From Desulfovibrionaceae bacterium (GTDB lineage Bacteria > Desulfobacterota > Desulfovibrionia > Desulfovibrionales > Desulfovibrionaceae): 64,000 nucleotides of DNA. Location: contig WSYE01000016.1 of the NCBI GenBank assembly GCA_009773665.1, forward strand, positions 1-64,000, given 5' to 3'. A program made the position numbers and the translations under genes. Positions within the stretch are counted from its first letter, which is position 1. The number at the start of each line of letters is the position of its first letter. The notes under the pieces were generated by a model that was not told where the DNA came from, made no database searches, and was given only the letters and a program-made list of their open reading frames with translations. This document shows, piece after piece, positions 1 through 64,000 of this stretch.

Positions 1-380
1 CGCGCCTCGTTGGAGGCGATCTTACCGCGCACCTCGTTGGTACGCACCGGAGCGGTGTTTTTTACCTGGGCCTGGGCCTGGTTCTGGGGCTGATTCTGGG
101 CCTTGGCCTGCTCACGCATCAGGGCCTGCATGGCCCCGGACGCGCCTTTCCCGACGGTTGCGGAAGCGTCCTGGAATCCAGGCGTTGTGGGCGAATTCTG
201 CTTGAGCAGCGACAGCGCGTCCTTGCCCTTGCCCCGCAGAACCTCCTGGCTTACACCCAGTTCGCTGGTGAGCATGGTCTTGAACGCGCCCTGGTCCTGC
301 GACAGCCGGGAAGCGCCGAGCCTCATCACTTCTGGCCTTGCCGCCAGGGCGGCGGCGATATTCTGCGGCGTCATAACCAT
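1..380 (-). CDS. Hypothetical protein, 3' end cut by window edge
   Basis: An open minus-strand frame starts with ATG at 380 (a second ATG lies two codons in) and runs off the left edge, giving at least 126 residues. The N-terminus (MVMTPQNIAAALAARPEVMR) is followed by a helical-looking region, and after about residue 90 the composition turns to Gln/Ala/Asn-rich repeats such as QAKAQNQPQNQAQAQ. No signal peptide or membrane segment is visible. I do not recognise the family. The low-complexity tail looks like a linker, so a further domain may lie outside the window. Confidence 0.6.
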   Translation of the reverse strand, partial: MVMTPQNIAAALAARPEVMRLGASRLSQDQGAFKTMLTSELGVSQEVLRGKGKDALSLLKQNSPTTPGFQDASATVGKGASGAMQALMREQAKAQNQPQNQAQAQVKNTAPVRTNEVRGKIASNEA

Positions 381-412
381 GACGTTAACCCCTTGGAAGA
401 AGAGTCTGCACC

Positions 413-697
413 ATGGAGAAGCAATCCGCATGCCAGGAGGCGTCCCACGCCTTCTACCAGAACCGCGCCTGCAAGTACTTTCCCTGTCATCCCGGCGCGG
501 ACACTGATGTTTTCAACTGCCTGTTCTGCTACTGCCCCCTGTACTTCCTGGAGGACTGCGAGGGCGATTACGACATGCTCGGCCCCATCAAGGACTGCAC
601 GAAATGCCTGAAGCCCCATCACCCCGGCGGCTACGAGCGCACGGTGTCCCGGCTGAAGGCCGAGATGGCCAGACGGCGCAAGGAATGGGAAAAATAA
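413..697 (+). CDS. Cysteine-rich small domain protein
   Basis: A 94-residue protein with nine cysteines, including CLFCYCPLYFLEDC and KDCTKCLKPHHPGGY. This pattern matches the cysteine-rich small domain family (zinc-finger-like), short proteins of anaerobes and archaea that are thought to bind metal; their biochemical role is not established. The start is ATG 413, preceded by a purine-rich GGAAGAAGAG. The gene is divergent from the hypothetical gene at 1-380 and 32 bp from it. A GC-rich hairpin at 749-778 follows. It appears to be a single-gene unit. Confidence 0.75.
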   Translation: MEKQSACQEASHAFYQNRACKYFPCHPGADTDVFNCLFCYCPLYFLEDCEGDYDMLGPIKDCTKCLKPHHPGGYERTVSRLKAEMARRRKEWEK

Positions 698-748
698 GCC
701 GGGGATGCGGCGTTTGCCAGGAACGGGCGTAAGCGAAAACACACATGA

Positions 749-778
749 AGAGGCCGGGGACGAAAGCCCCGGCCTCTC
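749..778 (+). terminator. GC-rich hairpin after the Cys-rich gene
   Basis: The arms gaggccgggg and ccccggcctc are perfectly complementary around a 7-base loop, about 50 bases after the stop at 697. No clear T-run follows, so this is a probable but not typical intrinsic terminator. Confidence 0.5.
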
Positions 779-852
779 CTATGGTAATCACTCGAAGGCA
801 CGAGTGTTGTCCTCCACCTGCCGAAAAGATGGGAAGCGGTGCGCGCCCCTCC

Positions 853-957
853 TCAGGAACATCCGCGCAAAAGATACACCACGAACAGGATCGGCAAGGG
901 AACACCCAGAATCCAAAGCAAAGCCCATCCAATCTTACCGCTTTGTTTGTCAGACAT
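853..957 (-). CDS. Tiny single-span membrane protein (34 aa)
   Basis: A 34-codon frame on the minus strand begins with ATG at 957 behind a textbook Shine-Dalgarno (ggaggaatgtg). It encodes a short polar N-terminus (MSDKQSGKIG), one hydrophobic segment of about 19 residues (WALLWILGVPLPILFVVYLL) and the tail RGCS. It is below usual gene-calling length, but the ribosome site, the clean transmembrane profile and the basic/Cys tail favour a real small membrane protein. Similar tiny proteins are known in many bacteria; function unknown. Confidence 0.6.
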   Translation of the reverse strand: MSDKQSGKIGWALLWILGVPLPILFVVYLLRGCS

Positions 958-1166
958 CACATTCCTCCATTTCTTGTCATCGTCCACCAGCAGATGGTGA
1001 TGAATCGTACCTGCCGAGGCGAAACAGATGTAAATCGGACTTATCCGTCAGAATGACGACTCCGCAACCAAAGCATGGCGCAGAACACGGAAGCACCACA
1101 AACACCTGTATTACTTATAAAATAATACATTTTGCAGCACCATATCACATTTATTACTCAGCACAA

Positions 1167-1186
1167 CAGAAAATGATCATTTTCTG
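1167..1186. promoter_or_regulatory. Perfect 20-bp palindrome in AT-rich spacer
   Basis: cagaaaatga followed by tcattttctg is a perfect dyad. It sits in the 454-base gap 958-1411, which otherwise holds only AT-rich sequence and no supported gene. It looks like a repressor/activator operator with a Fur-like flavour (AAATGATCATTT), about 210 bases upstream of the tiny membrane gene. The regulator is not known. Confidence 0.35.
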
Positions 1187-1411
1187 GAAGAAAATACATC
1201 GGCATCTAGGGGTCCTGCTCTACCTGGCAGGTTTCCTCCCCGTCTCCGGGCATGGGTGGTGGTACGTGGAGCGTCGCGGGCAAGAAGTGCGGGGGCGTTC
1301 CCCCTACGGTGAAGTGTGCATGAGGCTTATGGCTATGCCATCACATATAAACAGAACAATTTTCGTGTGTTAACCTCACAGGGCATTTAACCTGATCTTG
1401 AGGGCGCGGCG

Positions 1412-2251
1412 TCAGTCCAGCGTCTCTCCGGCGCGCAGCATGGCCCGCACCCGCGATATTTCGACTTCCATATGCTCAAGCCGCGTCAGGATCGCCTCTT
1501 CGGCCCCGGTGCGGGCCTGGACCGCGCGCACCGCGCCGTGCTCGAACACCAGCCTCCGGTCGGCGGACAAGGCCAGCACCGGGTCGTGGGTGGCGATGAC
1601 GATGATCTTGTCGCTGGCCAGCAGCAGGTCCAAAGCCCTGCGCTTGTCCACGCCAGCGTTCTCGATCTCGTCGATCAGGAGCACCGGCGACCAGCTCAAA
1701 AGCGCCGTGTCCGCGATCATCAGCGCCCGCGACTGCCCGCCCGAGAGCTGCGTCAGCTGCGCCCCAGGACCGAAAGGCTCCCCGGCCAGCGCATTGGCAG
1801 CGTCCAGCACCCGGCGCGCAGCGGCCTCGGGGTCCGCCACCTCGCGGCTCATGGCGTGGGCCAGCACGAAATCCCGCACGTTCATATCCAGCACGAAGTT
1901 CATGTTCTGGGTCAGCTGGGCCACCAGCCGCCCCTGCAACTCGAAGCGCTCGTCCGCGTCAGGGGCGCGCCCGTCCAGGAGAAGCGTGCGCCCGGTGGGC
2001 GTGTCGCCGCAGGCCAGGGACTCGATGTCCGACAGGAAACGGCTCTTTCCAGAACCCGTAGGGCCGAGCAGCGCCGTTATTTCGCCGGAGCGGAACACCA
2101 CGTCCCCGGCTTCGGGCCTGCTGGACTTGTCGCGCCCGGCGGTCAGGGTCATGCTGGCGGGCGCGTAGATCCTGTTCTCGCTCTGGGACTCCGGGGAATC
2201 CGGGGAGTCTGGGGACTCAGGCACATCCAGTCCGGCGTCTTCACTCAGCAT
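1412..2251 (-). CDS. ABC-type ATPase, third gene of a permease-less trio
   Basis: A 279-residue ATP-binding cassette protein. Walker A GPTGSGKS is at about residues 63-70, the signature LSGGQ at 169-173, Walker B VLLIDEIE at 190-197, and a switch histidine lies in IATHDP. The first 35 residues are an acidic Ser/Pro/Asp-rich extension unusual for transporter ATPases. The start overlaps the upstream GTPase gene by 11 bp, so the two are almost certainly co-translated. No permease gene lies nearby, and the partner upstream is a GTPase. It may power maturation or remodelling of a metalloprotein rather than transport; that is inference. Confidence 0.8.
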   Translation of the reverse strand: MLSEDAGLDVPESPDSPDSPESQSENRIYAPASMTLTAGRDKSSRPEAGDVVFRSGEITALLGPTGSGKSRFLSDIESLACGDTPTGRTLLLDGRAPDADERFELQGRLVAQLTQNMNFVLDMNVRDFVLAHAMSREVADPEAAARRVLDAANALAGEPFGPGAQLTQLSGGQSRALMIADTALLSWSPVLLIDEIENAGVDKRRALDLLLASDKIIVIATHDPVLALSADRRLVFEHGAVRAVQARTGAEEAILTRLEHMEVEISRVRAMLRAGETLD

Positions 2252-2945
2252 GGACGCCTCCCGCGAATTTGGCTTTTTTCACGTTGCCCTTCTGGTAGCG
2301 CCCGCCGATGCGCGTCTCGCTCAGGCAGTAGGAACACACGGCGGCGGGCATGGAGAACCGCAGGCGCATGTCCGTGACGGAGTCGATGTCCGGGGCCTTG
2401 GCCATGATGGCCGCCAGCTCCGCGCAGCCCTGGCCGGTGAGCCCGTTGACGTGGCGGATGACGGCCCGCTTGTTCATCTGGCGGATGCGGTAGCGGTAGA
2501 CCTCGCGCTCAGCCTGGGAGACCAGGTCCCCCTTGGTGACGATGACGATGTCCGCCATGCGCAGCATGGGGCCGATCTTCTCGGGCGCGTCGATGCCCAT
2601 GAGGTTGTCTATCACGCACACGGCCAGAGCGCCCCGAATGTGCGGGGAGCAGCGGTTGCAGAGCCCCGCAGTCTCGATAAGGCCCACCTGCGCCCCGGAC
2701 TCCACGCCCCAGGCGAAGGCCTCTTCCAGATTGGTGGCAAAGAAGTGGTCCGGGCAGAGCCCGCCGGAAAAGGCCACGGACACGGGCACCCCGGCGGCGC
2801 GGTACAGGTCGCCGTCGCGGCTTTGCAGGCAGTCGAACTTGACCACCGCGCAGGCCTGGCCATTCCCCTGGAGCACCCCGCAGGCCTTGGCCACCACGGA
2901 GGTCTTGCCGCAGGAGGGCGGCCCGGCCACAGTTATGAGGCGCAT
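2241..2945 (-). CDS. HypB/CobW-like (G3E family) GTPase with CxxC motifs
   Basis: A 234-residue P-loop GTPase. Walker A GPPSCGKT is at residues 8-15, the second nucleotide motif is ETAGLCNRC near 91-99, and the guanine-specificity motif TKGD is at 137-140. This layout resembles HypB, the nickel-insertion GTPase, and other G3E metallochaperone GTPases. Two CxxC pairs stand out: CNRC at 96-99 beside the switch region and CSYC at 204-207 in the C-terminal tail, good candidates for metal binding. ATG 2945 lies inside the end of the upstream gene (13-bp overlap). No hydrogenase genes are in the window, so its client is unknown. Confidence 0.8.
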   Translation of the reverse strand: MRLITVAGPPSCGKTSVVAKACGVLQGNGQACAVVKFDCLQSRDGDLYRAAGVPVSVAFSGGLCPDHFFATNLEEAFAWGVESGAQVGLIETAGLCNRCSPHIRGALAVCVIDNLMGIDAPEKIGPMLRMADIVIVTKGDLVSQAEREVYRYRIRQMNKRAVIRHVNGLTGQGCAELAAIMAKAPDIDSVTDMRLRFSMPAAVCSYCLSETRIGGRYQKGNVKKAKFAGGVHAE

Positions 2946-3973
2946 GCGTTCTTCTTGACCATGGACCGAAACAGCACGTTCAGCTTGTCGCGCAGTTCGC
3001 TCACGTCGTTGTTCTCGATGAAATCCCAGCCCACCCACTTGAGTGACGCTCCGGCGGGCAGCCTGGACGGGACGGACCCGTCCATGGGTGCGAACCATCC
3101 GGCGCTCTCGATGGAGGCGAACCCGCGCGCGAAGAACGAAGCCAGGTCCGACAACCGGTGATGCTCGCTGCGCCGGGCCAGCAGGTACAGCGGGCTGGCC
3201 GCCGCGCCGTCCTCGGGCCAGATGACCTTGATGTGCTCGGGCTGGCGGGTGCTCTCGGCGAAGAAGGCCGGAATGACGTAGATCGCGCCTGCGTCCTCGT
3301 CCCTGGACCCGGCGGACTTCACCATGGAGGACGAGTGCATGAGCCCCTTGCTGTTTGAGGCCAGGGCGTCCAGGCCGTCCATGCCGAAATCCTTGTACAG
3401 GTTCAGCACCACGGCGTCGGCCATGTCGTCGCCGTCGCCGCACATGACCACCTCGCCCTTGTAGCGCGGGTGCAGGATGTCCTCCCAGGTGCGCGGCAGG
3501 GGCAAGTCGCCCAGGCGGCGGGTGTCGGCCATGAACACATACGGGGTGACGCCGTAGACCGTGTAGGCCCCGCGCGGGTCCAGCAGTCCGGCCTTCACGT
3601 GCAGCGGGTTCACCTTCTCGGGCAGCACGGCCTCGAACACCCCGGCGCGCACGTGGTTGTCCACGAACTCGCGCCGCCAGAAGTCACCGAAGCCGATGGA
3701 CCCGATGAGTCCGGGGAGCTTGTCCGGGTCAGGCTGGCGATAGATGGGGTCGTAGGGATCGATGGAGGTGCAGCCCATGGGGATGTGGGCGGTGACCGCC
3801 TGCCCGCGCGCCGCGTATTGCGCGATGATGGCGTCGATGGAGTCCTTCACTACCAGTTTCACCGGGCACGGCGCGTAGAGAAGAAGGTCGGCGGGGGTCT
3901 CGGGAAGCGAGGGAGCCTCGTCCTCCTCCCCCATACGGCGGATGGAGAGCATCAGGTCGTCGAGAGCTTTCAT
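2933..3973 (-). CDS. ABC substrate-binding-like protein without signal peptide
   Basis: A 346-residue protein resembling type 2 periplasmic binding proteins (iron/polyamine-like group), with a lobe containing YGVTPYVFMADTRRL and a hinge near PRTWEDILHPRYKGEV. Unlike exported binding proteins it starts with a charged, non-hydrophobic N-terminus (MKALDDLMLSIRRMGEEDEA), so it is predicted to be cytoplasmic. It is the first gene of an overlapping operon with a HypB-like GTPase and an ABC ATPase. A binding protein kept in the cytoplasm with an ATPase and a GTPase but no permease suggests intracellular ligand handling; the ligand cannot be read from sequence. Confidence 0.75.
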   Translation of the reverse strand: MKALDDLMLSIRRMGEEDEAPSLPETPADLLLYAPCPVKLVVKDSIDAIIAQYAARGQAVTAHIPMGCTSIDPYDPIYRQPDPDKLPGLIGSIGFGDFWRREFVDNHVRAGVFEAVLPEKVNPLHVKAGLLDPRGAYTVYGVTPYVFMADTRRLGDLPLPRTWEDILHPRYKGEVVMCGDGDDMADAVVLNLYKDFGMDGLDALASNSKGLMHSSSMVKSAGSRDEDAGAIYVIPAFFAESTRQPEHIKVIWPEDGAAASPLYLLARRSEHHRLSDLASFFARGFASIESAGWFAPMDGSVPSRLPAGASLKWVGWDFIENNDVSELRDKLNVLFRSMVKKNACAS

Positions 3974-4040
3974 TATGTCCCTTTAGGTCCTGGCCTGGAG
4001 GCGATCCCAGGCGGGACGTGCTACAAAAATGTACCTTGTC

Positions 4041-4061
4041 CCGACGTTTCTGAAACATCGG
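4041..4061. promoter_or_regulatory. Operator-like inverted repeat upstream of the SBP/GTPase/ATPase operon
   Basis: ccgacgtttc-t-gaaacatcgg is a 21-bp dyad with 10-base arms and one mismatch, 68 bases upstream of the start at 3973. Its position and symmetry fit a transcription factor site. No consensus I know matches it convincingly. Confidence 0.35.
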
Positions 4062-4186
4062 CTTCTGAACCGCACCGGCAGTCTCCGCAGGAACGCCCGT
4101 GGGCCGTGGGTTTACCACGGCGGCGCATATCAGGCGTCCACATCATACACGGGGAACGCAACAGCCGTGCCAGAGAGACGCGGCGG

Positions 4187-4423
4187 CTACTTGGAAGCCT
4201 CCTGCATGATCTGCATCACCTTGGTCTTTCGCAGTTCGAGGATGAGAAGAAACACGTCCGAGCCCTTCTGGCGTTGTTCCCACCACTCAGGCTCGGCAAG
4301 CGCGAGTATCGAATCAGCCACCGCTTCGCGCCTCTCCCGTGGGACCATGCGCAAGCGGGACAGGCACATTTCCCTGGCCTGGGCCACCTTCTCGGCACCA
4401 ACGCCCGAATCCTTCGTGTGCAT
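4187..4423 (-). CDS. Small hypothetical protein
   Basis: A 78-residue charged, helical protein (for example REMCLSRLRMVPRERREAVA and EPEWWEQRQKGSDVFLLILE), probably cytoplasmic. The sequence AAAGGAG lies upstream; ATG 4423 (spacing 12) and GTG 4429 (spacing 6) are both possible starts, and ATG 4447 would add eight residues. No family recognised. It stands alone between the SBP operon and an exported Cys-rich gene. Confidence 0.5.
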   Translation of the reverse strand: MHTKDSGVGAEKVAQAREMCLSRLRMVPRERREAVADSILALAEPEWWEQRQKGSDVFLLILELRKTKVMQIMQEASK

Positions 4424-4624
4424 CTTCACGGCCGTCTCCTTTGGCATGAGGCCCCAGGATGCACCCGGTACGCCGCAGATTCCTGGTTTCAAGGCGGGAG
4501 CGCAGACCAGCCACGCCATCAAAGGCCCGTCTGTTTAGATTCGGGTCGAGAAGAGCCGTCCCGGACATATCCGAACCGAACGGTACCGCGCCCTAGACGC
4601 GCACCAGTACGTGGCTGACCGATA

Positions 4625-4984
4625 CTAGCGTTTATTACACCTTTCAAGTTCATTGTTGCAGTTCCCGACACACGTCATACGTTGATTAGAGTTGCGGATA
4701 GTATTGCAATCTCTTACGCATGAATCCCACTGCACATTGCAGTCCCCACCCCGGTACTGGTTGCTTTCATTCCGATAATTATCGCGGTTTCGCTCTTGCT
4801 CCTCAAGCTGCCCTTCCCGCCGGCCTTCCTCGCGGGCGCGCTCGCGCTCATACTGCTCCCTGGTTTGCCTATCCGAACCATACGGATATTGTTGTGAATA
4901 TGCTGTACTTGCGTCCAATCCTACAGCCAGGTTCAAGACCAAAAACAACGCCGACAGAACGCCATACATTTTGTGGATATGCAT
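4625..4984 (-). CDS. Exported small protein with arginine-rich middle and Cys-rich tail
   Basis: A 119-residue protein. ATG 4984 has GAGAGGTG upstream at proper spacing. A signal peptide (VLSALFLVLNLAVGL) ends near AYSQQ, followed by a charged Arg/Glu/Gln stretch (EQYERERAREEGRREGQLEE) and a C-terminal domain with six cysteines arranged as three CxxxC-type groups (CNVQWDSCVRDC, CVGNCNNELERC). The spacing suggests disulfides in the periplasm or at the cell surface. Family not recognised. Base composition is lower in GC than its neighbours. Confidence 0.6.
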   Translation of the reverse strand: MHIHKMYGVLSALFLVLNLAVGLDASTAYSQQYPYGSDRQTREQYERERAREEGRREGQLEEQERNRDNYRNESNQYRGGDCNVQWDSCVRDCNTIRNSNQRMTCVGNCNNELERCNKR

Positions 4985-5280
4985 AAAGCACCTCTCAGGA
5001 GAAATTGATAACAGTATATTATGCACCATATGATCCTGGAGAAGTCAACCGGCGAGAATACGCGCAAAGCAGTGCTTCCCCGGAGTGTTCAAGCATTCGG
5101 TAAACATAGCCAAGAAGGTACACCTGACGGGCAAGCCGGTGGGGGTGGCCAAGGACTTGCTGGCCGTAAGCAGGTCGGGGCATGGCGCACATTCGGCCAA
5201 AGAGATCACGTTTCGAGCGGAAGTGCGGGAGCATCTTGAGTTGACGACGGAAATGACCGAGGGGTTGCCGGCCCCACGCA
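4985..5280. other. Spacer without a supported gene
   Basis: About 300 bases between the exported Cys-rich gene and the terminator of the PEP-CTERM gene. Short frames exist on both strands, but none has a convincing ribosome site, and the plus-strand candidate runs into the terminator hairpin. A decayed gene is possible, but I cannot name it. Confidence 0.4.
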
Positions 5281-5314
5281 AAAGCGCCCCAAGGGCTTAT
5301 CCCGAGGGGCGCCA
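5281..5314 (-). terminator. Intrinsic terminator of the PEP-CTERM metalloprotease gene
   Basis: Read on the minus strand, ggcgcccctcggg and cccttggggcgc pair around a short loop and are followed by TTTT, about 20 bases after the stop at 5333. Confidence 0.75.
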
Positions 5315-5332
5315 AGATTGGACCGAGGAGGA

Positions 5333-6139
5333 CTAGAAACGCTTGGCGCGACGACGCATGAAGACCGCGCCAGCAATGCCGATGCCCATAAGAAGTATGG
5401 CTCCCGGTTCGGGCACAGGGTGATACAGGCCAAGTTTCTTGAGTTCGGCGATGTCTGAAGGCTGCGGATGGATTCTTTGACCACTATCAATGACTCCCCA
5501 CATGACTTCGTCTTTGGTCTTTCCTGCTGGTGGATTCGGACGCTGGCCCCAGTCGCCAGCAATGCCTAATGCGTGCCCAATTTCATGCTTTGCCACCGTG
5601 AGCAGGTCGTAGCCCTCGAACACCTCGCCTGTGGCAGGATCTGAGTCTATGTACCACGTCTTTGTGCTGAAACTTGAATCAAAATATTGAGAGTTAAAGT
5701 AAATCTCGCCAAGTGGAAATTTGGTCGTATCCCACCACGTGGGCATGGTAAAATCTCCAGCCCTTCCTGACCAGACACCCAGCGCATTCGCATAATCTGT
5801 TCCAGCCTTGAACAGATCACTTCCGGCCCATCTCAATGACAGCGTGTAAGATTGATCCTCAAAAAATGTTGTCGTATTGCATACGTATGGATCCCACTCT
5901 TTGAATGCCTCGCGGAGTATGGCCTTTTCCCTTTCAGTCCATTTGTCGAGGACATTTTCCCCGTCAATAAACTGATATTTCACGGGAAGTGTCGGAATAG
6001 AAAATCCACCCAATACCTCTTGAATTGGATCAATATTGATCGAATATGCGTAAAGTGTTGATGGCGACAAGATTACCAGTACAAGAACGAACCTTGCCAT
6101 AAAACCCTTGAAATCGTGGCAGTTTACTATTGACCGCAT
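5333..6139 (-). CDS. PEP-CTERM matrixin-like zinc metalloprotease
   Basis: A 268-residue exported protein. An N-terminal signal (FVLVLVILSPSTLYA) is followed by a domain with the metzincin zinc motif HEIGHALGIAGDWG (HExxHxxGxxxD) near residues 187-200, with a downstream Met in DEVMWGV that could be the Met-turn. The C-terminus is a classic PEP-CTERM sorting tail: VPEPGAILLMG, a hydrophobic span and RRRAKRF. PEP-CTERM proteins are processed by an exosortase and sent to the envelope or extracellular polymer; no exosortase gene is in this window. ATG 6139 has AAGGAG six bases upstream. A sigma-54-like element lies at 6220-6235. Confidence 0.85.
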   Translation of the reverse strand: MRSIVNCHDFKGFMARFVLVLVILSPSTLYAYSINIDPIQEVLGGFSIPTLPVKYQFIDGENVLDKWTEREKAILREAFKEWDPYVCNTTTFFEDQSYTLSLRWAGSDLFKAGTDYANALGVWSGRAGDFTMPTWWDTTKFPLGEIYFNSQYFDSSFSTKTWYIDSDPATGEVFEGYDLLTVAKHEIGHALGIAGDWGQRPNPPAGKTKDEVMWGVIDSGQRIHPQPSDIAELKKLGLYHPVPEPGAILLMGIGIAGAVFMRRRAKRF

Positions 6140-6219
6140 ACATGTCTCCTTGCCATTTGCCTGTAATAGTTACATTTTACAGAATACAATCGCAACGAGC
6201 ACCACTCCGACACATTATC

Positions 6220-6235
6220 AGCAAAATACATTCCA
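6220..6235 (-). promoter_or_regulatory. Sigma-54-like promoter of the PEP-CTERM protease
   Basis: On the minus strand TGGAATGTATTTTGCT has the invariant GG (6234-6233) and GC (6222-6221) separated by exactly 10 bases, and a perfect TTGCT -12 element. The predicted start of transcription is about 70 bases before ATG 6139. Confidence 0.5.
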
Positions 6236-6344
6236 CTATTCCAAGCCTGGACCTCATTGTTATAACTTACATTTTGTGAGCACCTCTCTTATGGAGAGAC
6301 ATTGTGTAAAGCGCTGCAATGAAATATGTCAGGTCAGTTTACAT

Positions 6345-6887
6345 CTATACAAATTTGGTCGAATACGAAATTGTGTTATCTACACTTCCAAATTGTATTG
6401 CCAGATGCATGATCATCCCGGCATGTCCGGCAAAGTCGTCCACTCGAAAGGACTGGTTGCAGTTGCTTTTCAGCCAGTCGATGGCGCGTGCGATCTGGTT
6501 GCTGTGGCTTCCTGCCGAGGCGATCTGGCGCAGGCGTTCCCCCTGCTCTCCCACCTTCAGCCGGTACAATATCTCCCGTTGGACAAGAGACGCGAGGATC
6601 GGGATGCCATCGGGGTTATCAAGCAAATCCTCCAGCCGGATGAACGCGTTTAGCAACTGCGGGGTCATCTCGCCTGTGGCCATCCCCCTGCGCGTCGGTT
6701 CCTTTCTGGGCTGGGGGAGATCTCGTTCCACCATCAAATGGGCAATCAAACGCTGGTCGAGTTGCAGCATCAGACCGAGGTAGTTTTTTTGTTCGCTCGC
6801 CTCGATGACCTGGGCGACGACCGGCAGCCCCACGGATGTGATGAGATCGGTGTTCACGTCGTTGACTTACACCTCGCCCTTCAGCAT
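6345..6887 (-). pseudogene. AraC-family regulator remnant, truncated at both ends
   Basis: From GTG 6857 the frame reads ITSVGLPVVAQVIEASEQ... then YRLKVGEQGERLRQIASAGS and RAIDWLKSNCNQSFRVDDFA, which is the junction of the AraC_N domain and the first helix-turn-helix of a common AraC subfamily. It then leaves the family at AGHAGM and ends in unrelated AT-rich sequence, so most of the DNA-binding domain is gone. Upstream the frame continues with MLKGEV and then an in-frame TAA (6867-6869) in the region where relatives continue the N-terminal domain. Both ends are therefore broken and the gene is probably non-functional. Confidence 0.65.
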
Positions 6888-7229
6888 CGAGCACTACGAC
6901 GGTCGCAACGCCAACCTGCCAGCCACGCGCTGCGGCCTCACCGAGCGGCGATCTACCAGCTCGTGGAGAAGGCCCCCCATCAAGAACGACCAGCATTTGC
7001 TGGTGTGAAGGCCTATTGTATCCGGCAGGTGAACATGTGGGCCATTTCGCTGTCCCCTGCGGCAAAGCCATACGCGGAATCCGCTGCAATACAATCCGAC
7101 AACAGCAAACCAGCGTATTGATTATTAATGTCGCGACTTGCTCAGGCCAGCCTCAGCAAATAAGAATTATACTTGCATTTATTCGAATATTATCGGAACT
7201 ATTTTGATTAAACCAAAGGAGCTTCCAGG

Positions 7230-8936
7230 ATGGTCCTTGATACTTCATCGCCAATTGCCCGCGAAGCCACGCTTCCCAAATGTCCGACAGGCATTCAGGG
7301 CTTTGACGAAATATCCGGTGGAGGCCTGCCAAAGGGCCGTCCAACCCTGGTCTGCGGCGGGCCGGGCTGCGGCAAGACCCTTTTCGGCATGGAATTTCTG
7401 GTGCGCGGAGCGACCGAGTATGACGAACCCGGCATATTCGTCACCTTTGAGGAGAAGGCCCACGAATTAGCTGAGAACGTCCTGTCTCTCGGATGGGATC
7501 TGAAGGAACTCGAAGCCAGGGGAAAGCTCATTATCGAGCATATTCTGGTCGAGCGCAGCGAGATCGAGGAAACCGGCGAGTACGACCTGGAGGGGCTCTT
7601 CATCCGTCTGGGCGCGGCAGTGGATGCCATCGGGGCCAAGCGGATCGTGCTGGATACGGTGGAGTCGCTTTTCGCGGCACTTCCCAACGAGCTGATCCTA
7701 CGCTCGGAGCTTCGGCGGCTCTTCCGCTGGTGCAAGCAGAAAGGCCTCACGGCGGTCATCACCGGGGAGCGGGGCGACATGACCCTCACCCGGCATGGGC
7801 TTGAGGAGTACGTGTCCGACTGCGTGGTGGACCTGAACGTCCGAGTCAAGAGCGATATCGCCACCCGCAGGCTGCGCATCGTCAAGTACCGGGGAAGCGA
7901 GCACGGCACCAACGAGTACCCCTTTCTCATTGGTGCGGGCGGCTTTTCGGTAATGCCCATCACCTCCATCAACCTGGATTACGCCACCTCCAGCGAGCGG
8001 GTTCTGACAGGGGTCAATCGGCTGGATACCATGCTCGGCGGCCAAGGGTACTATAAGGGCTCCAGCGTCCTCATCTCGGGAACGGCGGGCACGGGCAAAT
8101 CGAGCCTGGCCGCCGCCTTCGCGCGGGCCACCTGCGCCGGGGGAGGCAGGTGTCTGTATTTCGCCTTCGAGGAGCCGGTCAGCCAGATTATCCGCAACAT
8201 GGGCTCCATCGGCATGGACCTGGGCAAGTTGATGGACGCGGGCCTGCTCAAGTTCCATGCGTCCAGGCCCACCACCTACGGCATGGAGATGCACCTTTTG
8301 ACCATGTACAACATGGTCAAAGAGTTCGAGCCCGATGCGGTCATCATCGACCCCATCTCCAACCTGTCCGCTGTCGGAGGCGAGGAGGAGGTCAAATCCA
8401 TCCTCACCCGTTTCGTGGACTTCCTCAAGGGCCAGAACATAACCACGCTGTTCACCGACCTCACCTTCGGAAGGACCGTTGGAGAGTACACCGAGTCTGC
8501 CATTTCCTCGCTCATGGACACGTGGATCCTCCTGCGCAACATCGAGACCAACGGGGAGCGCAACCGGGCGCTGTTCGTGCTCAAGTCCAGGGGCATGGAG
8601 CACTCCAACCAGGTGCGGGAATTCATCCTCTCAAGCGACGGGCTGGAGTTGACCGACGCCTACCTGGGGTCCGAGGGCGTGCTCATGGGCTCGGCCAGGG
8701 TGGGCCAGGAAGCGCGGGACTTTGAGGAATCCAGACTGCGCGGGCAGGAACTCAGCGGCAAGAAACGCTCCCTGGAGGCCAAACGGGCCGCGCTGGAATC
8801 GCAGATGGCTGCCCTCAAGCAGGACTTCTTGTCCATGCAGGAAGAGATAGAGGCAGTGGAGACCGCAGCCAAGGCCCAGAATGCAGCCCTTTTCAAGGAC
8901 CGGGATATGATGGCGAAAATCCGCAAGGCCGACTGA
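7230..8936 (+). CDS. kaiC: KaiC-like double-domain ATPase
   Basis: A 568-residue KaiC homologue with two RecA-like halves. Walker A motifs are GGPGCGKT (43-50) and GTAGTGKS (284-291); paired catalytic glutamates follow in FVTFEEKA and FAFEEPVS. Where cyanobacterial KaiC carries its Ser/Thr autophosphorylation pair, this protein has two serines (SAISSLMDTW, residues about 426-427). The C-terminus is extended by a coiled coil of roughly 60 residues (about 494-555) in place of the short KaiA-binding tail, and no kaiA is present. AAGGAG precedes ATG 7230. It is the first gene of an operon with two kaiB genes and a hybrid kinase, so signalling by phosphorylation state is likely; circadian function is not implied. 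Confidence 0.9.
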   Translation: MVLDTSSPIAREATLPKCPTGIQGFDEISGGGLPKGRPTLVCGGPGCGKTLFGMEFLVRGATEYDEPGIFVTFEEKAHELAENVLSLGWDLKELEARGKLIIEHILVERSEIEETGEYDLEGLFIRLGAAVDAIGAKRIVLDTVESLFAALPNELILRSELRRLFRWCKQKGLTAVITGERGDMTLTRHGLEEYVSDCVVDLNVRVKSDIATRRLRIVKYRGSEHGTNEYPFLIGAGGFSVMPITSINLDYATSSERVLTGVNRLDTMLGGQGYYKGSSVLISGTAGTGKSSLAAAFARATCAGGGRCLYFAFEEPVSQIIRNMGSIGMDLGKLMDAGLLKFHASRPTTYGMEMHLLTMYNMVKEFEPDAVIIDPISNLSAVGGEEEVKSILTRFVDFLKGQNITTLFTDLTFGRTVGEYTESAISSLMDTWILLRNIETNGERNRALFVLKSRGMEHSNQVREFILSSDGLELTDAYLGSEGVLMGSARVGQEARDFEESRLRGQELSGKKRSLEAKRAALESQMAALKQDFLSMQEEIEAVETAAKAQNAALFKDRDMMAKIRKAD

Positions 8937-8973
8937 CTCTCCTGAAACTGAAGTGATATAGAGTGAGGACGTA

Positions 8974-9312
8974 ATGACTGAAAACGAGCACACGCAACAC
9001 GTGAATGCTCCTTGGGAAGCCGGGGATTTCTATCACTTGCGCCTGTACGTGGCCGGGGTGACCCCCAAATCCCTTACGGCGTTCGCAAACCTGAAAAAAA
9101 TCTGTGATGAATATCTTGAGGGCAGATGCGAGATCGATGTCATCGATCTTGTTGAAAGCCCTCACCTCGCAAAGGAGGACAATATCCTGGCCATACCTAC
9201 ACTGATCCGCAGGCTTCCTGAACCGATCAAGAAGATCATCGGCACCCTGGCCGACACCGAGAGGGTCCTTGTTGGCCTTGAAATTCACAAACGAACCGAT
9301 GCGCCCAGCTGA
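8974..9312 (+). CDS. kaiB: KaiB-like protein, first copy
   Basis: A 112-residue KaiB/thioredoxin-like fold protein. The core [20 protein letters not shown], the helix ICDEYLEG, the strand [19 protein letters not shown] and the [18 protein letters not shown] segment are all in place. KaiB proteins bind KaiC (and in cyanobacteria the output kinase) after switching fold. ATG 8974 has GAGGA nine bases upstream. The last 14 bp overlap the second kaiB copy, indicating translational coupling. Confidence 0.88.
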
Positions 9313-9664
9313 ACAACCGGAGCCTGTCGTGGACAAATCGAAAAACAGGGCTGCCGACTTCGAGAAAGCTCTTAAGGCTCGCGACCAGCAGAAGTATGTC
9401 CTGCGCCTCTACGTGGCCGGCATGACCCCCAGGTCCATGCAGGCCATCTCCTCAATCAAGAGCATTTGTGAGGAGCACCTGTTGGGCCGCTACGAGATTG
9501 AGGTCATCGACATCTACCAGCAGCCCGGGTTGGCCAAAGAACAGCAAGTCCTGGCCGCTCCCACGCTCATCAAGACCCTGCCGCTCCCGCTGCGCAAATT
9601 CATCGGCACCCTGTCGGACAGGGAACGCATCCTCACAAGCCTTGATATCGTGCCCAAAGTGTAG
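9299..9664 (+). CDS. kaiB: KaiB-like protein, second copy
   Basis: A second KaiB, 121 residues from ATG 9299, with about 25 extra N-terminal residues before the core ([20 protein letters not shown], then [20 protein letters not shown]). It overlaps the first copy by 14 bp and ends 14 bp before the hybrid kinase. The copies share the fold but are clearly diverged, so this is an old duplication and not a recent one; they may bind KaiC and the kinase separately. An upstream in-frame start at 9269 is possible but lies deep inside the first copy. Confidence 0.88.
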
Positions 9665-9678
9665 GCCCTGAGGTGGAC

Positions 9679-11370
9679 ATGGATATTTGCAAGTCGCCGG
9701 AAGAACTGGCTCGTGAAATCGCCGATCTGCGCACACGGTTGGAGGAGGCCGAGGAAACCCTGCGTGCCATACGGCTCGGGGAGGTCGACGCGGTTTTGGC
9801 CCAAGGCCCTGAGGGCGACCAAGTATTCACGCTCAAGGGTGCGGACCACGTCTACCGGATAATGCTCGAACAGATGAGCGAGTCTGCCCTGACCATGGAC
9901 TCCAACGGCCTGATTCTTTTCGCCAACTCCAATCTTCCCCTTCTTCTTGAGTATCCCGCACAGCAGGTGCTGGGGAAATCTTTCCTGGGCTTTGTCTCGC
10001 ATGAGGACCATGAGTTTCTCTCGTGCCTGCTTGAGCAAGGTTCAAAGGGCAAGGCCAAGGGCGAGCTTATGCTTGTGGCGGCCAGCGGCAAGGTAGTCCC
10101 GGCACTTATGTCCTTGAGTCCCCTGATTCTGGAAAAGAAGACCATTCTTAGCGTGGTGATCACTGACCTGAGCGAGCAGAAGAAGACCGAGGAGCTCAAG
10201 CAGGCCAGGGAAGAGGCCGAGAGCACAAACAAGGCCAAAAGCGAGTTCCTGGCTCACATGAGCCACGAAATCCGCACCCCCATGAACGGCGTCCTTGGGA
10301 TGACCGAACTCGCCCTCATGGAAGACAACCCCGTCCGAGTCCGTGAATATCTTCAATTCGTCAGGCAGTCCGGGAAATTGCTGCTGGACATCATAAACGA
10401 CATCCTGGACTTGTCCAAGATCGAGGCAGGAAAGATCGATCTTGAGAACAAGGCGTTCATGCTTCGCGATGGATTGGACTCGATGTTCAAGATCTTCCTG
10501 ATGACCGCCCGCAGCAAGGGGCTGAACTTTTACCATGCCATCGACCTCAACGTACCCGACCGGCTGATGGGCGATTTGGGACGACTTCGGCAAGTACTGA
10601 CCAACCTCATCGGCAACGCCGTCAAATTCTCGGAAACAGGGGCGGTGCGGGTGTCTGTCGCGGTGGACGGCCAGAGCGCCGCTCACGGCTCGACGCGTCT
10701 CATTTTCAAGGTCAAGGATGACGGTATAGGCGTTGCGAAAGAGCGGCTGAAAGACATGTTTGAACCGTTCAGTCAAGTCGGGCAGTCGAGCCATGCCAAG
10801 TACGGGGGCACGGGGCTTGGCTTGTCCATCTCCAAGAGTCTGGTGGAGATGATGGGAGGGGCAATCTGGGCCGACAGCAAGGTCGGCAGGGGGAGCACCT
10901 TCTACTTCACCGCCGTCTTCGGCCTTGCCGAGGAACTCGCGCAGTCTGAACCCGAAAGATTGCCGGACGCCCCATCTCCCTCCGGCGCGCTCCGTATCCT
11001 GCTGGCCGAAGACAACAAAATCAACCAGATCTTCATGGTCACGCTTCTTAAGCAACAAGGCCATTACGTCGAGGTGGCGGAGAACGGACTTGAATCGATC
11101 ACGAAGCTCGAGGCCGGGGACTTCGACCTGGTGTTCATGGACGAGCTGATGCCGGAGATGAGCGGCACAGAGGCGGTAGCGGCCATCCGCAGCGGCGCTG
11201 CTGGACCGGACAAGGCCGGAATCAAGGTGGTGGCGCTCACGGCTCATGCTCTCAAGGGAGACAGGGAAGGTTTTTTGGCCGCTGGCATGGATGATTATCT
11301 GGCCAAACCCTTCACAATGGAAGATCTGGCAAGTGTTATCGACAGAATGTCAGGCAAACAGCCCGATTGA
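9679..11370 (+). CDS. PAS-containing hybrid sensor histidine kinase/response regulator
   Basis: 563 residues with no membrane segment, so cytosolic. Order: N-terminal coiled coil (about 1-40), PAS domain (about 55-165), dimerisation/phosphoacceptor domain with HMSHEIRTPMNG (about 185-255), HATPase with the GGTGLGLSIS G-box (about 300-420), and a C-terminal receiver with LLAEDNKIN and FMDELMPEM (about 435-555). It follows the second kaiB by 14 bp in the same operon, which makes it the likely output kinase of the KaiBC module, analogous in position to SasA-type partners. ATG 9679 follows GAGGTG. Confidence 0.9.
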   Translation: MDICKSPEELAREIADLRTRLEEAEETLRAIRLGEVDAVLAQGPEGDQVFTLKGADHVYRIMLEQMSESALTMDSNGLILFANSNLPLLLEYPAQQVLGKSFLGFVSHEDHEFLSCLLEQGSKGKAKGELMLVAASGKVVPALMSLSPLILEKKTILSVVITDLSEQKKTEELKQAREEAESTNKAKSEFLAHMSHEIRTPMNGVLGMTELALMEDNPVRVREYLQFVRQSGKLLLDIINDILDLSKIEAGKIDLENKAFMLRDGLDSMFKIFLMTARSKGLNFYHAIDLNVPDRLMGDLGRLRQVLTNLIGNAVKFSETGAVRVSVAVDGQSAAHGSTRLIFKVKDDGIGVAKERLKDMFEPFSQVGQSSHAKYGGTGLGLSISKSLVEMMGGAIWADSKVGRGSTFYFTAVFGLAEELAQSEPERLPDAPSPSGALRILLAEDNKINQIFMVTLLKQQGHYVEVAENGLESITKLEAGDFDLVFMDELMPEMSGTEAVAAIRSGAAGPDKAGIKVVALTAHALKGDREGFLAAGMDDYLAKPFTMEDLASVIDRMSGKQPD

Positions 11371-11744
11371 GTTGCCCCCACCCAGGAAGAACATCACATA
11401 TGCAGAGGCGTTTCTGGCGCGTCGCGCTCGGTGCGCCGTTCAATAATAGCGGCTCCCACACAAGGGGCCCGGCGTCTTGACTGATCTCGATCCTGGCAAA
11501 CAAACTAGCTAAAAGGGCATGAGCCTCATTCAAAGGCTTCCGGAACGACAGCCCGGCATCCTCCCCAATGTCTGCAAGGGGCCATCATGCCAGCCCAACG
11601 GCGCGGAGCTCGAACACTGTGACGCCCACCTCACCGTTTACCGGAATTCTCAAACTAAATTGAAGAAATTCTCAAACTGTTTTGCTCGTTCTACCCGGTG
11701 TGCCGACAGCGGCGCAAATCAGTGCCGAATCGCGCGCTGCCTTA

Positions 11745-11786
11745 CAGATGCCACCGGGCGACTCACGCGCCGCCCGGTGGCGTCTG
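11745..11786. repeat. Strong inverted repeat next to the tRNA
   Basis: cagatgccaccgggcg (11745-11760) and cgcccggtggcgtctg (11771-11786) form 16-bp arms with one G-T mismatch around a 10-base loop. It lies in the 434-base gap between the hybrid kinase and the tRNA terminator, where no gene is supported. It may be a terminator for the kinase operon or a structured element. Confidence 0.55.
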
Positions 11787-11804
11787 GCTGGAAATTTCCA
11801 GGCA

Positions 11805-11838
11805 CGAAAAAAGGGCCTACGATTTCTCGTAAGCCCTT
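11805..11838 (-). terminator. Intrinsic terminator of the initiator tRNA
   Basis: On the minus strand aagggcttacga and tcgtaggccctt pair around gaaa and are followed by TTTT, eight bases past the encoded CCA. Confidence 0.8.
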
Positions 11839-11846
11839 GATTTCTC

Positions 11847-11923
11847 TGGTTGCGGGGGTGGGATTTGAACCCACGATCTTCGGGTTATGAGCCCGATGAG
11901 CTACCGGTCTGCTCCACCCCGCG
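11847..11923 (-). tRNA. Initiator tRNA-fMet (CAU)
   Basis: A 77-nt cloverleaf on the minus strand with the CCA end encoded. The anticodon loop CTCATAA gives CAU. Two hallmarks identify the initiator: the unpaired C1-A72 at the top of the acceptor stem (CGCGGGG against CCCCGCA) and three consecutive G-C pairs in the anticodon stem (GGG/CCC). D-loop and T-loop (GTTCAAATC) consensus sequences are intact. A terminator follows directly, so it is a single-gene transcript. Confidence 0.95.
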
Positions 11924-11996
11924 TTGCTGAGAAAGAGGGTTTACGCCGGGGGCCCCTGGGTGTCAACGACTATTTCAAAATACCTGAAAATAGTTT

Positions 11997-12494
11997 CTAG
12001 CCGCAGCACTTCTTGAACTTCTTGCCGCTGCCGCAGGGGCAGGGATCGTTACGGCCCACCTTGGGTCCGGACGCCACAACGGGCTCCTTGGTGGACTTCA
12101 CCTTGCCGTCCAGGTAGCGCCACTCGCCGCCCTTCTTGCGGAAGCGGGCACGTTCGCGCAGCTGCTGCACTTCGCCGTCCATCTCGAAGCTGGCCACGAA
12201 CTCGACCTCGCCCTCCTCGTCTCCAGGGCCTCCGGCCTTGGTGGAGAGCACGGACAGTCCCTGCCAGTTGGCCTTCTCGGACCACTCGCGCGCGCCGTCC
12301 TCATCGAAGGTCGCCTGCCAGCGCTGGTCCAGGGAGCGTTTCAGGTGGGCCATGTCGCCGATGGCGTAGGCGGTGTAGCGCGAGCGCATGAGCGCCTCGG
12401 CCGTGGGTGCGAGCCGCACGCCGGTCACGATGGGGCCGCAGCAGTCGCCGTAGGCCAGTTCGGAGCCGCAAGGGCAGGAATCAGTGTCGATCAT
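11997..12494 (-). CDS. YchJ-family protein with SEC-C motifs at both ends
   Basis: 165 residues. The N-terminus has [15 protein letters not shown] and the C-terminus [16 protein letters not shown], both SEC-C zinc-binding motifs (CxCx8CC type). Between them is the YchJ middle domain with [15 protein letters not shown]. YchJ proteins are widespread, cytoplasmic and of unsettled function; the SEC-C motif also occurs at the tail of SecA. It sits 4 bp from the end of the next gene, so the two are likely co-transcribed. Confidence 0.85.
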
Positions 12495-12498
12495 GTGT

Positions 12499-13968
12499 TC
12501 ACCAACTGGTTAGATAGCGTTCAACAGGTGCGTAGTCGTCAGTCAGGACCAGGGCTCCGTCCAGGTCCGGCGCGGGCTGGCGCTGGTCCAGGCGCGCTTG
12601 CACGGACTCGTCCGGGCTGGTCCAGGCGCGCGGCGCGGCGTTCTTGAAGCAGATCAGCAGGACGTTCTGCATGTCGGTCTTCAAGCCGGGGCTCCAGGTC
12701 CTGACGGGGTGTACCTGCGGGAAGACCCGTGCGTATGTGGCGTAAAAGGATTTGTAAAGCCTTGAGCGCGGTCCTTCCAGCGCGGTGATGGTGTTCACCA
12801 GCAGCACGCCGTTGTCGTCCAGGGCTGCGGCCAGACGCCGGGCGGTCTCCAGGGTGGCCAGATGGAAGGGGATGGACGCGTGGGAGTTGAACACGTCCAC
12901 CACGATGGCGTCGTAACGCTCGGTGTTGGCGTTCAGGAACGTCCGGGCGTCCTCATGGCGCACGCTCAGCCGGGGGTCGTCCGGCAGGAAGAAGTGCGCG
13001 CGGGCCAGGTCCGTGATGCCGGGGTCGAGCTCCACCACATCCACCCGCGCCTGGGGGTGTTTCCCCAGCACGTATTTCGGGAAGGCGTAGGCCCCGCCGC
13101 CAAGCACCAGCACCCGGCGCATGTCCGGCGCGAAATGCGAGGCCAGGGTCAGGGAGCGCGTGTAGTTGAGGGCCAGGGCCTGGGGATCGTCAGGGTAGAC
13201 GCCGCCCTGTACGCCCTCCGGCCCGGTGCTCATGGCCAGCATTTCCCTGCCAGTGGTGAAGTCGCGCGAGGGATAGACCAGCACGCGCTGATAGGGCGTG
13301 TCCACGTCGATGACGCCGCTGGCCGCAAGCGACCGAGCGTCAGCTGCCGCCAGCAGGTACAGGGCCACGAACACCCCGGCCAGCCCGGCCTTCAGCGGCC
13401 AGCGGCCCGTATGGCACAGGATGGATGCCAGGGCCAGCACCCCGGCCATCAGGAACAGGATGGCCGCGCTGCCGAACCAGGCGATCAGGAAGAAGCCACC
13501 CGCAAAGGTGCCCACGATGCTGCCCATCGTGGACAGGGCGTACAGGCGGCCCACGGTGCTGCCCGCGCGTGCGGGGTCAGTCATGCGGATGCGCGCGGCA
13601 AAGGGGGCCACCATGCCAAGCAGCGTAGCCGCAGGCGCGAACAGCAGAAGCACAGCCTGAAGCGACCCGGCGTGCAGGCCCGCGCCCGAAGCCTGGATCA
13701 TTTCCACCACGAAGGACCGGGAAAAGCCGATGAGCGCGGTGCAGACCGCTGCGCCGAGGATTATCAGGGAGAGCGCTTTGGGATTGGGATGGCGGTCGGC
13801 GAGGCGTCCGCCCCACCAGTACCCCAGGGACAGCGCGCCCAGGATGACGCCGATGATGCTGGTCCAGACCACGGTGGATGTGCCGAGAAACGGCGCGAGC
13901 ACCCGCGTGGCCGCCAGCTCGATGACCATGACCACCGCACCGCACAGAAAGACCACCACTTCCAGCAT
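12499..13968 (-). CDS. Membrane-fused spermidine synthase-like protein
   Basis: 489 residues. The N-terminal ~210 residues form about seven hydrophobic segments (beginning [20 protein letters not shown], a hallmark start of this family), followed by a soluble domain of the spermidine synthase/SAM-methyltransferase fold: [17 protein letters not shown] (ligand loop), [14 protein letters not shown] and [13 protein letters not shown]. Fused forms of this type are common, but their substrate is often not known. Whether it makes spermidine is uncertain. Confidence 0.85.
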
Positions 13969-14116
13969 GGCAACTCCTCGAAGGCGGACGGATGACGGGG
14001 AAGGCTGCGCCGGACGGCAGGGGCAGGCGGCGTCAACTCGACCCAGGCGTCCGCGATAGAAGGACGATCACAGTGCGGCGTGCGCAAGAGCCCGCACCCG
14101 GCAAACGAAACTCCGG

Positions 14117-14992
14117 TCAGTCCGGCTTTCTGCCGATCACCACCCGGTCCAGCCCGGCGAGGTCGGGCAGCACGGCCACGCCCTCGAACCCGAACTCCGT
14201 GGCCTCCAGCAGATGCTTCACGTCCTGGCCCTGCTTCCAGCCGATCTCCAGCATCAGCACTCCGCCCGGAGCCAGACGCTTGAAGGCTGCGGCCACCACG
14301 ACCGGATAGGCCTCCAGCCCGTCCTGCCCCGGCACCGGCACCAACGCGGACTTGGGCTCGAACGAAGCCACCTCGGGCGAGAGCGTGTCGTATTCTTCCT
14401 GGCTGACATAGGGTGGATTGGAAACGATGAGGCCGTAGCCCTCGGACACGGGAGGAAGCTCCGAAAACGCGGCTTCCAGAAATTCCATGCGCTCGGCCAC
14501 GTTGTGCCGGGCGGCGTTTCGCCGGGCCACAGCCAGCGCACCGGGGCTCAGATCCAAGGCGGTAACGCGCGCGGACGGGAAACGAGTGGCCAGGGTGACG
14601 GCCAGGCAGCCCGACCCGGTGCCCAGGTCGGCCATGGCTATCTCGGCATCGCCGGGAAAGAGGCGGATGGCCTCCTCCACGATCAGCTCGGTTTCGGGCC
14701 TGGGGATGAGCACATCTGGGGTGACTTCAAAGGCCAGGCTGAAGAACTCGCGCTCGCCAAGGATGTAGGCCACGGGTTCGCCACGGCCACGCCGGGCGGC
14801 CAGCGGGCGCACCGCGTCCAGCTCCGAGGCCTGAAGAGGCCGGTCCATGTCCAGAAACAGGCCCATGCGATCAAGCCCCAGGCCGTGGGCCAGAATCATC
14901 TGGGCCGACAGACGCGGGGAATCGACGTTCTTTTCGCGCAGGTAGATTTCGGTCTTCTGGAGGATTTCGCGGACAGTGGGCTGTTTGGTCAT
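14117..14992 (-). CDS. prmC: Release factor glutamine methyltransferase PrmC
   Basis: 291 residues. It methylates the GGQ glutamine of peptide release factors with SAM. The N-terminal helical domain (about 1-85) binds the factor; the Rossmann domain shows MADLGTGSGCLAVTLA (SAM loop, about 120-135), an acidic loop VTALDLSPGAL, and the catalytic NPPYVSQEEY near 185. Its substrate RF1 (prfA) is in the window, but 6.6 kb away instead of adjacent; a large sensor kinase and a SulP transporter lie between. Confidence 0.93.
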   Translation of the reverse strand: MTKQPTVREILQKTEIYLREKNVDSPRLSAQMILAHGLGLDRMGLFLDMDRPLQASELDAVRPLAARRGRGEPVAYILGEREFFSLAFEVTPDVLIPRPETELIVEEAIRLFPGDAEIAMADLGTGSGCLAVTLATRFPSARVTALDLSPGALAVARRNAARHNVAERMEFLEAAFSELPPVSEGYGLIVSNPPYVSQEEYDTLSPEVASFEPKSALVPVPGQDGLEAYPVVVAAAFKRLAPGGVLMLEIGWKQGQDVKHLLEATEFGFEGVAVLPDLAGLDRVVIGRKPD

Positions 14993-15085
14993 TCCTGAAA
15001 GCTATCATACGCCCGGCCCGCCGGGATTCCAAGCGTTTTCTGGGTTCGCCTCGGGTCGATGCCAGGGCGCATCAGCCCGTTTGCA

Positions 15086-18000
15086 TCAGGCCGACTGCGC
15101 TCTGCTCTGCCCCAGCTTCTTGCGGATGGTTGAAAAGAGGATCTCGGGCATGACGGGCTTGGTGAGGTAGCCGTCCATCCCTGCCTCCAGGCAGCGCTCC
15201 TGGTCGCCGGACATCGCGCGGGCCGTGAGCGCCAGCAGGATGATCGCGTTTGCGCCCTCGCGGCTCCGGATGGCGCGGGCCAGATCGTAGCCGTCCATCA
15301 CGGGCATCTGCACGTCCAGCAAGGCCACGTCGAAATCCTCGCGGCCAAGCATGTTCAGCGCCTCGGCTCCGCTCTCGGCCACCTGCGGAAGCATTCCGGC
15401 CATATTGAGCAGTTCGGCGGTGAGTTCCCTGTTGAGGGCGTTGTCGTCCACCACCAGCACGCGCACACCCTTCAGGCGCTCGTCCTCTTCGGCGGCGCGC
15501 TCGAGCTGCCCGGCCTCGGAGACGTCCAGCTCGAAGGGTGCGGTGAAGGAGAATTCACTGCCCGCGCCGGGCTCGCTCTTCACGGTGATCTCGCCCTGCA
15601 TGATGTCCACCAGGCGGCGCACGATGGAGAGCCCGAGCCCGGTGCCGCCGAAGCGGCGCGAGGTGGAGCTTTCCGCCTGGACGAACGGGTTGAAGATGTA
15701 TGCCTGTTGCTCCGGGGTCATGCCGATTCCGGTGTCGCTTATGGAAAACGACAGCATCACCACGCCGGGATTGGCCTGGGCGAAGCCAACCGTCACGCGC
15801 ACCGCGCCCTGGCTGGTAAACTTGACCGCGTTGCCCACCAGATTGATGAGCACCTGCTCCAGGCGCAGGCTGTCGCCGATGAGGGCGCCTGGCATGCCGT
15901 CCTGGATGTCGATGGAGAAAGCCAGCCCCTTTTCCCCGGCCTTGGCGGAGAAGATGTCCCCCAGCCGGTCCAGGACCTTTTTCAGGCTGAAGGGCACCGG
16001 ACACAGCTCCATGCGGCCCGCCTCTATCTTGGAAAGGTCCAGCAGGTCGTTGATGACGCCCAGCAGCACGTGGCTTGCGGAGATGATCTTGTCCAGATTG
16101 CCGCGCAGCTTCTCCGGCGGGTTCTGGCGCAGGGAGATCTCGGTCAGACCAAGGATGGCGTTCATGGGCGAACGAATTTCGTGGCTGATGTTGGCCAGGA
16201 AGTCGCTCTTGGCCTGGCTTGCGGCCTCGGCCTTCTCGCGCGCGTCGATGAGGTCGAACTCCAGCTTCTTGCGGTCGGTGATGTCTGACACCAGCCAGAG
16301 GACGCTGGCCTCGCCAAACACGTCAATGAGCGCGGCCGAGGACAACACGTGCATGAGGGTTCCGGAACGCGCGCACATGTCCAGCTCACGGTTGAGCACC
16401 ACACGGTTCTTCTGCACTTCGTCCAGGAGTTTCTGGCGCTTGTCGCGGTCTACCCACAGGCCCAATTCCGCCGCACTACGCCCCAGGATCTCTTCGGCGG
16501 AGAAGCCCGTGAGAGAACAGAACGCCTTGTTCACCTGGAGGATGCTGTTGTCGCGCAGGGAGGAGATGGCCACGGCCACCGGGCTGTACTGAAAGATGGC
16601 CTGGAAGCTCTGCTGGCTGTCGCGCAGTTCTGCCTCGGCCTTGACGCGCTCCTCGATCTCGATGCGCAGCGACGCAGTCTGGCGGGCCACGGTTTCCTCA
16701 AGTTCCTTGCGCCGCGCCTTGAGGGCGGAGAGGCGCATGGAATAGATGCCATACAAGCCAGCCAGAGCAAGAAGTGTCACCACGCCCTTGAACCATAGGG
16801 TCCGCCAGTAGGGAGGCACCACCATCACCGTGACGGACAGCGGACTGCGGCTCCACACACCCTCGTCGTTGGTGCCCTTCACCAGGAACACGTAATCACC
16901 GGGGTCGAGGTTGGTGTAGGTGGCCCGGCGGGTCGTGCCGCTCTCCACCCAGTCCTGGTCGAAACCCTGCAACTGATAGGCATAGCGGTTTTTCGACGGG
17001 TTGGTGAAGTCCATGGACGTGAACTCGAAGGTGACCGTCTGGGCGCTGGGCGTCAGCACCACGTCAGCGGGCTTGCCGCCAGCTTTCAGCGCTCTGGGCT
17101 GGTTGTTGACGCGCAGTTCGGTCAAGGCCGCCTCGGGGGGATGTTTGTTGGGCAGGACATCTTTCGGGAAGAAGGCGTTAATCCCCGAAAAGCCGCCGAA
17201 GAACAACTCGCCTGTGGCGCCCTTATGAAAGGCGTTCATGTAGAATTCCACGCCGACCAGCCCGTCGCGGCGGGAATAGTTGCGTATCTCGCCGGAGGCA
17301 GGATGCATACGGGAGATACCCTTGAAGGTGCTCATCCAGAGATAGCCCTTCTCGTCCATGGCCATGCCCTGGATTCCGTCGTCGGCCAGCCCGTCGCGCT
17401 CACCGTAGCGTGTGGAGAGTTTTGTAAGCGGGTCGAAGCGGTTCAAGCCGTTGTCGGTCCCCACCCAGAGGATGCCGGAAGGGTCTTCGACGATTGGGGT
17501 CACACGATCGTTGGAGAGGCTCCGGGGGTTGGTGGGGTCGTGGCGCCAGTGCTCGAAAACCTTCGTGGCCGGGTCGAAGCGGTTCAAGCCCGCGTTGGTG
17601 CCCAGCCAGAGCGCCCCGTCGCGGGCCTGGATGATGTGGCGGACCCGGTCGTGGCTTATGCTTTCGGGATTTTTGGGGTCGTTCAGGTAACGCGTGACCT
17701 TCCCGGTCTGCGGGTCCAGGCGGTTCAGGCCGCCCTTGCTGGTCCCGGCCCAGATGATCCCGTCCCGGTCCTCGAAGAGCCACCAAATCTTGTCCTGGCT
17801 TATGCTTTGTGGGTCGCGGGGGTCGTGCACGTAATGGGTGAAAGCGCCGCTGGCCCTGTCCAGGGCACTGATACCGGACTCCACCGTGCCCACCCAGATG
17901 CGCCCACGGGAGTCCTCCATGACGCAGTTGATCTGGTCTTCGGCGATACTGGCGGGATCGCGGGGATCATGGCGGAAGCGCTCGACCACCTTTCTGGTGC

Positions 18001-19243
18001 GGTCCATGCGGGCCAGGCCTGCGTAGCGGGTACCCACCCACAGGTCGCCGTCGCGCCCAAGGTGCACCGCGCTCACTTCCTTGCCCGGCAGGCTTTCCTG
18101 GTCACCTGGGATGTGCCGGTAGGAGGCGAACCAGCGTGAGCCCGGAATCAGCTTGTTCAGGCCGCCGGAGTAGGTTCCGGCCCAGAGGATGCCAGAGGAA
18201 TCCTCAAGCAGCGAAATGACGTCGTTCTGTCCGATGGAATCGGGATCGTAGGGGTTGTGGCTGAAAACCTCGAACTTCCGCCCGGCCCCGTTTTCCACCA
18301 TACGAGCAAGCCCCGCCGCCGTGGCGGCCCAGAGCGTGCCCCACCTGTCCAGCATGAGCTTGAACACGCCCGTGGAAGCCATGTGCGGCTCCACCCGTCC
18401 TGTGGTCAAATCGAGTCGGAACAGTCCGGCCACGTCGCTCACGATCCACAGGATGTTGCGCCCCTCGCAATATACCTGGTTGATCTGGGCGTTTATTATG
18501 TCCTTGGCCATCTTCTCGTTCACGATGGACACGAGCGACCCCGTCTCGGTGTCCAGTCGGTACACCAGCTTGCGCGAAGCAGCCCAGATCTGCCCCTTGT
18601 CGTCCTCGGTGACGGAAACGATCTCGGTGGAGCCCTTGGTCTGGGGCGAAGACACGGGAATGCGGGTGAACACCCCGCTGGACTTGTCGATCACCGCCAT
18701 TCCTGCGGCTGTTCCCACGCGGATGACGCCCTGGGAGTCCTGATGGACAGCGTTCACCTCGTTGCTTGGGATGCTTGAGGGGTTGGAGGGGGCGTGCAGA
18801 TAATTGGCGAAGGAATCCGTGAGCGCGTCGTAGCGTGACAAGCCGCCGCTTCGTGTGCCCACCCACAGCGCGCCGGAAGCGTCCACGGTCAGGGCGCGGA
18901 TGTTGCCGTCCGCCAGGGAACCGGGGTTGCTGAGGTCGGAGGTGTAGAGCTTGAAGGTATAGCCGTCGTAGCGGTTCAGGCCCGCATAGGTGCCGACCCA
19001 CAGGAACCCGGAGCGGTCCTGGGCCAGACAGACCGCCGAGGACTGGGACAGGCCTTCCTCGACGCCGAAGTGCTGGAAACGGGGAGTGAAGCCGGACTGC
19101 GCCCAGGCGGAGTCCGGAGCGACGAGGCATGCCCATGCAGCCAGGAGACAGCCGAACAACCACCATGCGGCCGTGGGCCGTATGACGGGGATGTTGCAGC
19201 GGCCAAGCGTGGAATAAGACTGCAAAATCGTCCCCAACTTCAA
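15086..19243 (-). CDS. Two-component propeller hybrid histidine kinase (1385 aa)
   Basis: A one-protein signalling system. A signal peptide (WWLFGCLLAAWACLVAPDSAWA) leads into periplasmic propeller repeats (about 50-720) with repeated GxLWVGTxxGGL(N/S)RYD motifs, then a Y_Y_Y domain (about 735-805, FTSMDFTNPSKNRYAYQLQG), one membrane span (WFKGVVTLLALAGLYGIYSM), a PAS domain (about 880-1000), a phosphoacceptor domain with ISHEIRSPMNA, HATPase with GGTGLGLSIVRR, and a receiver with VLVVDDNALN and VALLDVQMPVMDG. No separate regulator with a DNA-binding domain is adjacent, so output goes elsewhere. Such proteins in Bacteroidetes sense polysaccharides; the ligand here is unknown. Confidence 0.92.
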   Translation of the reverse strand: MKLGTILQSYSTLGRCNIPVIRPTAAWWLFGCLLAAWACLVAPDSAWAQSGFTPRFQHFGVEEGLSQSSAVCLAQDRSGFLWVGTYAGLNRYDGYTFKLYTSDLSNPGSLADGNIRALTVDASGALWVGTRSGGLSRYDALTDSFANYLHAPSNPSSIPSNEVNAVHQDSQGVIRVGTAAGMAVIDKSSGVFTRIPVSSPQTKGSTEIVSVTEDDKGQIWAASRKLVYRLDTETGSLVSIVNEKMAKDIINAQINQVYCEGRNILWIVSDVAGLFRLDLTTGRVEPHMASTGVFKLMLDRWGTLWAATAAGLARMVENGAGRKFEVFSHNPYDPDSIGQNDVISLLEDSSGILWAGTYSGGLNKLIPGSRWFASYRHIPGDQESLPGKEVSAVHLGRDGDLWVGTRYAGLARMDRTRKVVERFRHDPRDPASIAEDQINCVMEDSRGRIWVGTVESGISALDRASGAFTHYVHDPRDPQSISQDKIWWLFEDRDGIIWAGTSKGGLNRLDPQTGKVTRYLNDPKNPESISHDRVRHIIQARDGALWLGTNAGLNRFDPATKVFEHWRHDPTNPRSLSNDRVTPIVEDPSGILWVGTDNGLNRFDPLTKLSTRYGERDGLADDGIQGMAMDEKGYLWMSTFKGISRMHPASGEIRNYSRRDGLVGVEFYMNAFHKGATGELFFGGFSGINAFFPKDVLPNKHPPEAALTELRVNNQPRALKAGGKPADVVLTPSAQTVTFEFTSMDFTNPSKNRYAYQLQGFDQDWVESGTTRRATYTNLDPGDYVFLVKGTNDEGVWSRSPLSVTVMVVPPYWRTLWFKGVVTLLALAGLYGIYSMRLSALKARRKELEETVARQTASLRIEIEERVKAEAELRDSQQSFQAIFQYSPVAVAISSLRDNSILQVNKAFCSLTGFSAEEILGRSAAELGLWVDRDKRQKLLDEVQKNRVVLNRELDMCARSGTLMHVLSSAALIDVFGEASVLWLVSDITDRKKLEFDLIDAREKAEAASQAKSDFLANISHEIRSPMNAILGLTEISLRQNPPEKLRGNLDKIISASHVLLGVINDLLDLSKIEAGRMELCPVPFSLKKVLDRLGDIFSAKAGEKGLAFSIDIQDGMPGALIGDSLRLEQVLINLVGNAVKFTSQGAVRVTVGFAQANPGVVMLSFSISDTGIGMTPEQQAYIFNPFVQAESSTSRRFGGTGLGLSIVRRLVDIMQGEITVKSEPGAGSEFSFTAPFELDVSEAGQLERAAEEDERLKGVRVLVVDDNALNRELTAELLNMAGMLPQVAESGAEALNMLGREDFDVALLDVQMPVMDGYDLARAIRSREGANAIILLALTARAMSGDQERCLEAGMDGYLTKPVMPEILFSTIRKKLGQSRAQSA

Positions 19244-19378
19244 AGTATTACATACGCACGGGAATCTTTGGCATGGCTAGGGATCGATGTAAAGCGTCCG
19301 GGCGTGCCCGGTACACCCTGTTCGCGCTCCATGAGCAGGTGCGAGGCCGGGAAATTCCGGCCCCGCGCAGTTTCGAGG

Positions 19379-21139
19379 CTATTTGCCCGGAACGTCTTTT
19401 TTGTAAGAGGCGATCAGAACAGCCTCGGCCACGGAATCCACGATGTGGTCCCAGCCGATAAGGCTGTCGGTCCCGAACCGTTGAAGGGTGCCCATGAAAT
19501 GGCCCCTGTTCCCGGCCAGATACAGCTCGATCCCCCGCGATCTGCATTTCTTGATGAACCCTTCCAGCGCATTGATTCCTGTGGAATCGATGGTCTGGGC
19601 GTGGGTCACGTCCAGGATGAATACGCGCGGCTTCCTGGAGACGATGTCCAGGATGTCCTGGAAGCGGTCGGCTATGCCGAAGAAGAACGGGCCGTCGATT
19701 TCATAAACCTGGATGTCGTCGTCGATGACGGACTTGACGGACGGTATGGCGCAGGAATCCTTGGCGTAACTGGAATCCTCGCCGCCTGCCGAGATGTCGG
19801 ACATGCGCACCGCCTCGTCCAGGTTGTCGCTGGCGGGAAGCCTGCATACGCCGATCTCAGTCATCTCGCTCATGCGGCGCATGAACAAGAGCGAGGCCAG
19901 CAGCACGCCCACGTATACGGCAACGGTCAGGTCGATGAGCACCGTCAGGGCGAAGGTGGTCACCAGCACGGCCACGTCCGAGCGGGGAGCTTTCAGCAGC
20001 CGGGCGAACCTGCGGTATTCGCTCATGTCGTAGGCCACCACCAGCAGCACCGCAGCCAGACTGGCCAGCGGGATGGCCGAAGCCACCGGCGCGGCCACCA
20101 GCACGAAGGCCACCAGCACGAAGGCGTGGACGCAGCCCGCGACAGGAGAGACGGCCCCGGCCTTGATGCTGGTCACGGTACGGGCGATGGCCCCCGTGGC
20201 CGGAATGCCGCCGAAAAGCACGGAGGCGATGTTGGCCGTGCCCTGAGCCACCAGCTCCGCCGAGGAGTCGTGCCGGTCGCCGGTCATGCCGTCGGCCACC
20301 ACGCAGCACAGCAGGGATTCGATGCCCGCCAGCAGAGCGATGGTCATGGCGTCTGGCATCAGGGTCTTGATGGAGGCCCAGTCCAGCGTAGGCGGCACGA
20401 AGGCCGGGAGTTCGCTCGGGATGCCCCCGAAGCGCGTCCCGATGGTGTCCACCGGCAGCATGAAGGCCGCAGCCGTCACCGCGCCCACGGCCACGCCGAA
20501 CACCGGAGCCGGGATGACCGGGAAGAAGCGCCGCGCCAGCAGGATCGCACCCAGCGACACAAGCCCCACGCCTGCCGTTGCCGGATCCACCTTGTCCAGG
20601 GAGGAGGCCAGCACCGACAGCTTGGGGACGAACTCGGCAGGCACCTGGGTGATCTTCATACCAAAGAAGTCTGTGAGCTGGCTGAAGAAGATGAGCACGG
20701 CGATGCCGCTGGTAAACCCGGTGGTGACTGGATACGGGATGAACTTGATGAGCTTGCCCAGACGTGCGAGCCCCATGATGACCAGCATGCCGCCCGCCAG
20801 AAGCGTGGTCATCACCAGTCCCTGGTAGCCGTGCCGGTCCACCACGCCCGCGATGATCACCACGAAGGCACCGGTAGGCCCGCCCACCGCGAAGCGCGAT
20901 CCGCCCATGAAGGAGATGATGAAACCGGCCACGATGGCGGTGAACAGCCCCCGCTCTGGCGGCACGTGAGAGGCGATGGCAAAGGCCAGGGCCAGCGGCA
21001 GGGCCACCACGCCCACGGTGAGGCCAGCCAGGACGTCCCGGCTCAAGTCGCGGGGCGATAGACCCCGGCGCAATACCTTGAACAACTTGGGCACGGGCCA
21101 GAGTGCCTGCCCGCGCCCCGAACGTATCTCAGTGTCCAA
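19379..21139 (-). CDS. SulP-family anion transporter with STAS domain
   Basis: 586 residues from TTG 21139, chosen because AGGAGGGAG lies five bases before it; no ATG is near. The transporter part (about 25-425) has 10-12 hydrophobic segments and the SulP signatures DVLAGLTVGVVALPLALAFA and FAVGGPTGAFVVII. The C-terminal STAS domain (about 470-575) has VYEIDGPFFFGIADRF and FILDVTHAQTIDSTG with the conserved D-S-T loop. SulP proteins carry sulfate, bicarbonate or other anions; sulfate uptake would suit a sulfate reducer, but specificity cannot be read. Confidence 0.9.
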   Translation of the reverse strand: MDTEIRSGRGQALWPVPKLFKVLRRGLSPRDLSRDVLAGLTVGVVALPLALAFAIASHVPPERGLFTAIVAGFIISFMGGSRFAVGGPTGAFVVIIAGVVDRHGYQGLVMTTLLAGGMLVIMGLARLGKLIKFIPYPVTTGFTSGIAVLIFFSQLTDFFGMKITQVPAEFVPKLSVLASSLDKVDPATAGVGLVSLGAILLARRFFPVIPAPVFGVAVGAVTAAAFMLPVDTIGTRFGGIPSELPAFVPPTLDWASIKTLMPDAMTIALLAGIESLLCCVVADGMTGDRHDSSAELVAQGTANIASVLFGGIPATGAIARTVTSIKAGAVSPVAGCVHAFVLVAFVLVAAPVASAIPLASLAAVLLVVAYDMSEYRRFARLLKAPRSDVAVLVTTFALTVLIDLTVAVYVGVLLASLLFMRRMSEMTEIGVCRLPASDNLDEAVRMSDISAGGEDSSYAKDSCAIPSVKSVIDDDIQVYEIDGPFFFGIADRFQDILDIVSRKPRVFILDVTHAQTIDSTGINALEGFIKKCRSRGIELYLAGNRGHFMGTLQRFGTDSLIGWDHIVDSVAEAVLIASYKKDVPGK

Positions 21140-21558
21140 AACTCCCTCCTCAAGACCCAAGGCGGGTTGATGCCCGAAGACAACAGCTCGGTAAAATTAG
21201 GAAAATGCAAGGCTATGCTAAAACGGTCTGGAGCGTACGCTCTTTGTCCAGTATTTCAAGAGGGTATATTTCGTAATAATTTCCACCTGAATGACTCTGA
21301 TATGTATGCTTACTTCAGCACTTCTGCTGTTGTCTTCCAGATGAAGAGGTCCCTGGGTTTATCTTCTTGGCATGAGGGGCCTGGATGATCTGGGAGCGAC
21401 TGTCTAGTCAGGGATGTGTTGTGCCGGATTGTTGTTTGGTAGCCATGGGCGGGCTTGCATCTGTTGGCGCATGTAACTGCCCGTTGCCAGGACCACTCAG
21501 GGCTGCATGGCGTTATCGGGACGTGCTGAGTGTTCATAACTCGAGCGAGGCAATCCTC
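21140..21558. other. Spacer without a supported gene
   Basis: About 420 bases upstream of the SulP gene and downstream of the prfA terminator. It is locally AT-rich (21180-21360) and should hold the SulP promoter; no frame with a good start or family match was found. Confidence 0.4.
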
Positions 21559-21602
21559 GAAAAAAGAAAGTGCCCGGAGAGCATCCTCTGCTCTCCGGGC
21601 AC
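21559..21602 (-). terminator. Intrinsic terminator of the prfA transcript
   Basis: Perfect 14-bp arms gtgcccggagagca and tgctctccgggcac around a 5-base loop; on the minus strand they are followed by TTTCTTTTTT. About 40 bases past the prfA stop. Confidence 0.9.
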
Positions 21603-21641
21603 GTGAAAAACCCGAAAGGGGCATCTGGCCTGGCGGCCCAA

Positions 21642-22715
21642 TCAGGCGCTGTCGGCCTGATTCTTGAGCGCCTCAGTCTGGTAGTGGTTGGTCAGCGCGT
21701 TCATCATGTCCTCGATGTCGCCGTCCAGGATCTTGTCCAGATTGTGCATGGTGTAGTTGATGCGGTGGTCGGTCATGCGGCCCTGGGGGAAGTTGTAGGT
21801 GCGGATGCGTTCCGAACGGTCGCCGGAGCCCACCTGCTGGCGACGGTTGGCCTCCACCACCAGGCGCTGCTTCTCCTGCTCCAGGTGCAGAAGGCGCGAA
21901 AGAAGCACTTTCATGGCCTTGGCCCTGTTCTTGTGCTGGCTCTTTTCGTCCTGGCAGATAACCACCAGCCCCGACGGGATGTGCGTGACGCGCACGGCCG
22001 AGTCGGTGGTGTTCACGCTCTGGCCGCCGGGGCCGCTGGAGCGGTACACGTCGATGCGCAGCTCGTTGGGGTCCAGCTGCACGTCCACCTCGTCGGCCTC
22101 GGGCAGCACGGCCACGGTGGCGGCGGAAGTGTGGATGCGTCCCTGCGATTCGGTGGCGGGCACGCGCTGCACGCGGTGCGTGCCGGACTCGTACTTCAGG
22201 CGGCTGTAGACCTTCTCACCGGAAATGCTGGCGATGATTTCCTTGTAGCCGCCCGTGTCCGAGGGCGATTCGCTCATGATCTCCACCTTCCAGCGCTTGC
22301 GTTCGGCGTAGCGCATGTACATGCGGAAGAGGTCCGAAGCGAACAGGGCGGCTTCCTCGCCACCGGTTCCGGCGCGGATTTCCAGGAGGATGTTCTTCTC
22401 GTCCAGGGGGTCCTTGGGCAGAAGCAGGAACTTGAGCTCTTCCTCAAGCCTGGGGGTTTCCTCCTCGAGGACCGCGATCTCGGCCTTGGCCAGCTCGCGC
22501 ATGCCGGGGTCGGAGTCTTCCAGCAGGAGGGTGTTCTCCTCCATGTCCTCACGCAGCTTCTTGAAGCGGCGGTAGACCGCCACCAGGTCGCCCAGGTCGG
22601 CGTGGGCCTTGGTGAGCTTGCGGTAGCGCTCCTGGTCGGAGACGGCGTCGGGGGAGGAGAGTTCCCTCTCCAGTTCCAGATATTTGGCTTCGATGCTTTC
22701 GAGCTTGGCGAACAT
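21642..22715 (-). CDS. prfA: Peptide chain release factor 1
   Basis: 357 residues, the usual RF1 length. The catalytic GGQ is in [16 protein letters not shown] (about residue 230), and the domain 2 anticodon-reading loop region precedes it. RF1 releases peptides at UAA and UAG. It is 15 bp downstream of the DUF1385 gene and is terminated by a strong hairpin. The start is ATG 22715 ([19 protein letters not shown]). Confidence 0.96.
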
Positions 22716-22730
22716 GATGATGGGTCCGTT

Positions 22731-23654
22731 TTACTTGCGGTCCAGCGCGCCCTTGAGCGCGGCGATGGCCACCTCGATCTGGGCGTCGTCTGGCTCGTGG
22801 GTGGTGAGCATTTGCATGGCGAGGCCGGGGCAGGCCATGGCCTTGCACAGGATGTTCTTATGGAATTTTCCGGAGAACTTGATGATCTCGTAGGAAATGG
22901 CGCTGATGGGGATCATCAGCAGAAATTTCACGCCGATGATGTAGGCCTGCTTCAGGATGGTGTTCTCGGGCGACCACACCCCGAGCAGCAGCGGCACCAG
23001 GAAGGTGTAGAGTACGATGGACACGCCCAGCACAAAGAGCAGGAAGGTGGTGCCGCAGCGCGGATGCAGGCGGGAAAAATCCCGCACCGACTCAGGAGAC
23101 ATCTCCACGCCGTTCTCGTGCGCCCAGATCACCTTGTGCTCCGCACCATGGTACTGAAACACGCGCCTGATGTCCGGGATGTAGGAGATGGCCAGGATGT
23201 AGCCCACGAACATCAGCAGCTTGAACAGGCCGTCCCACATGTGGAAGGACAGGGCCTCCGCGTCGCCGGAGAGGCCGATCAGGTTCATGCCGATGGAGAA
23301 AACGTGCGGGGCCACCACGAACAGCAACAGGGCGAAGCCGATGGCCGAGGCCATGGTCAGGGCCATGGCCCACGGGGAGAGCTCACCCTCATCCTCGTCA
23401 AGCGAGTGCTGGGCCGAGAAGTTGAGCGCCTTGATGCCGTTGACCAGCGTCTCCAGCAGCACGGGAAAACCCCTGATGAAGGGCTTTTTCAACCATGCGG
23501 CGCGCGTCAGGGTGAACCAGGGGCGGGTCTCCACGAAGATCTCGCCATTGGGCTTGCGCACGGCAATGGCCAGGCAGTCCTTGGAGCGGATCATCACCCC
23601 TTCCATGACGGCCTGTCCCCCGACGGTATCGTTGGCTGCGAGCGCGTTTTTCAT
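22731..23654 (-). CDS. DUF1385 family membrane protein
   Basis: 307 residues. The N-terminal signature GGQAVMEGVMIRSKD is diagnostic for DUF1385; later YHGAEHK and HPRCGTTFLLFVLGVS are equally conserved. About four to five hydrophobic segments place it in the inner membrane. Function is unknown, but it is typically found between rpmE and prfA in Desulfovibrio-type genomes and in Gram-positive bacteria, as here. Likely co-transcribed with prfA. Confidence 0.92.
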   Translation of the reverse strand: MKNALAANDTVGGQAVMEGVMIRSKDCLAIAVRKPNGEIFVETRPWFTLTRAAWLKKPFIRGFPVLLETLVNGIKALNFSAQHSLDEDEGELSPWAMALTMASAIGFALLLFVVAPHVFSIGMNLIGLSGDAEALSFHMWDGLFKLLMFVGYILAISYIPDIRRVFQYHGAEHKVIWAHENGVEMSPESVRDFSRLHPRCGTTFLLFVLGVSIVLYTFLVPLLLGVWSPENTILKQAYIIGVKFLLMIPISAISYEIIKFSGKFHKNILCKAMACPGLAMQMLTTHEPDDAQIEVAIAALKGALDRK

Positions 23655-23670
23655 AAGCTCCGTACAATAG

Positions 23671-23697
23671 GAAAAAGCGGCGCACGGAGCGCCGCTT
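23671..23697 (-). terminator. Hairpin between rpmE and the DUF1385 gene
   Basis: Minus strand: aagcggcg, a 7-base loop, cgccgctt, then TTTCC. It should terminate or attenuate rpmE transcription about 215 bases past its stop, just before the DUF1385 start. The spacer 23698-23910 holds no supported gene. Confidence 0.65.
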
Positions 23698-23910
23698 CAC
23701 GCTTGTGGGCCAGAGGGGACGGCGTATGGGGCGAAAGCGCCGACGCATGCGGAACAAATGCTCCGCCGCGCGAGGCGCAAGCCCCGGAAACACCGTTTGC
23801 AATCCACGCGAAAACGGCGCGTCCGACGGGCATTCCCCCAGCCGGACGGCCGCGCAATACGATACAGGTCCCGCAGCGGCGCAAAACGCCTTCGCAGGAC
23901 TCGTGGAACA

Positions 23911-24129
23911 CTAGGCTTTCGGTTCCTCGAACTTCGCGTACTTCTTGCGGAAGCGGTCGATGCGGCCAGCGGTGTCCACGAAACGCTGCTTGCCGGTGTA
24001 GAACGGGTGGCAGTTGGAACAGATTTCAACCGTCACCGTCTCGCCCTTGGTGGACAGGGCATCAGCCTGGAATCCGCAGTTACAGACGAGTTTCGCCTTG
24101 TAAGTCTTGGGATGGATATCGCTCTTCAT
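23911..24129 (-). CDS. rpmE: 50S ribosomal protein L31
   Basis: 72 residues from ATG 24129 (AAGGAG upstream on the minus strand). It carries the zinc-binding cysteines CNCG and [17 protein letters not shown] typical of the C+ form of L31. An upstream in-frame start would add an unlikely N-terminus. The gene diverges from thiC, sharing a 201-base promoter region. Confidence 0.96.
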
Positions 24130-24330
24130 GAAAAGCTCCTTGATCAAATCGAAGACGGGACCTATACACCTGCCCCAGCCGGGTGGCAAGCAAAAAACGG
24201 CTCTTTTCCACGCGGACTCTCCGTGCTAGAAACAGGGCCGTTCCCGCGCTGGAACACCACCGACGTTGCCAATACACGAGGGCAGCGCCCGCCCTCTGAT
24301 TCCCCAACCAACCCCTCTCGAGGTCGAACC

Positions 24331-25638
24331 ATGTCTCTTACCCGTAAAAACGCCATTGTCGCCACGTACCTGAGCACCCACGGGCAGGCCATCGCCGCCC
24401 ATGAACACATGGGCGTGGAAGACATCCGCTCCGGTCTGGATGCCGGACGCATGGCCCTTCTGGCCAACCCCGCCCATAAGAATGTGTCGCCCACCCTGAT
24501 CGGTCAACCCGCCAGGGTGAAAGTAAACGCCAACATCGGCACCTCCCCCATGATCAACAACGTGGAGATGGAGGTCCAGAAGCTGCGACTGGCTGAAAAA
24601 GCCGGCGCCCACACCGTGATGGACCTCTCCACTGCGGGCGATCTGGACGTGGTGCGCGTGAGCATGCTGGAAGCCTCCCCCCTGCCTCTGGGCACGGTCC
24701 CGCTCTACTCGGTGGCCCAGCCCTACGTGGCGCGCGGACAGGACCCCAGCGACTTCACCGTGCAGGAGCTCCTTGAGGAAATCGAAAAGCAGGCCGAACA
24801 GGGCGTGGACTTCATGACGCTGCACTGCGGCGTCACCGCGCGCGGCGCGGCCATGGCCTCGGACGGTCGCCGCATTCTGGGCATCGTGTCGCGCGGCGGA
24901 GCGCTCATGGCCCGCTGGATGAAGCGTCGCAACGTGGAAAACCCGCTACTCACCCACTACGACGATCTGCTGAAGATCTGCCTCAAGCACAACGTGACCA
25001 TAAGCCTGGGCGACGGCCTGCGCCCCGGCGCGGGCGCGGACGCGGGTGACGCTGCCCAGTGGGAAGAGGTCTCGGTTCTGGGCGACCTGGCCCGGCGCGC
25101 CGTGGAACACGGCGTACAGATCATGATCGAAGGTCCCGGCCACGTGCCCCTTCATCTGGTGCAGAGCCAGATCCAGGGCATCAAGCGCCTGACCAACAAC
25201 GCCCCCCTCTACGTGCTTGGGCCTCTGACCACCGACGCGGCAGCGGGCTACGACCACATCGCCGGAGCCATCGGCGGCGCGCAGGCCGCCTTCTACGGCG
25301 CGGACTTCCTGTGCTACCTGACCCCCGCCGAGCACGTCACCCTGCCCGGACCCGAGGACGTGTGGGACGGCGTGAAGGCCAGCCTCATCGCCGCCCAGAG
25401 CGCCGAGAACTCCCTGGGACGCCCCTGGGCCGTGGAGCGCGACCTGGCCATCTCCAAGGCGCGCGCCGCGCTGGACTGGGAAGCCATGGCCGACAACGCC
25501 CTGGACCCCCATACCCTGCGCAAGCGCCGCAAGGACTTCCACAAGGAAAAAGAGTGCGCCATGTGCGGCTCCTTCTGCGCCATCCGCATGCTGGAAGGCG
25601 TGGAAGACGCCATGATCGTCTGCAAGAAGCACGACTAG
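24331..25638 (+). CDS. thiC: Phosphomethylpyrimidine synthase (short form)
   Basis: 435 residues from ATG 24331. ThiC is a radical-SAM enzyme that rearranges aminoimidazole ribotide to HMP-phosphate for thiamine. NANIGTSPMINNVEMEV, LHCGVTARG, SRGGALMARWM and GPGHVPLH are characteristic. The C-terminal cluster motif reads CAMCGSFC, that is CX2CX3C, one residue shorter than the CX2CX4C of long-form ThiC. The N-terminal domain of long-form ThiC is absent, as in archaeal and many anaerobe proteins. No TPP riboswitch sequence is recognisable in the 200 bases upstream. Confidence 0.95.
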   Translation: MSLTRKNAIVATYLSTHGQAIAAHEHMGVEDIRSGLDAGRMALLANPAHKNVSPTLIGQPARVKVNANIGTSPMINNVEMEVQKLRLAEKAGAHTVMDLSTAGDLDVVRVSMLEASPLPLGTVPLYSVAQPYVARGQDPSDFTVQELLEEIEKQAEQGVDFMTLHCGVTARGAAMASDGRRILGIVSRGGALMARWMKRRNVENPLLTHYDDLLKICLKHNVTISLGDGLRPGAGADAGDAAQWEEVSVLGDLARRAVEHGVQIMIEGPGHVPLHLVQSQIQGIKRLTNNAPLYVLGPLTTDAAAGYDHIAGAIGGAQAAFYGADFLCYLTPAEHVTLPGPEDVWDGVKASLIAAQSAENSLGRPWAVERDLAISKARAALDWEAMADNALDPHTLRKRRKDFHKEKECAMCGSFCAIRMLEGVEDAMIVCKKHD

Positions 25639-25661
25639 CCCCCTTTCATCGCGAACGTGAC

Positions 25662-25702
25662 GCAGCCCGGAGAACGCCAATGTTCCCCGGGCTGTTTCTT
25701 TT
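25662..25702 (+). terminator. Intrinsic terminator of thiC
   Basis: cagcccgg-a-gaac and gttcc-ccgggctg pair around a 6-base loop and are followed by TTTCTTTT, 24 bases past the thiC stop. Confidence 0.88.
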
Positions 25703-25762
25703 GGCATGTGCGCGTGATACGGGGTGATTGTCCGCATAGCCCGAAAACAACGGAGACCCGCC

Positions 25763-26509
25763 ATGCATACGCTCGTGCTCGTGCGCCACGGCCAGAGCCA
25801 GTGGAATCTGGAGAACCGCTTCACCGGATGGACCGACGTGCCGCTCTCGCCCCTGGGCGAGAGCGAGGCCCTGACCGGGGCCAAGGCCCTCACAGACGCC
25901 GGACTGACCTTCGATCTGTGTTTCACCTCGTATCTCAAGCGAGCGGTGAAGACCCTGGACATCATCCTGGAGGCCATGGACCTCATGTGGCTGCCGGTCA
26001 CCAAGTCCTGGCGGCTGAATGAGCGCCATTACGGATCGCTCCAGGGTTTGAACAAGGCCGAGATGACCGAGAAGTTCGGCGAGAAGCAGGTGTTCGAGTG
26101 GCGCAGGAGCTATGACGTGCGCCCCCCTGCCCTGGAGAACGACGACCCCCGCCATCCGCGCTTCGATCCGCGCTACGCGGCGCTCACCCCGCAGGAGCTC
26201 CCGGCAGTGGAGTGCCTGAAGGACACCGTGGCCAGGGTCATGCCCTACTGGCACGACGTGCTGGCCCCGACGATAAAATCAGGCAGGCGCGTGCTGGTGG
26301 CGGCGCACGGCAACTCGCTGCGCGCCCTGGTGAAGTACCTGGACGGTATCAGCGACGAGGCAATCGCCTCGCTCAACATCCCCACGGGCGTGCCCCTGGT
26401 GTATGAACTCAGCGACGACCTCAAGCCCGTGGGACATCACTACCTGGGTGACCCGGACGAGATCGCCCGCCAGATCGAGGCCGTGGCCAACCAGGCCAAA
26501 AAGAAATAA
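25763..26509 (+). CDS. gpmA: 2,3-bisphosphoglycerate-dependent phosphoglycerate mutase
   Basis: 248 residues from ATG 25763 (GGAG eight bases upstream). Interconverts 3- and 2-phosphoglycerate in glycolysis and gluconeogenesis. The phosphohistidine motif [18 protein letters not shown] is at residues 4-21, [13 protein letters not shown] near 88, and the second catalytic histidine is in [14 protein letters not shown] near 185. It is a stand-alone gene with a hairpin terminator. Confidence 0.96.
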
Positions 26510-26515
26510 CGCGAA

Positions 26516-26547
26516 AGGCCGCCCGACGATTCCCAGCCGGGCGGCCT
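26516..26547. terminator. Bidirectional terminator between gpmA and the large membrane gene
   Basis: aggccgcccg and cgggcggcct, perfect 10-bp arms with a 12-base loop; T-rich sequence follows on both strands. It sits between two convergent genes. Confidence 0.75.
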
Positions 26548-26578
26548 CAATTTGTCGTATTGCCCGTTCTTCGCGGCC

Positions 26579-29500
26579 TCAGCTCTTGTCCGGCCCTCCC
26601 GGTTCTTTCGGCTCTTGCATGTCCTGCGGCCCGACGGGTTTGTCCGCCAGATCAGGCTTTGGGGGCGCGAGGCCCTCGCGCAGTTGCGGCCTGCGGTCCT
26701 GTTCGGGCGGCTGCGGCGCATCGGGACGCTTGGCCTTCCGGAGTTCCGGCTTGCGCCACGCCCCGCCCTCGCCAAACGAATCCCAGCCCCAGCGTAGCCA
26801 GCCCAGCAGCGAGAACGCCATCCACAAAGACCAGGCCAGCATCACGCCCCGGTACCACCACAGGGACACCGAGAACACCTGCGCCTGGGGCAGGGTCTCG
26901 CCGACGCGGTCGAAGGACCAGATGAGCCTGTAGGCCGACGAGCCGTTGCCCATTATGTGCATGGCCGGAGAGCCCAGAAGCCCGGTGCGGATCGCCTCGA
27001 ACAGGCAGGACAGGCCGATGAGGGTCAGAATCGCCAGCCCGATCTGCATGGCGTTGAAGCCGAACCATCCCAACGCGGGCTGGAATCTGCGGCGAAGGCC
27101 CAGCGCGATGAGCCAAGCCACAGCCAAAAGGGCCACGCCCGCAGACACCTGCGTGAGCCCCAGGCCCAGGAGCAGCCATTGCCAGCGCCGAAGCGGTGTG
27201 AAGGGCACGAACCCCAGGCCGAACGCCACCAGGGCCGTGGCCCCCAGCGCGCTCCAGAACAGGATGGCCGGGGCCATGTGTGTGGCCCCGCGCGCCCAGA
27301 GAATCCAGCGGTCGCGGGGCATCTCCACGGTCAGTACGGCGTTCACGGCCTCGTGCCCCAGGCTGACTGCGGGCGTGGCCACCGTGGTCAGCGATTCGCG
27401 GGGCTGACGCCAGGACACCAGAATGGACTGCCTGCCCGGTGAGAGCGCCACCCCGATTTCGCCGGGCTTGTCTCCGGACCAGGGCGAAGGCTTACCGCCC
27501 ACCACCACGCCGGTGACCTCGGCCTTCTCCGGCAGGCGCAGCACGTGCCGCCCGCCCAGAGCCGAGCGCACGGACATCTCCAGGGCCACGGCGTCCAGAC
27601 GCTCACCGGGTGTCAGGCGAAGCTTGGCGAAGTCGATAGTCAGGCTCTGGCCGGGAGCAGGCGCGGGGCGCGTCACCGCGATGCGGGCCGTCTCGCCGGG
27701 CCAGGGCCGCCACAGGGGCGCCCAATGCCCCGAAGCGTCCAGGCTGGAGGACACCGGGATGCCCGAGAGCGCCACATCCCAGGACGGGGCAGCCCGAAGC
27801 CGCCAGGACTCCACCCAGTTGACACCCTGCGGGGCGGACAGCTGCAACGCAGGCATTATCTCCAAGCGTGATCGCCAGCTGATCTGACGCTGCCCAGCGC
27901 CCAGGGCAGCCACCACCTTGCCGTCCGCCACGCGCACGTCGCGGTCCAGCACGGATTCTCCCGGCAGCAGCGGCACCTGGATCACCACGGGTTCGCCGGT
28001 CTGGGTCAGGCGGCGCACGGTAGTCACGGCCTCCCAGCTGAGGCCAAGCTCCAGGGAACGCTCCACTTCCAGGAACGGCTGGATAACGGCGGTGACAACT
28101 GCTCTGGCGCTGCCCGGCCTGCCTGTCTGGGACGCATCCTCCCCGCGGGAGAACTTGAGCCCGCCCTCCAGCGCGCCATCAGGCCCCAGCCCCAGGACGC
28201 TCCAGCCGGGGGCATCCACCACGGCCCGGCGCGTGGAGAACGGGGCCGAGATGCTAAACGTCACCCCGCCGGGGGCCGCGCCGCTCACGAGGACCTTGTG
28301 CGGGCCTGGATCGAGCAGCACCCACAGCCCGCCGTTCTCGGCAAAGAGCACGGCGGGCTTTGAGTCCACGGTCACGGACTGGGGCCGCCAGCCGTCGCCT
28401 ACCACGGGCAGCGGCAGGGCGAGACGCGTGGCCGCACCGGTCTCCAGAGTCAGGCGCAGGGACTTGGCGTCCAGTACCACGCCAAGCTCCGAGATTCCGG
28501 CGCAGTCCGGGAAGCAGTCGGACGGCTTGGTGAGCCGGGCGCGCAATTCGTCGATGATTTCCTTGGGAGGAACGCCCGACCTGAACCCGTCCGGCGATTC
28601 GGGAGCGGCCAGGGCTGCGCCGGGAGCCAGGAGCAGAGCTGCGGACAGCGCTGCCGCAAGGCACGCAAGCTTGACCGGGGAAGCCTCTGACCCGGCAGCT
28701 CCGGGAGCGCCATCGCCCGCCGCAGGCCGGGCAGGTTTCGACCCCAGGGGCGACGCCGCGCCGCGCAGACGCCTGAAGTCCGCCAGCAGCCACAGGGCGG
28801 CCAGCAGCAGAAGCACCCGCGCGAAGCACAGGGCCGTGTTCACCAAGGGAGACACCAACGTCAGGTGCACGGTCTGGGCCGGGTCCACCGGGCCGTTCCA
28901 GTTAAGGCTCACGGTGCGCCAGTTCCAGTTCGGGATGCCCGGTCCGGTCTGGATCAGGCTGTTGGGGTCCTGCTCCAACCCCTGGTAGGAATACGGGGCG
29001 GACGGCTCGCGCGCGGCCTTGCGGACCTCCTTCCGCGAATCCTGGGCCTGCATGGGTGCGGCTGCGGGAGCCGGGGCCGCAACATCCTGTGACTCCATGC
29101 CGGTGTCGAGGTCCGCCGCCCTCTCAGCCATGGTGGACGTGAAGCGCACGTCCTCCAGCTGCGGATAGACCCCCGTGCGGATCTGGCTGAACACGAAGGG
29201 CAACGCCGCCAGCACCATGAGCCCCAGCGCCATCATATGAAACGCCCTGGCCCCCCGCGTGGCCTTCTGCCAGGTCTCTTTGGCAGCCCGGTCCAGGGCC
29301 GTGAGCACGCCGAGCGCCGCCAGCAGCACGAGCCACAGCTCCACGGGAGCGGCCCGCTCGTGCTGGGCCGCCACCAGATAGGCCAGCAACACTCCCCCTG
29401 CGGCCACGCCGCGCAGCTTCCAGGCTCCAAGCACCATAAACAGCGTCAGAAAGATGTTCAAAAGGTTCCAGCGGCTCACCCAGGACTGGCTGACCATGTC

Positions 29501-29794
29501 CGGCCCCGAGGCGTGAAAGAGCCTCCAGCCCGGGGGCAGCTTCAGCTCCGCCGAAAGCGACGTGACCCCGGCCCGCCAGCCGGAAGCAGGAACAGACGCG
29601 CCCGCGTCCGGATAGCGGGACTCGGCGGTCAGGTTCACGGCGGATTCCCGCAGCTCCACGCCCGGAAGCTTGTCCGCGCCCAAAAGCACCACGGGCAGGT
29701 CCTTCCCGGCCTGGGCAGCACGGCCAAGTTCGCCCGGCGCGTTCATGGACAAAGACCAGCCGTGACGCAGCGCGCCGCTCACACGATCCTGCAC
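26579..29794 (-). CDS. Large membrane protein, C-terminal part of a probably frameshifted gene
   Basis: An open frame of 1071 codons. It begins with a beta-rich segment (FTVQDRVSG is readable in this frame just upstream), then several membrane segments (about residues 110-220), a second long extracytoplasmic region (about 420-850) and four to five membrane segments near the C-terminus, ending in a Pro/Lys-rich cytoplasmic tail. It matches the C-terminal three quarters of a family of uncharacterised membrane proteins of about 1400 residues in proteobacteria. The upstream gene at 29779-30855 matches the N-terminal quarter in another frame, so both are most likely pieces of one gene. Function unknown. 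Confidence 0.7.
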   Translation of the reverse strand: MQDRVSGALRHGWSLSMNAPGELGRAAQAGKDLPVVLLGADKLPGVELRESAVNLTAESRYPDAGASVPASGWRAGVTSLSAELKLPPGWRLFHASGPDMVSQSWVSRWNLLNIFLTLFMVLGAWKLRGVAAGGVLLAYLVAAQHERAAPVELWLVLLAALGVLTALDRAAKETWQKATRGARAFHMMALGLMVLAALPFVFSQIRTGVYPQLEDVRFTSTMAERAADLDTGMESQDVAAPAPAAAPMQAQDSRKEVRKAAREPSAPYSYQGLEQDPNSLIQTGPGIPNWNWRTVSLNWNGPVDPAQTVHLTLVSPLVNTALCFARVLLLLAALWLLADFRRLRGAASPLGSKPARPAAGDGAPGAAGSEASPVKLACLAAALSAALLLAPGAALAAPESPDGFRSGVPPKEIIDELRARLTKPSDCFPDCAGISELGVVLDAKSLRLTLETGAATRLALPLPVVGDGWRPQSVTVDSKPAVLFAENGGLWVLLDPGPHKVLVSGAAPGGVTFSISAPFSTRRAVVDAPGWSVLGLGPDGALEGGLKFSRGEDASQTGRPGSARAVVTAVIQPFLEVERSLELGLSWEAVTTVRRLTQTGEPVVIQVPLLPGESVLDRDVRVADGKVVAALGAGQRQISWRSRLEIMPALQLSAPQGVNWVESWRLRAAPSWDVALSGIPVSSSLDASGHWAPLWRPWPGETARIAVTRPAPAPGQSLTIDFAKLRLTPGERLDAVALEMSVRSALGGRHVLRLPEKAEVTGVVVGGKPSPWSGDKPGEIGVALSPGRQSILVSWRQPRESLTTVATPAVSLGHEAVNAVLTVEMPRDRWILWARGATHMAPAILFWSALGATALVAFGLGFVPFTPLRRWQWLLLGLGLTQVSAGVALLAVAWLIALGLRRRFQPALGWFGFNAMQIGLAILTLIGLSCLFEAIRTGLLGSPAMHIMGNGSSAYRLIWSFDRVGETLPQAQVFSVSLWWYRGVMLAWSLWMAFSLLGWLRWGWDSFGEGGAWRKPELRKAKRPDAPQPPEQDRRPQLREGLAPPKPDLADKPVGPQDMQEPKEPGGPDKS

Positions 29795-30855
29795 GGTGAA
29801 GCGCGCCGGATGACGTCCAGGTTCAAAACAGCGTCCTTTTCCGCCAGGAAGGCCGGATATTTTTTCCAGGCGTCCGGCAGTTCGGTGGTCTGGGGATCGA
29901 TGGGGGCAAGCCCGCGCGGCTGAACGTCGCGCAATGCGGGGTCGGCGGCAAAGGCCCAGATCTCACGCCCGAACGGCGTGGTGGCCGGTCCCATGGCTTT
30001 CATGGGTTCCAGGGCGCGGCTGGTTATCTCCAGATCGTAGCGCCCGGCCCCGGCCTGGGCCAGCACCTGCCCGCTTGGGCCGAAGCCCACGGGCACCGGG
30101 GCCTGCACGGCCATGGGTTCGGTTCCCGGAGGCAGCAATCCGTCCATACTGATGGTCCTGACCCTACCGGATACTTCCAGGCGGGCCAGGGTGGTGATTG
30201 TCATGGGCACGCCGTCGCGCAAGAGCCGGAACACCGCCACCTGGGCGGAATCCTCGGGGGCCTTGCGCTCGTCCTGGCGGGAGATATCCAGCCTGCCGTC
30301 TGCTGCGAGCTTGGGAGCGGCCACCAAAGCGCCGTCCACGGTGAGCTCCACCACTCCGGTCTGGGGCGCTATCCGCAGGGCCTGGGGCCTGCGTTTCCAG
30401 GGAAGCTGGCCTGCGACCTGATGCTCGCCGGGCTCCAGGCGTACGGCCGGAGTGCCGGACTGATCCAGCACGGCGGCGCTCTGACCGTCCACCGTGACGC
30501 GCGCGGGCCACAGGCCGGGGGCCACGGGCAGCGGCACGTTCATGGGCGAAAACACGCGCCAGGTGGCGGTGAATGCCGCGCCGGAACTGTCAACGACGAG
30601 GCTTATCCGGGTGGGATACTGGCACTGCCTGCGGGCCGGGTCCGTGGCCAGGGGCGGACACAGGGCGCTGTCCTGCCCGTAGAGCGCCCAGCCCTCCCAG
30701 GTTTTGAGGTCCGGCGGCAGCCAGGCCCGGCCAGGCTGGCCCGATGCTTGGCCTGATGTCTGGCCCGACGGCTGGGCCAGGGCCAAAATGGCACAGGAGA
30801 GCACACTCAGCAGGCACAACACGGACACGAGATACGGCGCGGCGCGAAATCGCAT
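29779..30855 (-). CDS. N-terminal part of the same large membrane protein gene
   Basis: 358 codons from ATG 30855 (GGAGCAGTC upstream). A signal peptide (YLVSVLCLLSVLSCAILALA) is followed by WLPPDLKTWEGWALYGQDSA and repeated beta-rich segments, the normal beginning of the ~1400-residue family. Near the end the match continues through AIDPQ-type and LPDAWKKYPAFLA sequence to VLNLDVIRR, then the frame runs into SPCRIV and stop, while the next frame resumes with RFTVQDRVSG. From memory of relatives about 24 residues are missing at the join, so this looks like a short deletion with frame change and not a natural overlap. Confidence 0.7.
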   Translation of the reverse strand: MRFRAAPYLVSVLCLLSVLSCAILALAQPSGQTSGQASGQPGRAWLPPDLKTWEGWALYGQDSALCPPLATDPARRQCQYPTRISLVVDSSGAAFTATWRVFSPMNVPLPVAPGLWPARVTVDGQSAAVLDQSGTPAVRLEPGEHQVAGQLPWKRRPQALRIAPQTGVVELTVDGALVAAPKLAADGRLDISRQDERKAPEDSAQVAVFRLLRDGVPMTITTLARLEVSGRVRTISMDGLLPPGTEPMAVQAPVPVGFGPSGQVLAQAGAGRYDLEITSRALEPMKAMGPATTPFGREIWAFAADPALRDVQPRGLAPIDPQTTELPDAWKKYPAFLAEKDAVLNLDVIRRASPCRIV

Positions 30856-30924
30856 GACTGCTCCATGATCGACGGCGGTGTATTGATCTGCTATAAGACA
30901 ATCTCTTTGATTTTGGAAACCAGA

Positions 30925-31952
30925 ATGCCCGACCCCTCACTCTTTTCCACGCTGCTGCTCGATTGGTTCCGGCAGGCCAGACGCCCGCTGCCCTGGCGCG
31001 AATGGTCTATTTCAACCGCTTCCTGTCGCGCTTCCCCGACGTGTTCGCCCTGGCCGCCGCCAGCGAGGACGAGGTGCTGCGTCTGTGGGAGGGGCTGGGC
31101 TATTACAGCCGCGCCCGGAACCTGCTGAAAGCCGCCCAGGAGATCGCCACCCGTCACGGGGGGCTCGTTCCAGCTGACGCGCAGGCCTTGGCCGCGCTGC
31201 CGGGAGTCGGGCGCTACACCACGGGGGCGGTGCTCTCCATCGCGCACCAAATAGACGTGCCTGCTGTGGACGCCAACGTGGAGCGCGTGCTGGCCCGCGT
31301 GTACGACATCGCGGATTCTCCCAAAGAACCAGCCGGGAAGAAGCGTTTCACTGAGCTTGCCGCGTCGCTCATTCCCGCCGGAAAGGCCCGCGACTTCAAC
31401 CAGGCCCTGATGGAGCTTGGCGCGCTGGTGTGCACGCCGCGAAGCCCGGATTGCGCCAGTTGCCCCATGGCCGCAGTCTGCCGCGCCCTGGCCGCCGGGA
31501 CGGTTGAAGAGCGCCCCACCCTGCCTGCGTCAAAGGCCCCGGTGGCCATCGGCATGGGAACGGCGGTGATCGCGCACCAGGGGCTGTATTTCGTGCAGAA
31601 GCGCAGACCCGGCGGGGTCTGGGCCGGGCTGTGGGAATTTCCGGGCGGTCAGATGGAACCGGGCGAGGCCCCGGAAGAGACGGCGCTGCGGGAAGTGCGG
31701 GAGGAAACCGGCTTCGAGGTGGAGTCCAGGGGCAAGCTGGCCGTCATCAAGCACGCCTACACCCGTTACCGGGTGACCATGCACGCCTACCTGATGGCTT
31801 TTCCGGATGGCGTCACGCCTCCGGAACCCGTGCTCACGGCAGCCACCTCGCATCGCTGGCTGCCCTTCGAGGCGCTCGAAGGCCTGGCCTTCCCCACGGC
31901 CATGCGTAAGCTCGCCCAGGCCATGGAGCGCGACGCAAGGCTCACGCGATAA
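30925..31952 (+). pseudogene. mutY: mutY, A/G-specific adenine glycosylase with an internal lesion
   Basis: MutY removes adenine opposite 8-oxoguanine. ATG 30925 starts LLLDWFRQARRPLPWRE, the normal N-terminus, but the frame is lost at about 31002. The remainder resumes in another frame with YFNRFLSRFPDVFALA and continues to 31952 with the helix-hairpin-helix LPGVGRYTTGAV, the catalytic Asp in AVDANVERVLAR, the [4Fe-4S] ligands CTPRSPDCASCPMAAVC (CX6CX2CX5C) and a C-terminal Nudix-like domain (FPGGQMEPGEAPEE). The missing block of about 20-24 residues normally contains the SEVMLQQTQ segment with the catalytic glutamate. As read, no active enzyme can be made; an assembly error is an alternative. 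Confidence 0.8.
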
Positions 31953-31959
31953 TCCCCCG

Positions 31960-34077
31960 TCAGGCAGCCCTGATGGGCAGCAGCACCCGGAACTTTGTCC
32001 CGCTTCCGGGCGTGGACTCCACGGTGATGCTCCCCTTGTGGTTCTGCGACACGATGAAATAGGCCACCGACAAGCCAAGGCCCGTGCCCACGCCGATGGT
32101 CTTGGTGGTGTAGAACGGCTCGAACACGCGCTTGCGGATTTCTTCGGGCATGCCCGGCCCGTTGTCCTCTATCTCAGCCACGGCCATGCTGTTTTCCTGG
32201 CGCGTTCGCAGGATGATGCGCGGCCTCGGCGCAGTCGACCCCTCCGGCCCCGACTCGTTGAGGGCCTGGGCCGCGTTCTTTATGATGTTGAAGAACACCT
32301 GTTCGATCTCCATAGCCTGGCATTGCACCGGTTCGAGATCGGGGTCATAGTCACGAATTATCTCTATCTGCCGAAAATCGTACTGCTTCTTGAGGTCGTA
32401 ATCGCCGCCAGCCAGTTCAACCGTCTTGTCCAGCAGTTCATCGAGCCGACACACGCCGTAATCCCCGCCGGATTTGCGGGCGAACCCCAGCATGTTGGTG
32501 ACGATGCGCGCGGCGCGCACCCCGGCTTCGTGGATGCCCTCCAGAAACTCGTTCAGGCCGCGCTCACTCATGTAGGCCTGCACGACGCGCAGGTCGATCC
32601 CCACTTCCTTGGCAACCCTGGCGTTAGCGGGCATGTCCGGGTCCAGCCTGCGGATGATTACCTGCAAAGCCTGGAGGATGGAGGCCAGGGGGTTGTTGAT
32701 CTCGTGGGCCATCCCTGCAGCGAGCCCACCTACGGAGAGCATCTTTTCGGTCTGCACCATCATTTCCTGGATGCGAACGCGCTCGGTGACGTCCTCCATC
32801 ACGGCCACGGCTCCCGCCGCGTCCACGCCCGTATCCTGCGGAACTGCGCTCATGGAGAGCACCACGCGCCCGCCGGAGGGTTTGTCATACCAGATGGCGC
32901 GGCCCATCACGGCTTTGCGCCCTGCGAGAGCCTGATGCATGGGTAGATCGCCAAAGGCCAGGGGCTGCCCTTCGCGGGTGACGAACCGACTGGTCCAGGC
33001 GTCCTCCTGCGCCTCATGCGGGAAGAGTTCCAGCAGATCCAGGGCGCGCTGGTTCATGTACACCACCCGCCCATGGCGGTCGAAGGTGGCAATGCCGACC
33101 GGAGTCGTTTCGGCCAGGGTGCGGTAGCGAGCCTCGGATTCCCGCAGCCTGCCCACGGCCCCGCGAACGAAGGCCAAAGCCACGCTGACCACCGTCAGCA
33201 CCGCCAGAGAGATGAGCCCGTTCAGCGCCGTAAGCTTGGCGGCAGGGCGCATGGTTTCCGCACCGTCCGCTTCGACAGCCACCAGCCAGCCCGTTATGGG
33301 ATTGACAGCCGCCACGGCCAGCCGTTCATCCCCTCCCCGACTATACGTGACCATCCCCCCACTGGTCGCGGCGCGCAGGGCCGAGACCACTTGGGGAAGC
33401 GGCGCGAACTGCCCCTCCCTGCTCCAGGAAGGCCTGGCCAACAACGCCCCGCGCGAATCCAGGATGTACGCTCCGCCGGTCTGCCCAATCCGGACCTGAT
33501 CCAGGATTTCCCTGGCCAGCCTGTGGATGTCCATCACCAGGACCATGACGCCTTCCACGGTCCGTTCGTGGTTGAACACCGGTGAGGCGACCACCAGCAC
33601 AGGCAGGCCCGTGACTTTGCCAACCTCCAGCGCCTCAAAAGCCGGGTGACCGAGCAGGGAGCGCTTGAAATATTCCCGGTCGGCCACGTTGATGGCCCCG
33701 ATCATGCCCGGATCGGACGCTGAGACCACAGAACCGTCCGGCAGGGCCAGGAAAGCCCTGTCGTAGCTGGTATAGGGCATGCGCTCGGCGAGCCGCCTGT
33801 TGGCGGCCACCCTGGCGGAGCGCCCCAGGTAGCCCTCGGTCAGGGCCAGCCGGAACACGTCCTCCTGGCCCCAGAAGCTCGCGTTGGCCTGAATGCTCCG
33901 GATTTTTTCGGAGACATCGGCGTCGAGGAGCGTCAGGGCCTGGCTCATCTGGCCCAGGGCCAGATCTTCCGCTGTCTTATTGGTATAGAAGAAGGTGATG
34001 GTGGTAGTCAGGGCCACGCCGAGCATGACCACAAACAAAATGGGAACCAGCGAACGAGTGATGAAGGAAGACCGCAT
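31960..34077 (-). CDS. Cache-PAS membrane sensor histidine kinase
   Basis: 705 residues. A first membrane span (VPILFVVMLGVALTTTITFF) is followed by a periplasmic dCache-like domain (about 35-270, with SVVSASDPGMIGAINVADREYF), a second span (ISLAVLTVVSVALAFV), a PAS domain (about 320-435), a phosphoacceptor domain with GGLAAGMAHEINNPLASI, and a HATPase with FFNIIKNAAQAL and GVGTGLGLSVAYFI. No receiver. It starts 12 bp after an exported binding protein gene, and the two probably act as a ligand-sensing pair. The output regulator is not in this neighbourhood. Confidence 0.9.
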   Translation of the reverse strand: MRSSFITRSLVPILFVVMLGVALTTTITFFYTNKTAEDLALGQMSQALTLLDADVSEKIRSIQANASFWGQEDVFRLALTEGYLGRSARVAANRRLAERMPYTSYDRAFLALPDGSVVSASDPGMIGAINVADREYFKRSLLGHPAFEALEVGKVTGLPVLVVASPVFNHERTVEGVMVLVMDIHRLAREILDQVRIGQTGGAYILDSRGALLARPSWSREGQFAPLPQVVSALRAATSGGMVTYSRGGDERLAVAAVNPITGWLVAVEADGAETMRPAAKLTALNGLISLAVLTVVSVALAFVRGAVGRLRESEARYRTLAETTPVGIATFDRHGRVVYMNQRALDLLELFPHEAQEDAWTSRFVTREGQPLAFGDLPMHQALAGRKAVMGRAIWYDKPSGGRVVLSMSAVPQDTGVDAAGAVAVMEDVTERVRIQEMMVQTEKMLSVGGLAAGMAHEINNPLASILQALQVIIRRLDPDMPANARVAKEVGIDLRVVQAYMSERGLNEFLEGIHEAGVRAARIVTNMLGFARKSGGDYGVCRLDELLDKTVELAGGDYDLKKQYDFRQIEIIRDYDPDLEPVQCQAMEIEQVFFNIIKNAAQALNESGPEGSTAPRPRIILRTRQENSMAVAEIEDNGPGMPEEIRKRVFEPFYTTKTIGVGTGLGLSVAYFIVSQNHKGSITVESTPGSGTKFRVLLPIRAA

Positions 34078-34089
34078 CGCGCCACCGCC

Positions 34090-35151
34090 CTATTTGACCA
34101 CTTCGCCCGCCGCTTCGATGATTTCGTAGGGGATGTCCACGTTCAGGCGTTCTGCGATCCTGAGGTTCACCATGATCACCCCCCTTTCGTTGATGCGCAT
34201 GGGCAGTCCGCCCGCCGCATCACCAGTGAGAAGCGCGCTCCTGGCCATGTTCGCGGCCAGGAACCCTTGTTCGTGCCCAGCCTCCAGCACGCCGCAGAGC
34301 ACGTCGGACAGGGCGTAGTCCGCGAACCCCAGCGTGGGCCTCGCGTTCACCGACTGCATCCAAGCGGCGGCCTCTTCCGGAGTGACCACTTTCCCGGTGC
34401 GCTCGTCTCGAAGCGAATGGTAGATTCCAAAAGCGACGGCATCCACGCCTGACTGGTACGCGATGACGCGTCGTTGCCACTCCTGGAAGGAGCCGACCGA
34501 ATCGACGTGCTTGAGTTCCAGGGCGAAGGGGCCGCCTTTGGCCTGGTCATCCTCCATGTCCTTGATGACGTAGCCTGAGGACTCGGATGCGTCGGTCAGA
34601 AAGGCGACGGTGCGGGTGTTCGGCAAAAGCCTCTTGAGCAGGGCGAACCCCTCCCGGAAGTGCCAGCGCTCGCGCACGCCCGAGACGTTGGAGGCGGGAA
34701 AACCGTAGAGGGAGGGCGGCGCGTTGAGGCCGCAGAAGATGACCTGCGGAGAGGGTTTGCCCTTGAGCGACGGCGCGACCACGTACTCTTGGGCCACGTC
34801 GTCCACGGCGAGCACCACATCAGGGGAGAAGTCGGCGATTCGCGCCAGGGCCTTTTTCGCGGCCATTTCCAGCGAGGGCTTGTCTGGACGACGTTTGGCG
34901 TCCATGTAGAAGTAGTCGTAGACCACGTCCAGATCGCGCAGAGCCTCCAGGATTCCCTGGTTTATGTTCTGGGTCCAGATGTACTCGGGATTGTAGCTGT
35001 GCAGGATGAAGACGTGCCGGGACGCCCCCAGGGCCGTGCCCAAAGCTGAAGACTCCGGACGCCCAGCCGAAGCGCCATCGCCCGCGACCGCCTGCCCGCC
35101 CAGCACGAGCAGCAGCACAGCCAGGGAGGCCAGGGAATAACGACGCTTCAT
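34090..35151 (-). CDS. ABC substrate-binding-type periplasmic protein paired with a kinase
   Basis: 353 residues from ATG 35151 (MKRRYSLASLAVLLLVLGG is the signal peptide). The mature protein has two Rossmann-like lobes of the ABC_sub_bind/TrpX-like type: HVFILHSYNPEYIWTQNINQ, PDVVLAVDDVAQEYV, VIFCGLNAPPS and TRTVAFLTDASESS. No permease or ATPase accompanies it; the next gene, 12 bp downstream, is a Cache-PAS kinase. It therefore probably presents a ligand to the kinase, in the manner of LuxP/LuxQ. The ligand is unknown. Confidence 0.85.
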   Translation of the reverse strand: MKRRYSLASLAVLLLVLGGQAVAGDGASAGRPESSALGTALGASRHVFILHSYNPEYIWTQNINQGILEALRDLDVVYDYFYMDAKRRPDKPSLEMAAKKALARIADFSPDVVLAVDDVAQEYVVAPSLKGKPSPQVIFCGLNAPPSLYGFPASNVSGVRERWHFREGFALLKRLLPNTRTVAFLTDASESSGYVIKDMEDDQAKGGPFALELKHVDSVGSFQEWQRRVIAYQSGVDAVAFGIYHSLRDERTGKVVTPEEAAAWMQSVNARPTLGFADYALSDVLCGVLEAGHEQGFLAANMARSALLTGDAAGGLPMRINERGVIMVNLRIAERLNVDIPYEIIEAAGEVVK

Positions 35152-35252
35152 GAAGCCTCGCAAACGTAGTGATATCACCCCACCGCCATGCAAAACGCAG
35201 GGCGGGACGTCAGGAGCGCATAACACGCAAGCGCTGCCAATGCACCAAGGAA

Positions 35253-36170
35253 CTACGCGGTCTTGAGGCTCCCCCGGAAGCTCTCCAGGTCCGTGACGCC
35301 CATCTCGCGGGCCACGGTCGGAAGCTGCTCCACAAGCCTGAAGCTGAAGTCCGGGCGCAGGAAGTTGGCCGTACCCACCTGGACGGCGTGCGCGCCAGCC
35401 AGGATGAACTCCAGCACGTCCATGGCCGAGGCGATGCCGCCCATGCCGATCACCGGCACGCTAACAGCGCGGCTCACCTGCCACACGCAGCGCAGCGCCA
35501 CGGGTTTTATGGCCGGGCCGGAAAGCCCGCCCACCACGTTGGCCAGCCGGGGCTTTCTGGTGCGCACGTCCACGGCCATGCCGGTCAGGGTGTTGATGAG
35601 CGAGATGATGTCCGCCCCGGCGGCTTCCACGGCCTTGGCGATGCCCACGATGTCGGCCACGTTGGGCGAGAGCTTGACGATGACCGGCTTGTTTCCGGCG
35701 CGCTTCTTCACGGCCTCGGTGACCCTGGCCGCCTGGGCCGGGTCCTGCCCGAAGAGCACGCCGCCTTCCTTCACGTTGGGGCAGGAGATGTTCACTTCAA
35801 GCCCTGCCACGCCCTCCTCGGCGGCCAGCACCGAGGCAAGCTCCGCGAACTCGTCGGGGTCGCAGGCGTAGAGGTTGGCCAGGATGGGGGTCTCGCGCCA
35901 GGGCAGGAAGGGCAGCTTGTCCTTCAGGAAAATTTCCACGCCGCAGTTCTGGAGCCCGATGGCGTTCAACATGCCGGAGGGGGTCTCGGCCACGCGGGGC
36001 ATGGGGTTGCCAGCGCGGGGCTTCAGGGAGAGGCCCTTCACCACGATGCCCCCCAGGGTACGCAGGTCGCCGTAGGGGGTGAACTCCTGGCCGTAGCCGA
36101 AGGTGCCCGAGGCGGTCATGACCGGATTCTTGAGGGAAAGCCCGGCAAGGGTGACGCGAAGGTCCATCAA
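35253..36170 (-). CDS. pyrD: Dihydroorotate dehydrogenase B, catalytic subunit
   Basis: 305 residues. FMN enzyme oxidising dihydroorotate to orotate in pyrimidine synthesis. Features include NPVMTASGTFGYG near the N-terminus, the catalytic cysteine of the class 1B family in NISCPNVKEGG (about residue 130), and the FMN phosphate-binding end GMGGIASAMDVLEFILAGA. It pairs with pyrK, which lies 6 bp upstream in the same operon, as expected for the NAD-linked heterotetramer. Confidence 0.95.
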   Translation of the reverse strand: MMDLRVTLAGLSLKNPVMTASGTFGYGQEFTPYGDLRTLGGIVVKGLSLKPRAGNPMPRVAETPSGMLNAIGLQNCGVEIFLKDKLPFLPWRETPILANLYACDPDEFAELASVLAAEEGVAGLEVNISCPNVKEGGVLFGQDPAQAARVTEAVKKRAGNKPVIVKLSPNVADIVGIAKAVEAAGADIISLINTLTGMAVDVRTRKPRLANVVGGLSGPAIKPVALRCVWQVSRAVSVPVIGMGGIASAMDVLEFILAGAHAVQVGTANFLRPDFSFRLVEQLPTVAREMGVTDLESFRGSLKTA

Positions 36171-36176
36171 AGGCTC

Positions 36177-36962
36177 CTAGAGAGTTATTTCGTTCGACCA
36201 GAACACCGGCCCGCGCGTGCAGGTCTGCACCCGCTCCCCGTCCGGGGTCTCGGCCACGCAGCCCAGGCACGCTCCCACGCCGCAGGCCATGCGGTTTTCC
36301 AGCGAGATCTGGCAGCGCACGCCGTACTTCTCGGCGGCGGCCTTCACGGAGCGCAAAAACGGCGTGGGGCCGCAGGCCAGGGCCAGAGCGCCCGCGTGCT
36401 CGGCCATGCGCTTCTCCAGAAGCTCCACGAAGCGCGGGATGTCCTCGGCGCTGCGGTCCTGGAAGGACTCCGCGCCCACGGTCTGGGCCAGGTCCTCATA
36501 CGGGTAGCAGGAGAGCGGTGGCCTGTGCCCGAACAGCAGGGAGAGCTGGCCGGGGGTGGGATGCACGGCGGCGTACTCCACGAAAGGCGCGATGCCGATG
36601 CCGCCCGCCAGCATCAGGGTGCGCACGCCCGGTTCCACAGCGAACCCGTGCCCAAGCGGCCCCCAGAGGGTCACCTTGTCGCCGGGGGTGAGCCTGGTCA
36701 GCGCCGAGGTGCCGCGTCCGGCCACCAGGAAGTTGAACACCAGCCTGTCGGGCAGCGCCCGGCAGATGGAGAGCGGCCTGGCCCACAGGGGATCAAACCC
36801 CCAGGACGCGGGCCGCAGCATGGCGAACTGGCCGGGACGGGCTTTGGCCAGTCCGGGATTTTCCAGTTCAAGAAGCCACAACCCGTTCTCACGCCCTTCC
36901 GGACCGTGGGGGGTAAGGCTCAAAACCGTGACGTCTTTGCAACGATTATAAGGTATGGGCAT
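36177..36962 (-). CDS. pyrK: Dihydroorotate dehydrogenase B, electron transfer subunit
   Basis: 261 residues. FAD and [2Fe-2S] subunit that passes electrons from PyrD to NAD. FAD-binding RPLSICRA, the nucleotide-binding LAGGIGIAPFVEYAA, and the cluster ligands CGVGACLGC plus a later Cys (CX4CX2CX12C) are all present. AGGAG lies seven bases before ATG 36962. First gene of the pyrKD operon; the next gene upstream is divergent. Confidence 0.95.
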   Translation of the reverse strand: MPIPYNRCKDVTVLSLTPHGPEGRENGLWLLELENPGLAKARPGQFAMLRPASWGFDPLWARPLSICRALPDRLVFNFLVAGRGTSALTRLTPGDKVTLWGPLGHGFAVEPGVRTLMLAGGIGIAPFVEYAAVHPTPGQLSLLFGHRPPLSCYPYEDLAQTVGAESFQDRSAEDIPRFVELLEKRMAEHAGALALACGPTPFLRSVKAAAEKYGVRCQISLENRMACGVGACLGCVAETPDGERVQTCTRGPVFWSNEITL

Positions 36963-37203
36963 GGCTCGCTCCTGCCGTGCAAACTAGCCTCAAGCGTGCA
37001 ATTAGTAAATCTTTTCGCCGGAGCGATGGCCCTCCTTGTCCTTCGAACCCTTTACGGTTACTAAGAACCTGCCCAAAGTCCGGAATTCCCGGCCTTTCGG
37101 GACCCAATCCCTTGACACATCCTGCCTCCCGCCGCATGTACATAGAATGTCGGCATAATCGTCCGAAGACGTAAGGGGGCGCTACTTGGAGCGGAGAGCG
37201 TCG

Positions 37204-38397
37204 ATGAAGACACCTGAAGTGGGAGACAAGAATAAGATCTTCCACAAGGGACAGGTCATCTACAAAGAGGGCCAGTCCAGCAACGAAGCCTACATCATAA
37301 AGCAAGGCGCCATTGGGCTCTATCGTCTCTCCGGCAACAAGCGCGTCAACCTGGGAATACTCCGTCCCGGACAAATTTTCGGCGAGATGGGCGTCATCAG
37401 CGAAGAGAAGCGCACCGCTTCCGCCGAGGCCCTGGAATATACCGAAGTCATCGTGCTGGACCAGAACCTCCTGCACACCCTGCTGCTCAAAAGCCCCCGC
37501 CCGGTCCAGATCATCACCTCCTACCTGGTGGAGCGCGTACGCGCGCTGAACGCCCGCGTGGCGGATCGGCCCTGTTCCAACACCTTCGCCTCGGTGTGCA
37601 GCGTGATGCTCCTGGCCTGGCGCGCCGCCACTAAGTCCACACCCAAGAGCGAGGCCGCGCAGATTTCCACGGTGGAGCTCTCCAAGACCATCAAGGAAAT
37701 CCTCCTGGTGTCCCAGGTGGAGATCGACGAGATTTTCGAAAAGCTGGCCAAGGTGCACGTCATCGACATCGTGGACATCAAGGGCAGCTACTACCGCAAG
37801 GACCCGCTGCTTGGCACCATGAAGAAGTCCAGCGACTTCGTGAAGGAGCGCCTGCTCACCATCCCCGACGCCGACCGCTTCGCGCGCGTGTCCAAGAACA
37901 TGGCCAAGGATCAGCAGGACATCTGCGGCACTGACCTGGAATTCATCGACCTGCACGAGTTCGCCAAGGAGATCCAGGCCCAGCCCGACGTCATCCTCAA
38001 GAAGCTGGCCTACGCAGAGATCCCCGAGAGCTCCTTCTTTTTCCATAAGGCGTCCATCATGTCCTACGCCGCGCAGAAAGGCCCCGAGTTCTTCCAGCGC
38101 GCCAAACGCCCGCGCCTGAAGATCGAGGATCTGCAATCCGTGGACGACATCACCGCCGTGGACAACACCACGCTGGAGGAGGCCCTCTCCAAGCTGGGCT
38201 TCTACAAGGTCTCGGTGCTTGCATCCCTGGCGGGTGAAGAGGCCCGCAACAAGATTTACGGCAACCTCTCCAAGAAGATCGCCGCAGTGGTCAAGGAAGA
38301 GGTCGCGAGGATGGACGGCCTGGATTCCGGCGAGGCGGCCGACATCGAAGAGGAACTGCTGAACATGATCAAAACCATGAAGGGGATTGCCGGGTGA
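37204..38397 (+). CDS. Cyclic-nucleotide-binding protein with FliG-like C-terminal domain
   Basis: 397 residues from ATG 37204, preceded by GGAGAG. The N-terminal domain (about 10-125) is a Crp/Fnr-type cyclic-nucleotide-binding fold (GQVIYKEGQSSNEAYIIKQG, PGQIFGEMGVISEEKRTAS). A helical middle part follows (about 130-290), without a clear DNA-binding helix-turn-helix. The last ~85 residues (DDITAVDNTTLEEALSKLG, then EEARNKIYGNLSKKIAAVVK) match the FliG C-terminal motif, where flagellar FliG has EExRxKIFxNMSxRAAxxLK. The gene overlaps motA by 4 bp (GTGA) and is followed by motB. A nucleotide-controlled rotor or clutch component is an attractive inference. Confidence 0.75.
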   Translation: MKTPEVGDKNKIFHKGQVIYKEGQSSNEAYIIKQGAIGLYRLSGNKRVNLGILRPGQIFGEMGVISEEKRTASAEALEYTEVIVLDQNLLHTLLLKSPRPVQIITSYLVERVRALNARVADRPCSNTFASVCSVMLLAWRAATKSTPKSEAAQISTVELSKTIKEILLVSQVEIDEIFEKLAKVHVIDIVDIKGSYYRKDPLLGTMKKSSDFVKERLLTIPDADRFARVSKNMAKDQQDICGTDLEFIDLHEFAKEIQAQPDVILKKLAYAEIPESSFFFHKASIMSYAAQKGPEFFQRAKRPRLKIEDLQSVDDITAVDNTTLEEALSKLGFYKVSVLASLAGEEARNKIYGNLSKKIAAVVKEEVARMDGLDSGEAADIEEELLNMIKTMKGIAG

Positions 38398-39173
38398 ACG
38401 TCGCCACGGTCATCGGTTTCGTTGCAGGCGTCATCATCCTGGGCACGGCCACGTATTTCGCCACGGACTCCGTGCGGGTGTTCATCAACCTGCCTGGCCT
38501 GGCCATCGTGCTGGGCGGCACCCTGGCCTCCACCTTCATCTGCTTCCCCCTGAAGGAAGTAACGCGCGTTTTCACCATCTTCCTCACGGCTCTGAAGCGC
38601 GAGGAATTGCCCATCGGCAACTACATCGAGTCCATCGTGCAGATAGCCCGCGAGGCCTCCGCGCGCGGCAAGGTGCACCTGGAGAGGGCGCTGCCCGGCA
38701 TCGAGAACGAATTCCTGCAGAACGCCCTGCAAATGCTGGTGGACGGCTATTCGCGCGACGAAATCAAGGAAATCCTGGAGACGCGCATCGAACAGACCTA
38801 CCAGCAGGAGATCTCCTCGGCAGGCATCTACCGCACCATGGCCAAGCTCTCGCCCGCTTACGGGCTCATCGGCACGCTCATCGGCTTCATCGGCCTGATG
38901 CAGGCCATGGGCGGAGGCGGGCTCGGGGCGCTGGGCCAGCACATGGCCGTGGCCCTGACCACCACGCTCTACGGCATCCTGCTCTCCAACCTGATCTTTC
39001 TGCCCATCGCCGTGAAGGTGGAGAAGCGCATCGAGGAGCGGGTGCTGCTCATGTGCGTCATCCGCGACGGCGTGCTCTTCATCAAGGACAAGGCCCCCGC
39101 GCCCATCGTCTACGACAAGCTCAAGGCCTACCTGCCGCCCCGCCGCTGGGCATCCATCGGCATACGGCCCTAG
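38394..39173 (+). CDS. motA: MotA/TolQ/ExbB-family stator proton channel
   Basis: 259 residues from GTG 38394, in a GTGA overlap with the upstream gene. Four membrane segments: residues about 4-25, 32-50, 150-172 and 183-205. The MotA signatures PGLAIVLGGTLASTFI and LSPAYGLIGTLIGFIGLMQAM are present, and the cytoplasmic loop has charged residues (LKREELP, AREASARGKVHLERALPGIEN). Together with MotB it forms a flagellar-type ion-driven stator. The rest of the flagellar regulon is not in the window. Confidence 0.92.
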   Translation: MNVATVIGFVAGVIILGTATYFATDSVRVFINLPGLAIVLGGTLASTFICFPLKEVTRVFTIFLTALKREELPIGNYIESIVQIAREASARGKVHLERALPGIENEFLQNALQMLVDGYSRDEIKEILETRIEQTYQQEISSAGIYRTMAKLSPAYGLIGTLIGFIGLMQAMGGGGLGALGQHMAVALTTTLYGILLSNLIFLPIAVKVEKRIEERVLLMCVIRDGVLFIKDKAPAPIVYDKLKAYLPPRRWASIGIRP

Positions 39174-39182
39174 AGCGCCGCC

Positions 39183-40049
39183 ATGCTCAAGCTCTCGCAA
39201 CTGCGCGGCAGGATAAAAGACGAAGACGAGGGGACGTGGTTCGTCTCGCTTGCGGACCTGCTGACCGTGTTGCTGTGCTTTTTCGTGCTGATGCTGTCGG
39301 TATCCAGCGTGGACCAGGAGCGCTACAAAAAGGTGGCGCAGTCCATGGAAGACGCCATGAAGACCGAAAAGGCCAAGCGAGAGCAGGCCCAGGCCCAGAT
39401 CAAGGCACAGGGCAAGCGGCTCGGGTCATCCCTGGGTGACGAGCTTCCCGCCGGGCCGGGCGGACAGGTTTATCCCGTGCTGCCGCCGTCCTTGCCGCCG
39501 CAGGTCTACCAGAGCGCTCCCTCGGGACAGGCCGGGCTCACCGCCCAGACCGGCCCCGGCCTTGGCGACCAGTCCGGACAGGCCACGCGCCCCAAATCGC
39601 TTGAAGAGATCGGCGCGGAACTGGGCATGCGCTTCGCCCAGGACCCGGCAGGCGTGCAGATCGAAAAACGCGAGGGTGGCTTCGCCATCACCCTCAAGGG
39701 CGCGGTGCTCTTCGACAGGGCCAGCGCCGAGCTTACCCCCTCCTCCATCCCCTACCTCGACTCCATTGCGGCCTCGCTGCGCAGCACCCCCTACAAGGTG
39801 ACCGTGGAAGGCCATACCGACAACCTCCCGATCCAGTCGCTCATCTATCCGTCCAACTGGGAACTTTCCGGCGCGCGGGCCTCGCGCGTGGCCCGCTACC
39901 TGATCGACCACGGCGTGGCCAAGGACCGCCTGCACGTGGCAGGATTCGCCGACACCCGCCCCGTGGCCCCCAACGACTCCGCCCAGGGCCAGCCCCTGGC
40001 GGAAAACCAGGCCCGCAACCGCCGCGTGGTCATACTGATAAACCCTTGA
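39183..40049 (+). CDS. motB: MotB-like stator protein with OmpA peptidoglycan-binding domain
   Basis: 288 residues. One membrane span (FVSLADLLTVLLCFFVLMLS) with the ion-binding aspartate in ADLLTVL, a plug/linker of about 100 residues rich in Pro, Gln and Gly, and an OmpA domain (about 165-288) with VEGHTDNLPI and NWELSGARASRVARYLID for peptidoglycan binding. It begins 9 bp after motA. The linker is longer than in E. coli MotB. Confidence 0.92.
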   Translation: MLKLSQLRGRIKDEDEGTWFVSLADLLTVLLCFFVLMLSVSSVDQERYKKVAQSMEDAMKTEKAKREQAQAQIKAQGKRLGSSLGDELPAGPGGQVYPVLPPSLPPQVYQSAPSGQAGLTAQTGPGLGDQSGQATRPKSLEEIGAELGMRFAQDPAGVQIEKREGGFAITLKGAVLFDRASAELTPSSIPYLDSIAASLRSTPYKVTVEGHTDNLPIQSLIYPSNWELSGARASRVARYLIDHGVAKDRLHVAGFADTRPVAPNDSAQGQPLAENQARNRRVVILINP

Positions 40050-40864
40050 CCAACGAAAGCGACACCCTGGACTGCGGCCGCGACGAGTCCTCCCACAAGC
40101 TCAAGGGAATCTTCTCGTCTCCTGCCATGCCCGGCGAAGAGCCTGATCCGGCCATCCCCAAGCGCTTTTGGTTCGCCAGGGAACTGGGCGAAGGGCTCAT
40201 CAGCATCCAGCTACTGGACGAGCACGGCCTGCCCACCCCCAAGCAGCACAGCATGCAGAAGGACCCCTTCCTCCAGGATTTCACCCTGGAGCCGGACTTG
40301 GGCTACCGCCTGCTGACCCAGCGGGTGCTCACCGGAGACTATTTCCGCAAGCAGGGCATGAACCTGGAAGCCAAGATCGAGTACCAGAAGGTGCTGCGCA
40401 TCGACGAGGAGAACATCCGGGGCAACTTCGGGCTGGGATTGACCTATCTGGCGCTCAACCAGCTGGAGAAGGGCCGCTACGCCTTCGAGAAGCTGGTCAG
40501 CATGGACGAGGCCTTCTCCGCCGAGCACAAGCACCTGTTCAACGACTTCGGCATCGCGCTTCGCAAGAAGGGGCTCTTCGACGAGGCCCTGGCCTTCTAC
40601 AACCGCGCCCGCGCGCTGTGCTCCAACGACGAAAACCTGCTCCTGAACATCGCCCGCGCCTGGTATGAAAAGGGCGACACCGAGAACGCCTACCGTGGGC
40701 TCGGCGACTGCATCGAACTCAATCCCGATTTCCGCGAGGCCCTGGCCTTTCTGGCCTACCTGCGCAAGCACCGCATCTTCCCCCACGACAAGGAGCTGCG
40801 CGCCCACTTCGACCGCGAGGCCCTGAAGCGTAGCGAGCTGGGGTCGCTGCTGGACGGGGCCTAG
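40046..40864 (+). CDS. TPR-repeat protein at the end of the motAB operon
   Basis: 272 residues from TTG 40046, in a TTGA overlap with the motB stop; the weak start makes the exact N-terminus uncertain. Tetratricopeptide repeats run from about 105 to 235 (AKIEYQKVLRIDEENIRGNF, GLGLTYLALNQLEKG, GIALRKKGLFDEALAFYNRA). No signal peptide. The N-terminal 70 residues are variable and contain RFWFARELGEG. Co-translated with motB, so probably a cytoplasmic partner or adaptor of this motor; no defined function. Confidence 0.8.
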   Translation: MTNESDTLDCGRDESSHKLKGIFSSPAMPGEEPDPAIPKRFWFARELGEGLISIQLLDEHGLPTPKQHSMQKDPFLQDFTLEPDLGYRLLTQRVLTGDYFRKQGMNLEAKIEYQKVLRIDEENIRGNFGLGLTYLALNQLEKGRYAFEKLVSMDEAFSAEHKHLFNDFGIALRKKGLFDEALAFYNRARALCSNDENLLLNIARAWYEKGDTENAYRGLGDCIELNPDFREALAFLAYLRKHRIFPHDKELRAHFDREALKRSELGSLLDGA

Positions 40865-40972
40865 CACGTCGTTCTCAAAATACGTCACACTGCACAGAAC
40901 CCTAAGCCACGAGAACAATTGCGTTTGTCTGTTATAAACATAAGGGACATGCACAATTCGCAGTAGGAGTAC

Positions 40973-41018
40973 GCCTCCGGCGGCCAAAGGGCTGCGCCCT
41001 TTGGAATCCGCAATTTTC
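40973..41018 (+). repeat. Intergenic hairpin module with cctccggcggcc lead
   Basis: cgcctccggcggcc is followed by the hairpin ccaaagggctgcgccctttgg and then aatttt. The same lead with different hairpins recurs at 58220 and, inverted, at 50104. It may also terminate the motAB operon. The rest of the gap 40865-41242 holds only a dyad (tctgatg...catcaga, about 41195-41235) just before azoR. Confidence 0.65.
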
Positions 41019-41242
41019 CCAGCTTGCTACTGGATCACCCTTCTGTACGGGTGGCTGTGGGCGATGAATATTGCAAGAGGCTCAAAGAGTACTGTTGTTT
41101 CACGGACGCGACCTATCCGACGCGTGACGTGTCGTCGCGACGCCTGAACTCCCGATAATTCTTGTTCCGGCTGGCTGTCCAGGCTATCTGATGACCATCG
41201 CCCCGCGTCCGGGGACGTTCCATCAGACGCCAAGGAGCCGCC

Positions 41243-41869
41243 ATGTCCGCCATTCTCTACATCAAGGCGTCCCCCAGGGGACCCCGCTCCCATTCCATCG
41301 CCGTGGCCGACGCCTTCCTGGAAGCCTACCAGGAGGCCAATCCGCAGTATCTGGTCACCACCCGCAACCTGTTCGAGGATGAGCTGCCCCCCTTCGACGG
41401 CCCCGCCTTGCAGGCAAAATACAACGTGATCCACGGCCTGACCCACGACCCGACGCAGTTGCGCGCCTGGCAGCAGGTAAAACGCTATGTGGACGAGTTG
41501 AAGGACTGCGCCAGGATCGTCATGGCCGTACCCATGTGGAACTTCAGCCTGCCCTACCGGCTGAAGCACTACATCGACCTGGTGGTGCAGCCAGGGTTGT
41601 CCTTCGGTGTAAACGACGAAGGCGCGTTCGGGCTGATTCCGGACAAGCCGGTGTTCATCGCCTACGCTTCAGGCGGGGCGTACCCGCCCGGCAGCGGCGC
41701 GGCGGTCATGGACCACCAAAAGCCCTACCTGGAGATGATACTTGGGTACATGGGGCTGAAGGACGTTCGCTCCGTGCGGGTGGAGGCGACGCTCTCCAGC
41801 GACGCCCAGGTGGAGGAGAGCCGCTCCGGGGCCATCGCAAAGGCGCGGGAGATGGCGCGGGAATTTTAA
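41243..41869 (+). CDS. azoR: FMN-dependent NADH-azoreductase (AzoR/NQO-like)
   Basis: 208 residues. Flavodoxin-like fold: YIKASPRGPRSHSIAVADAF binds the FMN phosphate, VMAVPMWNFSLPYRLKHYID is the family's flavin motif near 95-115, and YASGGAYPP near 147. AzoR enzymes reduce quinones and azo compounds with NADH. AAGGAG precedes ATG 41243. A decayed copy of its central part lies 1.3 kb downstream. Confidence 0.92.
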   Translation: MSAILYIKASPRGPRSHSIAVADAFLEAYQEANPQYLVTTRNLFEDELPPFDGPALQAKYNVIHGLTHDPTQLRAWQQVKRYVDELKDCARIVMAVPMWNFSLPYRLKHYIDLVVQPGLSFGVNDEGAFGLIPDKPVFIAYASGGAYPPGSGAAVMDHQKPYLEMILGYMGLKDVRSVRVEATLSSDAQVEESRSGAIAKAREMAREF

Positions 41870-41973
41870 GGCGACGGGTTGCCCAGGGATATCTTGGGGC
41901 GCTCCGGAACGGTGTGTCGGCGCTGGGGTTCCTGCCAGCTCAACACCCTGGATGACCCGCAGTTTGCTTCGCA

Positions 41974-42020
41974 GAGACGGGCCTCTTGAATTCTTCAGGA
42001 GGCCCGTCTCGTTATTGTTA
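41974..42020 (+). terminator. Intrinsic terminator downstream of azoR
   Basis: gagacgggcctc and gaggcccgtctc, perfect 12-bp arms around ttgaattcttcag, then gttattgttattc. A closely related hairpin follows the azoR fragment at 43071. Confidence 0.8.
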
Positions 42021-42516
42021 TTCTTTCAAGTGGTTGATGCTCCTTACAAAGAATATGGCAGCGCTGCATGGAGCGAGCGACTGCCTGGGACAGTGCAAGC
42101 GCCAAATGGGAGTCGTGTTGCGTATGCAGTTCGTGATACAAACTATTATTCAAGCCGACGAGCCACCGACACACTCCGAATACTTTGCGTACAATATTGC
42201 ACACTTGTCCATTTATAAATTAGAATTAACGAAATATTAAATGATTATTCTGTCATACAGCTATGCAACACCATGGGGATGACGTAGATACAGGAGCATC
42301 TCCGGACATGCATCTGCCCCAAGCTGAGAGAGCATCTGCCTATTGCAGTGATTTTTCAGGCGGTTACTTCCGGAAGCAATACGATTGCGAGGACGTCCCT
42401 GAGTGTTTTTCCAGGCTCGGGCGTCGTGAAGGAATCAGGCTGGCACCAATCCTGGCGCACGCAACGGCTGGATTCGCATTCAGCCCCAATGAATATGCGA
42501 CCCAAGGAGACATCCC
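42021..42516. other. AT-rich spacer without a supported gene
   Basis: About 500 bases, distinctly AT-rich between 42030 and 42260. Frames of up to 85 codons exist but lack ribosome sites and protein-like composition. It may be decayed accessory DNA. Confidence 0.4.
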
Positions 42517-42693
42517 ATGAGCTCAAAGAACAATGACAAGTCCGGCGGCAACAAGAAGCAGTCCAAGGGCAACATGCAGGAAGCCGGAAGGGGGTCAGCC
42601 AAAGACTCCAAGCCGGAAGAAGCGGGAAGCAGTGACGCCGCCATGGGCAGCAGGGAGAAGAAACTGGCCAAACTGGCCCAGAGGAAGAAATAG
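42517..42693 (+). CDS. Small Lys-rich hydrophilic protein (58 aa)
   Basis: A 58-residue frame from ATG 42517 with AAGGAG seven bases upstream and a terminator hairpin at 42741-42783. The protein is almost entirely polar: MSSKNNDKSGGNKKQSKG at the start and KKLAKLAQRKK at the end, with Ser/Gly/Lys in between, so it is probably intrinsically disordered. The composition is reminiscent of small stress-related or nucleic-acid-binding proteins, but no family is recognised. It is shorter than usual gene-calling limits. Confidence 0.65.
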   Translation: MSSKNNDKSGGNKKQSKGNMQEAGRGSAKDSKPEEAGSSDAAMGSREKKLAKLAQRKK

Positions 42694-42740
42694 CTGGCGG
42701 AAAGATCGTGGGCACTCTTCACGCCCGCCACCTGCCCATG

Positions 42741-42783
42741 AAAAACCCCGCGAGGCGATGCAAGGCCATCACGGGCGGGGTTT
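42741..42783 (+). terminator. Hairpin after the 58-aa gene
   Basis: aaaccccgc and gcggggttt flank an imperfect inner stem, 48 bases past the stop. The gcggggttt arm provides a short T run. Confidence 0.65.
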
Positions 42784-42785
42784 AG

Positions 42786-42934
42786 CAGGCCGTTGAGAAA
42801 CGCGATTCTTGCAGCCTGTTCAAAAGACGCGCTGGCAAGGCGCAGGAAAAAGCCCAGCCCGATGCGTATTTGGCATACGTGAGGGTTTGGCTGTTTCCAT
42901 GCAACGCAGCCAGCGAGGATTTTTCAACAGGCTG
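42786..42934. mobile_element. MITE/REP-like non-coding element
   Basis: About 150 bases bounded by imperfect inverted termini: caggccgttgagaaac at the left, and the complement of tttttcaacaggctg at the right (12 of 16 positions match). Inside are long inverted segments (cgctggcaaggcgcaggaaa against tttccatgcaacgcagccagcg), so the whole element can fold into one long hairpin. It has no coding capacity. Termini of the type GGCTGTTGAAAAA recur as dispersed repeats in several deltaproteobacterial genomes; that link is from memory. Confidence 0.55.
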
Positions 42935-42950
42935 TTAGGCCTGACGCGTC

Positions 42951-43033
42951 AGCGTGAATGAGGACGACTTGTCAGTGCTCATCCCGGACAAGCCTGTGTT
43001 CATCGCCTAGGCCTCGGGCGGGGACATACCCAT
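42951..43033 (+). pseudogene. Fragment of a second azoR copy
   Basis: Translation gives VNEDD..VLIPDKPVFIA-stop-ASGGD, matching VNDEGAFGLIPDKPVFIAYASGGA of the intact azoR at 41243-41869, with the Tyr codon changed to TAG. Only about 25 codons remain. A terminator related to the azoR terminator follows at 43071, so this is the worn-down 3' part of a duplicated azoR unit. The remaining spacer to 43521 is AT-rich with no supported gene. Confidence 0.75.
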
Positions 43034-43070
43034 ATCAGCACCATCCCACGGCTCCATGTTGACCCAGTGA

Positions 43071-43104
43071 AACGGGCTTCTTGAATACTTCAAGAGGCCC
43101 GCTT
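43071..43104 (+). terminator. Terminator-like hairpin of the decayed azoR copy
   Basis: acgggcttcttgaa and ttcaagaggcccg pair with few mismatches. The sequence is a relative of the azoR terminator at 41974, including the ttgaat-cttca loop. Confidence 0.55.
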
Positions 43105-43521
43105 TGCCATCGATATTATTGGCCAATTCATAGGATCGGCGCGATGCTGAAGTGAAACGGCAAGGCAGCAAGGAGTGACCAGGCAAAGGGCAAGATTTAT
43201 GCGCCTGCTGGCATCCGTGGCCCTGCCTATATATATGAATTTTTCTCGCTGAGCACGACGACAAGAGAGTAAACATGGCGGCTAGCCTGTTGCACATGAC
43301 ACAGGTGACCGAATCGAATGACATTTATTGCATATCCAACCATGCAATCACCACGTCATACAATTTCGAAAATATACAACTTAGTTTTTACTACTTTATA
43401 ATACTGACAAACAAAACCAGCTAGATGCATCCGTCGGCATTGGTTACAATGAACTGTCGAGAAACATTACATCGCTCGCCATAAAACTTCACTTTCACAA
43501 TCATTTCAGCAATCAAGGCAT

Positions 43522-43537
43522 GGCACATTTTATGCTT
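43522..43537 (+). promoter_or_regulatory. Sigma-54-like promoter of the second PEP-CTERM gene
   Basis: TGGCACATTTTATGCT has GG (43523-43524) and GC (43535-43536) exactly 10 bases apart and a perfect TGGCAC -24 box. Transcription would start near 43548, about 48 bases before ATG 43596. Confidence 0.6.
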
Positions 43538-43595
43538 TTCTATTCAAAACACCATGCGTTTGCCTTTCATATTAATAACAGCGAGGAGGCTATGT

Positions 43596-44327
43596 ATGAA
43601 ATCAGTATTACTTTCGTTACTCGTCACATTATTTTTGTCGACTTCTTCATGGGCAGCATTCGTTAACGGTGGATTTGAAACAGGGGACTTCACTGGTTGG
43701 ACGCTGACTGGATCGGGTGCGTACTTGTCTTCAGTGATAAACAACGCCACCCCCATGCTGTTTGGCCAAACAACAAACATTGCCCCATACTACGGGAGCA
43801 ATATGGCCCGTCTTCAGGATCTTGATGGATACTACCATCAAACAACTATCTCGCAATCATCAGTGCTCTCTGCTACGGATCTGACTGAAACCCTGTATGT
43901 TCGCTGGGGCGCACTTCTAATCGAACCAGAAGACGGCACGCACCCTACGGGTGCTCAGCCCGCATTTGACATCGTCATCCAGAAAAACGGAAGCCCCATC
44001 GATTCCTTCCATGCTGATGCGCTTAATAAGCAGGGTGGTGGCTGGGCGAATTATGGCGACCTGTGGGGTACGGCCTGGTACAAGACCGACCTGTACACCT
44101 ACTCCCTTTCCAACTTTAGCATAGGGGACACCATTACCGTAATGATGTCTGTCATCGACTGCGGCTGGGGCGGACACGGTGGAGCGGCATTCCTTGATGG
44201 CATCGGAACCACCCCCCTGCCCAACCCGGTCGCTGCTACTCCCGAACCCGGCACAATGATACTCATGGCCATCGGTGTGGCCGGTGCCGCATATCTCAAG
44301 CGCAGGAGAGACAGCGCCAAGGCTTAG
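43596..44327 (+). CDS. PEP-CTERM exported protein, jelly-roll-like
   Basis: 243 residues from ATG 43596, with GCGAGGAGGC just upstream; an earlier in-frame start would lengthen the signal peptide and has no ribosome site. A signal peptide (SVLLSLLVTLFLSTSSWA) leads to a beta-rich domain that opens with FVNGGFETGDFTGWTLTG, a common beginning of surface beta-sandwich proteins. The tail ATPEPGTMILMAIGVAGAAY with KRRRDSAKA is a PEP-CTERM signal for exosortase processing. Lower GC than its neighbours. A sigma-54-like promoter and a strong terminator make it a single-gene unit. Function probably at the cell surface or matrix. Confidence 0.85.
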   Translation: MKSVLLSLLVTLFLSTSSWAAFVNGGFETGDFTGWTLTGSGAYLSSVINNATPMLFGQTTNIAPYYGSNMARLQDLDGYYHQTTISQSSVLSATDLTETLYVRWGALLIEPEDGTHPTGAQPAFDIVIQKNGSPIDSFHADALNKQGGGWANYGDLWGTAWYKTDLYTYSLSNFSIGDTITVMMSVIDCGWGGHGGAAFLDGIGTTPLPNPVAATPEPGTMILMAIGVAGAAYLKRRRDSAKA

Positions 44328-44356
44328 CGCCCAAACGCTTGCAAATCGCCCTTACT

Positions 44357-44393
44357 GCCCCGGCCTGATTCAACAGGCCGGGGCTTCGCTTTT
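44357..44393 (+). terminator. Intrinsic terminator of the second PEP-CTERM gene
   Basis: gccccggcctg and caggccggggc, perfect 11-bp arms around attcaa, then ttcgctttt, 30 bases past the stop. Confidence 0.88.
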
Positions 44394-44424
44394 GCCAGTG
44401 CAGCACAGGAATAGTGGATTATCG

Positions 44425-44456
44425 GGAAAAGCCCGGCAGGATGGCCTACCGGGCTT
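44425..44456 (-). terminator. Intrinsic terminator of the REC-TPR gene
   Basis: On the minus strand aagcccggtagg and cctgccgggctt pair around ccat and are followed by TTTCCC, 41 bases past the stop at 44497. Confidence 0.8.
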
Positions 44457-44496
44457 GAGCATTCGGATCAGGGCGATTGGCGCGGCCGAACGCGCG

Positions 44497-45597
44497 CTAT
44501 ATATCCTGCATGCTGTCCAGCGTCCCGGTCGACGGCGGCCCGCCGGGCATCCCGGCCCCTTTGGGGGGCCTGAACTCCCTATTGAACAGCTTCAGGTGCA
44601 GCTTCAGTCCCTCGGCGAAGTTCGCGTTGATCCACAGCGCCTTTAAAAGCGCCTCCTGCGCGCCCTTCACGTCCCCCATGAAGAACTGGGCCTTGGCCAT
44701 ATTGAAGTGGATGTTCTCGTCATCCGGCGTCAGCTCCAGCGCCTGCCGGTAGGCGTGCAGCGCGCCGGGCAGGTCCCCGGCCTTTCTAAGCTTCACCCCA
44801 AGCGAGTTGAAGGGGTTGGGGCTGGCGGCGTCGTATTTGAGCACCTCGATGAACAGCTCCTTGGTCTCCTCCAGCCGGTTGAAGTGGGCGAAGGTCTCGG
44901 CAGCCATTTGCAGATAGGTCTTGTAGCCTTCCAGGTCGCCCTTGCCCTTGTAGGCCTCTGCCAGCCCTTTGTAGGCTTCCGCGAACAGCTCGTTTATCTT
45001 CACGGCCTTCTTGAAGGCGATGATGGCCTGGCCGTACTTCATTTTGACCAGGTACTTGCAGCCCATGTCGTAGTACTTCTGGGCCTGGTTGTCCTCGCTG
45101 ACCAGCTCCTCGAAGGTCTCAATGGCCTCGTCGAAACGGCCCGCAGCCAGCAGCCTGCGGCCTTCGTTCAGCTGGGCCTGCTCGATCTCCACAAGCCTGT
45201 CGATCTTCAGGGCGCGCAGCATGTGCCGCTGGAAGGTCTCCATGGAATAGGGGCGCAGCACGTAGCCGTCCACCCCGGCGGCGATGGCCTCCAGCACGCG
45301 CTCCTTCTGGCCCTCCTGGGTCACCATGACCACGGGGGTGTCCTTCAGGTTCATGTTCAGGCGCAAGAGTTTGAGGAATTTGAAGCCGTCCATATCTGTG
45401 AGCTGCGAGTCCAGCACCACAAGGTCAACTTCCTGCATACCCAGAAAGTCGATGGCCTCGGACCCGGAGGTGAACTGTTTGATCATGCCCGCCTTGAGCT
45501 GCTTCAGGCACTGACGGTCGCGGCGAACGTGTTCCTCCAGGCCGGAGACGACGGCCACCACATCCAGTCTGACGGGGGAAGAGATCGATTCCGACAC
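44497..45597 (-). CDS. Receiver-TPR response regulator
   Basis: 366 residues. The N-terminal receiver (about 10-130) has the phosphoacceptor Asp in VDLVVLDSQLTDMDG and the Lys/Thr switch region in VVMVTQEG; the usual DD pair at the start of the domain is poorly conserved (VVAVVSGLEEHV), so phosphorylation is not certain. Five or six TPR repeats follow (about 140-345). No DNA-binding output. It probably works through protein contacts, as in other REC-TPR proteins of Desulfovibrio. Single gene with its own terminator. Confidence 0.85.
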   Translation of the reverse strand: MSESISSPVRLDVVAVVSGLEEHVRRDRQCLKQLKAGMIKQFTSGSEAIDFLGMQEVDLVVLDSQLTDMDGFKFLKLLRLNMNLKDTPVVMVTQEGQKERVLEAIAAGVDGYVLRPYSMETFQRHMLRALKIDRLVEIEQAQLNEGRRLLAAGRFDEAIETFEELVSEDNQAQKYYDMGCKYLVKMKYGQAIIAFKKAVKINELFAEAYKGLAEAYKGKGDLEGYKTYLQMAAETFAHFNRLEETKELFIEVLKYDAASPNPFNSLGVKLRKAGDLPGALHAYRQALELTPDDENIHFNMAKAQFFMGDVKGAQEALLKALWINANFAEGLKLHLKLFNREFRPPKGAGMPGGPPSTGTLDSMQDI

Positions 45598-45654
45598 GGG
45601 GACTCCAAGGCGAAGGGTTGGGGGGCGGCTGGCCCCAGGCAGAGCGAGAAAAGT

Positions 45655-46416
45655 CTACCGATTCAGGACGTCATAAATCCTGTCGCCGATGCGCGTCAAC
45701 TCCGGCGTGCGCGGCAGCAGGCCGCACAGCTCGTCCAGGTGGCCGCGCTCCAGGAACATCCGGCGCGAGGCCCGGAAGCTCAGGTCGAACACCCAGCTCA
45801 GGAGCAGCAGCGTGAAGTCGTTGCGGTAGCGCATGAGCGCGTAGTCGCCGATGCGCCCGGCCTCGATCTGGGTCACGATGGCCGAGGTGTAGCGCTCGGG
45901 GTCGTCCTCCACGTGCAGCATCACCACGTCGGACTCCTTGCCTCCGGGGCGCAGGTGCTCAAGCATGATGCGGATGATGTCCAGCTTGTCGCTGTCGCGC
46001 ACCACGCGGGTCACCAGAGACAGATCGTCAGAAATGCCCGTGGGCAGCTCACGCCGGTTGTGCATGACCACAGCCCCCAGCACCAGGGCGCGCGTGGCGG
46101 GGTCCAGGTCCGAGAGCGCCGCGTGGCCGCGCAGGGAGCGCACTCCCAGGTGGCCATGGTTGGCGGATTGGGCGTCCTTGAAGGTCTTGTAGGTGCGGTA
46201 CTGCGGGAAACGGCCTGCGTCGTGGTACAGGGCCGCCAGATGCGCGGCCCGCGCAAGCCCCGGCGACAGGTCCAGCGTGGGCGTGATGGCCCTGGCCTCG
46301 GCCAGCACCTTGAAGGAGTGGTCGCGTTTGAGCTCGATGTGCGCGTCGTCCTGCGGGTCACCCGTCAGGAAGCTGCGCACGTGGTCCTCAAACCAGGCGA
46401 CATGCGAATCGATCAC
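45655..46416 (-). CDS. HD-domain phosphohydrolase
   Basis: 253 residues. Metal ligands are visible in DHSFKVLAEA, LAALYHDAGRFPQY (the HD pair near residue 65), HGHLGV and VRDSDKLDIIRI, the order expected for HD enzymes acting on nucleotides. No other domain is attached. It lies divergent from the CheY-like gene with a 132-base gap. Substrate unknown; the lack of an HD-GYP motif argues against cyclic-di-GMP. Confidence 0.85.
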   Translation of the reverse strand: MIDSHVAWFEDHVRSFLTGDPQDDAHIELKRDHSFKVLAEARAITPTLDLSPGLARAAHLAALYHDAGRFPQYRTYKTFKDAQSANHGHLGVRSLRGHAALSDLDPATRALVLGAVVMHNRRELPTGISDDLSLVTRVVRDSDKLDIIRIMLEHLRPGGKESDVVMLHVEDDPERYTSAIVTQIEAGRIGDYALMRYRNDFTLLLLSWVFDLSFRASRRMFLERGHLDELCGLLPRTPELTRIGDRIYDVLNR

Positions 46417-46548
46417 GAAAACCTCGGAATACCAGGATGGCTCGGCATCACTGCATTATCGAGTGGGTATTTTCAAGAACAAACACTTGTCTCCAACCGG
46501 CATACTCTGTACAAATTTAGGAAAGTTTCGCCGACCCGGAGGACATGG

Positions 46549-46947
46549 ATGAAAGCGCTCGTAGTTGAAGACGATTTCGCCAGCAGGAAGCTCTTGCAAA
46601 AGATACTCACCCCCTACGGCGAAGTGGATATCGCGGTCAACGGGCTGGAGGCCATCGAGGCCTTCACCAAGTCGCTGGAGAGCGACTCCCCCTACGACCT
46701 GATCTGCATGGACATCATGATGCCCGAGATGGACGGACAGGCAGCGCTAAAACGCATCCGCGCCATCGAACGCGAGCGCAGCGTGCCCTCCATCCGCGAG
46801 TCCAAAGTCATCATGACCACCGCCCTGGACGACCCCAAGAACGTGGTGGAAGCATACTACAAAGGCGGCGCGACCTCCTACGTTCCCAAGCCCATCGACC
46901 GGGCCATGCTCCTGCACCTTCTCAAGAACCTGAACCTGATCACCTGA
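46549..46947 (+). CDS. Stand-alone CheY-like receiver
   Basis: 132 residues from ATG 46549, with GGAGG upstream (an ATG four bases earlier is in another frame). All receiver residues are there: acidic pair VVEDDFASRK, phosphoacceptor Asp in LICMDIMMPEMDG, Thr in VIMTTALDD and Lys in YVPKPID. No output domain, so it acts by protein contact or as a phosphorelay intermediate. It touches the next gene (TGATG), so the two are co-translated. Confidence 0.93.
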   Translation: MKALVVEDDFASRKLLQKILTPYGEVDIAVNGLEAIEAFTKSLESDSPYDLICMDIMMPEMDGQAALKRIRAIERERSVPSIRESKVIMTTALDDPKNVVEAYYKGGATSYVPKPIDRAMLLHLLKNLNLIT

Positions 46948-47720
46948 TGACACATAAACGCGCCACGGCCTTCCTCCTTGCGCTGACCGCCATGCTGGCG
47001 GCCGGCATCGGGGACGCGTGCGCGGCGTCCTCTGAGGCATTGCCCGGCCCCGCCCAGGCCCAGGCCCCGGGAGGGATCGGCATTCTCGACCTGGTGTTCA
47101 TCGGCATAGCCGTCTACGTGGTCTGGCGCATGTTCACCAACTCCGCCCGCCGCAAAAAAGACGACGATGACTCCACCATCGACGTGACGCCCACCCGCGA
47201 AGACGGCGAGGCCCCGCCGCAGGAGCGCCGCAGCCGCGCCGCCCAGGCCGCCTGGGAATACCTGACCGGCGAAAAGGGGCCGGACATCCACCCCGAGGAC
47301 AAGCAGGGAAAAGGAGAACAGGAGGCCCAGCAGGCCACGCCCTCCGGCGAATTCAACGAGCGCGAATTTCTGCGCGGCGCGAAGTTGATCTACGGGCGCA
47401 TCCGGCAGGCCCTGGCCATGCGTAACATGGCGGACCTGCGCCAGTTCACCGCTCCGGATATGATGCGCCGCTTCGAGCAGATGGCCGAAGAGAAGCCGGA
47501 CCGCGAAACCGTGGCCGTGATGCTGGTGGAGGCAACGGTCATGAAGATCACCAAGGAAGACAAACAGACCCTTGTGGATGTGGCCTATGAGGCCACCATC
47601 AGCGACGACCCCAAGACCAATGCGTCACGCAAGGTGAACGAGGTCTGGAAATTCGTCAGGGACGATACGGTAGTGGATGGGAAGTGGTTGTTGGAGAGCA
47701 TGGATACCGACAAAAGTTAA
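46947..47720 (+). CDS. Tim44-like domain membrane protein
   Basis: 257 residues. A cleavable-looking N-terminal signal (FLLALTAMLAAGIGDACA), a membrane span (IGILDLVFIGIAVYVVWRMF), a charged linker (ARRKKDDDDSTIDVTP), and a C-terminal Tim44-like domain (about 135-255, REFLRGAKLIYGRIRQALAM, DLRQFTAPDMMRRFEQMAEE). In bacteria such proteins are inner-membrane and of unknown role; the domain resembles that of mitochondrial Tim44. Translationally coupled to the CheY-like gene, an unusual pairing. Confidence 0.85.
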   Translation: MTHKRATAFLLALTAMLAAGIGDACAASSEALPGPAQAQAPGGIGILDLVFIGIAVYVVWRMFTNSARRKKDDDDSTIDVTPTREDGEAPPQERRSRAAQAAWEYLTGEKGPDIHPEDKQGKGEQEAQQATPSGEFNEREFLRGAKLIYGRIRQALAMRNMADLRQFTAPDMMRRFEQMAEEKPDRETVAVMLVEATVMKITKEDKQTLVDVAYEATISDDPKTNASRKVNEVWKFVRDDTVVDGKWLLESMDTDKS

Positions 47721-47741
47721 AAGGGGCTTGCGGCCCCTTTC
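47719..47741. terminator. Terminator between two convergent genes
   Basis: aaaaggggc and gccccttt form a short perfect stem, with A and T tracts on both sides, so it can work in both directions. Confidence 0.75.
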
Positions 47742-47771
47742 GTAATCATTCTGATTCTCGCTTGCACTCGT

Positions 47772-48710
47772 CTACAACGCCACCCCGTACTCCACCAAGT
47801 CCTTCTTCAGAAGCTCCAAGAGCCGCTTACTCACCGGGCCGGGTTTGCCGTCGCCCACGGGTTTGCCGTTGTACTCGACAATCGAAATGCACTGCGCAGT
47901 GGTCCCCAGCACGATCATCTCGTTGGCGACCGCAATATCCGCCTCGCTGATGGCCTTGTAGCAGTGCGCAATCTCACCCTTGGCCAGTTCCAGCACGCGC
48001 AGCAGCGTCGTGCCTGAAAGAGCGTTGTTCAGGTTGGGCACGCAGATGCAGCCCGACGCGTCAACAAGCGCGATATTCTCGGTCGCGCCCTCGGCCAGGA
48101 AGTCCTGGGCGTCGAAGCACACCGGGAAGTCCTTGCCTTTGGCCGCCGCCTCTTTCTTCATGAGCACGTTGGGCAGGTAATCGATGCTCTTGATTGTAGC
48201 CAGATAGCTCTGCTTGGCCGGGATGGACGTGCGGAACGCCGTAACGCCCTTCTCATAGAAGGCCGCAGGCTTGGGCGTGTACTGATAGGCCGCGATGTAC
48301 AGGCTCGGCGTGGGGCACTCGGACGGATCGATGCCGAAGCCCCCAGGACCGCGCCCCAGCAGCATGCGGAAGAGCCCCTTGTCCACGCCCGTGGCGCGCC
48401 CGATCTCCAGGACTATCTCGCGCACTTCCTCCCACGGACAGGGCGGCTCCAGGCCAATGGCCTTGCCGGAGCGGCCCATGCGCGCCAGATGCTCATCCAG
48501 CAGGTACACGCGCCCGTCGACCCATTTGATGGTCTCGAACACGCCGTCGCCCCGGTGCACCAGATGGTCGTCCCAGGGCATGAGCATGAGCTCCGGGTCC
48601 TTGCAGACAGCGCCGATGCGGTGCTCGTAAAAGGCCAGCACCTGCCCCGCGCCGGGGCGCGGGGCGGCGAGCATGCGTTCCAGATACTCTTTGGAGCCGA
48701 GGATATCCAT
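47772..48710 (-). CDS. Class IV aminotransferase
   Basis: 312 residues. PLP enzyme of the branched-chain aminotransferase/D-alanine aminotransferase/aminodeoxychorismate lyase fold. HRGDGVFETIKWVDGRVYLL, the PLP lysine in SYLATIKSIDYLPNVLMKKE, and FLAEGATENIALVD with SGTTLLRVLELA are typical. Which of the three activities it has cannot be settled. It begins one base from the end of asd, so it is in the same operon, which may hint at amino-acid synthesis. Confidence 0.88.
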   Translation of the reverse strand: MDILGSKEYLERMLAAPRPGAGQVLAFYEHRIGAVCKDPELMLMPWDDHLVHRGDGVFETIKWVDGRVYLLDEHLARMGRSGKAIGLEPPCPWEEVREIVLEIGRATGVDKGLFRMLLGRGPGGFGIDPSECPTPSLYIAAYQYTPKPAAFYEKGVTAFRTSIPAKQSYLATIKSIDYLPNVLMKKEAAAKGKDFPVCFDAQDFLAEGATENIALVDASGCICVPNLNNALSGTTLLRVLELAKGEIAHCYKAISEADIAVANEMIVLGTTAQCISIVEYNGKPVGDGKPGPVSKRLLELLKKDLVEYGVAL

Positions 48711-48711
48711 T

Positions 48712-49731
48712 TTAGACCTTGAGCTTGCCCTTTACTATCAGCAGCTCGGCGATTTGCACGGCGTTCAGCGCCGCCCCCTTGCGAATGTTGTCGGACACGA
48801 TCCACATGTTCAGGCCGGACTCCACGGTCTCGTCCTGACGAATGCGGCCCACGAAGACTTCGTCCTCGCCCGCTGCCATCAGGGGCATGGGGTACATCTT
48901 CTCGCCGGGGTTGTCGTACACCTGGATGCCGGGGGACTTGGCCAGCAGCGCCCGCGCCTGATACGCCGTCACCGGCTTCTCGAACTCCAGGTTCACGGAC
49001 TCGGAGTGGCCGTAGAACACCGGCACGCGCACCGTGGTGGCCGTGACCTTGATGGACTCGTCGCCCATGATCTTGGCCGTCTCCTTGATCATCTTGATCT
49101 CTTCGAAGGTATAATCACCTTCGGAGAAGACGTCGATCTGCGGCAGGCAGTTGAAGGCGATCTGGTGCGGGTAGACCTTCACCTCGGGGTCGAGGCCGTT
49201 GAACATCTGGCGCACCTGGGTTTCCAGCTCCGCGATAGCCTTCTGGCCCGTGCCGGAGACAGCCTGGTAGGTGGAGACCACCACGCGCTTGATGGTGTAG
49301 GCGTCGTGCAGGGGCTTCATGGCCACGACCAACTGGATGGTGGAGCAGTTGGGGTTTGCGATGATGCCCGCGTGCCAGTCCACGTCGTCGGGGTTCACCT
49401 CGGGCACCACCAGGGGCACCTTGGGGTCCATGCGCCAGGCGCTGGAGTTGTCCACCACCACGCAGCCGCTCTTCACGGCGTGGGGCGCGAAAGTCTTGGA
49501 GGTGGAGCCGCCCGCCGAGAACAGCGCGAGGTTCACACCCTCGAAGCTCTTGTCCGTCATCTCCTGCACGGTCAACTCGCCGTCCTTGAAGGGGACGGTG
49601 GTTCCGGCGGAACGCGCGGAGGCCAGCGCGATGACTTCGGTGGCGGGGAAATTGCGCTGTTCCAGGGTCTTGAGCATCTCGCGGCCAACGGCCCCGGTGG
49701 CTCCTGCGACGGCGACGACGAGCTTGGACAT
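48712..49731 (-). CDS. asd: Aspartate-semialdehyde dehydrogenase
   Basis: 339 residues from ATG 49731. NADPH-linked reduction of aspartyl phosphate, for lysine, threonine and methionine. VAGATGAVGREMLKTLEQRN binds NADP, the catalytic cysteine is in NPNCSTIQLVVAM (about residue 130), and QAVSGTGQKAI and the histidine region near VPVFYGHSESVNLEF are conserved. Its upstream region is filled with hairpin repeats (49757-49958). Confidence 0.95.
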   Translation of the reverse strand: MSKLVVAVAGATGAVGREMLKTLEQRNFPATEVIALASARSAGTTVPFKDGELTVQEMTDKSFEGVNLALFSAGGSTSKTFAPHAVKSGCVVVDNSSAWRMDPKVPLVVPEVNPDDVDWHAGIIANPNCSTIQLVVAMKPLHDAYTIKRVVVSTYQAVSGTGQKAIAELETQVRQMFNGLDPEVKVYPHQIAFNCLPQIDVFSEGDYTFEEIKMIKETAKIMGDESIKVTATTVRVPVFYGHSESVNLEFEKPVTAYQARALLAKSPGIQVYDNPGEKMYPMPLMAAGEDEVFVGRIRQDETVESGLNMWIVSDNIRKGAALNAVQIAELLIVKGKLKV

Positions 49732-49756
49732 GGTATTGCTCCTTAATGAAGAGAGA

Positions 49757-49824
49757 TGCTGGGGCGCTGCCCCAGGCCCCGGCAGGGCTCTGCCCTTGAC
49801 CCGCCAGGGGGATGATCCCCCTGG
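49757..49824. repeat. Cluster of three intergenic hairpins upstream of asd
   Basis: Three consecutive perfect or near-perfect stems: ctggggcgctgccccag, ggcagggctctgccc and ccagggggatgatccccctgg, ending in accctc. The third is identical to one at 58268-58288 and resembles the hairpin at 58645-58666. The pattern is a modular dispersed repeat. Confidence 0.75.
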
Positions 49825-49906
49825 ACCCTCAGTTTGCTTCGCGTATGTGTGCGTCAGTTTTGGCCGTGGACTCTGGCCGGGGGCTGGAGGCTGTCCCGTC
49901 CGCGTC

Positions 49907-49958
49907 ATGCGCGGCGGGCTCGAACCGATTTGAAGACGATTCGTCGCCCGCCGCGCAT
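49907..49958. repeat. 52-bp palindromic repeat, copy A
   Basis: Perfect 12-bp ends atgcgcggcggg and cccgccgcgcat flank a conserved core (cgatttgaagacgattcg). A nearly identical inverted copy is at 58518-58565. Both copies keep an open frame reading AGDESSSNRFEPAA on one strand, but no ribosome site or context supports a gene. Confidence 0.75.
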
Positions 49959-50056
49959 GCCGCGTCCGTTCCAACCTCCAACCCCCGACCGTCGCCGAAC
50001 GACATGCTGCCGCGCTGGAATGCGAAGCCCACTAAACGTTTTTGAGAGGAGGTCCC

Positions 50057-50104
50057 GGAGGAGAACTTTTTTCAAAAAGTTCTCCTCTGGGCCGCCGGAG
50101 GCAT
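50057..50104 (-). terminator. Terminator of metF, part of the repeat family
   Basis: aggagaactttttt-c-aaaaagttctcct is a near-perfect hairpin with a T tract. On the minus strand it is preceded by gatgcctccggcggcc, the same 16-base lead found at 58220. It lies about 50 bases past the metF stop. Confidence 0.75.
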
Positions 50105-50148
50105 CTTCTCTTCAAGTTTTACTATCTCTTCAAAAGAACCTGAACCGC

Positions 50149-51033
50149 CTACAGCTCCAGGCCGTTGACGATATCCAGGCAAGCCTGGGCCTTGTTGAGC
50201 GTGTACAGATGCACGCCCGGCGCGCCGCGCGCGATGAGATCGCGGCACTGCTCGCGGGCGAACTCCACGCCCAGCTCCCGCACAGCGCCAGCCCCGCCTT
50301 GGTCGTTGGCGGCTTCCAGGCGGGCCAGGTACTCCGCCGGGATGGTGGCCCCGCACAGGGAGAGGATGCGTTTCACCGAGGCCAGATTCAGAATCGGCAG
50401 CACGCCCGGAATGATGGGCTTGTCGATTCCCCTGGCCCGGCACCTCTCCACGAAGCGGAAATAATGGTCGTTGTTGAAGAACAGCTGGGTGATGATCACG
50501 CTGCCGCCCTTGTCGACCTTGAGTTTCAGGTAGTCGAGATCCTTTTCCGCGCTCTCGGCCTGCGGGTGCGTCTCGGGGTATCCGGCCACGCCGATGCACA
50601 GGTCCGGGTAGGCCTTGTGGATGAACCCGGTCAGGTCCGAGGCGTACTGGAAGGCGGAGTTCTCGGGCTTGAAGTCCGGCTGGCCTTGGGGCGGATCGCC
50701 GCGCAGTGCCAGCACGTTGTCCACCCCGGCCTCCTGAAGGCCGTCCAGGAAGGAGCGTAGCGAATCCTCGGACGCACCCACGCAGGTCAGGTGCGCCATG
50801 GGATTTAAGCCCAGGTCGCGCGAGAAGCGCGTCACCAGTTCCAGGGTGTTGGCCTGAGTGGAACCGCCCGCGCCGTAGGTGACGGACACGAACGAGGGAT
50901 TGAGTATGGAGAGCTTGCCTGCCTCATAGAAGAAGGAAGGCCAGGCGTCCTTTTCCTTGGGAGGAAAAAATTCCAGGGATATGAAACGCTTGCCCTGGGA
51001 AAGGAGATCATTGATACGCAAGAACGACTCCAT
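50149..51033 (-). CDS. metF: Methylenetetrahydrofolate reductase
   Basis: 294 residues. FAD-dependent TIM-barrel enzyme that makes 5-methyl-THF for methionine synthesis. SLEFFPPKEKDAWPSFF carries the glutamate for proton donation, VSVTYGAGGST and LALRGDPPQG the FAD/folate regions, and FFNNDHYFRFVE is conserved. It is followed closely by mutT upstream (20 bp), in one operon with mutT and the ABC-F gene. Confidence 0.95.
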   Translation of the reverse strand: MESFLRINDLLSQGKRFISLEFFPPKEKDAWPSFFYEAGKLSILNPSFVSVTYGAGGSTQANTLELVTRFSRDLGLNPMAHLTCVGASEDSLRSFLDGLQEAGVDNVLALRGDPPQGQPDFKPENSAFQYASDLTGFIHKAYPDLCIGVAGYPETHPQAESAEKDLDYLKLKVDKGGSVIITQLFFNNDHYFRFVERCRARGIDKPIIPGVLPILNLASVKRILSLCGATIPAEYLARLEAANDQGGAGAVRELGVEFAREQCRDLIARGAPGVHLYTLNKAQACLDIVNGLEL

Positions 51034-51053
51034 GGGAGGATGGGAGTTCTCTA

Positions 51054-51443
51054 TCAGATGGCGGCCAGCGCCGACAACTCCGCAACGATGTCCCGGTCCG
51101 CTTCCAGAAAAGGCAGGCTGACGGCTTCAGCAGGGGTAAGCCAGCGAAGCCCCTGGCCTTCCAGAGGGTGGGGAACGCCTTTGAAATCACGGATATGAAA
51201 AAAAGACAAGTGTACAGTGATATTGGGGTATTCGTGAATTTTTTCCCGCCAGAATTCAGGCTGGCCGCTCTCGATGCCCAACTCCTCGCGCAGTTCGCGC
51301 GTAAGGGCGCTGGCGGCGTCCTCGTCGGGCTCGATCTTGCCGCCGGGGAACTCCCACTCTCCGGCATGGGGCTTGCCCTCGGGGCGACAAACGCCCAGGT
51401 AGCGCCCCTCCTGCCAGAGAATGCCCGCCACAACGCGGATCAC
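51054..51443 (-). CDS. mutT: Nudix hydrolase, MutT type
   Basis: 129 residues from GTG 51443. The Nudix box GGKIEPDEDAASALTRELRE continues with ELGI, giving the GX5EX7REUXEEXGU pattern. The short N-terminus VVAGILWQEGRYLGVCRPEG and WLTPAEAVSLPFLEAD near the end fit 8-oxo-dGTP diphosphatase MutT. The ABC-F frame reads through the first 188 bases of this gene, which is suspicious (see that entry). Confidence 0.88.
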   Translation of the reverse strand: MIRVVAGILWQEGRYLGVCRPEGKPHAGEWEFPGGKIEPDEDAASALTRELREELGIESGQPEFWREKIHEYPNITVHLSFFHIRDFKGVPHPLEGQGLRWLTPAEAVSLPFLEADRDIVAELSALAAI

Positions 51444-53382
51444 AGGGCTTCCCGACGTCTTCCAGGTCGGCCAGCTCCATCACCAGCTTGTCGGACTGCT
51501 CCTGGAGGGCGTGATACTCCTTGGAGAGCTCGGAGAAGCGGGCCGCGTCGGCGTAGGTGGCCGGGTCCGCCATGATTTGCTCAACCTCGGACTGGCGGGG
51601 CAGGATCTCTTCGAGCTGCACTTCCAACGTGGAATAGCGGTCCTTTTTGGGCTTCAGCTCGCGGGAGATGGCATTGCGCTCCTCGGCCTGACGGCGTTTT
51701 TCCGCCTGACGCGATTCGCGGGTCTCGCCCTTGGGCTTGGACGGGCAGGACAGCTCGCAGGCGGCCCTGGCCTCTTCTTTCAGGTGACGCTCGTAGGCCT
51801 CGTAACCGCCCAGGAACTCAGACAGGCCGTCATGCCCCACGGTCCAGACCACTTCCGCCGCCTCGGAAAGCAGGTAGCGGTCGTGCGCCACGAACAGGAT
51901 GGTGCCCTCGTAGTCGGACAGGGCGTTGACCAGGGCTTCGCGGCTCTCCAGGTCCAGGTGGTTGGTGGGTTCGTCCAGCACCAGGAAGTTGGCGCGCGCC
52001 AGAAACAGGCTGGCCAGCACAAGGCGTGACTTCTCGCCGCCGGACAGATCGCGCACGAAGCGGTCGAAGTAGTTCTCGCCCAGCATGAACAGCCCGAGCA
52101 CGCTGCACAGCTCTTCGGTGCTGGAGCGCGGGTCCGAGAGGCGACGGATTTCGGACATCACCGTCTCGTTCTCGCGAAGTATTTCCGTCTGGTGCTGGCT
52201 AAAATAGCCCATGCGCACCTGGGAGCCCATCTTCACCACCCCGCCGGTCAGCTTCAGTTCCCCGGTCAGGCATTTGAGCAGCGTGGTCTTGCCAGCGCCG
52301 TTCGGTCCGGCCAGAGCGACCTTCTGGCCCCGGTACAGATTGAAGGTGAGCTTGGGCCACAGGGGAGCGCCGCCCGGAAAGGCGAACTCCAGGTCGGCCA
52401 CGGAGAGGATGTTCTTGTCGGCGCGGGCGGGCTCGGGCAGCTTGAAATCAAGGGTCTTGCGCTTACGCTCGATATTGCCCGCCACGTTGGACAACTCTTT
52501 TTGCAGCTTGTCCACGGCTTTGAGCTTGCTCTGGGCCTGACGGGCCTTGGTGGCCTTGGCTCCGAAGCGGGTGATGAAGGACATCTGTCGGTTGATCGCC
52601 CCGGAAAGCTGCGTGGCCTTGGCCTCCATCTGCTGCTGGATCTGGGCGCGCCACTCCAGGAAGCCGGAAAAGCTGTCCTGGCGATAAACGGGCTTGTCGC
52701 CGCCCAGGAACAGCACGTGGGTGCCCACCCGGTCCAGGAAGATGCGGTCGTGCGCCACGAACACCAGCACGCCCTGGAAGCAGAGCAGGTATTGCTCCAG
52801 CCACTCCACGGCCTCAAGGTCCAGGTGGTTGGTGGGCTCGTCCAGCAAAAGGACGTCCGCGCCGGCCACCAGCACGCGCGCAAGCTTGGCGCGTTCCCGC
52901 CAGCCGCCGGAAAGAAGCCGCACGGGGTTCGGCCAGGACGCGTCGGTGAACCCAAGGCCAGACAGGATGGACTTGGCCCGGTGCTCCGGGTTGTAGCCCA
53001 GGGTGTGCTCCATCTCGGCCTGACGGGCGGAGAGTTCGCCGAGGGCGTGCTCGTCGTGGGCGAGGCTCGCATGCTCCCACTCACGCCAGAACTCCTTCCA
53101 GGAGGGCAGCGCGCTCATGACCCAGGCCAGCAGGGGCTCGTCCAGCTCCGACCCGGCCAGCTCCTGGGCCACGTAACCCAGGCGCACGCCAGGAGGCAGG
53201 ATCACCCGCCCGGAGTCCGGCTCGGCCTCGCCCGCCAGAAGACGCAGAAATGTTGATTTGCCGCAGCCGTTGGCACCGACCACGGCGAGACGCGTACCGG
53301 CAGAGGCTTCAAGGCTGAAGCCTGCCAGCAGGTCGCGTCCGCCCAGGGACTTGGAGAGATTCTGTATGGTGATTTTAGACAT
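51256..53382 (-). CDS. ABC-F family ATPase with an abnormal C-terminal extension
   Basis: 708 codons as read. Two ATP-binding cassettes in one chain without membrane domains: Walker A GANGCGKST (about 36-44) and GPNGAGKTT (about 356-364), signatures LLSGGWRERAKLARVL and DLSGGEKSRLVLASLF, Walker B VLLLDEPTNHLDLEA and FLVLDEPTNHLDLES, with a charged linker between and a coiled coil near 560-640. ABC-F proteins act on the ribosome in translation. After VGKP (about residue 645, a normal length) the frame continues for some 63 Arg-rich residues that overlap mutT in another frame, so a stop has probably been lost by a one-base indel. Confidence 0.85.
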   Translation of the reverse strand: MSKITIQNLSKSLGGRDLLAGFSLEASAGTRLAVVGANGCGKSTFLRLLAGEAEPDSGRVILPPGVRLGYVAQELAGSELDEPLLAWVMSALPSWKEFWREWEHASLAHDEHALGELSARQAEMEHTLGYNPEHRAKSILSGLGFTDASWPNPVRLLSGGWRERAKLARVLVAGADVLLLDEPTNHLDLEAVEWLEQYLLCFQGVLVFVAHDRIFLDRVGTHVLFLGGDKPVYRQDSFSGFLEWRAQIQQQMEAKATQLSGAINRQMSFITRFGAKATKARQAQSKLKAVDKLQKELSNVAGNIERKRKTLDFKLPEPARADKNILSVADLEFAFPGGAPLWPKLTFNLYRGQKVALAGPNGAGKTTLLKCLTGELKLTGGVVKMGSQVRMGYFSQHQTEILRENETVMSEIRRLSDPRSSTEELCSVLGLFMLGENYFDRFVRDLSGGEKSRLVLASLFLARANFLVLDEPTNHLDLESREALVNALSDYEGTILFVAHDRYLLSEAAEVVWTVGHDGLSEFLGGYEAYERHLKEEARAACELSCPSKPKGETRESRQAEKRRQAEERNAISRELKPKKDRYSTLEVQLEEILPRQSEVEQIMADPATYADAARFSELSKEYHALQEQSDKLVMELADLEDVGKPCDPRCGGHSLAGGALPGRLSPRGQAPCRRVGVPRRQDRARRGRRQRPYARTARGVGHRERPA

Positions 53383-53455
53383 AAGAAATGTGCGCGGGGA
53401 CTATGCTCCCCCGCGCATGCCATGTCAAACCCCACGCTGGCCCGGCCCGGAGGCG

Positions 53456-54475
53456 CTACTTCGCCTGCGCGGCCCCCTGCCGGTTGCGGGTTTTGTACTT
53501 GGGGTCGATCACCTCTTCCAGCCTGTCCGTGGCCGTGGGCGGCTGGATGGACAGTTTGGTGACTGCCTCGAGCACCTCCGGCGAGATATCAAGCTCCGCC
53601 GAAGCCAGCGAGGCCTGAAGCTGCTCCAGGCTGCGAGCCCCGATAATGGGCGCGGTGACGCCCGGATGCGAGGCCACCCAGCGCACGGCCAGACTCACGG
53701 GGTGCACGCCTATGGACTGCGCGTAGCTGACGAACCGCTCGGCCACCTCGTAGTACACGGGGTCACTGTAGCGGGTGTTGTACATCTTGTTCTCGGCGAT
53801 GCGACCCTCTGTCGGGGCCTGTCCTCGCGAGTACTTGCCGGTCAGAAGCCCTGCCGCCAACGGGTTATAGGGGATGACGCCCAACTGCTCGGACATGGCC
53901 ATGGGCAGAATCTCCACCTCGGCCTGACGCTTCACGAGGTTGTACATGGGCTCGATGCACTCGAAGCGGGCCAGCCCCTTGGCCTGGGAAATGCCGAGCG
54001 CCTTGGCCACCTGCCACGCAGCCCAGTTGCTGGCCCCAAGGTAGAGCACCTTGCCCTGGCGCACCAGACCGTCCAGGGCGCGCAGGCTCTCTTCCATGGG
54101 GGTCATAGGGTCGAAATGGTGGATGAAGTAGACGTCGATGCGGTCGGTGTCCAGACGCGCAAGGCTCTTCTCCACCTCAAGCATGATGTGGCGGCGGGAC
54201 GCGCCCAGGCTGTTCACATCAGGCCCGGCTACCTGGGCGACCTTGGTGGTGACCACCATCTCGTCCCGGCAGCCCTTGAGGAGCTTGCCCAGGATGCTTT
54301 CGGCCAGCCCACCGCTGTAGACGTTGGCGCAGTCGAAGAAGTTCACCCCGGCGTCGCGGCAGGCATTGAACATGCGCCCGGATTCGGCCTCGTCGGCCTC
54401 CTTTCCGAAGGTCATGGTGCCAAAGCACAGTTCCGATACCAGAACGCCGGTTTTACCGAGCACCGTATACTGCAT
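53456..54475 (-). CDS. Aldo/keto reductase
   Basis: 339 residues. TIM-barrel NADPH oxidoreductase. Catalytic residues are in FDCANVYSGGLAE (Asp and Tyr, about 50-60), VVTTKVAQVAG (Lys) and DVYFIHHFDP (His). Cofactor binding shows in APIIGARSLEQLQASLA. Substrate unknown; the family covers many sugars, aldehydes and ketones. No operon partner. Confidence 0.9.
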   Translation of the reverse strand: MQYTVLGKTGVLVSELCFGTMTFGKEADEAESGRMFNACRDAGVNFFDCANVYSGGLAESILGKLLKGCRDEMVVTTKVAQVAGPDVNSLGASRRHIMLEVEKSLARLDTDRIDVYFIHHFDPMTPMEESLRALDGLVRQGKVLYLGASNWAAWQVAKALGISQAKGLARFECIEPMYNLVKRQAEVEILPMAMSEQLGVIPYNPLAAGLLTGKYSRGQAPTEGRIAENKMYNTRYSDPVYYEVAERFVSYAQSIGVHPVSLAVRWVASHPGVTAPIIGARSLEQLQASLASAELDISPEVLEAVTKLSIQPPTATDRLEEVIDPKYKTRNRQGAAQAK

Positions 54476-54668
54476 CGTTTAGCTCCTGTTGGTAACAAAC
54501 GATCATAAGCAATCTTCCCGCTTCTGCCCCACCTGACCTTCTCCCCGCAACCTCGTGTTGGCCCTCAAAATCAATGCCCAGCCATTCTGAGATAACAAGC
54601 TGACAGTATGATCTTGGCCTTGGAACACATGTTCATGTATTTCAAGGACGCGACGCTAGCCCACGCGT

Positions 54669-55415
54669 TCACGGCAATGACTGGCGGGCCTTGGCAGCCC
54701 GCAAGGCCTGCTGGTGCGGCTCCAGGATTGCTTCGATCACTCCCTCGTGTTTCATTTTCCTGAATTCCGCAGCCAGTAACGGAACGAGGTCTGCGTGGCG
54801 GCGGTGGACATAGTGATAGAGATTGTACGTCGCGATGGGCGGCTCAAGCTCCAGCATCGGTCCGAAATTCAGGGAGTCCACCATCATCCATGCATAGGGC
54901 GACAGCACCGCCACGTCGCACATTCCATCATGCAACAGCCGGAGAGCGTTCTCAAGCCCCAAGGCGGACATGCGGTTCATGCCCAGTGTGCCTTGCTCAT
55001 ACAGCTTGAGCCCGTGCATGTAACAGATGCTGTAGGGGCGCAGGCTCTCCCACCCATTTACCGGAAATTTCTTTCCCTTCGTGAAGGCCTTTACCGTGAC
55101 CGAGACTACAGATTCGGGAACGCGCACCAGATTGGGATAGAGAGCCTCGAGTCCTTCAATCCTGACGGTTTCCCCGTCGGTCAGTCCACTGTCGGCGACC
55201 CGCAAGGCGCGCTCCGCTGGCAGTGGCACGGCGACGATCTCAAAGCCAAGCCGCTTGTACGCTTCCTGCAGGATCGGGAAATAGTGGAGAGTCCCCGTGT
55301 CGTCAGCGATCTGGGATATCTTGAACGGTTGCGAAGAATGCCCCGGACTCCAGGACAAGAGAACGGCGAGGGCCGCAAGGACTATGAACGCCGTGGCGCG
55401 CGCGTGGGTTGGCAT
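54669..55415 (-). CDS. Periplasmic solute-binding protein, family 3 type, orphan
   Basis: 248 residues from ATG 55415 (GGAG at proper spacing). A signal peptide (AFIVLAALAVLLSWSPGHS) leads to a binding-protein fold: ISQIADDTGTLHYFPILQEAYKRL (split over the first lobe), LPAERALRVADSGLTDGET and LHDGMCDVAVLSPYAWMM. No transporter or kinase gene is adjacent, so it resembles the many orphan family-3 proteins of Desulfovibrio that may serve chemosensing or unlinked systems. Confidence 0.8.
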   Translation of the reverse strand: MPTHARATAFIVLAALAVLLSWSPGHSSQPFKISQIADDTGTLHYFPILQEAYKRLGFEIVAVPLPAERALRVADSGLTDGETVRIEGLEALYPNLVRVPESVVSVTVKAFTKGKKFPVNGWESLRPYSICYMHGLKLYEQGTLGMNRMSALGLENALRLLHDGMCDVAVLSPYAWMMVDSLNFGPMLELEPPIATYNLYHYVHRRHADLVPLLAAEFRKMKHEGVIEAILEPHQQALRAAKARQSLP

Positions 55416-55547
55416 GGCCTGCTCCAGGTATTCTGACAACTATCATATGATTGCGTATCAGGCCGGGAAACGCAAGACTCCCTTTGTTTCCGCATCCTGT
55501 GTCGCAATTCGTGCTTCTAGGCATGTGGGAAAACAATCCCCACCAGA

Positions 55548-55576
55548 TTGACAATGAAAATCATTTTCAATAGACG
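55548..55576 (+). promoter_or_regulatory. Promoter with embedded Fur box for the DUF2325 gene
   Basis: TTGACA (55548-55553) and TAGACG (55571-55576) are spaced 17 bases apart. The spacer holds TGAAAATCATTTTCA (55555-55569), a perfect 7-1-7 dyad equal in form to the Fur consensus TGATAATNATTATCA. Iron-bound Fur would block the promoter. Confidence 0.65.
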
Positions 55577-55606
55577 ATGGCCAACACGACCGCAGGAGGA
55601 GAGATC

Positions 55607-56872
55607 ATGACCGTCCCCGTCCGCCGAAAGCTCTGGGAGCACGAGGACTATCAGTGCCCCATTCTGGGAACCTGCCTGAGTATGACCGAACTCCGCAAGC
55701 TGGCCCGCAAGCTTGACGTCACCGTGCAGCCCTCGGCCACCGACTACGAGCTGCACGTCTTCTTCGTGCATGAATGCCGCAAGGAAGGCCCCATAGCCAG
55801 CTACATCCACAAGTACCTGGACAAAAAATACCGCAAGCACATCCGCTTCTTCGCCAAGGCCTCCGAGCCCACTGCCCTGGAGGCCATGTGGAAACACTCG
55901 CTAAAATCCGGCGACATCCCAGGTCCCTTCTGGGCGCTGATGTCCCACCCGGACACGGGTACGGCGCTTTCGCGACGCGCCTTCGGCGAGATCCACATGC
56001 TCTCGCACCTGATGGGAGCGGCCAACCGGGCGGACCTCAAACGCCTGAGCAAGCTGGAATCCCGCGTGGATGAACTGAGCCAGGCGCTTTCGCGCGTGCA
56101 GACACTGAGGAGGGCGCAGAAGATGGAGTGGGCAGTGCGCGTTCGCGAACTGGAGGATAAGCTGGAGTCCGAGCGCCAGGAGCGGCTGAAAATCTCCAGG
56201 CTGGTGCGCGAGTCTGCCCTGCCCCGCATCGAGCCCGCCCAGGCGGACGCAAATGCGCTGCGCGACCAGCTGGAAGCCTCCCAGAACGAGGTGCGCCGCC
56301 AAGCCGCCATCATCGAAGAACTCTACCGCGAGAACGCGCAACTGCGTGAGCGCCTGGACGACGTGAACGCCGACCTGGAGCGGGCAGAAATGGAACTGGT
56401 GCGGGTGATGCCCTGCGCCGAGGGTGGGGGCTGCATGAGCGGCGACGCCTGCCGCCAGGGATCGCGACAGGGGAGCGCCTGCCGGGATGCGTCCTGCCCG
56501 GACTGTTCCGACGGCGCGTGCGCCGAGGCGGGCGTCTGCGGCACTACCGACTGCCCTGCCCTGTCCGGCAAGAAGGTGCTGTACGTCGGTGGCCGGTGCA
56601 ATCTGGTGCGCCACTATCGCGAAATGGTGGAGCGCATGGGCTGCCGCTTCCACCATCATGATGGCGGCGTGGAGAACTCCACCTCCGAGCTCTACGGCAA
56701 GCTGGCTGCCGCAGACGTGGTGCTCTGCCCGGTGGACTGCGTGAGCCACGAAGCCTGCCAGAGCGTCAAGAAGGCCTGCAAGCACTGCATGAAGCCGTTC
56801 ATGATGCTTCGGAGTTCCGGCCTCTCGGCCCTGGCGCGTTCGCTGGACCAGCTGGCAGAACGTGCGAACTGA
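55607..56872 (+). CDS. DUF2325 protein with coiled coil and Cys-rich linker
   Basis: 421 residues from ATG 55607, with AGGAGGAG five bases upstream (an in-frame ATG at 55577 is less likely). An N-terminal helical domain (about 1-140, YQCPILGTCLSMTELRKLA) is followed by a long coiled coil (about 145-275), a linker with some ten cysteines (CMSGDACRQGSRQGSACRDA), and the C-terminal DUF2325 domain (about 330-415, VLYVGGRCNLVRHYREMVER, VLCPVDCVSHEACQSVKKAC). The domain is found in iron-regulated genes of anaerobes but has no defined activity. The Fur-box promoter just upstream supports a role in iron limitation. Confidence 0.85.
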   Translation: MTVPVRRKLWEHEDYQCPILGTCLSMTELRKLARKLDVTVQPSATDYELHVFFVHECRKEGPIASYIHKYLDKKYRKHIRFFAKASEPTALEAMWKHSLKSGDIPGPFWALMSHPDTGTALSRRAFGEIHMLSHLMGAANRADLKRLSKLESRVDELSQALSRVQTLRRAQKMEWAVRVRELEDKLESERQERLKISRLVRESALPRIEPAQADANALRDQLEASQNEVRRQAAIIEELYRENAQLRERLDDVNADLERAEMELVRVMPCAEGGGCMSGDACRQGSRQGSACRDASCPDCSDGACAEAGVCGTTDCPALSGKKVLYVGGRCNLVRHYREMVERMGCRFHHHDGGVENSTSELYGKLAAADVVLCPVDCVSHEACQSVKKACKHCMKPFMMLRSSGLSALARSLDQLAERAN

Positions 56873-57013
56873 GCGATTTTAGCCGCAAACAGTCAGGATA
56901 CAAGAGTATTCCGCAGGCTTCTTTGAGATAACCAGGACATGTTCCCCATGCGGAGCAGGCCCGGACAAGGCCAACATTCTGGAAAAATGGTTGTTGTGAT
57001 GTATACTGCCCGC

Positions 57014-57730
57014 ATGATGCGAAAGATACCTGTTCTTCTTCTGTCGCTTATGCTGCTGGCCGCGCTGGCCCTGGCAGGCAAAGGCCATTACCTGTCGCCC
57101 GGACAGGTGGACCTCTCCAGGCTGCTGGCCCCGCCTCCGGCCAACGATTCGCAGCGCACCCGCGCCGAGATCGAAACCATGCTCTCGCTGCAACAGGGCA
57201 GGACCCCGGCCCAGGAGGCCGCCGCCAGGGCAGACCGGGAGATGTCGCCGTTTCCCTTCGCGGACGTGCTCGGCCCCCGGTTCGTGAAGGACAAGCTGCC
57301 CAACACGGCGGTGTTCTTCGAGAAAGTCCTGTCCGACCAGCGGCTCTTCGTGTCACCGGCCAAGAAGCACTTCAACAGGCCCCGGCCCTACATCCTGGAC
57401 TTAAGCGTGGAACCCAGCCTGTCCAGGCCGCACAACGAATCCTATCCCAGCGGACACAGCACCTGGGGGCACCTGGCAGGCATCATCCTGGCCAACATGG
57501 TGCCGGAGAAAGCGGAGCAGCTCTACGAACGCGCCGGGCGCTACGCCTCTCAGCGGGTGCTTGGCGGCGTGCACTACCCGAGCGACGTGGAGGCCGGGAA
57601 AATCGCCGCCGCCGTGATCGCCTCGGCGCTGTTTCAGAGTCCGGCCTTCCAGGAGGATTTCGCCAAGGCCAAGGCCGAGGTGCGCGGCGTGCTGCGTCTG
57701 GACGGCGCTCCCGTGCCCGCCGGACAGTAA
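57014..57730 (+). CDS. Class A acid phosphatase (PAP2 superfamily)
   Basis: 238 residues from ATG 57014. A signal peptide (VLLLSLMLLAALALA) makes it periplasmic. The three phosphatase motifs are intact: KKHFNRPRP (KX6RP), YPSGHSTWGH (PSGH) and SQRVLGGVHYPSD (S-x-R-x5-H-x3-D). Bacterial class A nonspecific acid phosphatases such as PhoN have the same length and order. No strong ribosome site precedes the chosen ATG; other starts upstream at 56939 or 56984 are possible. Confidence 0.88.
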   Translation: MMRKIPVLLLSLMLLAALALAGKGHYLSPGQVDLSRLLAPPPANDSQRTRAEIETMLSLQQGRTPAQEAAARADREMSPFPFADVLGPRFVKDKLPNTAVFFEKVLSDQRLFVSPAKKHFNRPRPYILDLSVEPSLSRPHNESYPSGHSTWGHLAGIILANMVPEKAEQLYERAGRYASQRVLGGVHYPSDVEAGKIAAAVIASALFQSPAFQEDFAKAKAEVRGVLRLDGAPVPAGQ

Positions 57731-57840
57731 CCCGTACAGGCCTCGACGCGACTCTCAGAATAAGGCCCGTTTTCGACCAGAAACCTCATCAGGCTTATGT
57801 CCACGCAACAAGCCACGGCATGCACAAGGGGAGATTTCAC

Positions 57841-58221
57841 ATGATGAACCTGAAACGCTACCGGACGCATACCGGACACGAACCCGTGACCGAATGGATC
57901 GAGAGCCTGCCCGACAGCAGCGCGCGCAACCGCCTGACCGACCAGATTGAGCAGCTGCGTTCCGGCATGCCTACGGAGTGCCGCCAGCTTGGCAACAACG
58001 TGTACGTCGTGCGCCTGGACGCAGGCCCAGGCTCATCACCGGACAAGGCTCAGAAAGTCCGTCTGGACACTGAACACGGCGTGCGCCTCTATTTCGGTCG
58101 CAAGGGCGAATCCCTGCTGCTCCTGCTGTGCGGCGCAGGCAGCTGGACCAAGGCGGCGGAACGCGACAGCGCTCTGGCCTTCATGGCCGACTTCGAGACG
58201 GGGTCGCGACGAGACGCCTGA
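57841..58221 (+). CDS. Solitary RelE/ParE-superfamily toxin-like protein
   Basis: 126 residues from ATG 57841 (GGGAG upstream). It matches the addiction-module killer protein group: VTEWIESLPDSSARNRLTDQ, VYVVRLDAGPG and VRLYFGRKGESLLLLLCGAG. Between the last two a 16-residue insertion (SSPDKAQKVRLDTEHG) makes it longer than the usual ~100 residues. The usual partner, a short helix-turn-helix antitoxin directly downstream, is missing; a hairpin repeat starts at the stop codon. It may be inactivated, or be a domesticated or chromosomal orphan. Confidence 0.75.
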   Translation: MMNLKRYRTHTGHEPVTEWIESLPDSSARNRLTDQIEQLRSGMPTECRQLGNNVYVVRLDAGPGSSPDKAQKVRLDTEHGVRLYFGRKGESLLLLLCGAGSWTKAAERDSALAFMADFETGSRRDA

Positions 58222-58288
58222 TGCCTCCGGCGGCCAGAGAGGGCTCCGCCCTCTCTGGACTCTCCCGCCAGGGGGATGATCCCCCTGG
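58220..58288 (+). repeat. Hairpin repeat module starting at the toxin stop codon
   Basis: The lead gatgcctccggcggcc (58220-58235) is followed by the stems ccagagagggctccgccctctctgg and ccagggggatgatccccctgg. The lead is identical to that at 50104-50089, and the second stem to that at 49804-49824. It likely ends transcription of the toxin gene. Confidence 0.75.
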
Positions 58289-58341
58289 ACCCTCGATTAG
58301 CTTCGCGGGCAGCACTGTTATGCATCAGATATCTCGCAAAT

Positions 58342-58377
58342 GAGGCATGAAGCGCGCAAAGCCGCGCTTCATGCCTC
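58342..58377. terminator. Perfect 15-bp-arm hairpin
   Basis: gaggcatgaagcgcg and cgcgcttcatgcctc around caaagc, followed by ttattg on the plus strand. Lies between repeat modules in the 503-base gap between the toxin gene and gap; no gene is supported in that gap. Confidence 0.65.
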
Positions 58378-58517
58378 TTATTGTATATCCCTGCCGCCGG
58401 GCATGGTCAGCTCCGCTTGGGGCGTTCCCGAGCAGATTTCCCCTCGTCCCGACTGTGTATCTCATCGCGGCAGAACGGACGTCACGCGGAGGGCGGAGGC
58501 TGAAACGGGAATGTCCC

Positions 58518-58565
58518 GCGCTGCGGGCGACGAATCGTCTTCAAATCGATTCGAGCCCGCCGCGC
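58518..58565. repeat. Palindromic repeat, copy B (inverted to copy A)
   Basis: gcgggcgacgaatcgtcttc continues through aaatcgattcgagcccgccgcgc; relative to 49907-49958 it is inverted and differs at a handful of positions. The two flanking ccagggg hairpins (58268-58288, 58645-58666) face each other around it. Confidence 0.7.
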
Positions 58566-58644
58566 GAGACATGGACGTTACAGCCTTCGCCCTCCGCACA
58601 CCGAATCCTACCCACCCGACACGACGCGAAGCGGAAAGCCGGGT

Positions 58645-58711
58645 CCAGGGGAGGCTTCTCCCCTGGCGGGTGCAGGGCGGAGCCCGCCGGGGTGCGGGGC
58701 AGAGCCCCGCC
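58645..58711. repeat. Hairpin cluster downstream of gap
   Basis: Stems ccaggggaggcttctcccctgg, gggcggagcccgcc and gcggggcagagccccgc in a row, the mirror arrangement of the 49757-49824 cluster. It ends 13 bases before the gap stop codon region and is placed to terminate gap transcription on the minus strand. Confidence 0.7.
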
Positions 58712-58724
58712 AGAAGTCTCCCGG

Positions 58725-59741
58725 CTACATGCCCTTCCCGGCCATGTAGCGGATCAGATCGCCAACCCGGCAGGAATAGCCCCATTCGTTGTCGTACCAG
58801 GCCACAATCTTGGCCAGCACGCCGTCCTGAACGGACGTGAACTCCGACTCCACGATGCCGGAGCGCGGGTCGCCCTTGTAGTCCGAAGAGACCAGCGGTT
58901 CCTCGCTGTAGCCCATGATGCCCTTGAGAGGGCCTTCCGCCGCAGCCTTCAGAACATCGCGCATGCCCTTGGTGTCTGTGGGCCGCTCCAGGATGGCCGC
59001 GAAATCCACCACCGACACCGCAGGGGTAGGCACGCGAAGCGAATAGCCGCTGAAACGTCCCTTGAGCTCCGGGATCACCAGGGATACGGCCTTGGCCGCT
59101 CCCGTGGAGGTGGGGATGATGTTGCAGGCGGCGGCCCTGGCCCGGCGCAGATCCTTGTGGGGCAGGTCCAGGATACGCTGGTCGTTGGTGTAGGAGTGGA
59201 TGGTGCACATCACGCCGGACTTGATGCCGAAAGCTTCATGAACCACTTTGGCCACGGGGGCGAGGCAGTTGGTGGTGCAGGAGGCGTTGGAGATGATGTT
59301 GTGCTTGTCCGGGTCGTACTGGGCCTCGTTGACGCCCAAGACAATGGTGATGTCCTCGTCCTTGGCCGGGGCGGAGATGATGACCTTTTTCGCGCCCGAC
59401 TCCAGGTGCATAGACGCCTGGGGTCCGGTCCTGAAAATACCGGTGGATTCAACCACAATGTCCACGCCGGTCTCGGCCCAGAGGATATTCTTGGGGTCGC
59501 GCTCCTTGAAGCAGCGCACGTTCCAGTCCCCCACGGCCATGTCGTCGCCTTCGGTGCGGATGTCCACGGCGAACCGGCCATAGTTGGTGTCGTAGGACAG
59601 CAGGTGAGCGTTGGTGTGGGTATCGAAGAGATCGTTGATGGCCACCACCTCGGCAATATCCTTGTGCTGCTCGTAGAGCGCCTTGAGCACCTGGCGTCCG
59701 ATGCGGCCGAATCCGTTGATGCCGACTTTTACCTTGCGCAT
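58725..59741 (-). CDS. gap: Glyceraldehyde-3-phosphate dehydrogenase, type I
   Basis: 338 residues from ATG 59741. Glycolytic/gluconeogenic NAD enzyme. [16 protein letters not shown] binds NAD; the catalytic cysteine is in [16 protein letters not shown] (about residue 155) and the histidine follows near the [20 protein letters not shown] segment; [14 protein letters not shown] and WYDNEWGYS complete the pattern. The acidic residue at the end of the second strand (AINDLFD) indicates preference for NAD. The GAF gene lies 10 bp upstream, so they may share a transcript. Confidence 0.96.
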
Positions 59742-59751
59742 GGAGACCTCG

Positions 59752-60318
59752 TTAGTCCTCGAAGGTTTGATACTGGAAGGCGGTGAGCAGCTCATAGTCC
59801 GACTTGAGCGCCTGGTGCAGCCTGGCGTTCTCGATGGCTATGGCCGACAGGTTGGCCATGATGATGAAGAACTCCACCTCGGAATCGCAGAAAACGCGTT
59901 CCTCGGCGGAATAGGCCCGCATGACGCCTATGATCTTCTTGTCTTCGAGCTTCAGAGGCACCACCAGCACAGACTTGATGCCTTCCGTTTTGGCGGCTTC
60001 CTTGTACTGGAAACGGTCGTCGGTGGAGGCATCACGGACGTGCACCGTGGCCCCGGCCAGGGCCTCTTTGTCCAGCTTGCTCTTTTCCACCTCGACCTTG
60101 CCCTTGCGCAAATACCCCTTGGACAGCCCGAAGGACGCCCCGGGAAGCAGGTTTGCGCCGGAACGGTCCAAAAGCCTGAGCGAACAGGCCTTTACCTCCA
60201 GCGCCTTGGCGGTCTGCTCGGCAATTCTGCCCAGCAGCTCCATGGGTTCCAGGCTCGAGTTGATGACCCGGATGGCCTCGTATAGCGTCTTGAAGTAGCT
60301 TCTTTCGCAATCCAGCAT
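59752..60318 (-). CDS. GAF-domain protein
   Basis: 188 residues that are almost entirely one GAF domain (about 20-170): [56 protein letters not shown] and [20 protein letters not shown]. No catalytic domain attached. It probably senses a small molecule and acts through a partner. Ten bases upstream of gap in the same direction, so expression of the two may be coupled. Confidence 0.88.
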
Positions 60319-60383
60319 GCGGCTCTCCTTGCTGTTATTGAGCTTTCGTGGACTACATGCACCATATTCCGAAGAAATGACAC

Positions 60384-61346
60384 TCAGATTACACCCAATG
60401 CCCGTGCATTCTCACGAAGGACATTAGCCGAATTGGCCAGGGCCTGATGTTCCTCCTCGGATAGCATCGACTCCAGCACAAGTTCCACCCCGCCCGCCCC
60501 GACCACGCACGGCAGCGACAGGCAGACGTCCGGCAGGCCGTGCAGCCCTTCGACCGGCGTGGACACGGTCAGCACGCTTTTTTCGTCCTTCAGGATAGCC
60601 TCCACGATGCGGCACAGAGCCACGCTCACACCGTAGGCGGTCGCGCCCTTGCGGGAGATGATCTCGTAGGCGGCGCGGCGGACCTTCTCGAGCGTGGTAC
60701 GTCGGAAATCACCGTCGTAGGGTTTGGCCCGAAGCTCACAGAACTCGGCCAGGGGGATGCCCGAGATGTTGGCCCGGCTCCAGACCGCGAGCTCGGAATC
60801 GCCATGTTCGCCGATGATGTGGGCGTGGATGCCCCGCACGTCCACGGCCAGATAGTCCGACAGCAGACTGCGCAGGCGCGAGCTGTCCAGCACCGTGCCC
60901 GAACCGATCACCCGCGCGGACGGAAGGCCGGTCTGCTTGAGCACCTTAAGGGTCAGAACGTCCACGGGGTTGGTGGCCACCAGGAAGATGGCGTTTGGCG
61001 CGTGTATCATCACCTGTTCGGCCACGCCTCCCATAATGTCCGCGTTGGCCTTCAGCAGATCCAGGCGGGTCTGCCCTGGCTTCTGGTTCACTCCGGCGGA
61101 GATCACCACGATGTCCGCTCCAGCGCACTGGTCGTACCCTCCGGCGCGTATGTCCATGGGACCGGTCAGCGGCAGGCCGTGCATGATGTCCATGGCCTCG
61201 CCTTCCGCCTTGGCCGCGTTGGCGTCGACCAGAACCAGCTCACCCACCAGACGCTTGAGGCTGAGGGCGAACGCGAACGCCGCACCCACGTTCCCGATTC
61301 CCACAACGGCAACTTTCGCCTGTCCGGCGTTGTCTTTCCTGTTCAT
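60384..61346 (-). CDS. ldh: L-lactate dehydrogenase (malate/lactate family)
   Basis: 320 residues from ATG 61346, with GGAGG at ideal spacing. Rossmann fold VVGIGNVGAAFAFALSLKRL; the specificity position in AGVNQKPGQTRLDLLKAN is Gln (lactate) and not Arg (malate), and the catalytic His is in IIGEHGDSELAVWS (about residue 178). It interconverts pyruvate and L-lactate with NAD. Single gene; an FNR/CRP-like dyad lies about 85 bases upstream. Confidence 0.92.
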   Translation of the reverse strand: MNRKDNAGQAKVAVVGIGNVGAAFAFALSLKRLVGELVLVDANAAKAEGEAMDIMHGLPLTGPMDIRAGGYDQCAGADIVVISAGVNQKPGQTRLDLLKANADIMGGVAEQVMIHAPNAIFLVATNPVDVLTLKVLKQTGLPSARVIGSGTVLDSSRLRSLLSDYLAVDVRGIHAHIIGEHGDSELAVWSRANISGIPLAEFCELRAKPYDGDFRRTTLEKVRRAAYEIISRKGATAYGVSVALCRIVEAILKDEKSVLTVSTPVEGLHGLPDVCLSLPCVVGAGGVELVLESMLSEEEHQALANSANVLRENARALGVI

Positions 61347-61430
61347 GATAATACCTCCATGAAGAACGGGCGGACGTCGGGAAAGCCCCTTCGCGCCCTA
61401 CCGCCATTATGCCAAGGTTGACATGTTAGG

Positions 61431-61444
61431 TTGATGTCCGTCAA
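61431..61444. promoter_or_regulatory. FNR/CRP-like dyad upstream of ldh
   Basis: TTGATGTCCGTCAA fits TTGAY-N4-RTCAA, one base away from the FNR consensus, 85 bases before the ldh start. Regulation by a Crp/Fnr-family protein (for example an HcpR-type) is possible. The remaining spacer 61445-61707 has a -10-like AT stretch (61685-61705) in front of the next gene and no supported gene. Confidence 0.35.
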
Positions 61445-61707
61445 TGTCGGCATGCACGACAGGGAACTGGTCCAGGACGGGGCTGACCGCATTGCCAGGA
61501 ATCCTGGCAGGTGGACACCCCCATTGGAGACATTCTCAATGCATCACGCACGATACTGGCTGCCGCAAGGCCGGGGATGGACGCCGCCGCTACGGTTTCA
61601 GATGCACCCGACTGCACAGCTCATTTCACACCTCCTGTTTTTTACGCAGGTAGCTGTTTATGAGGGCACTGGACTCCCATTCACGCATAATATATACTTT
61701 TAATTCT

Positions 61708-62655
61708 ATGAGGCAGTCCGCTACGTCCAGCAGTATCCAGGCCCCCACCCGTTCGAGACGTGGTCCATGCAGCCTTGGACGTGCCCGGCGTATGTTCATC
61801 GGCCTGTGCGCCTGCCTTGTCTTTTCCCTGTTATCCCCCCACAAGCCGCTCCTGGCAAAGACGACCATTTCTGTTCCGGTCACGGTTGATATTGAAAAGA
61901 ACTACCTGGCCTTCATGAACAACAGGACAGCAGTCCAAGTCTCTTCTTTCAATTCGCCCCTTGCCTCACGTATCGTTGTTACGCTGGTACTCATACAGAA
62001 GGCCTTGCATCTTGGGGGCCTGGGCGACGTCGAATTTGAATTCCATGTTGTGCCGAACTCCGAAAGGGAGCGGGCAGAGGTGAAGAGCGGACGGGTAGTT
62101 TTGGGATCACAAGACTATTGGGACTATGACTTCGATGACACAGTGTACATGAGCGAGCCCGTCATCCCCAATGGCACTTTTGAAAAGGGTCTATACACGC
62201 ATCCCACGAACGCTTCCATGCTCTCCGTGCGAAACAGGGAAAGTCTCAAAGACCGATCTGCGGTGATCGGGGGAACCTGGAAAGGCGATATTGCTGTGCT
62301 TCAATCGCTCAACATACGAGAAGTTCACACCGTTTACGAGTACCGAACTATTCCGAAATTTCTCTGCTTGGGCAGAGCGGACTTCACACTCCTGGAATTC
62401 TCATCCAACCCGGACATGGCCGTATCCTATTACGGAGAGACCCTGATTCCTGTTCCCGGGATCAAGCTGGTCCTGCCGGGGAACCGCTGCTGGATGGTCT
62501 CCCAAAAGCATCCTCAAGGGGACCAGGTGTTCAAGGCTCTCAACATCGGCCTGAAAAGACTTCAGCAGGACGGAACCATCAAACGGGCGTTCAATGAAAG
62601 CGGGTTCTTCCAGAAGCGGGTGAAGGGCTGGCGCGTCATCAACGGGGAACACTGA
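61708..62655 (+). CDS. Exported solute-binding-like protein, orphan
   Basis: 315 residues from ATG 61708; ATG 61792 (MFIGLCACLVFSLLS, 287 residues) is an equally good start for a signal peptide, and no ribosome site decides. The mature part resembles family-3 binding proteins but is diverged: FNSPLASRIVVTLVLIQKAL, FDDTVYMSEPVIPNG, SAVIGGTWKGDIAVLQSL and IKLVLPGNRCWMVSQKHPQG, ending with the helix FKALNIGLKRLQQDGTIKRA. No transporter next to it. Lower GC than the neighbours. A strong terminator follows. Confidence 0.75.
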   Translation: MRQSATSSSIQAPTRSRRGPCSLGRARRMFIGLCACLVFSLLSPHKPLLAKTTISVPVTVDIEKNYLAFMNNRTAVQVSSFNSPLASRIVVTLVLIQKALHLGGLGDVEFEFHVVPNSERERAEVKSGRVVLGSQDYWDYDFDDTVYMSEPVIPNGTFEKGLYTHPTNASMLSVRNRESLKDRSAVIGGTWKGDIAVLQSLNIREVHTVYEYRTIPKFLCLGRADFTLLEFSSNPDMAVSYYGETLIPVPGIKLVLPGNRCWMVSQKHPQGDQVFKALNIGLKRLQQDGTIKRAFNESGFFQKRVKGWRVINGEH

Positions 62656-62689
62656 CCGGCAGCCGCCCGCGCGGCTGGCAGCGAAACAT

Positions 62690-62719
62690 AAAAGGGAGGG
62701 CCGCAAAGCCCTCCCTTTT
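62690..62719. terminator. Bidirectional terminator
   Basis: aaaagggagggc and gccctccctttt, perfect 12-bp arms with A and T tracts on both sides, between the convergent binding-protein gene and leuB. Confidence 0.9.
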
Positions 62720-62812
62720 CGTATGCGTGAATCGATCAGCGCAGCGTCCGCCAGGAACGCCGCACTCTGCCGGACACGGCTGTGAGCCGGTCGGGCATCC
62801 GTCAAAGCGATC

Positions 62813-63886
62813 CTAGAGGCGCTCGGCCACCAGGTCGCCCATCTTTACGCAACCCACCAGGGTCTTGCCCGGCTCCATGATGTCGCCGGTACGGTAGCCG
62901 TCCTTCAGGATGGAGGTCACGGCGTTCTCGATGGCGTCGGCCTCGGCGGCCATGGCGAACTGGTAGCGCAGCATCATGGCCACGGACAGGATAGTGGCCA
63001 ACGGGTTGGCCTTGTCCTGGCCCGCGATGTCCGGGGCGGAGCCGTGGATCGGCTCGTACAGGCCGGGGCCGGACGCTCCGAGCGAGGCCGAAGGCAGCAT
63101 GCCGATGGATCCGGTGATGACGGCGGCCTCGTCAGAGAGGATGTCGCCGAACAGGTTCTCGGTGACGATGGTGTCGAACTGGGCGGGGTTGCGCACCAGC
63201 TGCATGGCGGCGTTGTCCACGTACATGTGGGACAGCTCCACGTCGGGGTAATCCTTGGCGACTTCCAGCACCACCTCGCGCCACAGCTGGGACACGTCCA
63301 GCACGTTGGCCTTGTCCACGGAGCAAAGCTTCTTGCCGCGCTTGCGGGCGGTCTCGAAGCCGACCTTGGCGATACGGCGGATCTCAGACTCGGAATAAAT
63401 CATGTTGTTGTAGGCCACGCGCTCGCCGTCACGGACTTCCTGGCCCTTGGGCGTGCCGAAGTACGCGCCGCCGGTCAGTTCGCGGATGACCATGACGTCC
63501 AGGCCCTGGCCGATGATGTCCGGGCGCAGGCAGCAGGCGCTTTTGAGCTCTTCGAACAGCTTGGCGGGGCGCAGGTTGGCGAACAGGCCAAGCTCCTTGC
63601 GGATGCCGAGCAGCCCGCGCTCGGGGCGGATGGACTTTTCGATATTGTCCCATTTGGGGCCGCCCACCGCGCCCAGCAGGATGGCGTCGGCGCCCTTGCA
63701 GGCGTCGATGGTCTTCTGGGGCAGGGGATTATTCTCGGCGTCGATGGCAGCGCCGCCGATCAGCGCGTAGCTGATCGTAAATTCGTGCCCGAACTTTTCG
63801 CCAATCTTCTTCAGGGTCTTCTCGGCCTGGGTCATGATCTCGGGGCCGATGCCGTCTCCGGGCAGAATGACAATATTCTTGATCAT
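62813..63886 (-). CDS. leuB: 3-isopropylmalate dehydrogenase
   Basis: 357 residues from ATG 63886 ([18 protein letters not shown]); an upstream extension to 63979 has no support. Third enzyme of leucine synthesis, NAD-dependent oxidative decarboxylase. Substrate and metal motifs include [63 protein letters not shown] and [20 protein letters not shown]. The rest of the leucine operon would lie upstream, beyond the window edge. Confidence 0.95.
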
Positions 63887-64000
63887 CTCCGTAATAGCTC
63901 CTTCACATCGCGGGGTGGTTGTTTTTCTCGAAATTTTCAGCCCGGCCAGGGATGGCGAGGTCTCGTGTGTCGTTCTCAAGACAGGTTCATGCAGTTCATG

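Follow-up and report, generated by a model that had tools for sequence, protein, structure and literature searches.

A fusion of a cyclic-nucleotide-binding domain with a FliG-like torque domain is encoded together with its own MotAB-type stator in Desulfovibrionaceae

A gene in the 64,000-nucleotide stretch of Desulfovibrionaceae DNA analyzed here (contig WSYE01000016.1; hereafter the window) encodes a fusion of an N-terminal cyclic-nucleotide (cNMP)-binding domain with a C-terminal domain of the FliG torque type, and lies directly upstream of genes for a distinctive MotAB-type stator (Table 1). On profile evidence, the assignment of the C-terminus to FliG is well beyond chance. We propose, with moderate confidence, that the fusion is a nucleotide-responsive FliG mimic that would bind its own MotA and gate (brake, hold, or license) that stator; the contact, the bound nucleotide, and the direction in which the stator is affected are all predicted.

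Table 1. Position of the fusion gene, its domains, and the genes that follow it in the window
Feature	Position	Strand	Description
Fusion gene	37204..38397 including stop (coding 37204-38394)	+	397 aa; cNMP-binding domain, middle region, FliG torque domain
cNMP-binding domain, residues 13-95	37240..37488	+	Pfam PF00027 cNMP_binding, E 1.9e-20
Middle region, residues 120-304	37561..38115	+	No family assigned at significance; the winged-helix-like hints are weak
FliG C-terminal (torque) domain, residues 312-392	38137..38379	+	Torque-helix charges K358, E365, E366
motA	38394..39173	+	GTG start; distinctive type, S at the R90 position
motB	39183..40049	+	Plug-region Asp (SLADLL), OmpA peptidoglycan-binding domain
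TPR protein gene	40046..40864	+	3' of motB

The first-pass annotation had read a FliG C-domain pattern behind a Crp-type nucleotide-binding domain, and both parts were recovered. The Pfam model FliG_C (PF01706) scored residues 312-392 at 27.1 bits, above its curated cut-off (23.3 bits), and all 18 members of the fusion family matched it at E ≤ 1. A profile of the C-terminus built with 18 homologues found 11 PDB sequences at E ≤ 7e-4, every one of them FliG (best E 5e-14); the next match, at E 0.56, was unrelated, and the C-terminus was not assigned to an unrelated helical fold. In a profile-profile comparison, the domain aligned over 81 residues, without a gap, with residues 234-314 of the FliG encoded in this genome (E 6e-7, probability 92). 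The motif EEARNKIYGNLSKKIAAVVK was present in the C-terminus as first described. The N-terminal domain carries the phosphate-cassette residues Gly60, Glu61, and Arg70. The reading frame starts with the ATG at 37204, and a longer alternative from a TTG at 37186 is possible.

The rest of FliG was not recovered from the window fusion. FliG_N gave only a weak match (14.2 bits against 25) that was located inside the C-terminal domain, FliG_M gave no match at E ≤ 1, the EHPQ motif was absent, and LQSV was found at the place of the MFVF motif; in one of the 18 homologues, FliG_M matched within the C-terminal part at E 0.044. Because it has none of the rotor-building domains of FliG, the fusion is not a rotor subunit of the known kind. 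An AlphaFold2 model of the full fusion made with two sequences was unusable (pLDDT 37.7). The C-terminal 93 residues modeled alone reached a pLDDT of 67; a Foldseek search of the PDB with this model returned nothing at E ≤ 0.001, and VIA-align placed FliG (1lkv) at rank 48 among unrelated helical proteins, with Z 4.2 over 55 residues. The verdict on the identity of the fusion was made without fold evidence.

The charged residues of the torque helix were also compared. K264, D288, and R297, which we take to be the position names of charged FliG residues, were placed together with R281 and D289 on the same-genome FliG, and R90 and E98 on MotA, by reading the sequences. According to the accessible text of PMC4030992, R281 and D289 of FliG are tied to MotA, with genetic interactions between MotA R90 and FliG D289 and between MotA E98 and FliG R281. 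In the window fusion, R281 corresponds to K358, D288 to E365, and D289 to E366, so that the sign of each charge is kept. Among the 35 rows linked to motAB (34 distinct), Lys at R281 and acidic residues at D288 and D289 were each found in 33, and among 17 representatives under 70% identity the charge signs were kept in 15, 15, and 16, respectively. The torque-helix positions are not unique in this, since charge sign was kept in 15 of 90 columns. In contrast to FliG, the fusion is neutral at K264 (35/35 rows) and acidic at R297 (34/35). The sequence D320-N321-T322 does stand at the DDR position of FliG; however, the suggestion that this change alters torque generation concerned the wrong residues, as the MotA-tied ones are kept. 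In the phosphate cassette, Gly and Glu were present in all 35 rows and Arg in 32, and a class III cyclase domain was found in 33 of 35 carriers searched.

The GTG start of motA overlaps the TGA of the fusion gene by 4 bp, which agrees with the coupling noted in the first-pass annotation. Like MotAB and PomAB stators, the window pair has MotA_ExbB, MotB_plug, and OmpA domains, all above cut-off, and among the linked sequences MotA E98 (33/33 rows) and the MotB Asp are kept. In contrast, the R90 position is Ser in 30 of 33 rows of the partner MotA, while all 12 paralogous MotAs examined have Arg there. In the partner MotA a basic residue is instead found closer to E98, shifted by two places from the R90 position, and there are two extra residues after E98 in comparison with 11 of the 12 paralogues. 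The TPR gene behind motB was found in only three of eight wide Desulfovibrionaceae loci examined, in some genera only, and is therefore an optional part of the module.

The distribution of the fusion was then compared with that of its stator. In the order Desulfovibrionales, the fusion (E ≤ 1e-20) was present in 61 of 247 sampled genomes and the linked type of MotA (E ≤ 1.5e-94) in exactly the same 61, and in all of these the two genes were adjacent on a common contig and strand, as expected for a fusion made with its own stator. The linked MotA type showed at least 58% identity, and the next MotAs among the matches listed at most 39%. This pairing fits the clutch or brake first suggested for the fusion, but an alternative rotor in the known sense did not hold up, given the missing FliG parts. 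All 36 family genomes searched had 2 to 11 MotA/ExbB-type matches each, ExbB/TolQ relatives counted.

Beyond this family, a profile search of 395 genomes across the phylum gave a match in at least 181; among the matches listed, alignments outside the family reached no further than model position 216 of 402 and thus cover only the cNMP domain and the adjoining part. Further full-length relatives may exist outside the family. When 26 loci from this search (L040-L065) were re-scored with a profile of our own, a full-length distant homologue was found in three f11 genomes. A 407-aa frame in locus L059 (frame L069) was rejected as a relative because FliG_C did not match it at E ≤ 1, although a cNMP domain is present. 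No motAB was found in the DNA read around six extra copies of the fusion (three g14 loci) and the three f11 homologues, so a protein of this type can exist without motAB. Only one of the six extra copies has an acidic residue at D288. Eight Burkholderiaceae records held the fusion, and in all six that were read a 24%-identical version stands 5' of motA and then motB; the results for Caballeronia SBC1 and SBC2, both among the six, were the same. The FliG_C score was under the Pfam cut-off in both Burkholderiaceae versions scanned, and the torque-helix charges are not clearly kept in these versions.

Promoter scans covered 34 upstream regions, among which the window appears two times, once under its own name and once as L004. 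Sigma-28-like sites with up to 3 mismatches occurred in 6 regions; shuffled sequences gave a mean of 5, and there is thus no excess. Loci L030 and L035 have a sigma-28-like site with one mismatch only. No sigma-54 site was found in the 34 regions, and the sigma-70 scan of the upstream DNA found none. In the Burkholderiaceae, scanned with up to 2 mismatches, a 1-mismatch sigma-28-like site lies 106-114 bp upstream in three of six records, two of which share one sequence. Such sites arose in 12 to 18 of 500 shuffles per sequence. The sites in these records are suggestive as a promoter signal and carry no weight in our conclusions.

In the mechanism that we propose, the fusion would regulate one specific stator. 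A cyclic nucleotide, most likely cAMP, would be sensed by the CRP-like cNMP domain, which is probably dimeric, while the FliG torque domain would mimic the rotor surface and dock on the MotA translated with it, at the cytoplasmic loop. Docking may use the FliG/MotA charge pairs, with the R281-like Lys set to MotA E98 and the D289-like Glu to the shifted Arg or Lys of MotA. Depending on the ligand state, this stator would be kept idle or under brake, or else set free to engage the genuine FliG ring of the flagellum. The pairing with one MotA type, the FliG_M match in every Desulfovibrionaceae carrier, and the conserved torque-helix charges favor this mechanism, as do, for the ligand, the kept cassette Arg and the cyclase domains. 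The copies without motAB, the Burkholderiaceae versions, and the three homologues that lack the cassette Arg count against it. In this proposed role the fusion resembles YcgR, a PilZ flagellar brake described in the accessible text of PMC12713396 as a nucleotide-controlled protein at the MotA/FliG interface. Unlike YcgR, the fusion has no PilZ match at E ≤ 1, is built as a FliG look-alike, and shares its locus with one stator. The idea that it replaces YcgR was dropped, PilZNR proteins being present in 32 of 35 carriers searched.

Other explanations were weighed against this mechanism. The module could be a self-contained motor, non-flagellar or on a side branch, in which MotAB drives the FliG-like domain of a dimer or oligomer of the fusion and the cNMP part links other cargo. 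The occurrence of the fusion-motA-motB order in two distant bacterial groups and the divergence of MotA at the rotor-contact position R90 favor such a motor. However, no ring- or filament-forming domain was detected by Pfam, and none of the 20 genomes in the order sample that lack a FliG_M match carries the fusion. FliG_M matched in all 61 Desulfovibrionaceae carriers (hypergeometric p 0.003, relatedness ignored), but it also matched in 227 of the 247 sampled genomes, so that co-occurrence with FliG counts for little. In f11, FliG_M found no match in one carrier, whose assembly is 79% complete. In f11 genome G287, about 7 kb separate the homologue from fliG, and in genome G322 it shares a contig with a FliG_M match. 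We regard this motor as unlikely. It is very unlikely, in our view, that the FliG-like domain joins the C-ring as a matched track for the special MotAB, a ligand-switched gear: the charge pattern and the gapless alignment would suit a track, but the absence of FliG_N, FliG_M, EHPQ, and MFVF leaves no known way into the ring.

The fusion could instead control transcription of the operon or of flagellar genes as a CRP-type factor, its FliG-like tail serving as an accessory sensor of stator state. It shares the cNMP-binding fold and the phosphate-binding cassette with CRP/FNR regulators, and the middle region gave weak winged-helix-like hints (MntR, E 0.1; HTH_17 in L040, E 0.012; SAMD1_WH in L102, an extra copy, E 0.0012, below cut-off). 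In contrast to these regulators, it has a FliG tail, it scored 31 bits against a cut-off of 266 with the NCBIfam CRP model, and, among 18 members, no DNA-binding family scored above cut-off in the middle region, which we therefore do not label a DNA-binding domain. The putative recognition helix, read by eye, is acidic (VEIDEIFEKL), and no CRP-like site was found in any of the 34 upstream regions. A transcription factor is accordingly improbable. Least probable is a constitutive chaperone or localization factor for its own MotAB, in which the cNMP domain has given up ligand binding; the overlap or close spacing with motA and the loss of the cassette Arg in 3 of 35 rows point that way, but the cassette is otherwise kept.

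No description of the fusion was found in open-licence papers, and the part of PMC9389320 available to us makes no mention of one. One bacterium often carries several MotAB-type stators, and how one stator is chosen over another is, to our knowledge, largely unknown. If the proposed mechanism is true, one particular stator type is inherited along with a sensor that has the stator-binding surface of the rotor, and stator choice would become directly testable. Cyclic-nucleotide signaling would be linked to torque by protein contact and not by transcription, and a FliG torque domain would be used outside the rotor. More tentatively, a cyclic-nucleotide-gated FliG mimic that evolved with a private stator might represent an unrecognized control of ion-driven MotAB-type motors, which would have their own switchable rotor surface and possibly turn a part other than the C-ring.

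The first-pass annotation had read the gene ahead of motA as a Crp-type nucleotide-binding domain followed by a FliG-like C-terminus, translationally coupled to motA, and all of these points were borne out. The fusion stop codon and the GTG start of motA share 4 bp, and the gene order in the window is fusion, motA, motB and a TPR gene. The fusion protein has matches in a same-genus relative (97% identity) and in Fundidesulfovibrio agrisoli (72%). A second, ordinary FliG (142.5 bits) is encoded separately in the source genome, the assembly of which is 66% complete. By-eye reading also placed a small exported protein, its tail resembling PEP-CTERM, at window 43554-44327 and a receiver-like and TPR protein at 44497-45597 (minus strand); in the related locus L003, positions 12167-11883 behind the operon were likewise similar to the operon's TPR protein (32% identity).

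Coordinates of the fusion gene, its domains and the copies lacking motAB
Feature	Location	Strand	Remarks
Fusion ORF, 397 aa	window 37204-38394	+	single ORF
cNMP-binding domain	residues 13-95 of fusion		Pfam, E 1.9e-20
FliG_C domain	residues 312-392 of fusion		Pfam, 27.1 bits, cut-off 23.3
Tandem fusion pairs, group g14	L100 6521-8830; L103 5986-8361; L104 6148-8576		without motAB
Distant cNMP-FliG homologues, group f11	L066 4843-6102; L067 3728-4987; L068 6443-7702

The FliG assignment of the C-terminus is real. A profile of 18 C-termini searched against PDB sequences returned 11 at E <= 7e-4, every one a FliG (best 5e-14), and the first unrelated sequence appeared at E 0.56. HHalign aligned residues 312-392 with residues 234-314 of the resident FliG without gaps (E 6e-7). 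FliG_C was found in 18/18 fusion members at E <= 1; in whole-protein scans, two Burkholderiaceae members (17.3 and 18.4 bits) and the extra copy in locus L102 (18.6 bits) scored under the 23.3 cut-off. Pfam detected neither FliG_N nor FliG_M in the window protein, and the EHPQ and MFVF motifs were absent from its sequence when compared with FliG. The structure prediction was of too poor quality to contribute to this assignment.

The fusion was present in 61 of the 247 sampled genomes of the order (E <= 1e-20), all in one family. With the operon MotA as query, a close form was found in exactly 61 genomes (58-100% identity, E <= 1.5e-94), the next among the matches listed having <=39% identity (E 9e-44). 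The two sets had identical membership, and the two genes lay side by side on one strand in 61/61, with their matches spaced from a 1-base overlap to 56 bases apart. Among loci L003-L033, which include the window itself (L004) and two identical fusions (L003 and L010), motA was downstream of the fusion in 31/31 and motB was visible in the DNA read in 30/31. A homologue of the Paraburkholderia form was carried by 8 plasmid or megaplasmid records, and motA and motB followed it in 6/6 Burkholderiaceae records read, of which SBC1 and SBC2 gave identical results. In the only annotated record, the fusion is named 'cyclic nucleotide-binding domain-containing protein', its neighbours 'flagellar motor protein' and 'OmpA family protein', and a chemoreceptor gene precedes it. 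Sigma-28-like sites with one mismatch were seen 106-114 bp upstream of Burkholderiaceae fusions (L035 9512; L124 and L126 4887).

Published genetics ties FliG D289 to MotA R90 and FliG R281 to MotA E98 (PMC4030992). In 35 motAB-linked fusion rows (34 distinct), the R281 position was K in 33, D288 acidic in 33 and D289 E in 33, with the K264 position neutral in 35 and the R297 position acidic in 34. Charge sign was kept in at least 15 of 17 representatives (<70% identity) at 15/90 columns, including the three torque-helix positions. The DDR motif, earlier suggested to be altered with consequences for torque, was indeed changed (D 35/35, then N 29/35 and A 26/35); the link to torque was not supported, the site lying outside the torque helix. 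Two tabulated Burkholderiaceae fusions were off-pattern (T/A at R281, W at D288, V at D289), and their alignment may be shifted. In 33 linked MotA rows E98 was invariant, S took the place of R90 in 30 rows, and 30 had a basic residue at -6 from E98; a selected set of paralogous MotAs had R at -8 in 12/12. These alignments suggest that the Desulfovibrionaceae MotA and the FliG mimic have diverged jointly from the flagellar pair.

We also analyzed copies without motAB. More than one fusion match occurred in 15/16 carriers of g14, a group within Desulfovibrionaceae, and in genome G206, some second matches being one gene in two pieces. Six extra copies in three g14 loci were arranged as tandem pairs, possibly heterodimer partners, and neither motA nor motB was seen in the 15 kb read. 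In G206 the extra copy follows the linked operon's motB and lies within an open frame of 677 aa (L102 7139-9169). All seven extra copies had K at the R281 position and an acidic residue at D289; at D288 the copy next to motAB was acidic, as was 1 of the 6 that lie apart from motAB. Three f11 genomes, outside Desulfovibrionaceae, encode a distant full-length homologue of 420 aa that has FliG_C (one was scanned, giving 46 bits), Q at R281, D at D288, E at D289 and K at K264 (3/3); neither motA nor motB was seen in the 10-14 kb read. A true fliG lies about 7 kb from the homologue in G287, near which CheA- and CheB-like ORFs were read by eye, and in G322 a FliG_M match is on the same contig.

In the phosphate-binding cassette, G60 and E61 were kept in 35/35 fusion rows and R70 in 32/35; these residues, together with a class III cyclase domain in 33 of the 35 carriers searched (of 61), make cAMP a reasonable candidate ligand. 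In L029, L030 and L031 this Arg is Phe (PFHAN), and the sensor there may respond to a different ligand or to none.

FliG_M was present in 61/61 family carriers and 2/3 f11 genomes (63/64), and in 227/247 genomes of the whole order sample; none of the 20 without it had the fusion. The p value of 0.003 for this association supposes independent genomes, which these are not. Literature searches covering open-licence papers found no paper on this fusion. The main rival reading, that fusion and stator form a stand-alone motor, seems to us rather unlikely. That the fusion and its MotA are constantly paired, that their hosts bear FliG, that charges are kept and that the rotor domains are missing is most simply explained by a ligand-controlled FliG mimic, which would gate its private stator; we hold this simplest account with about even confidence.
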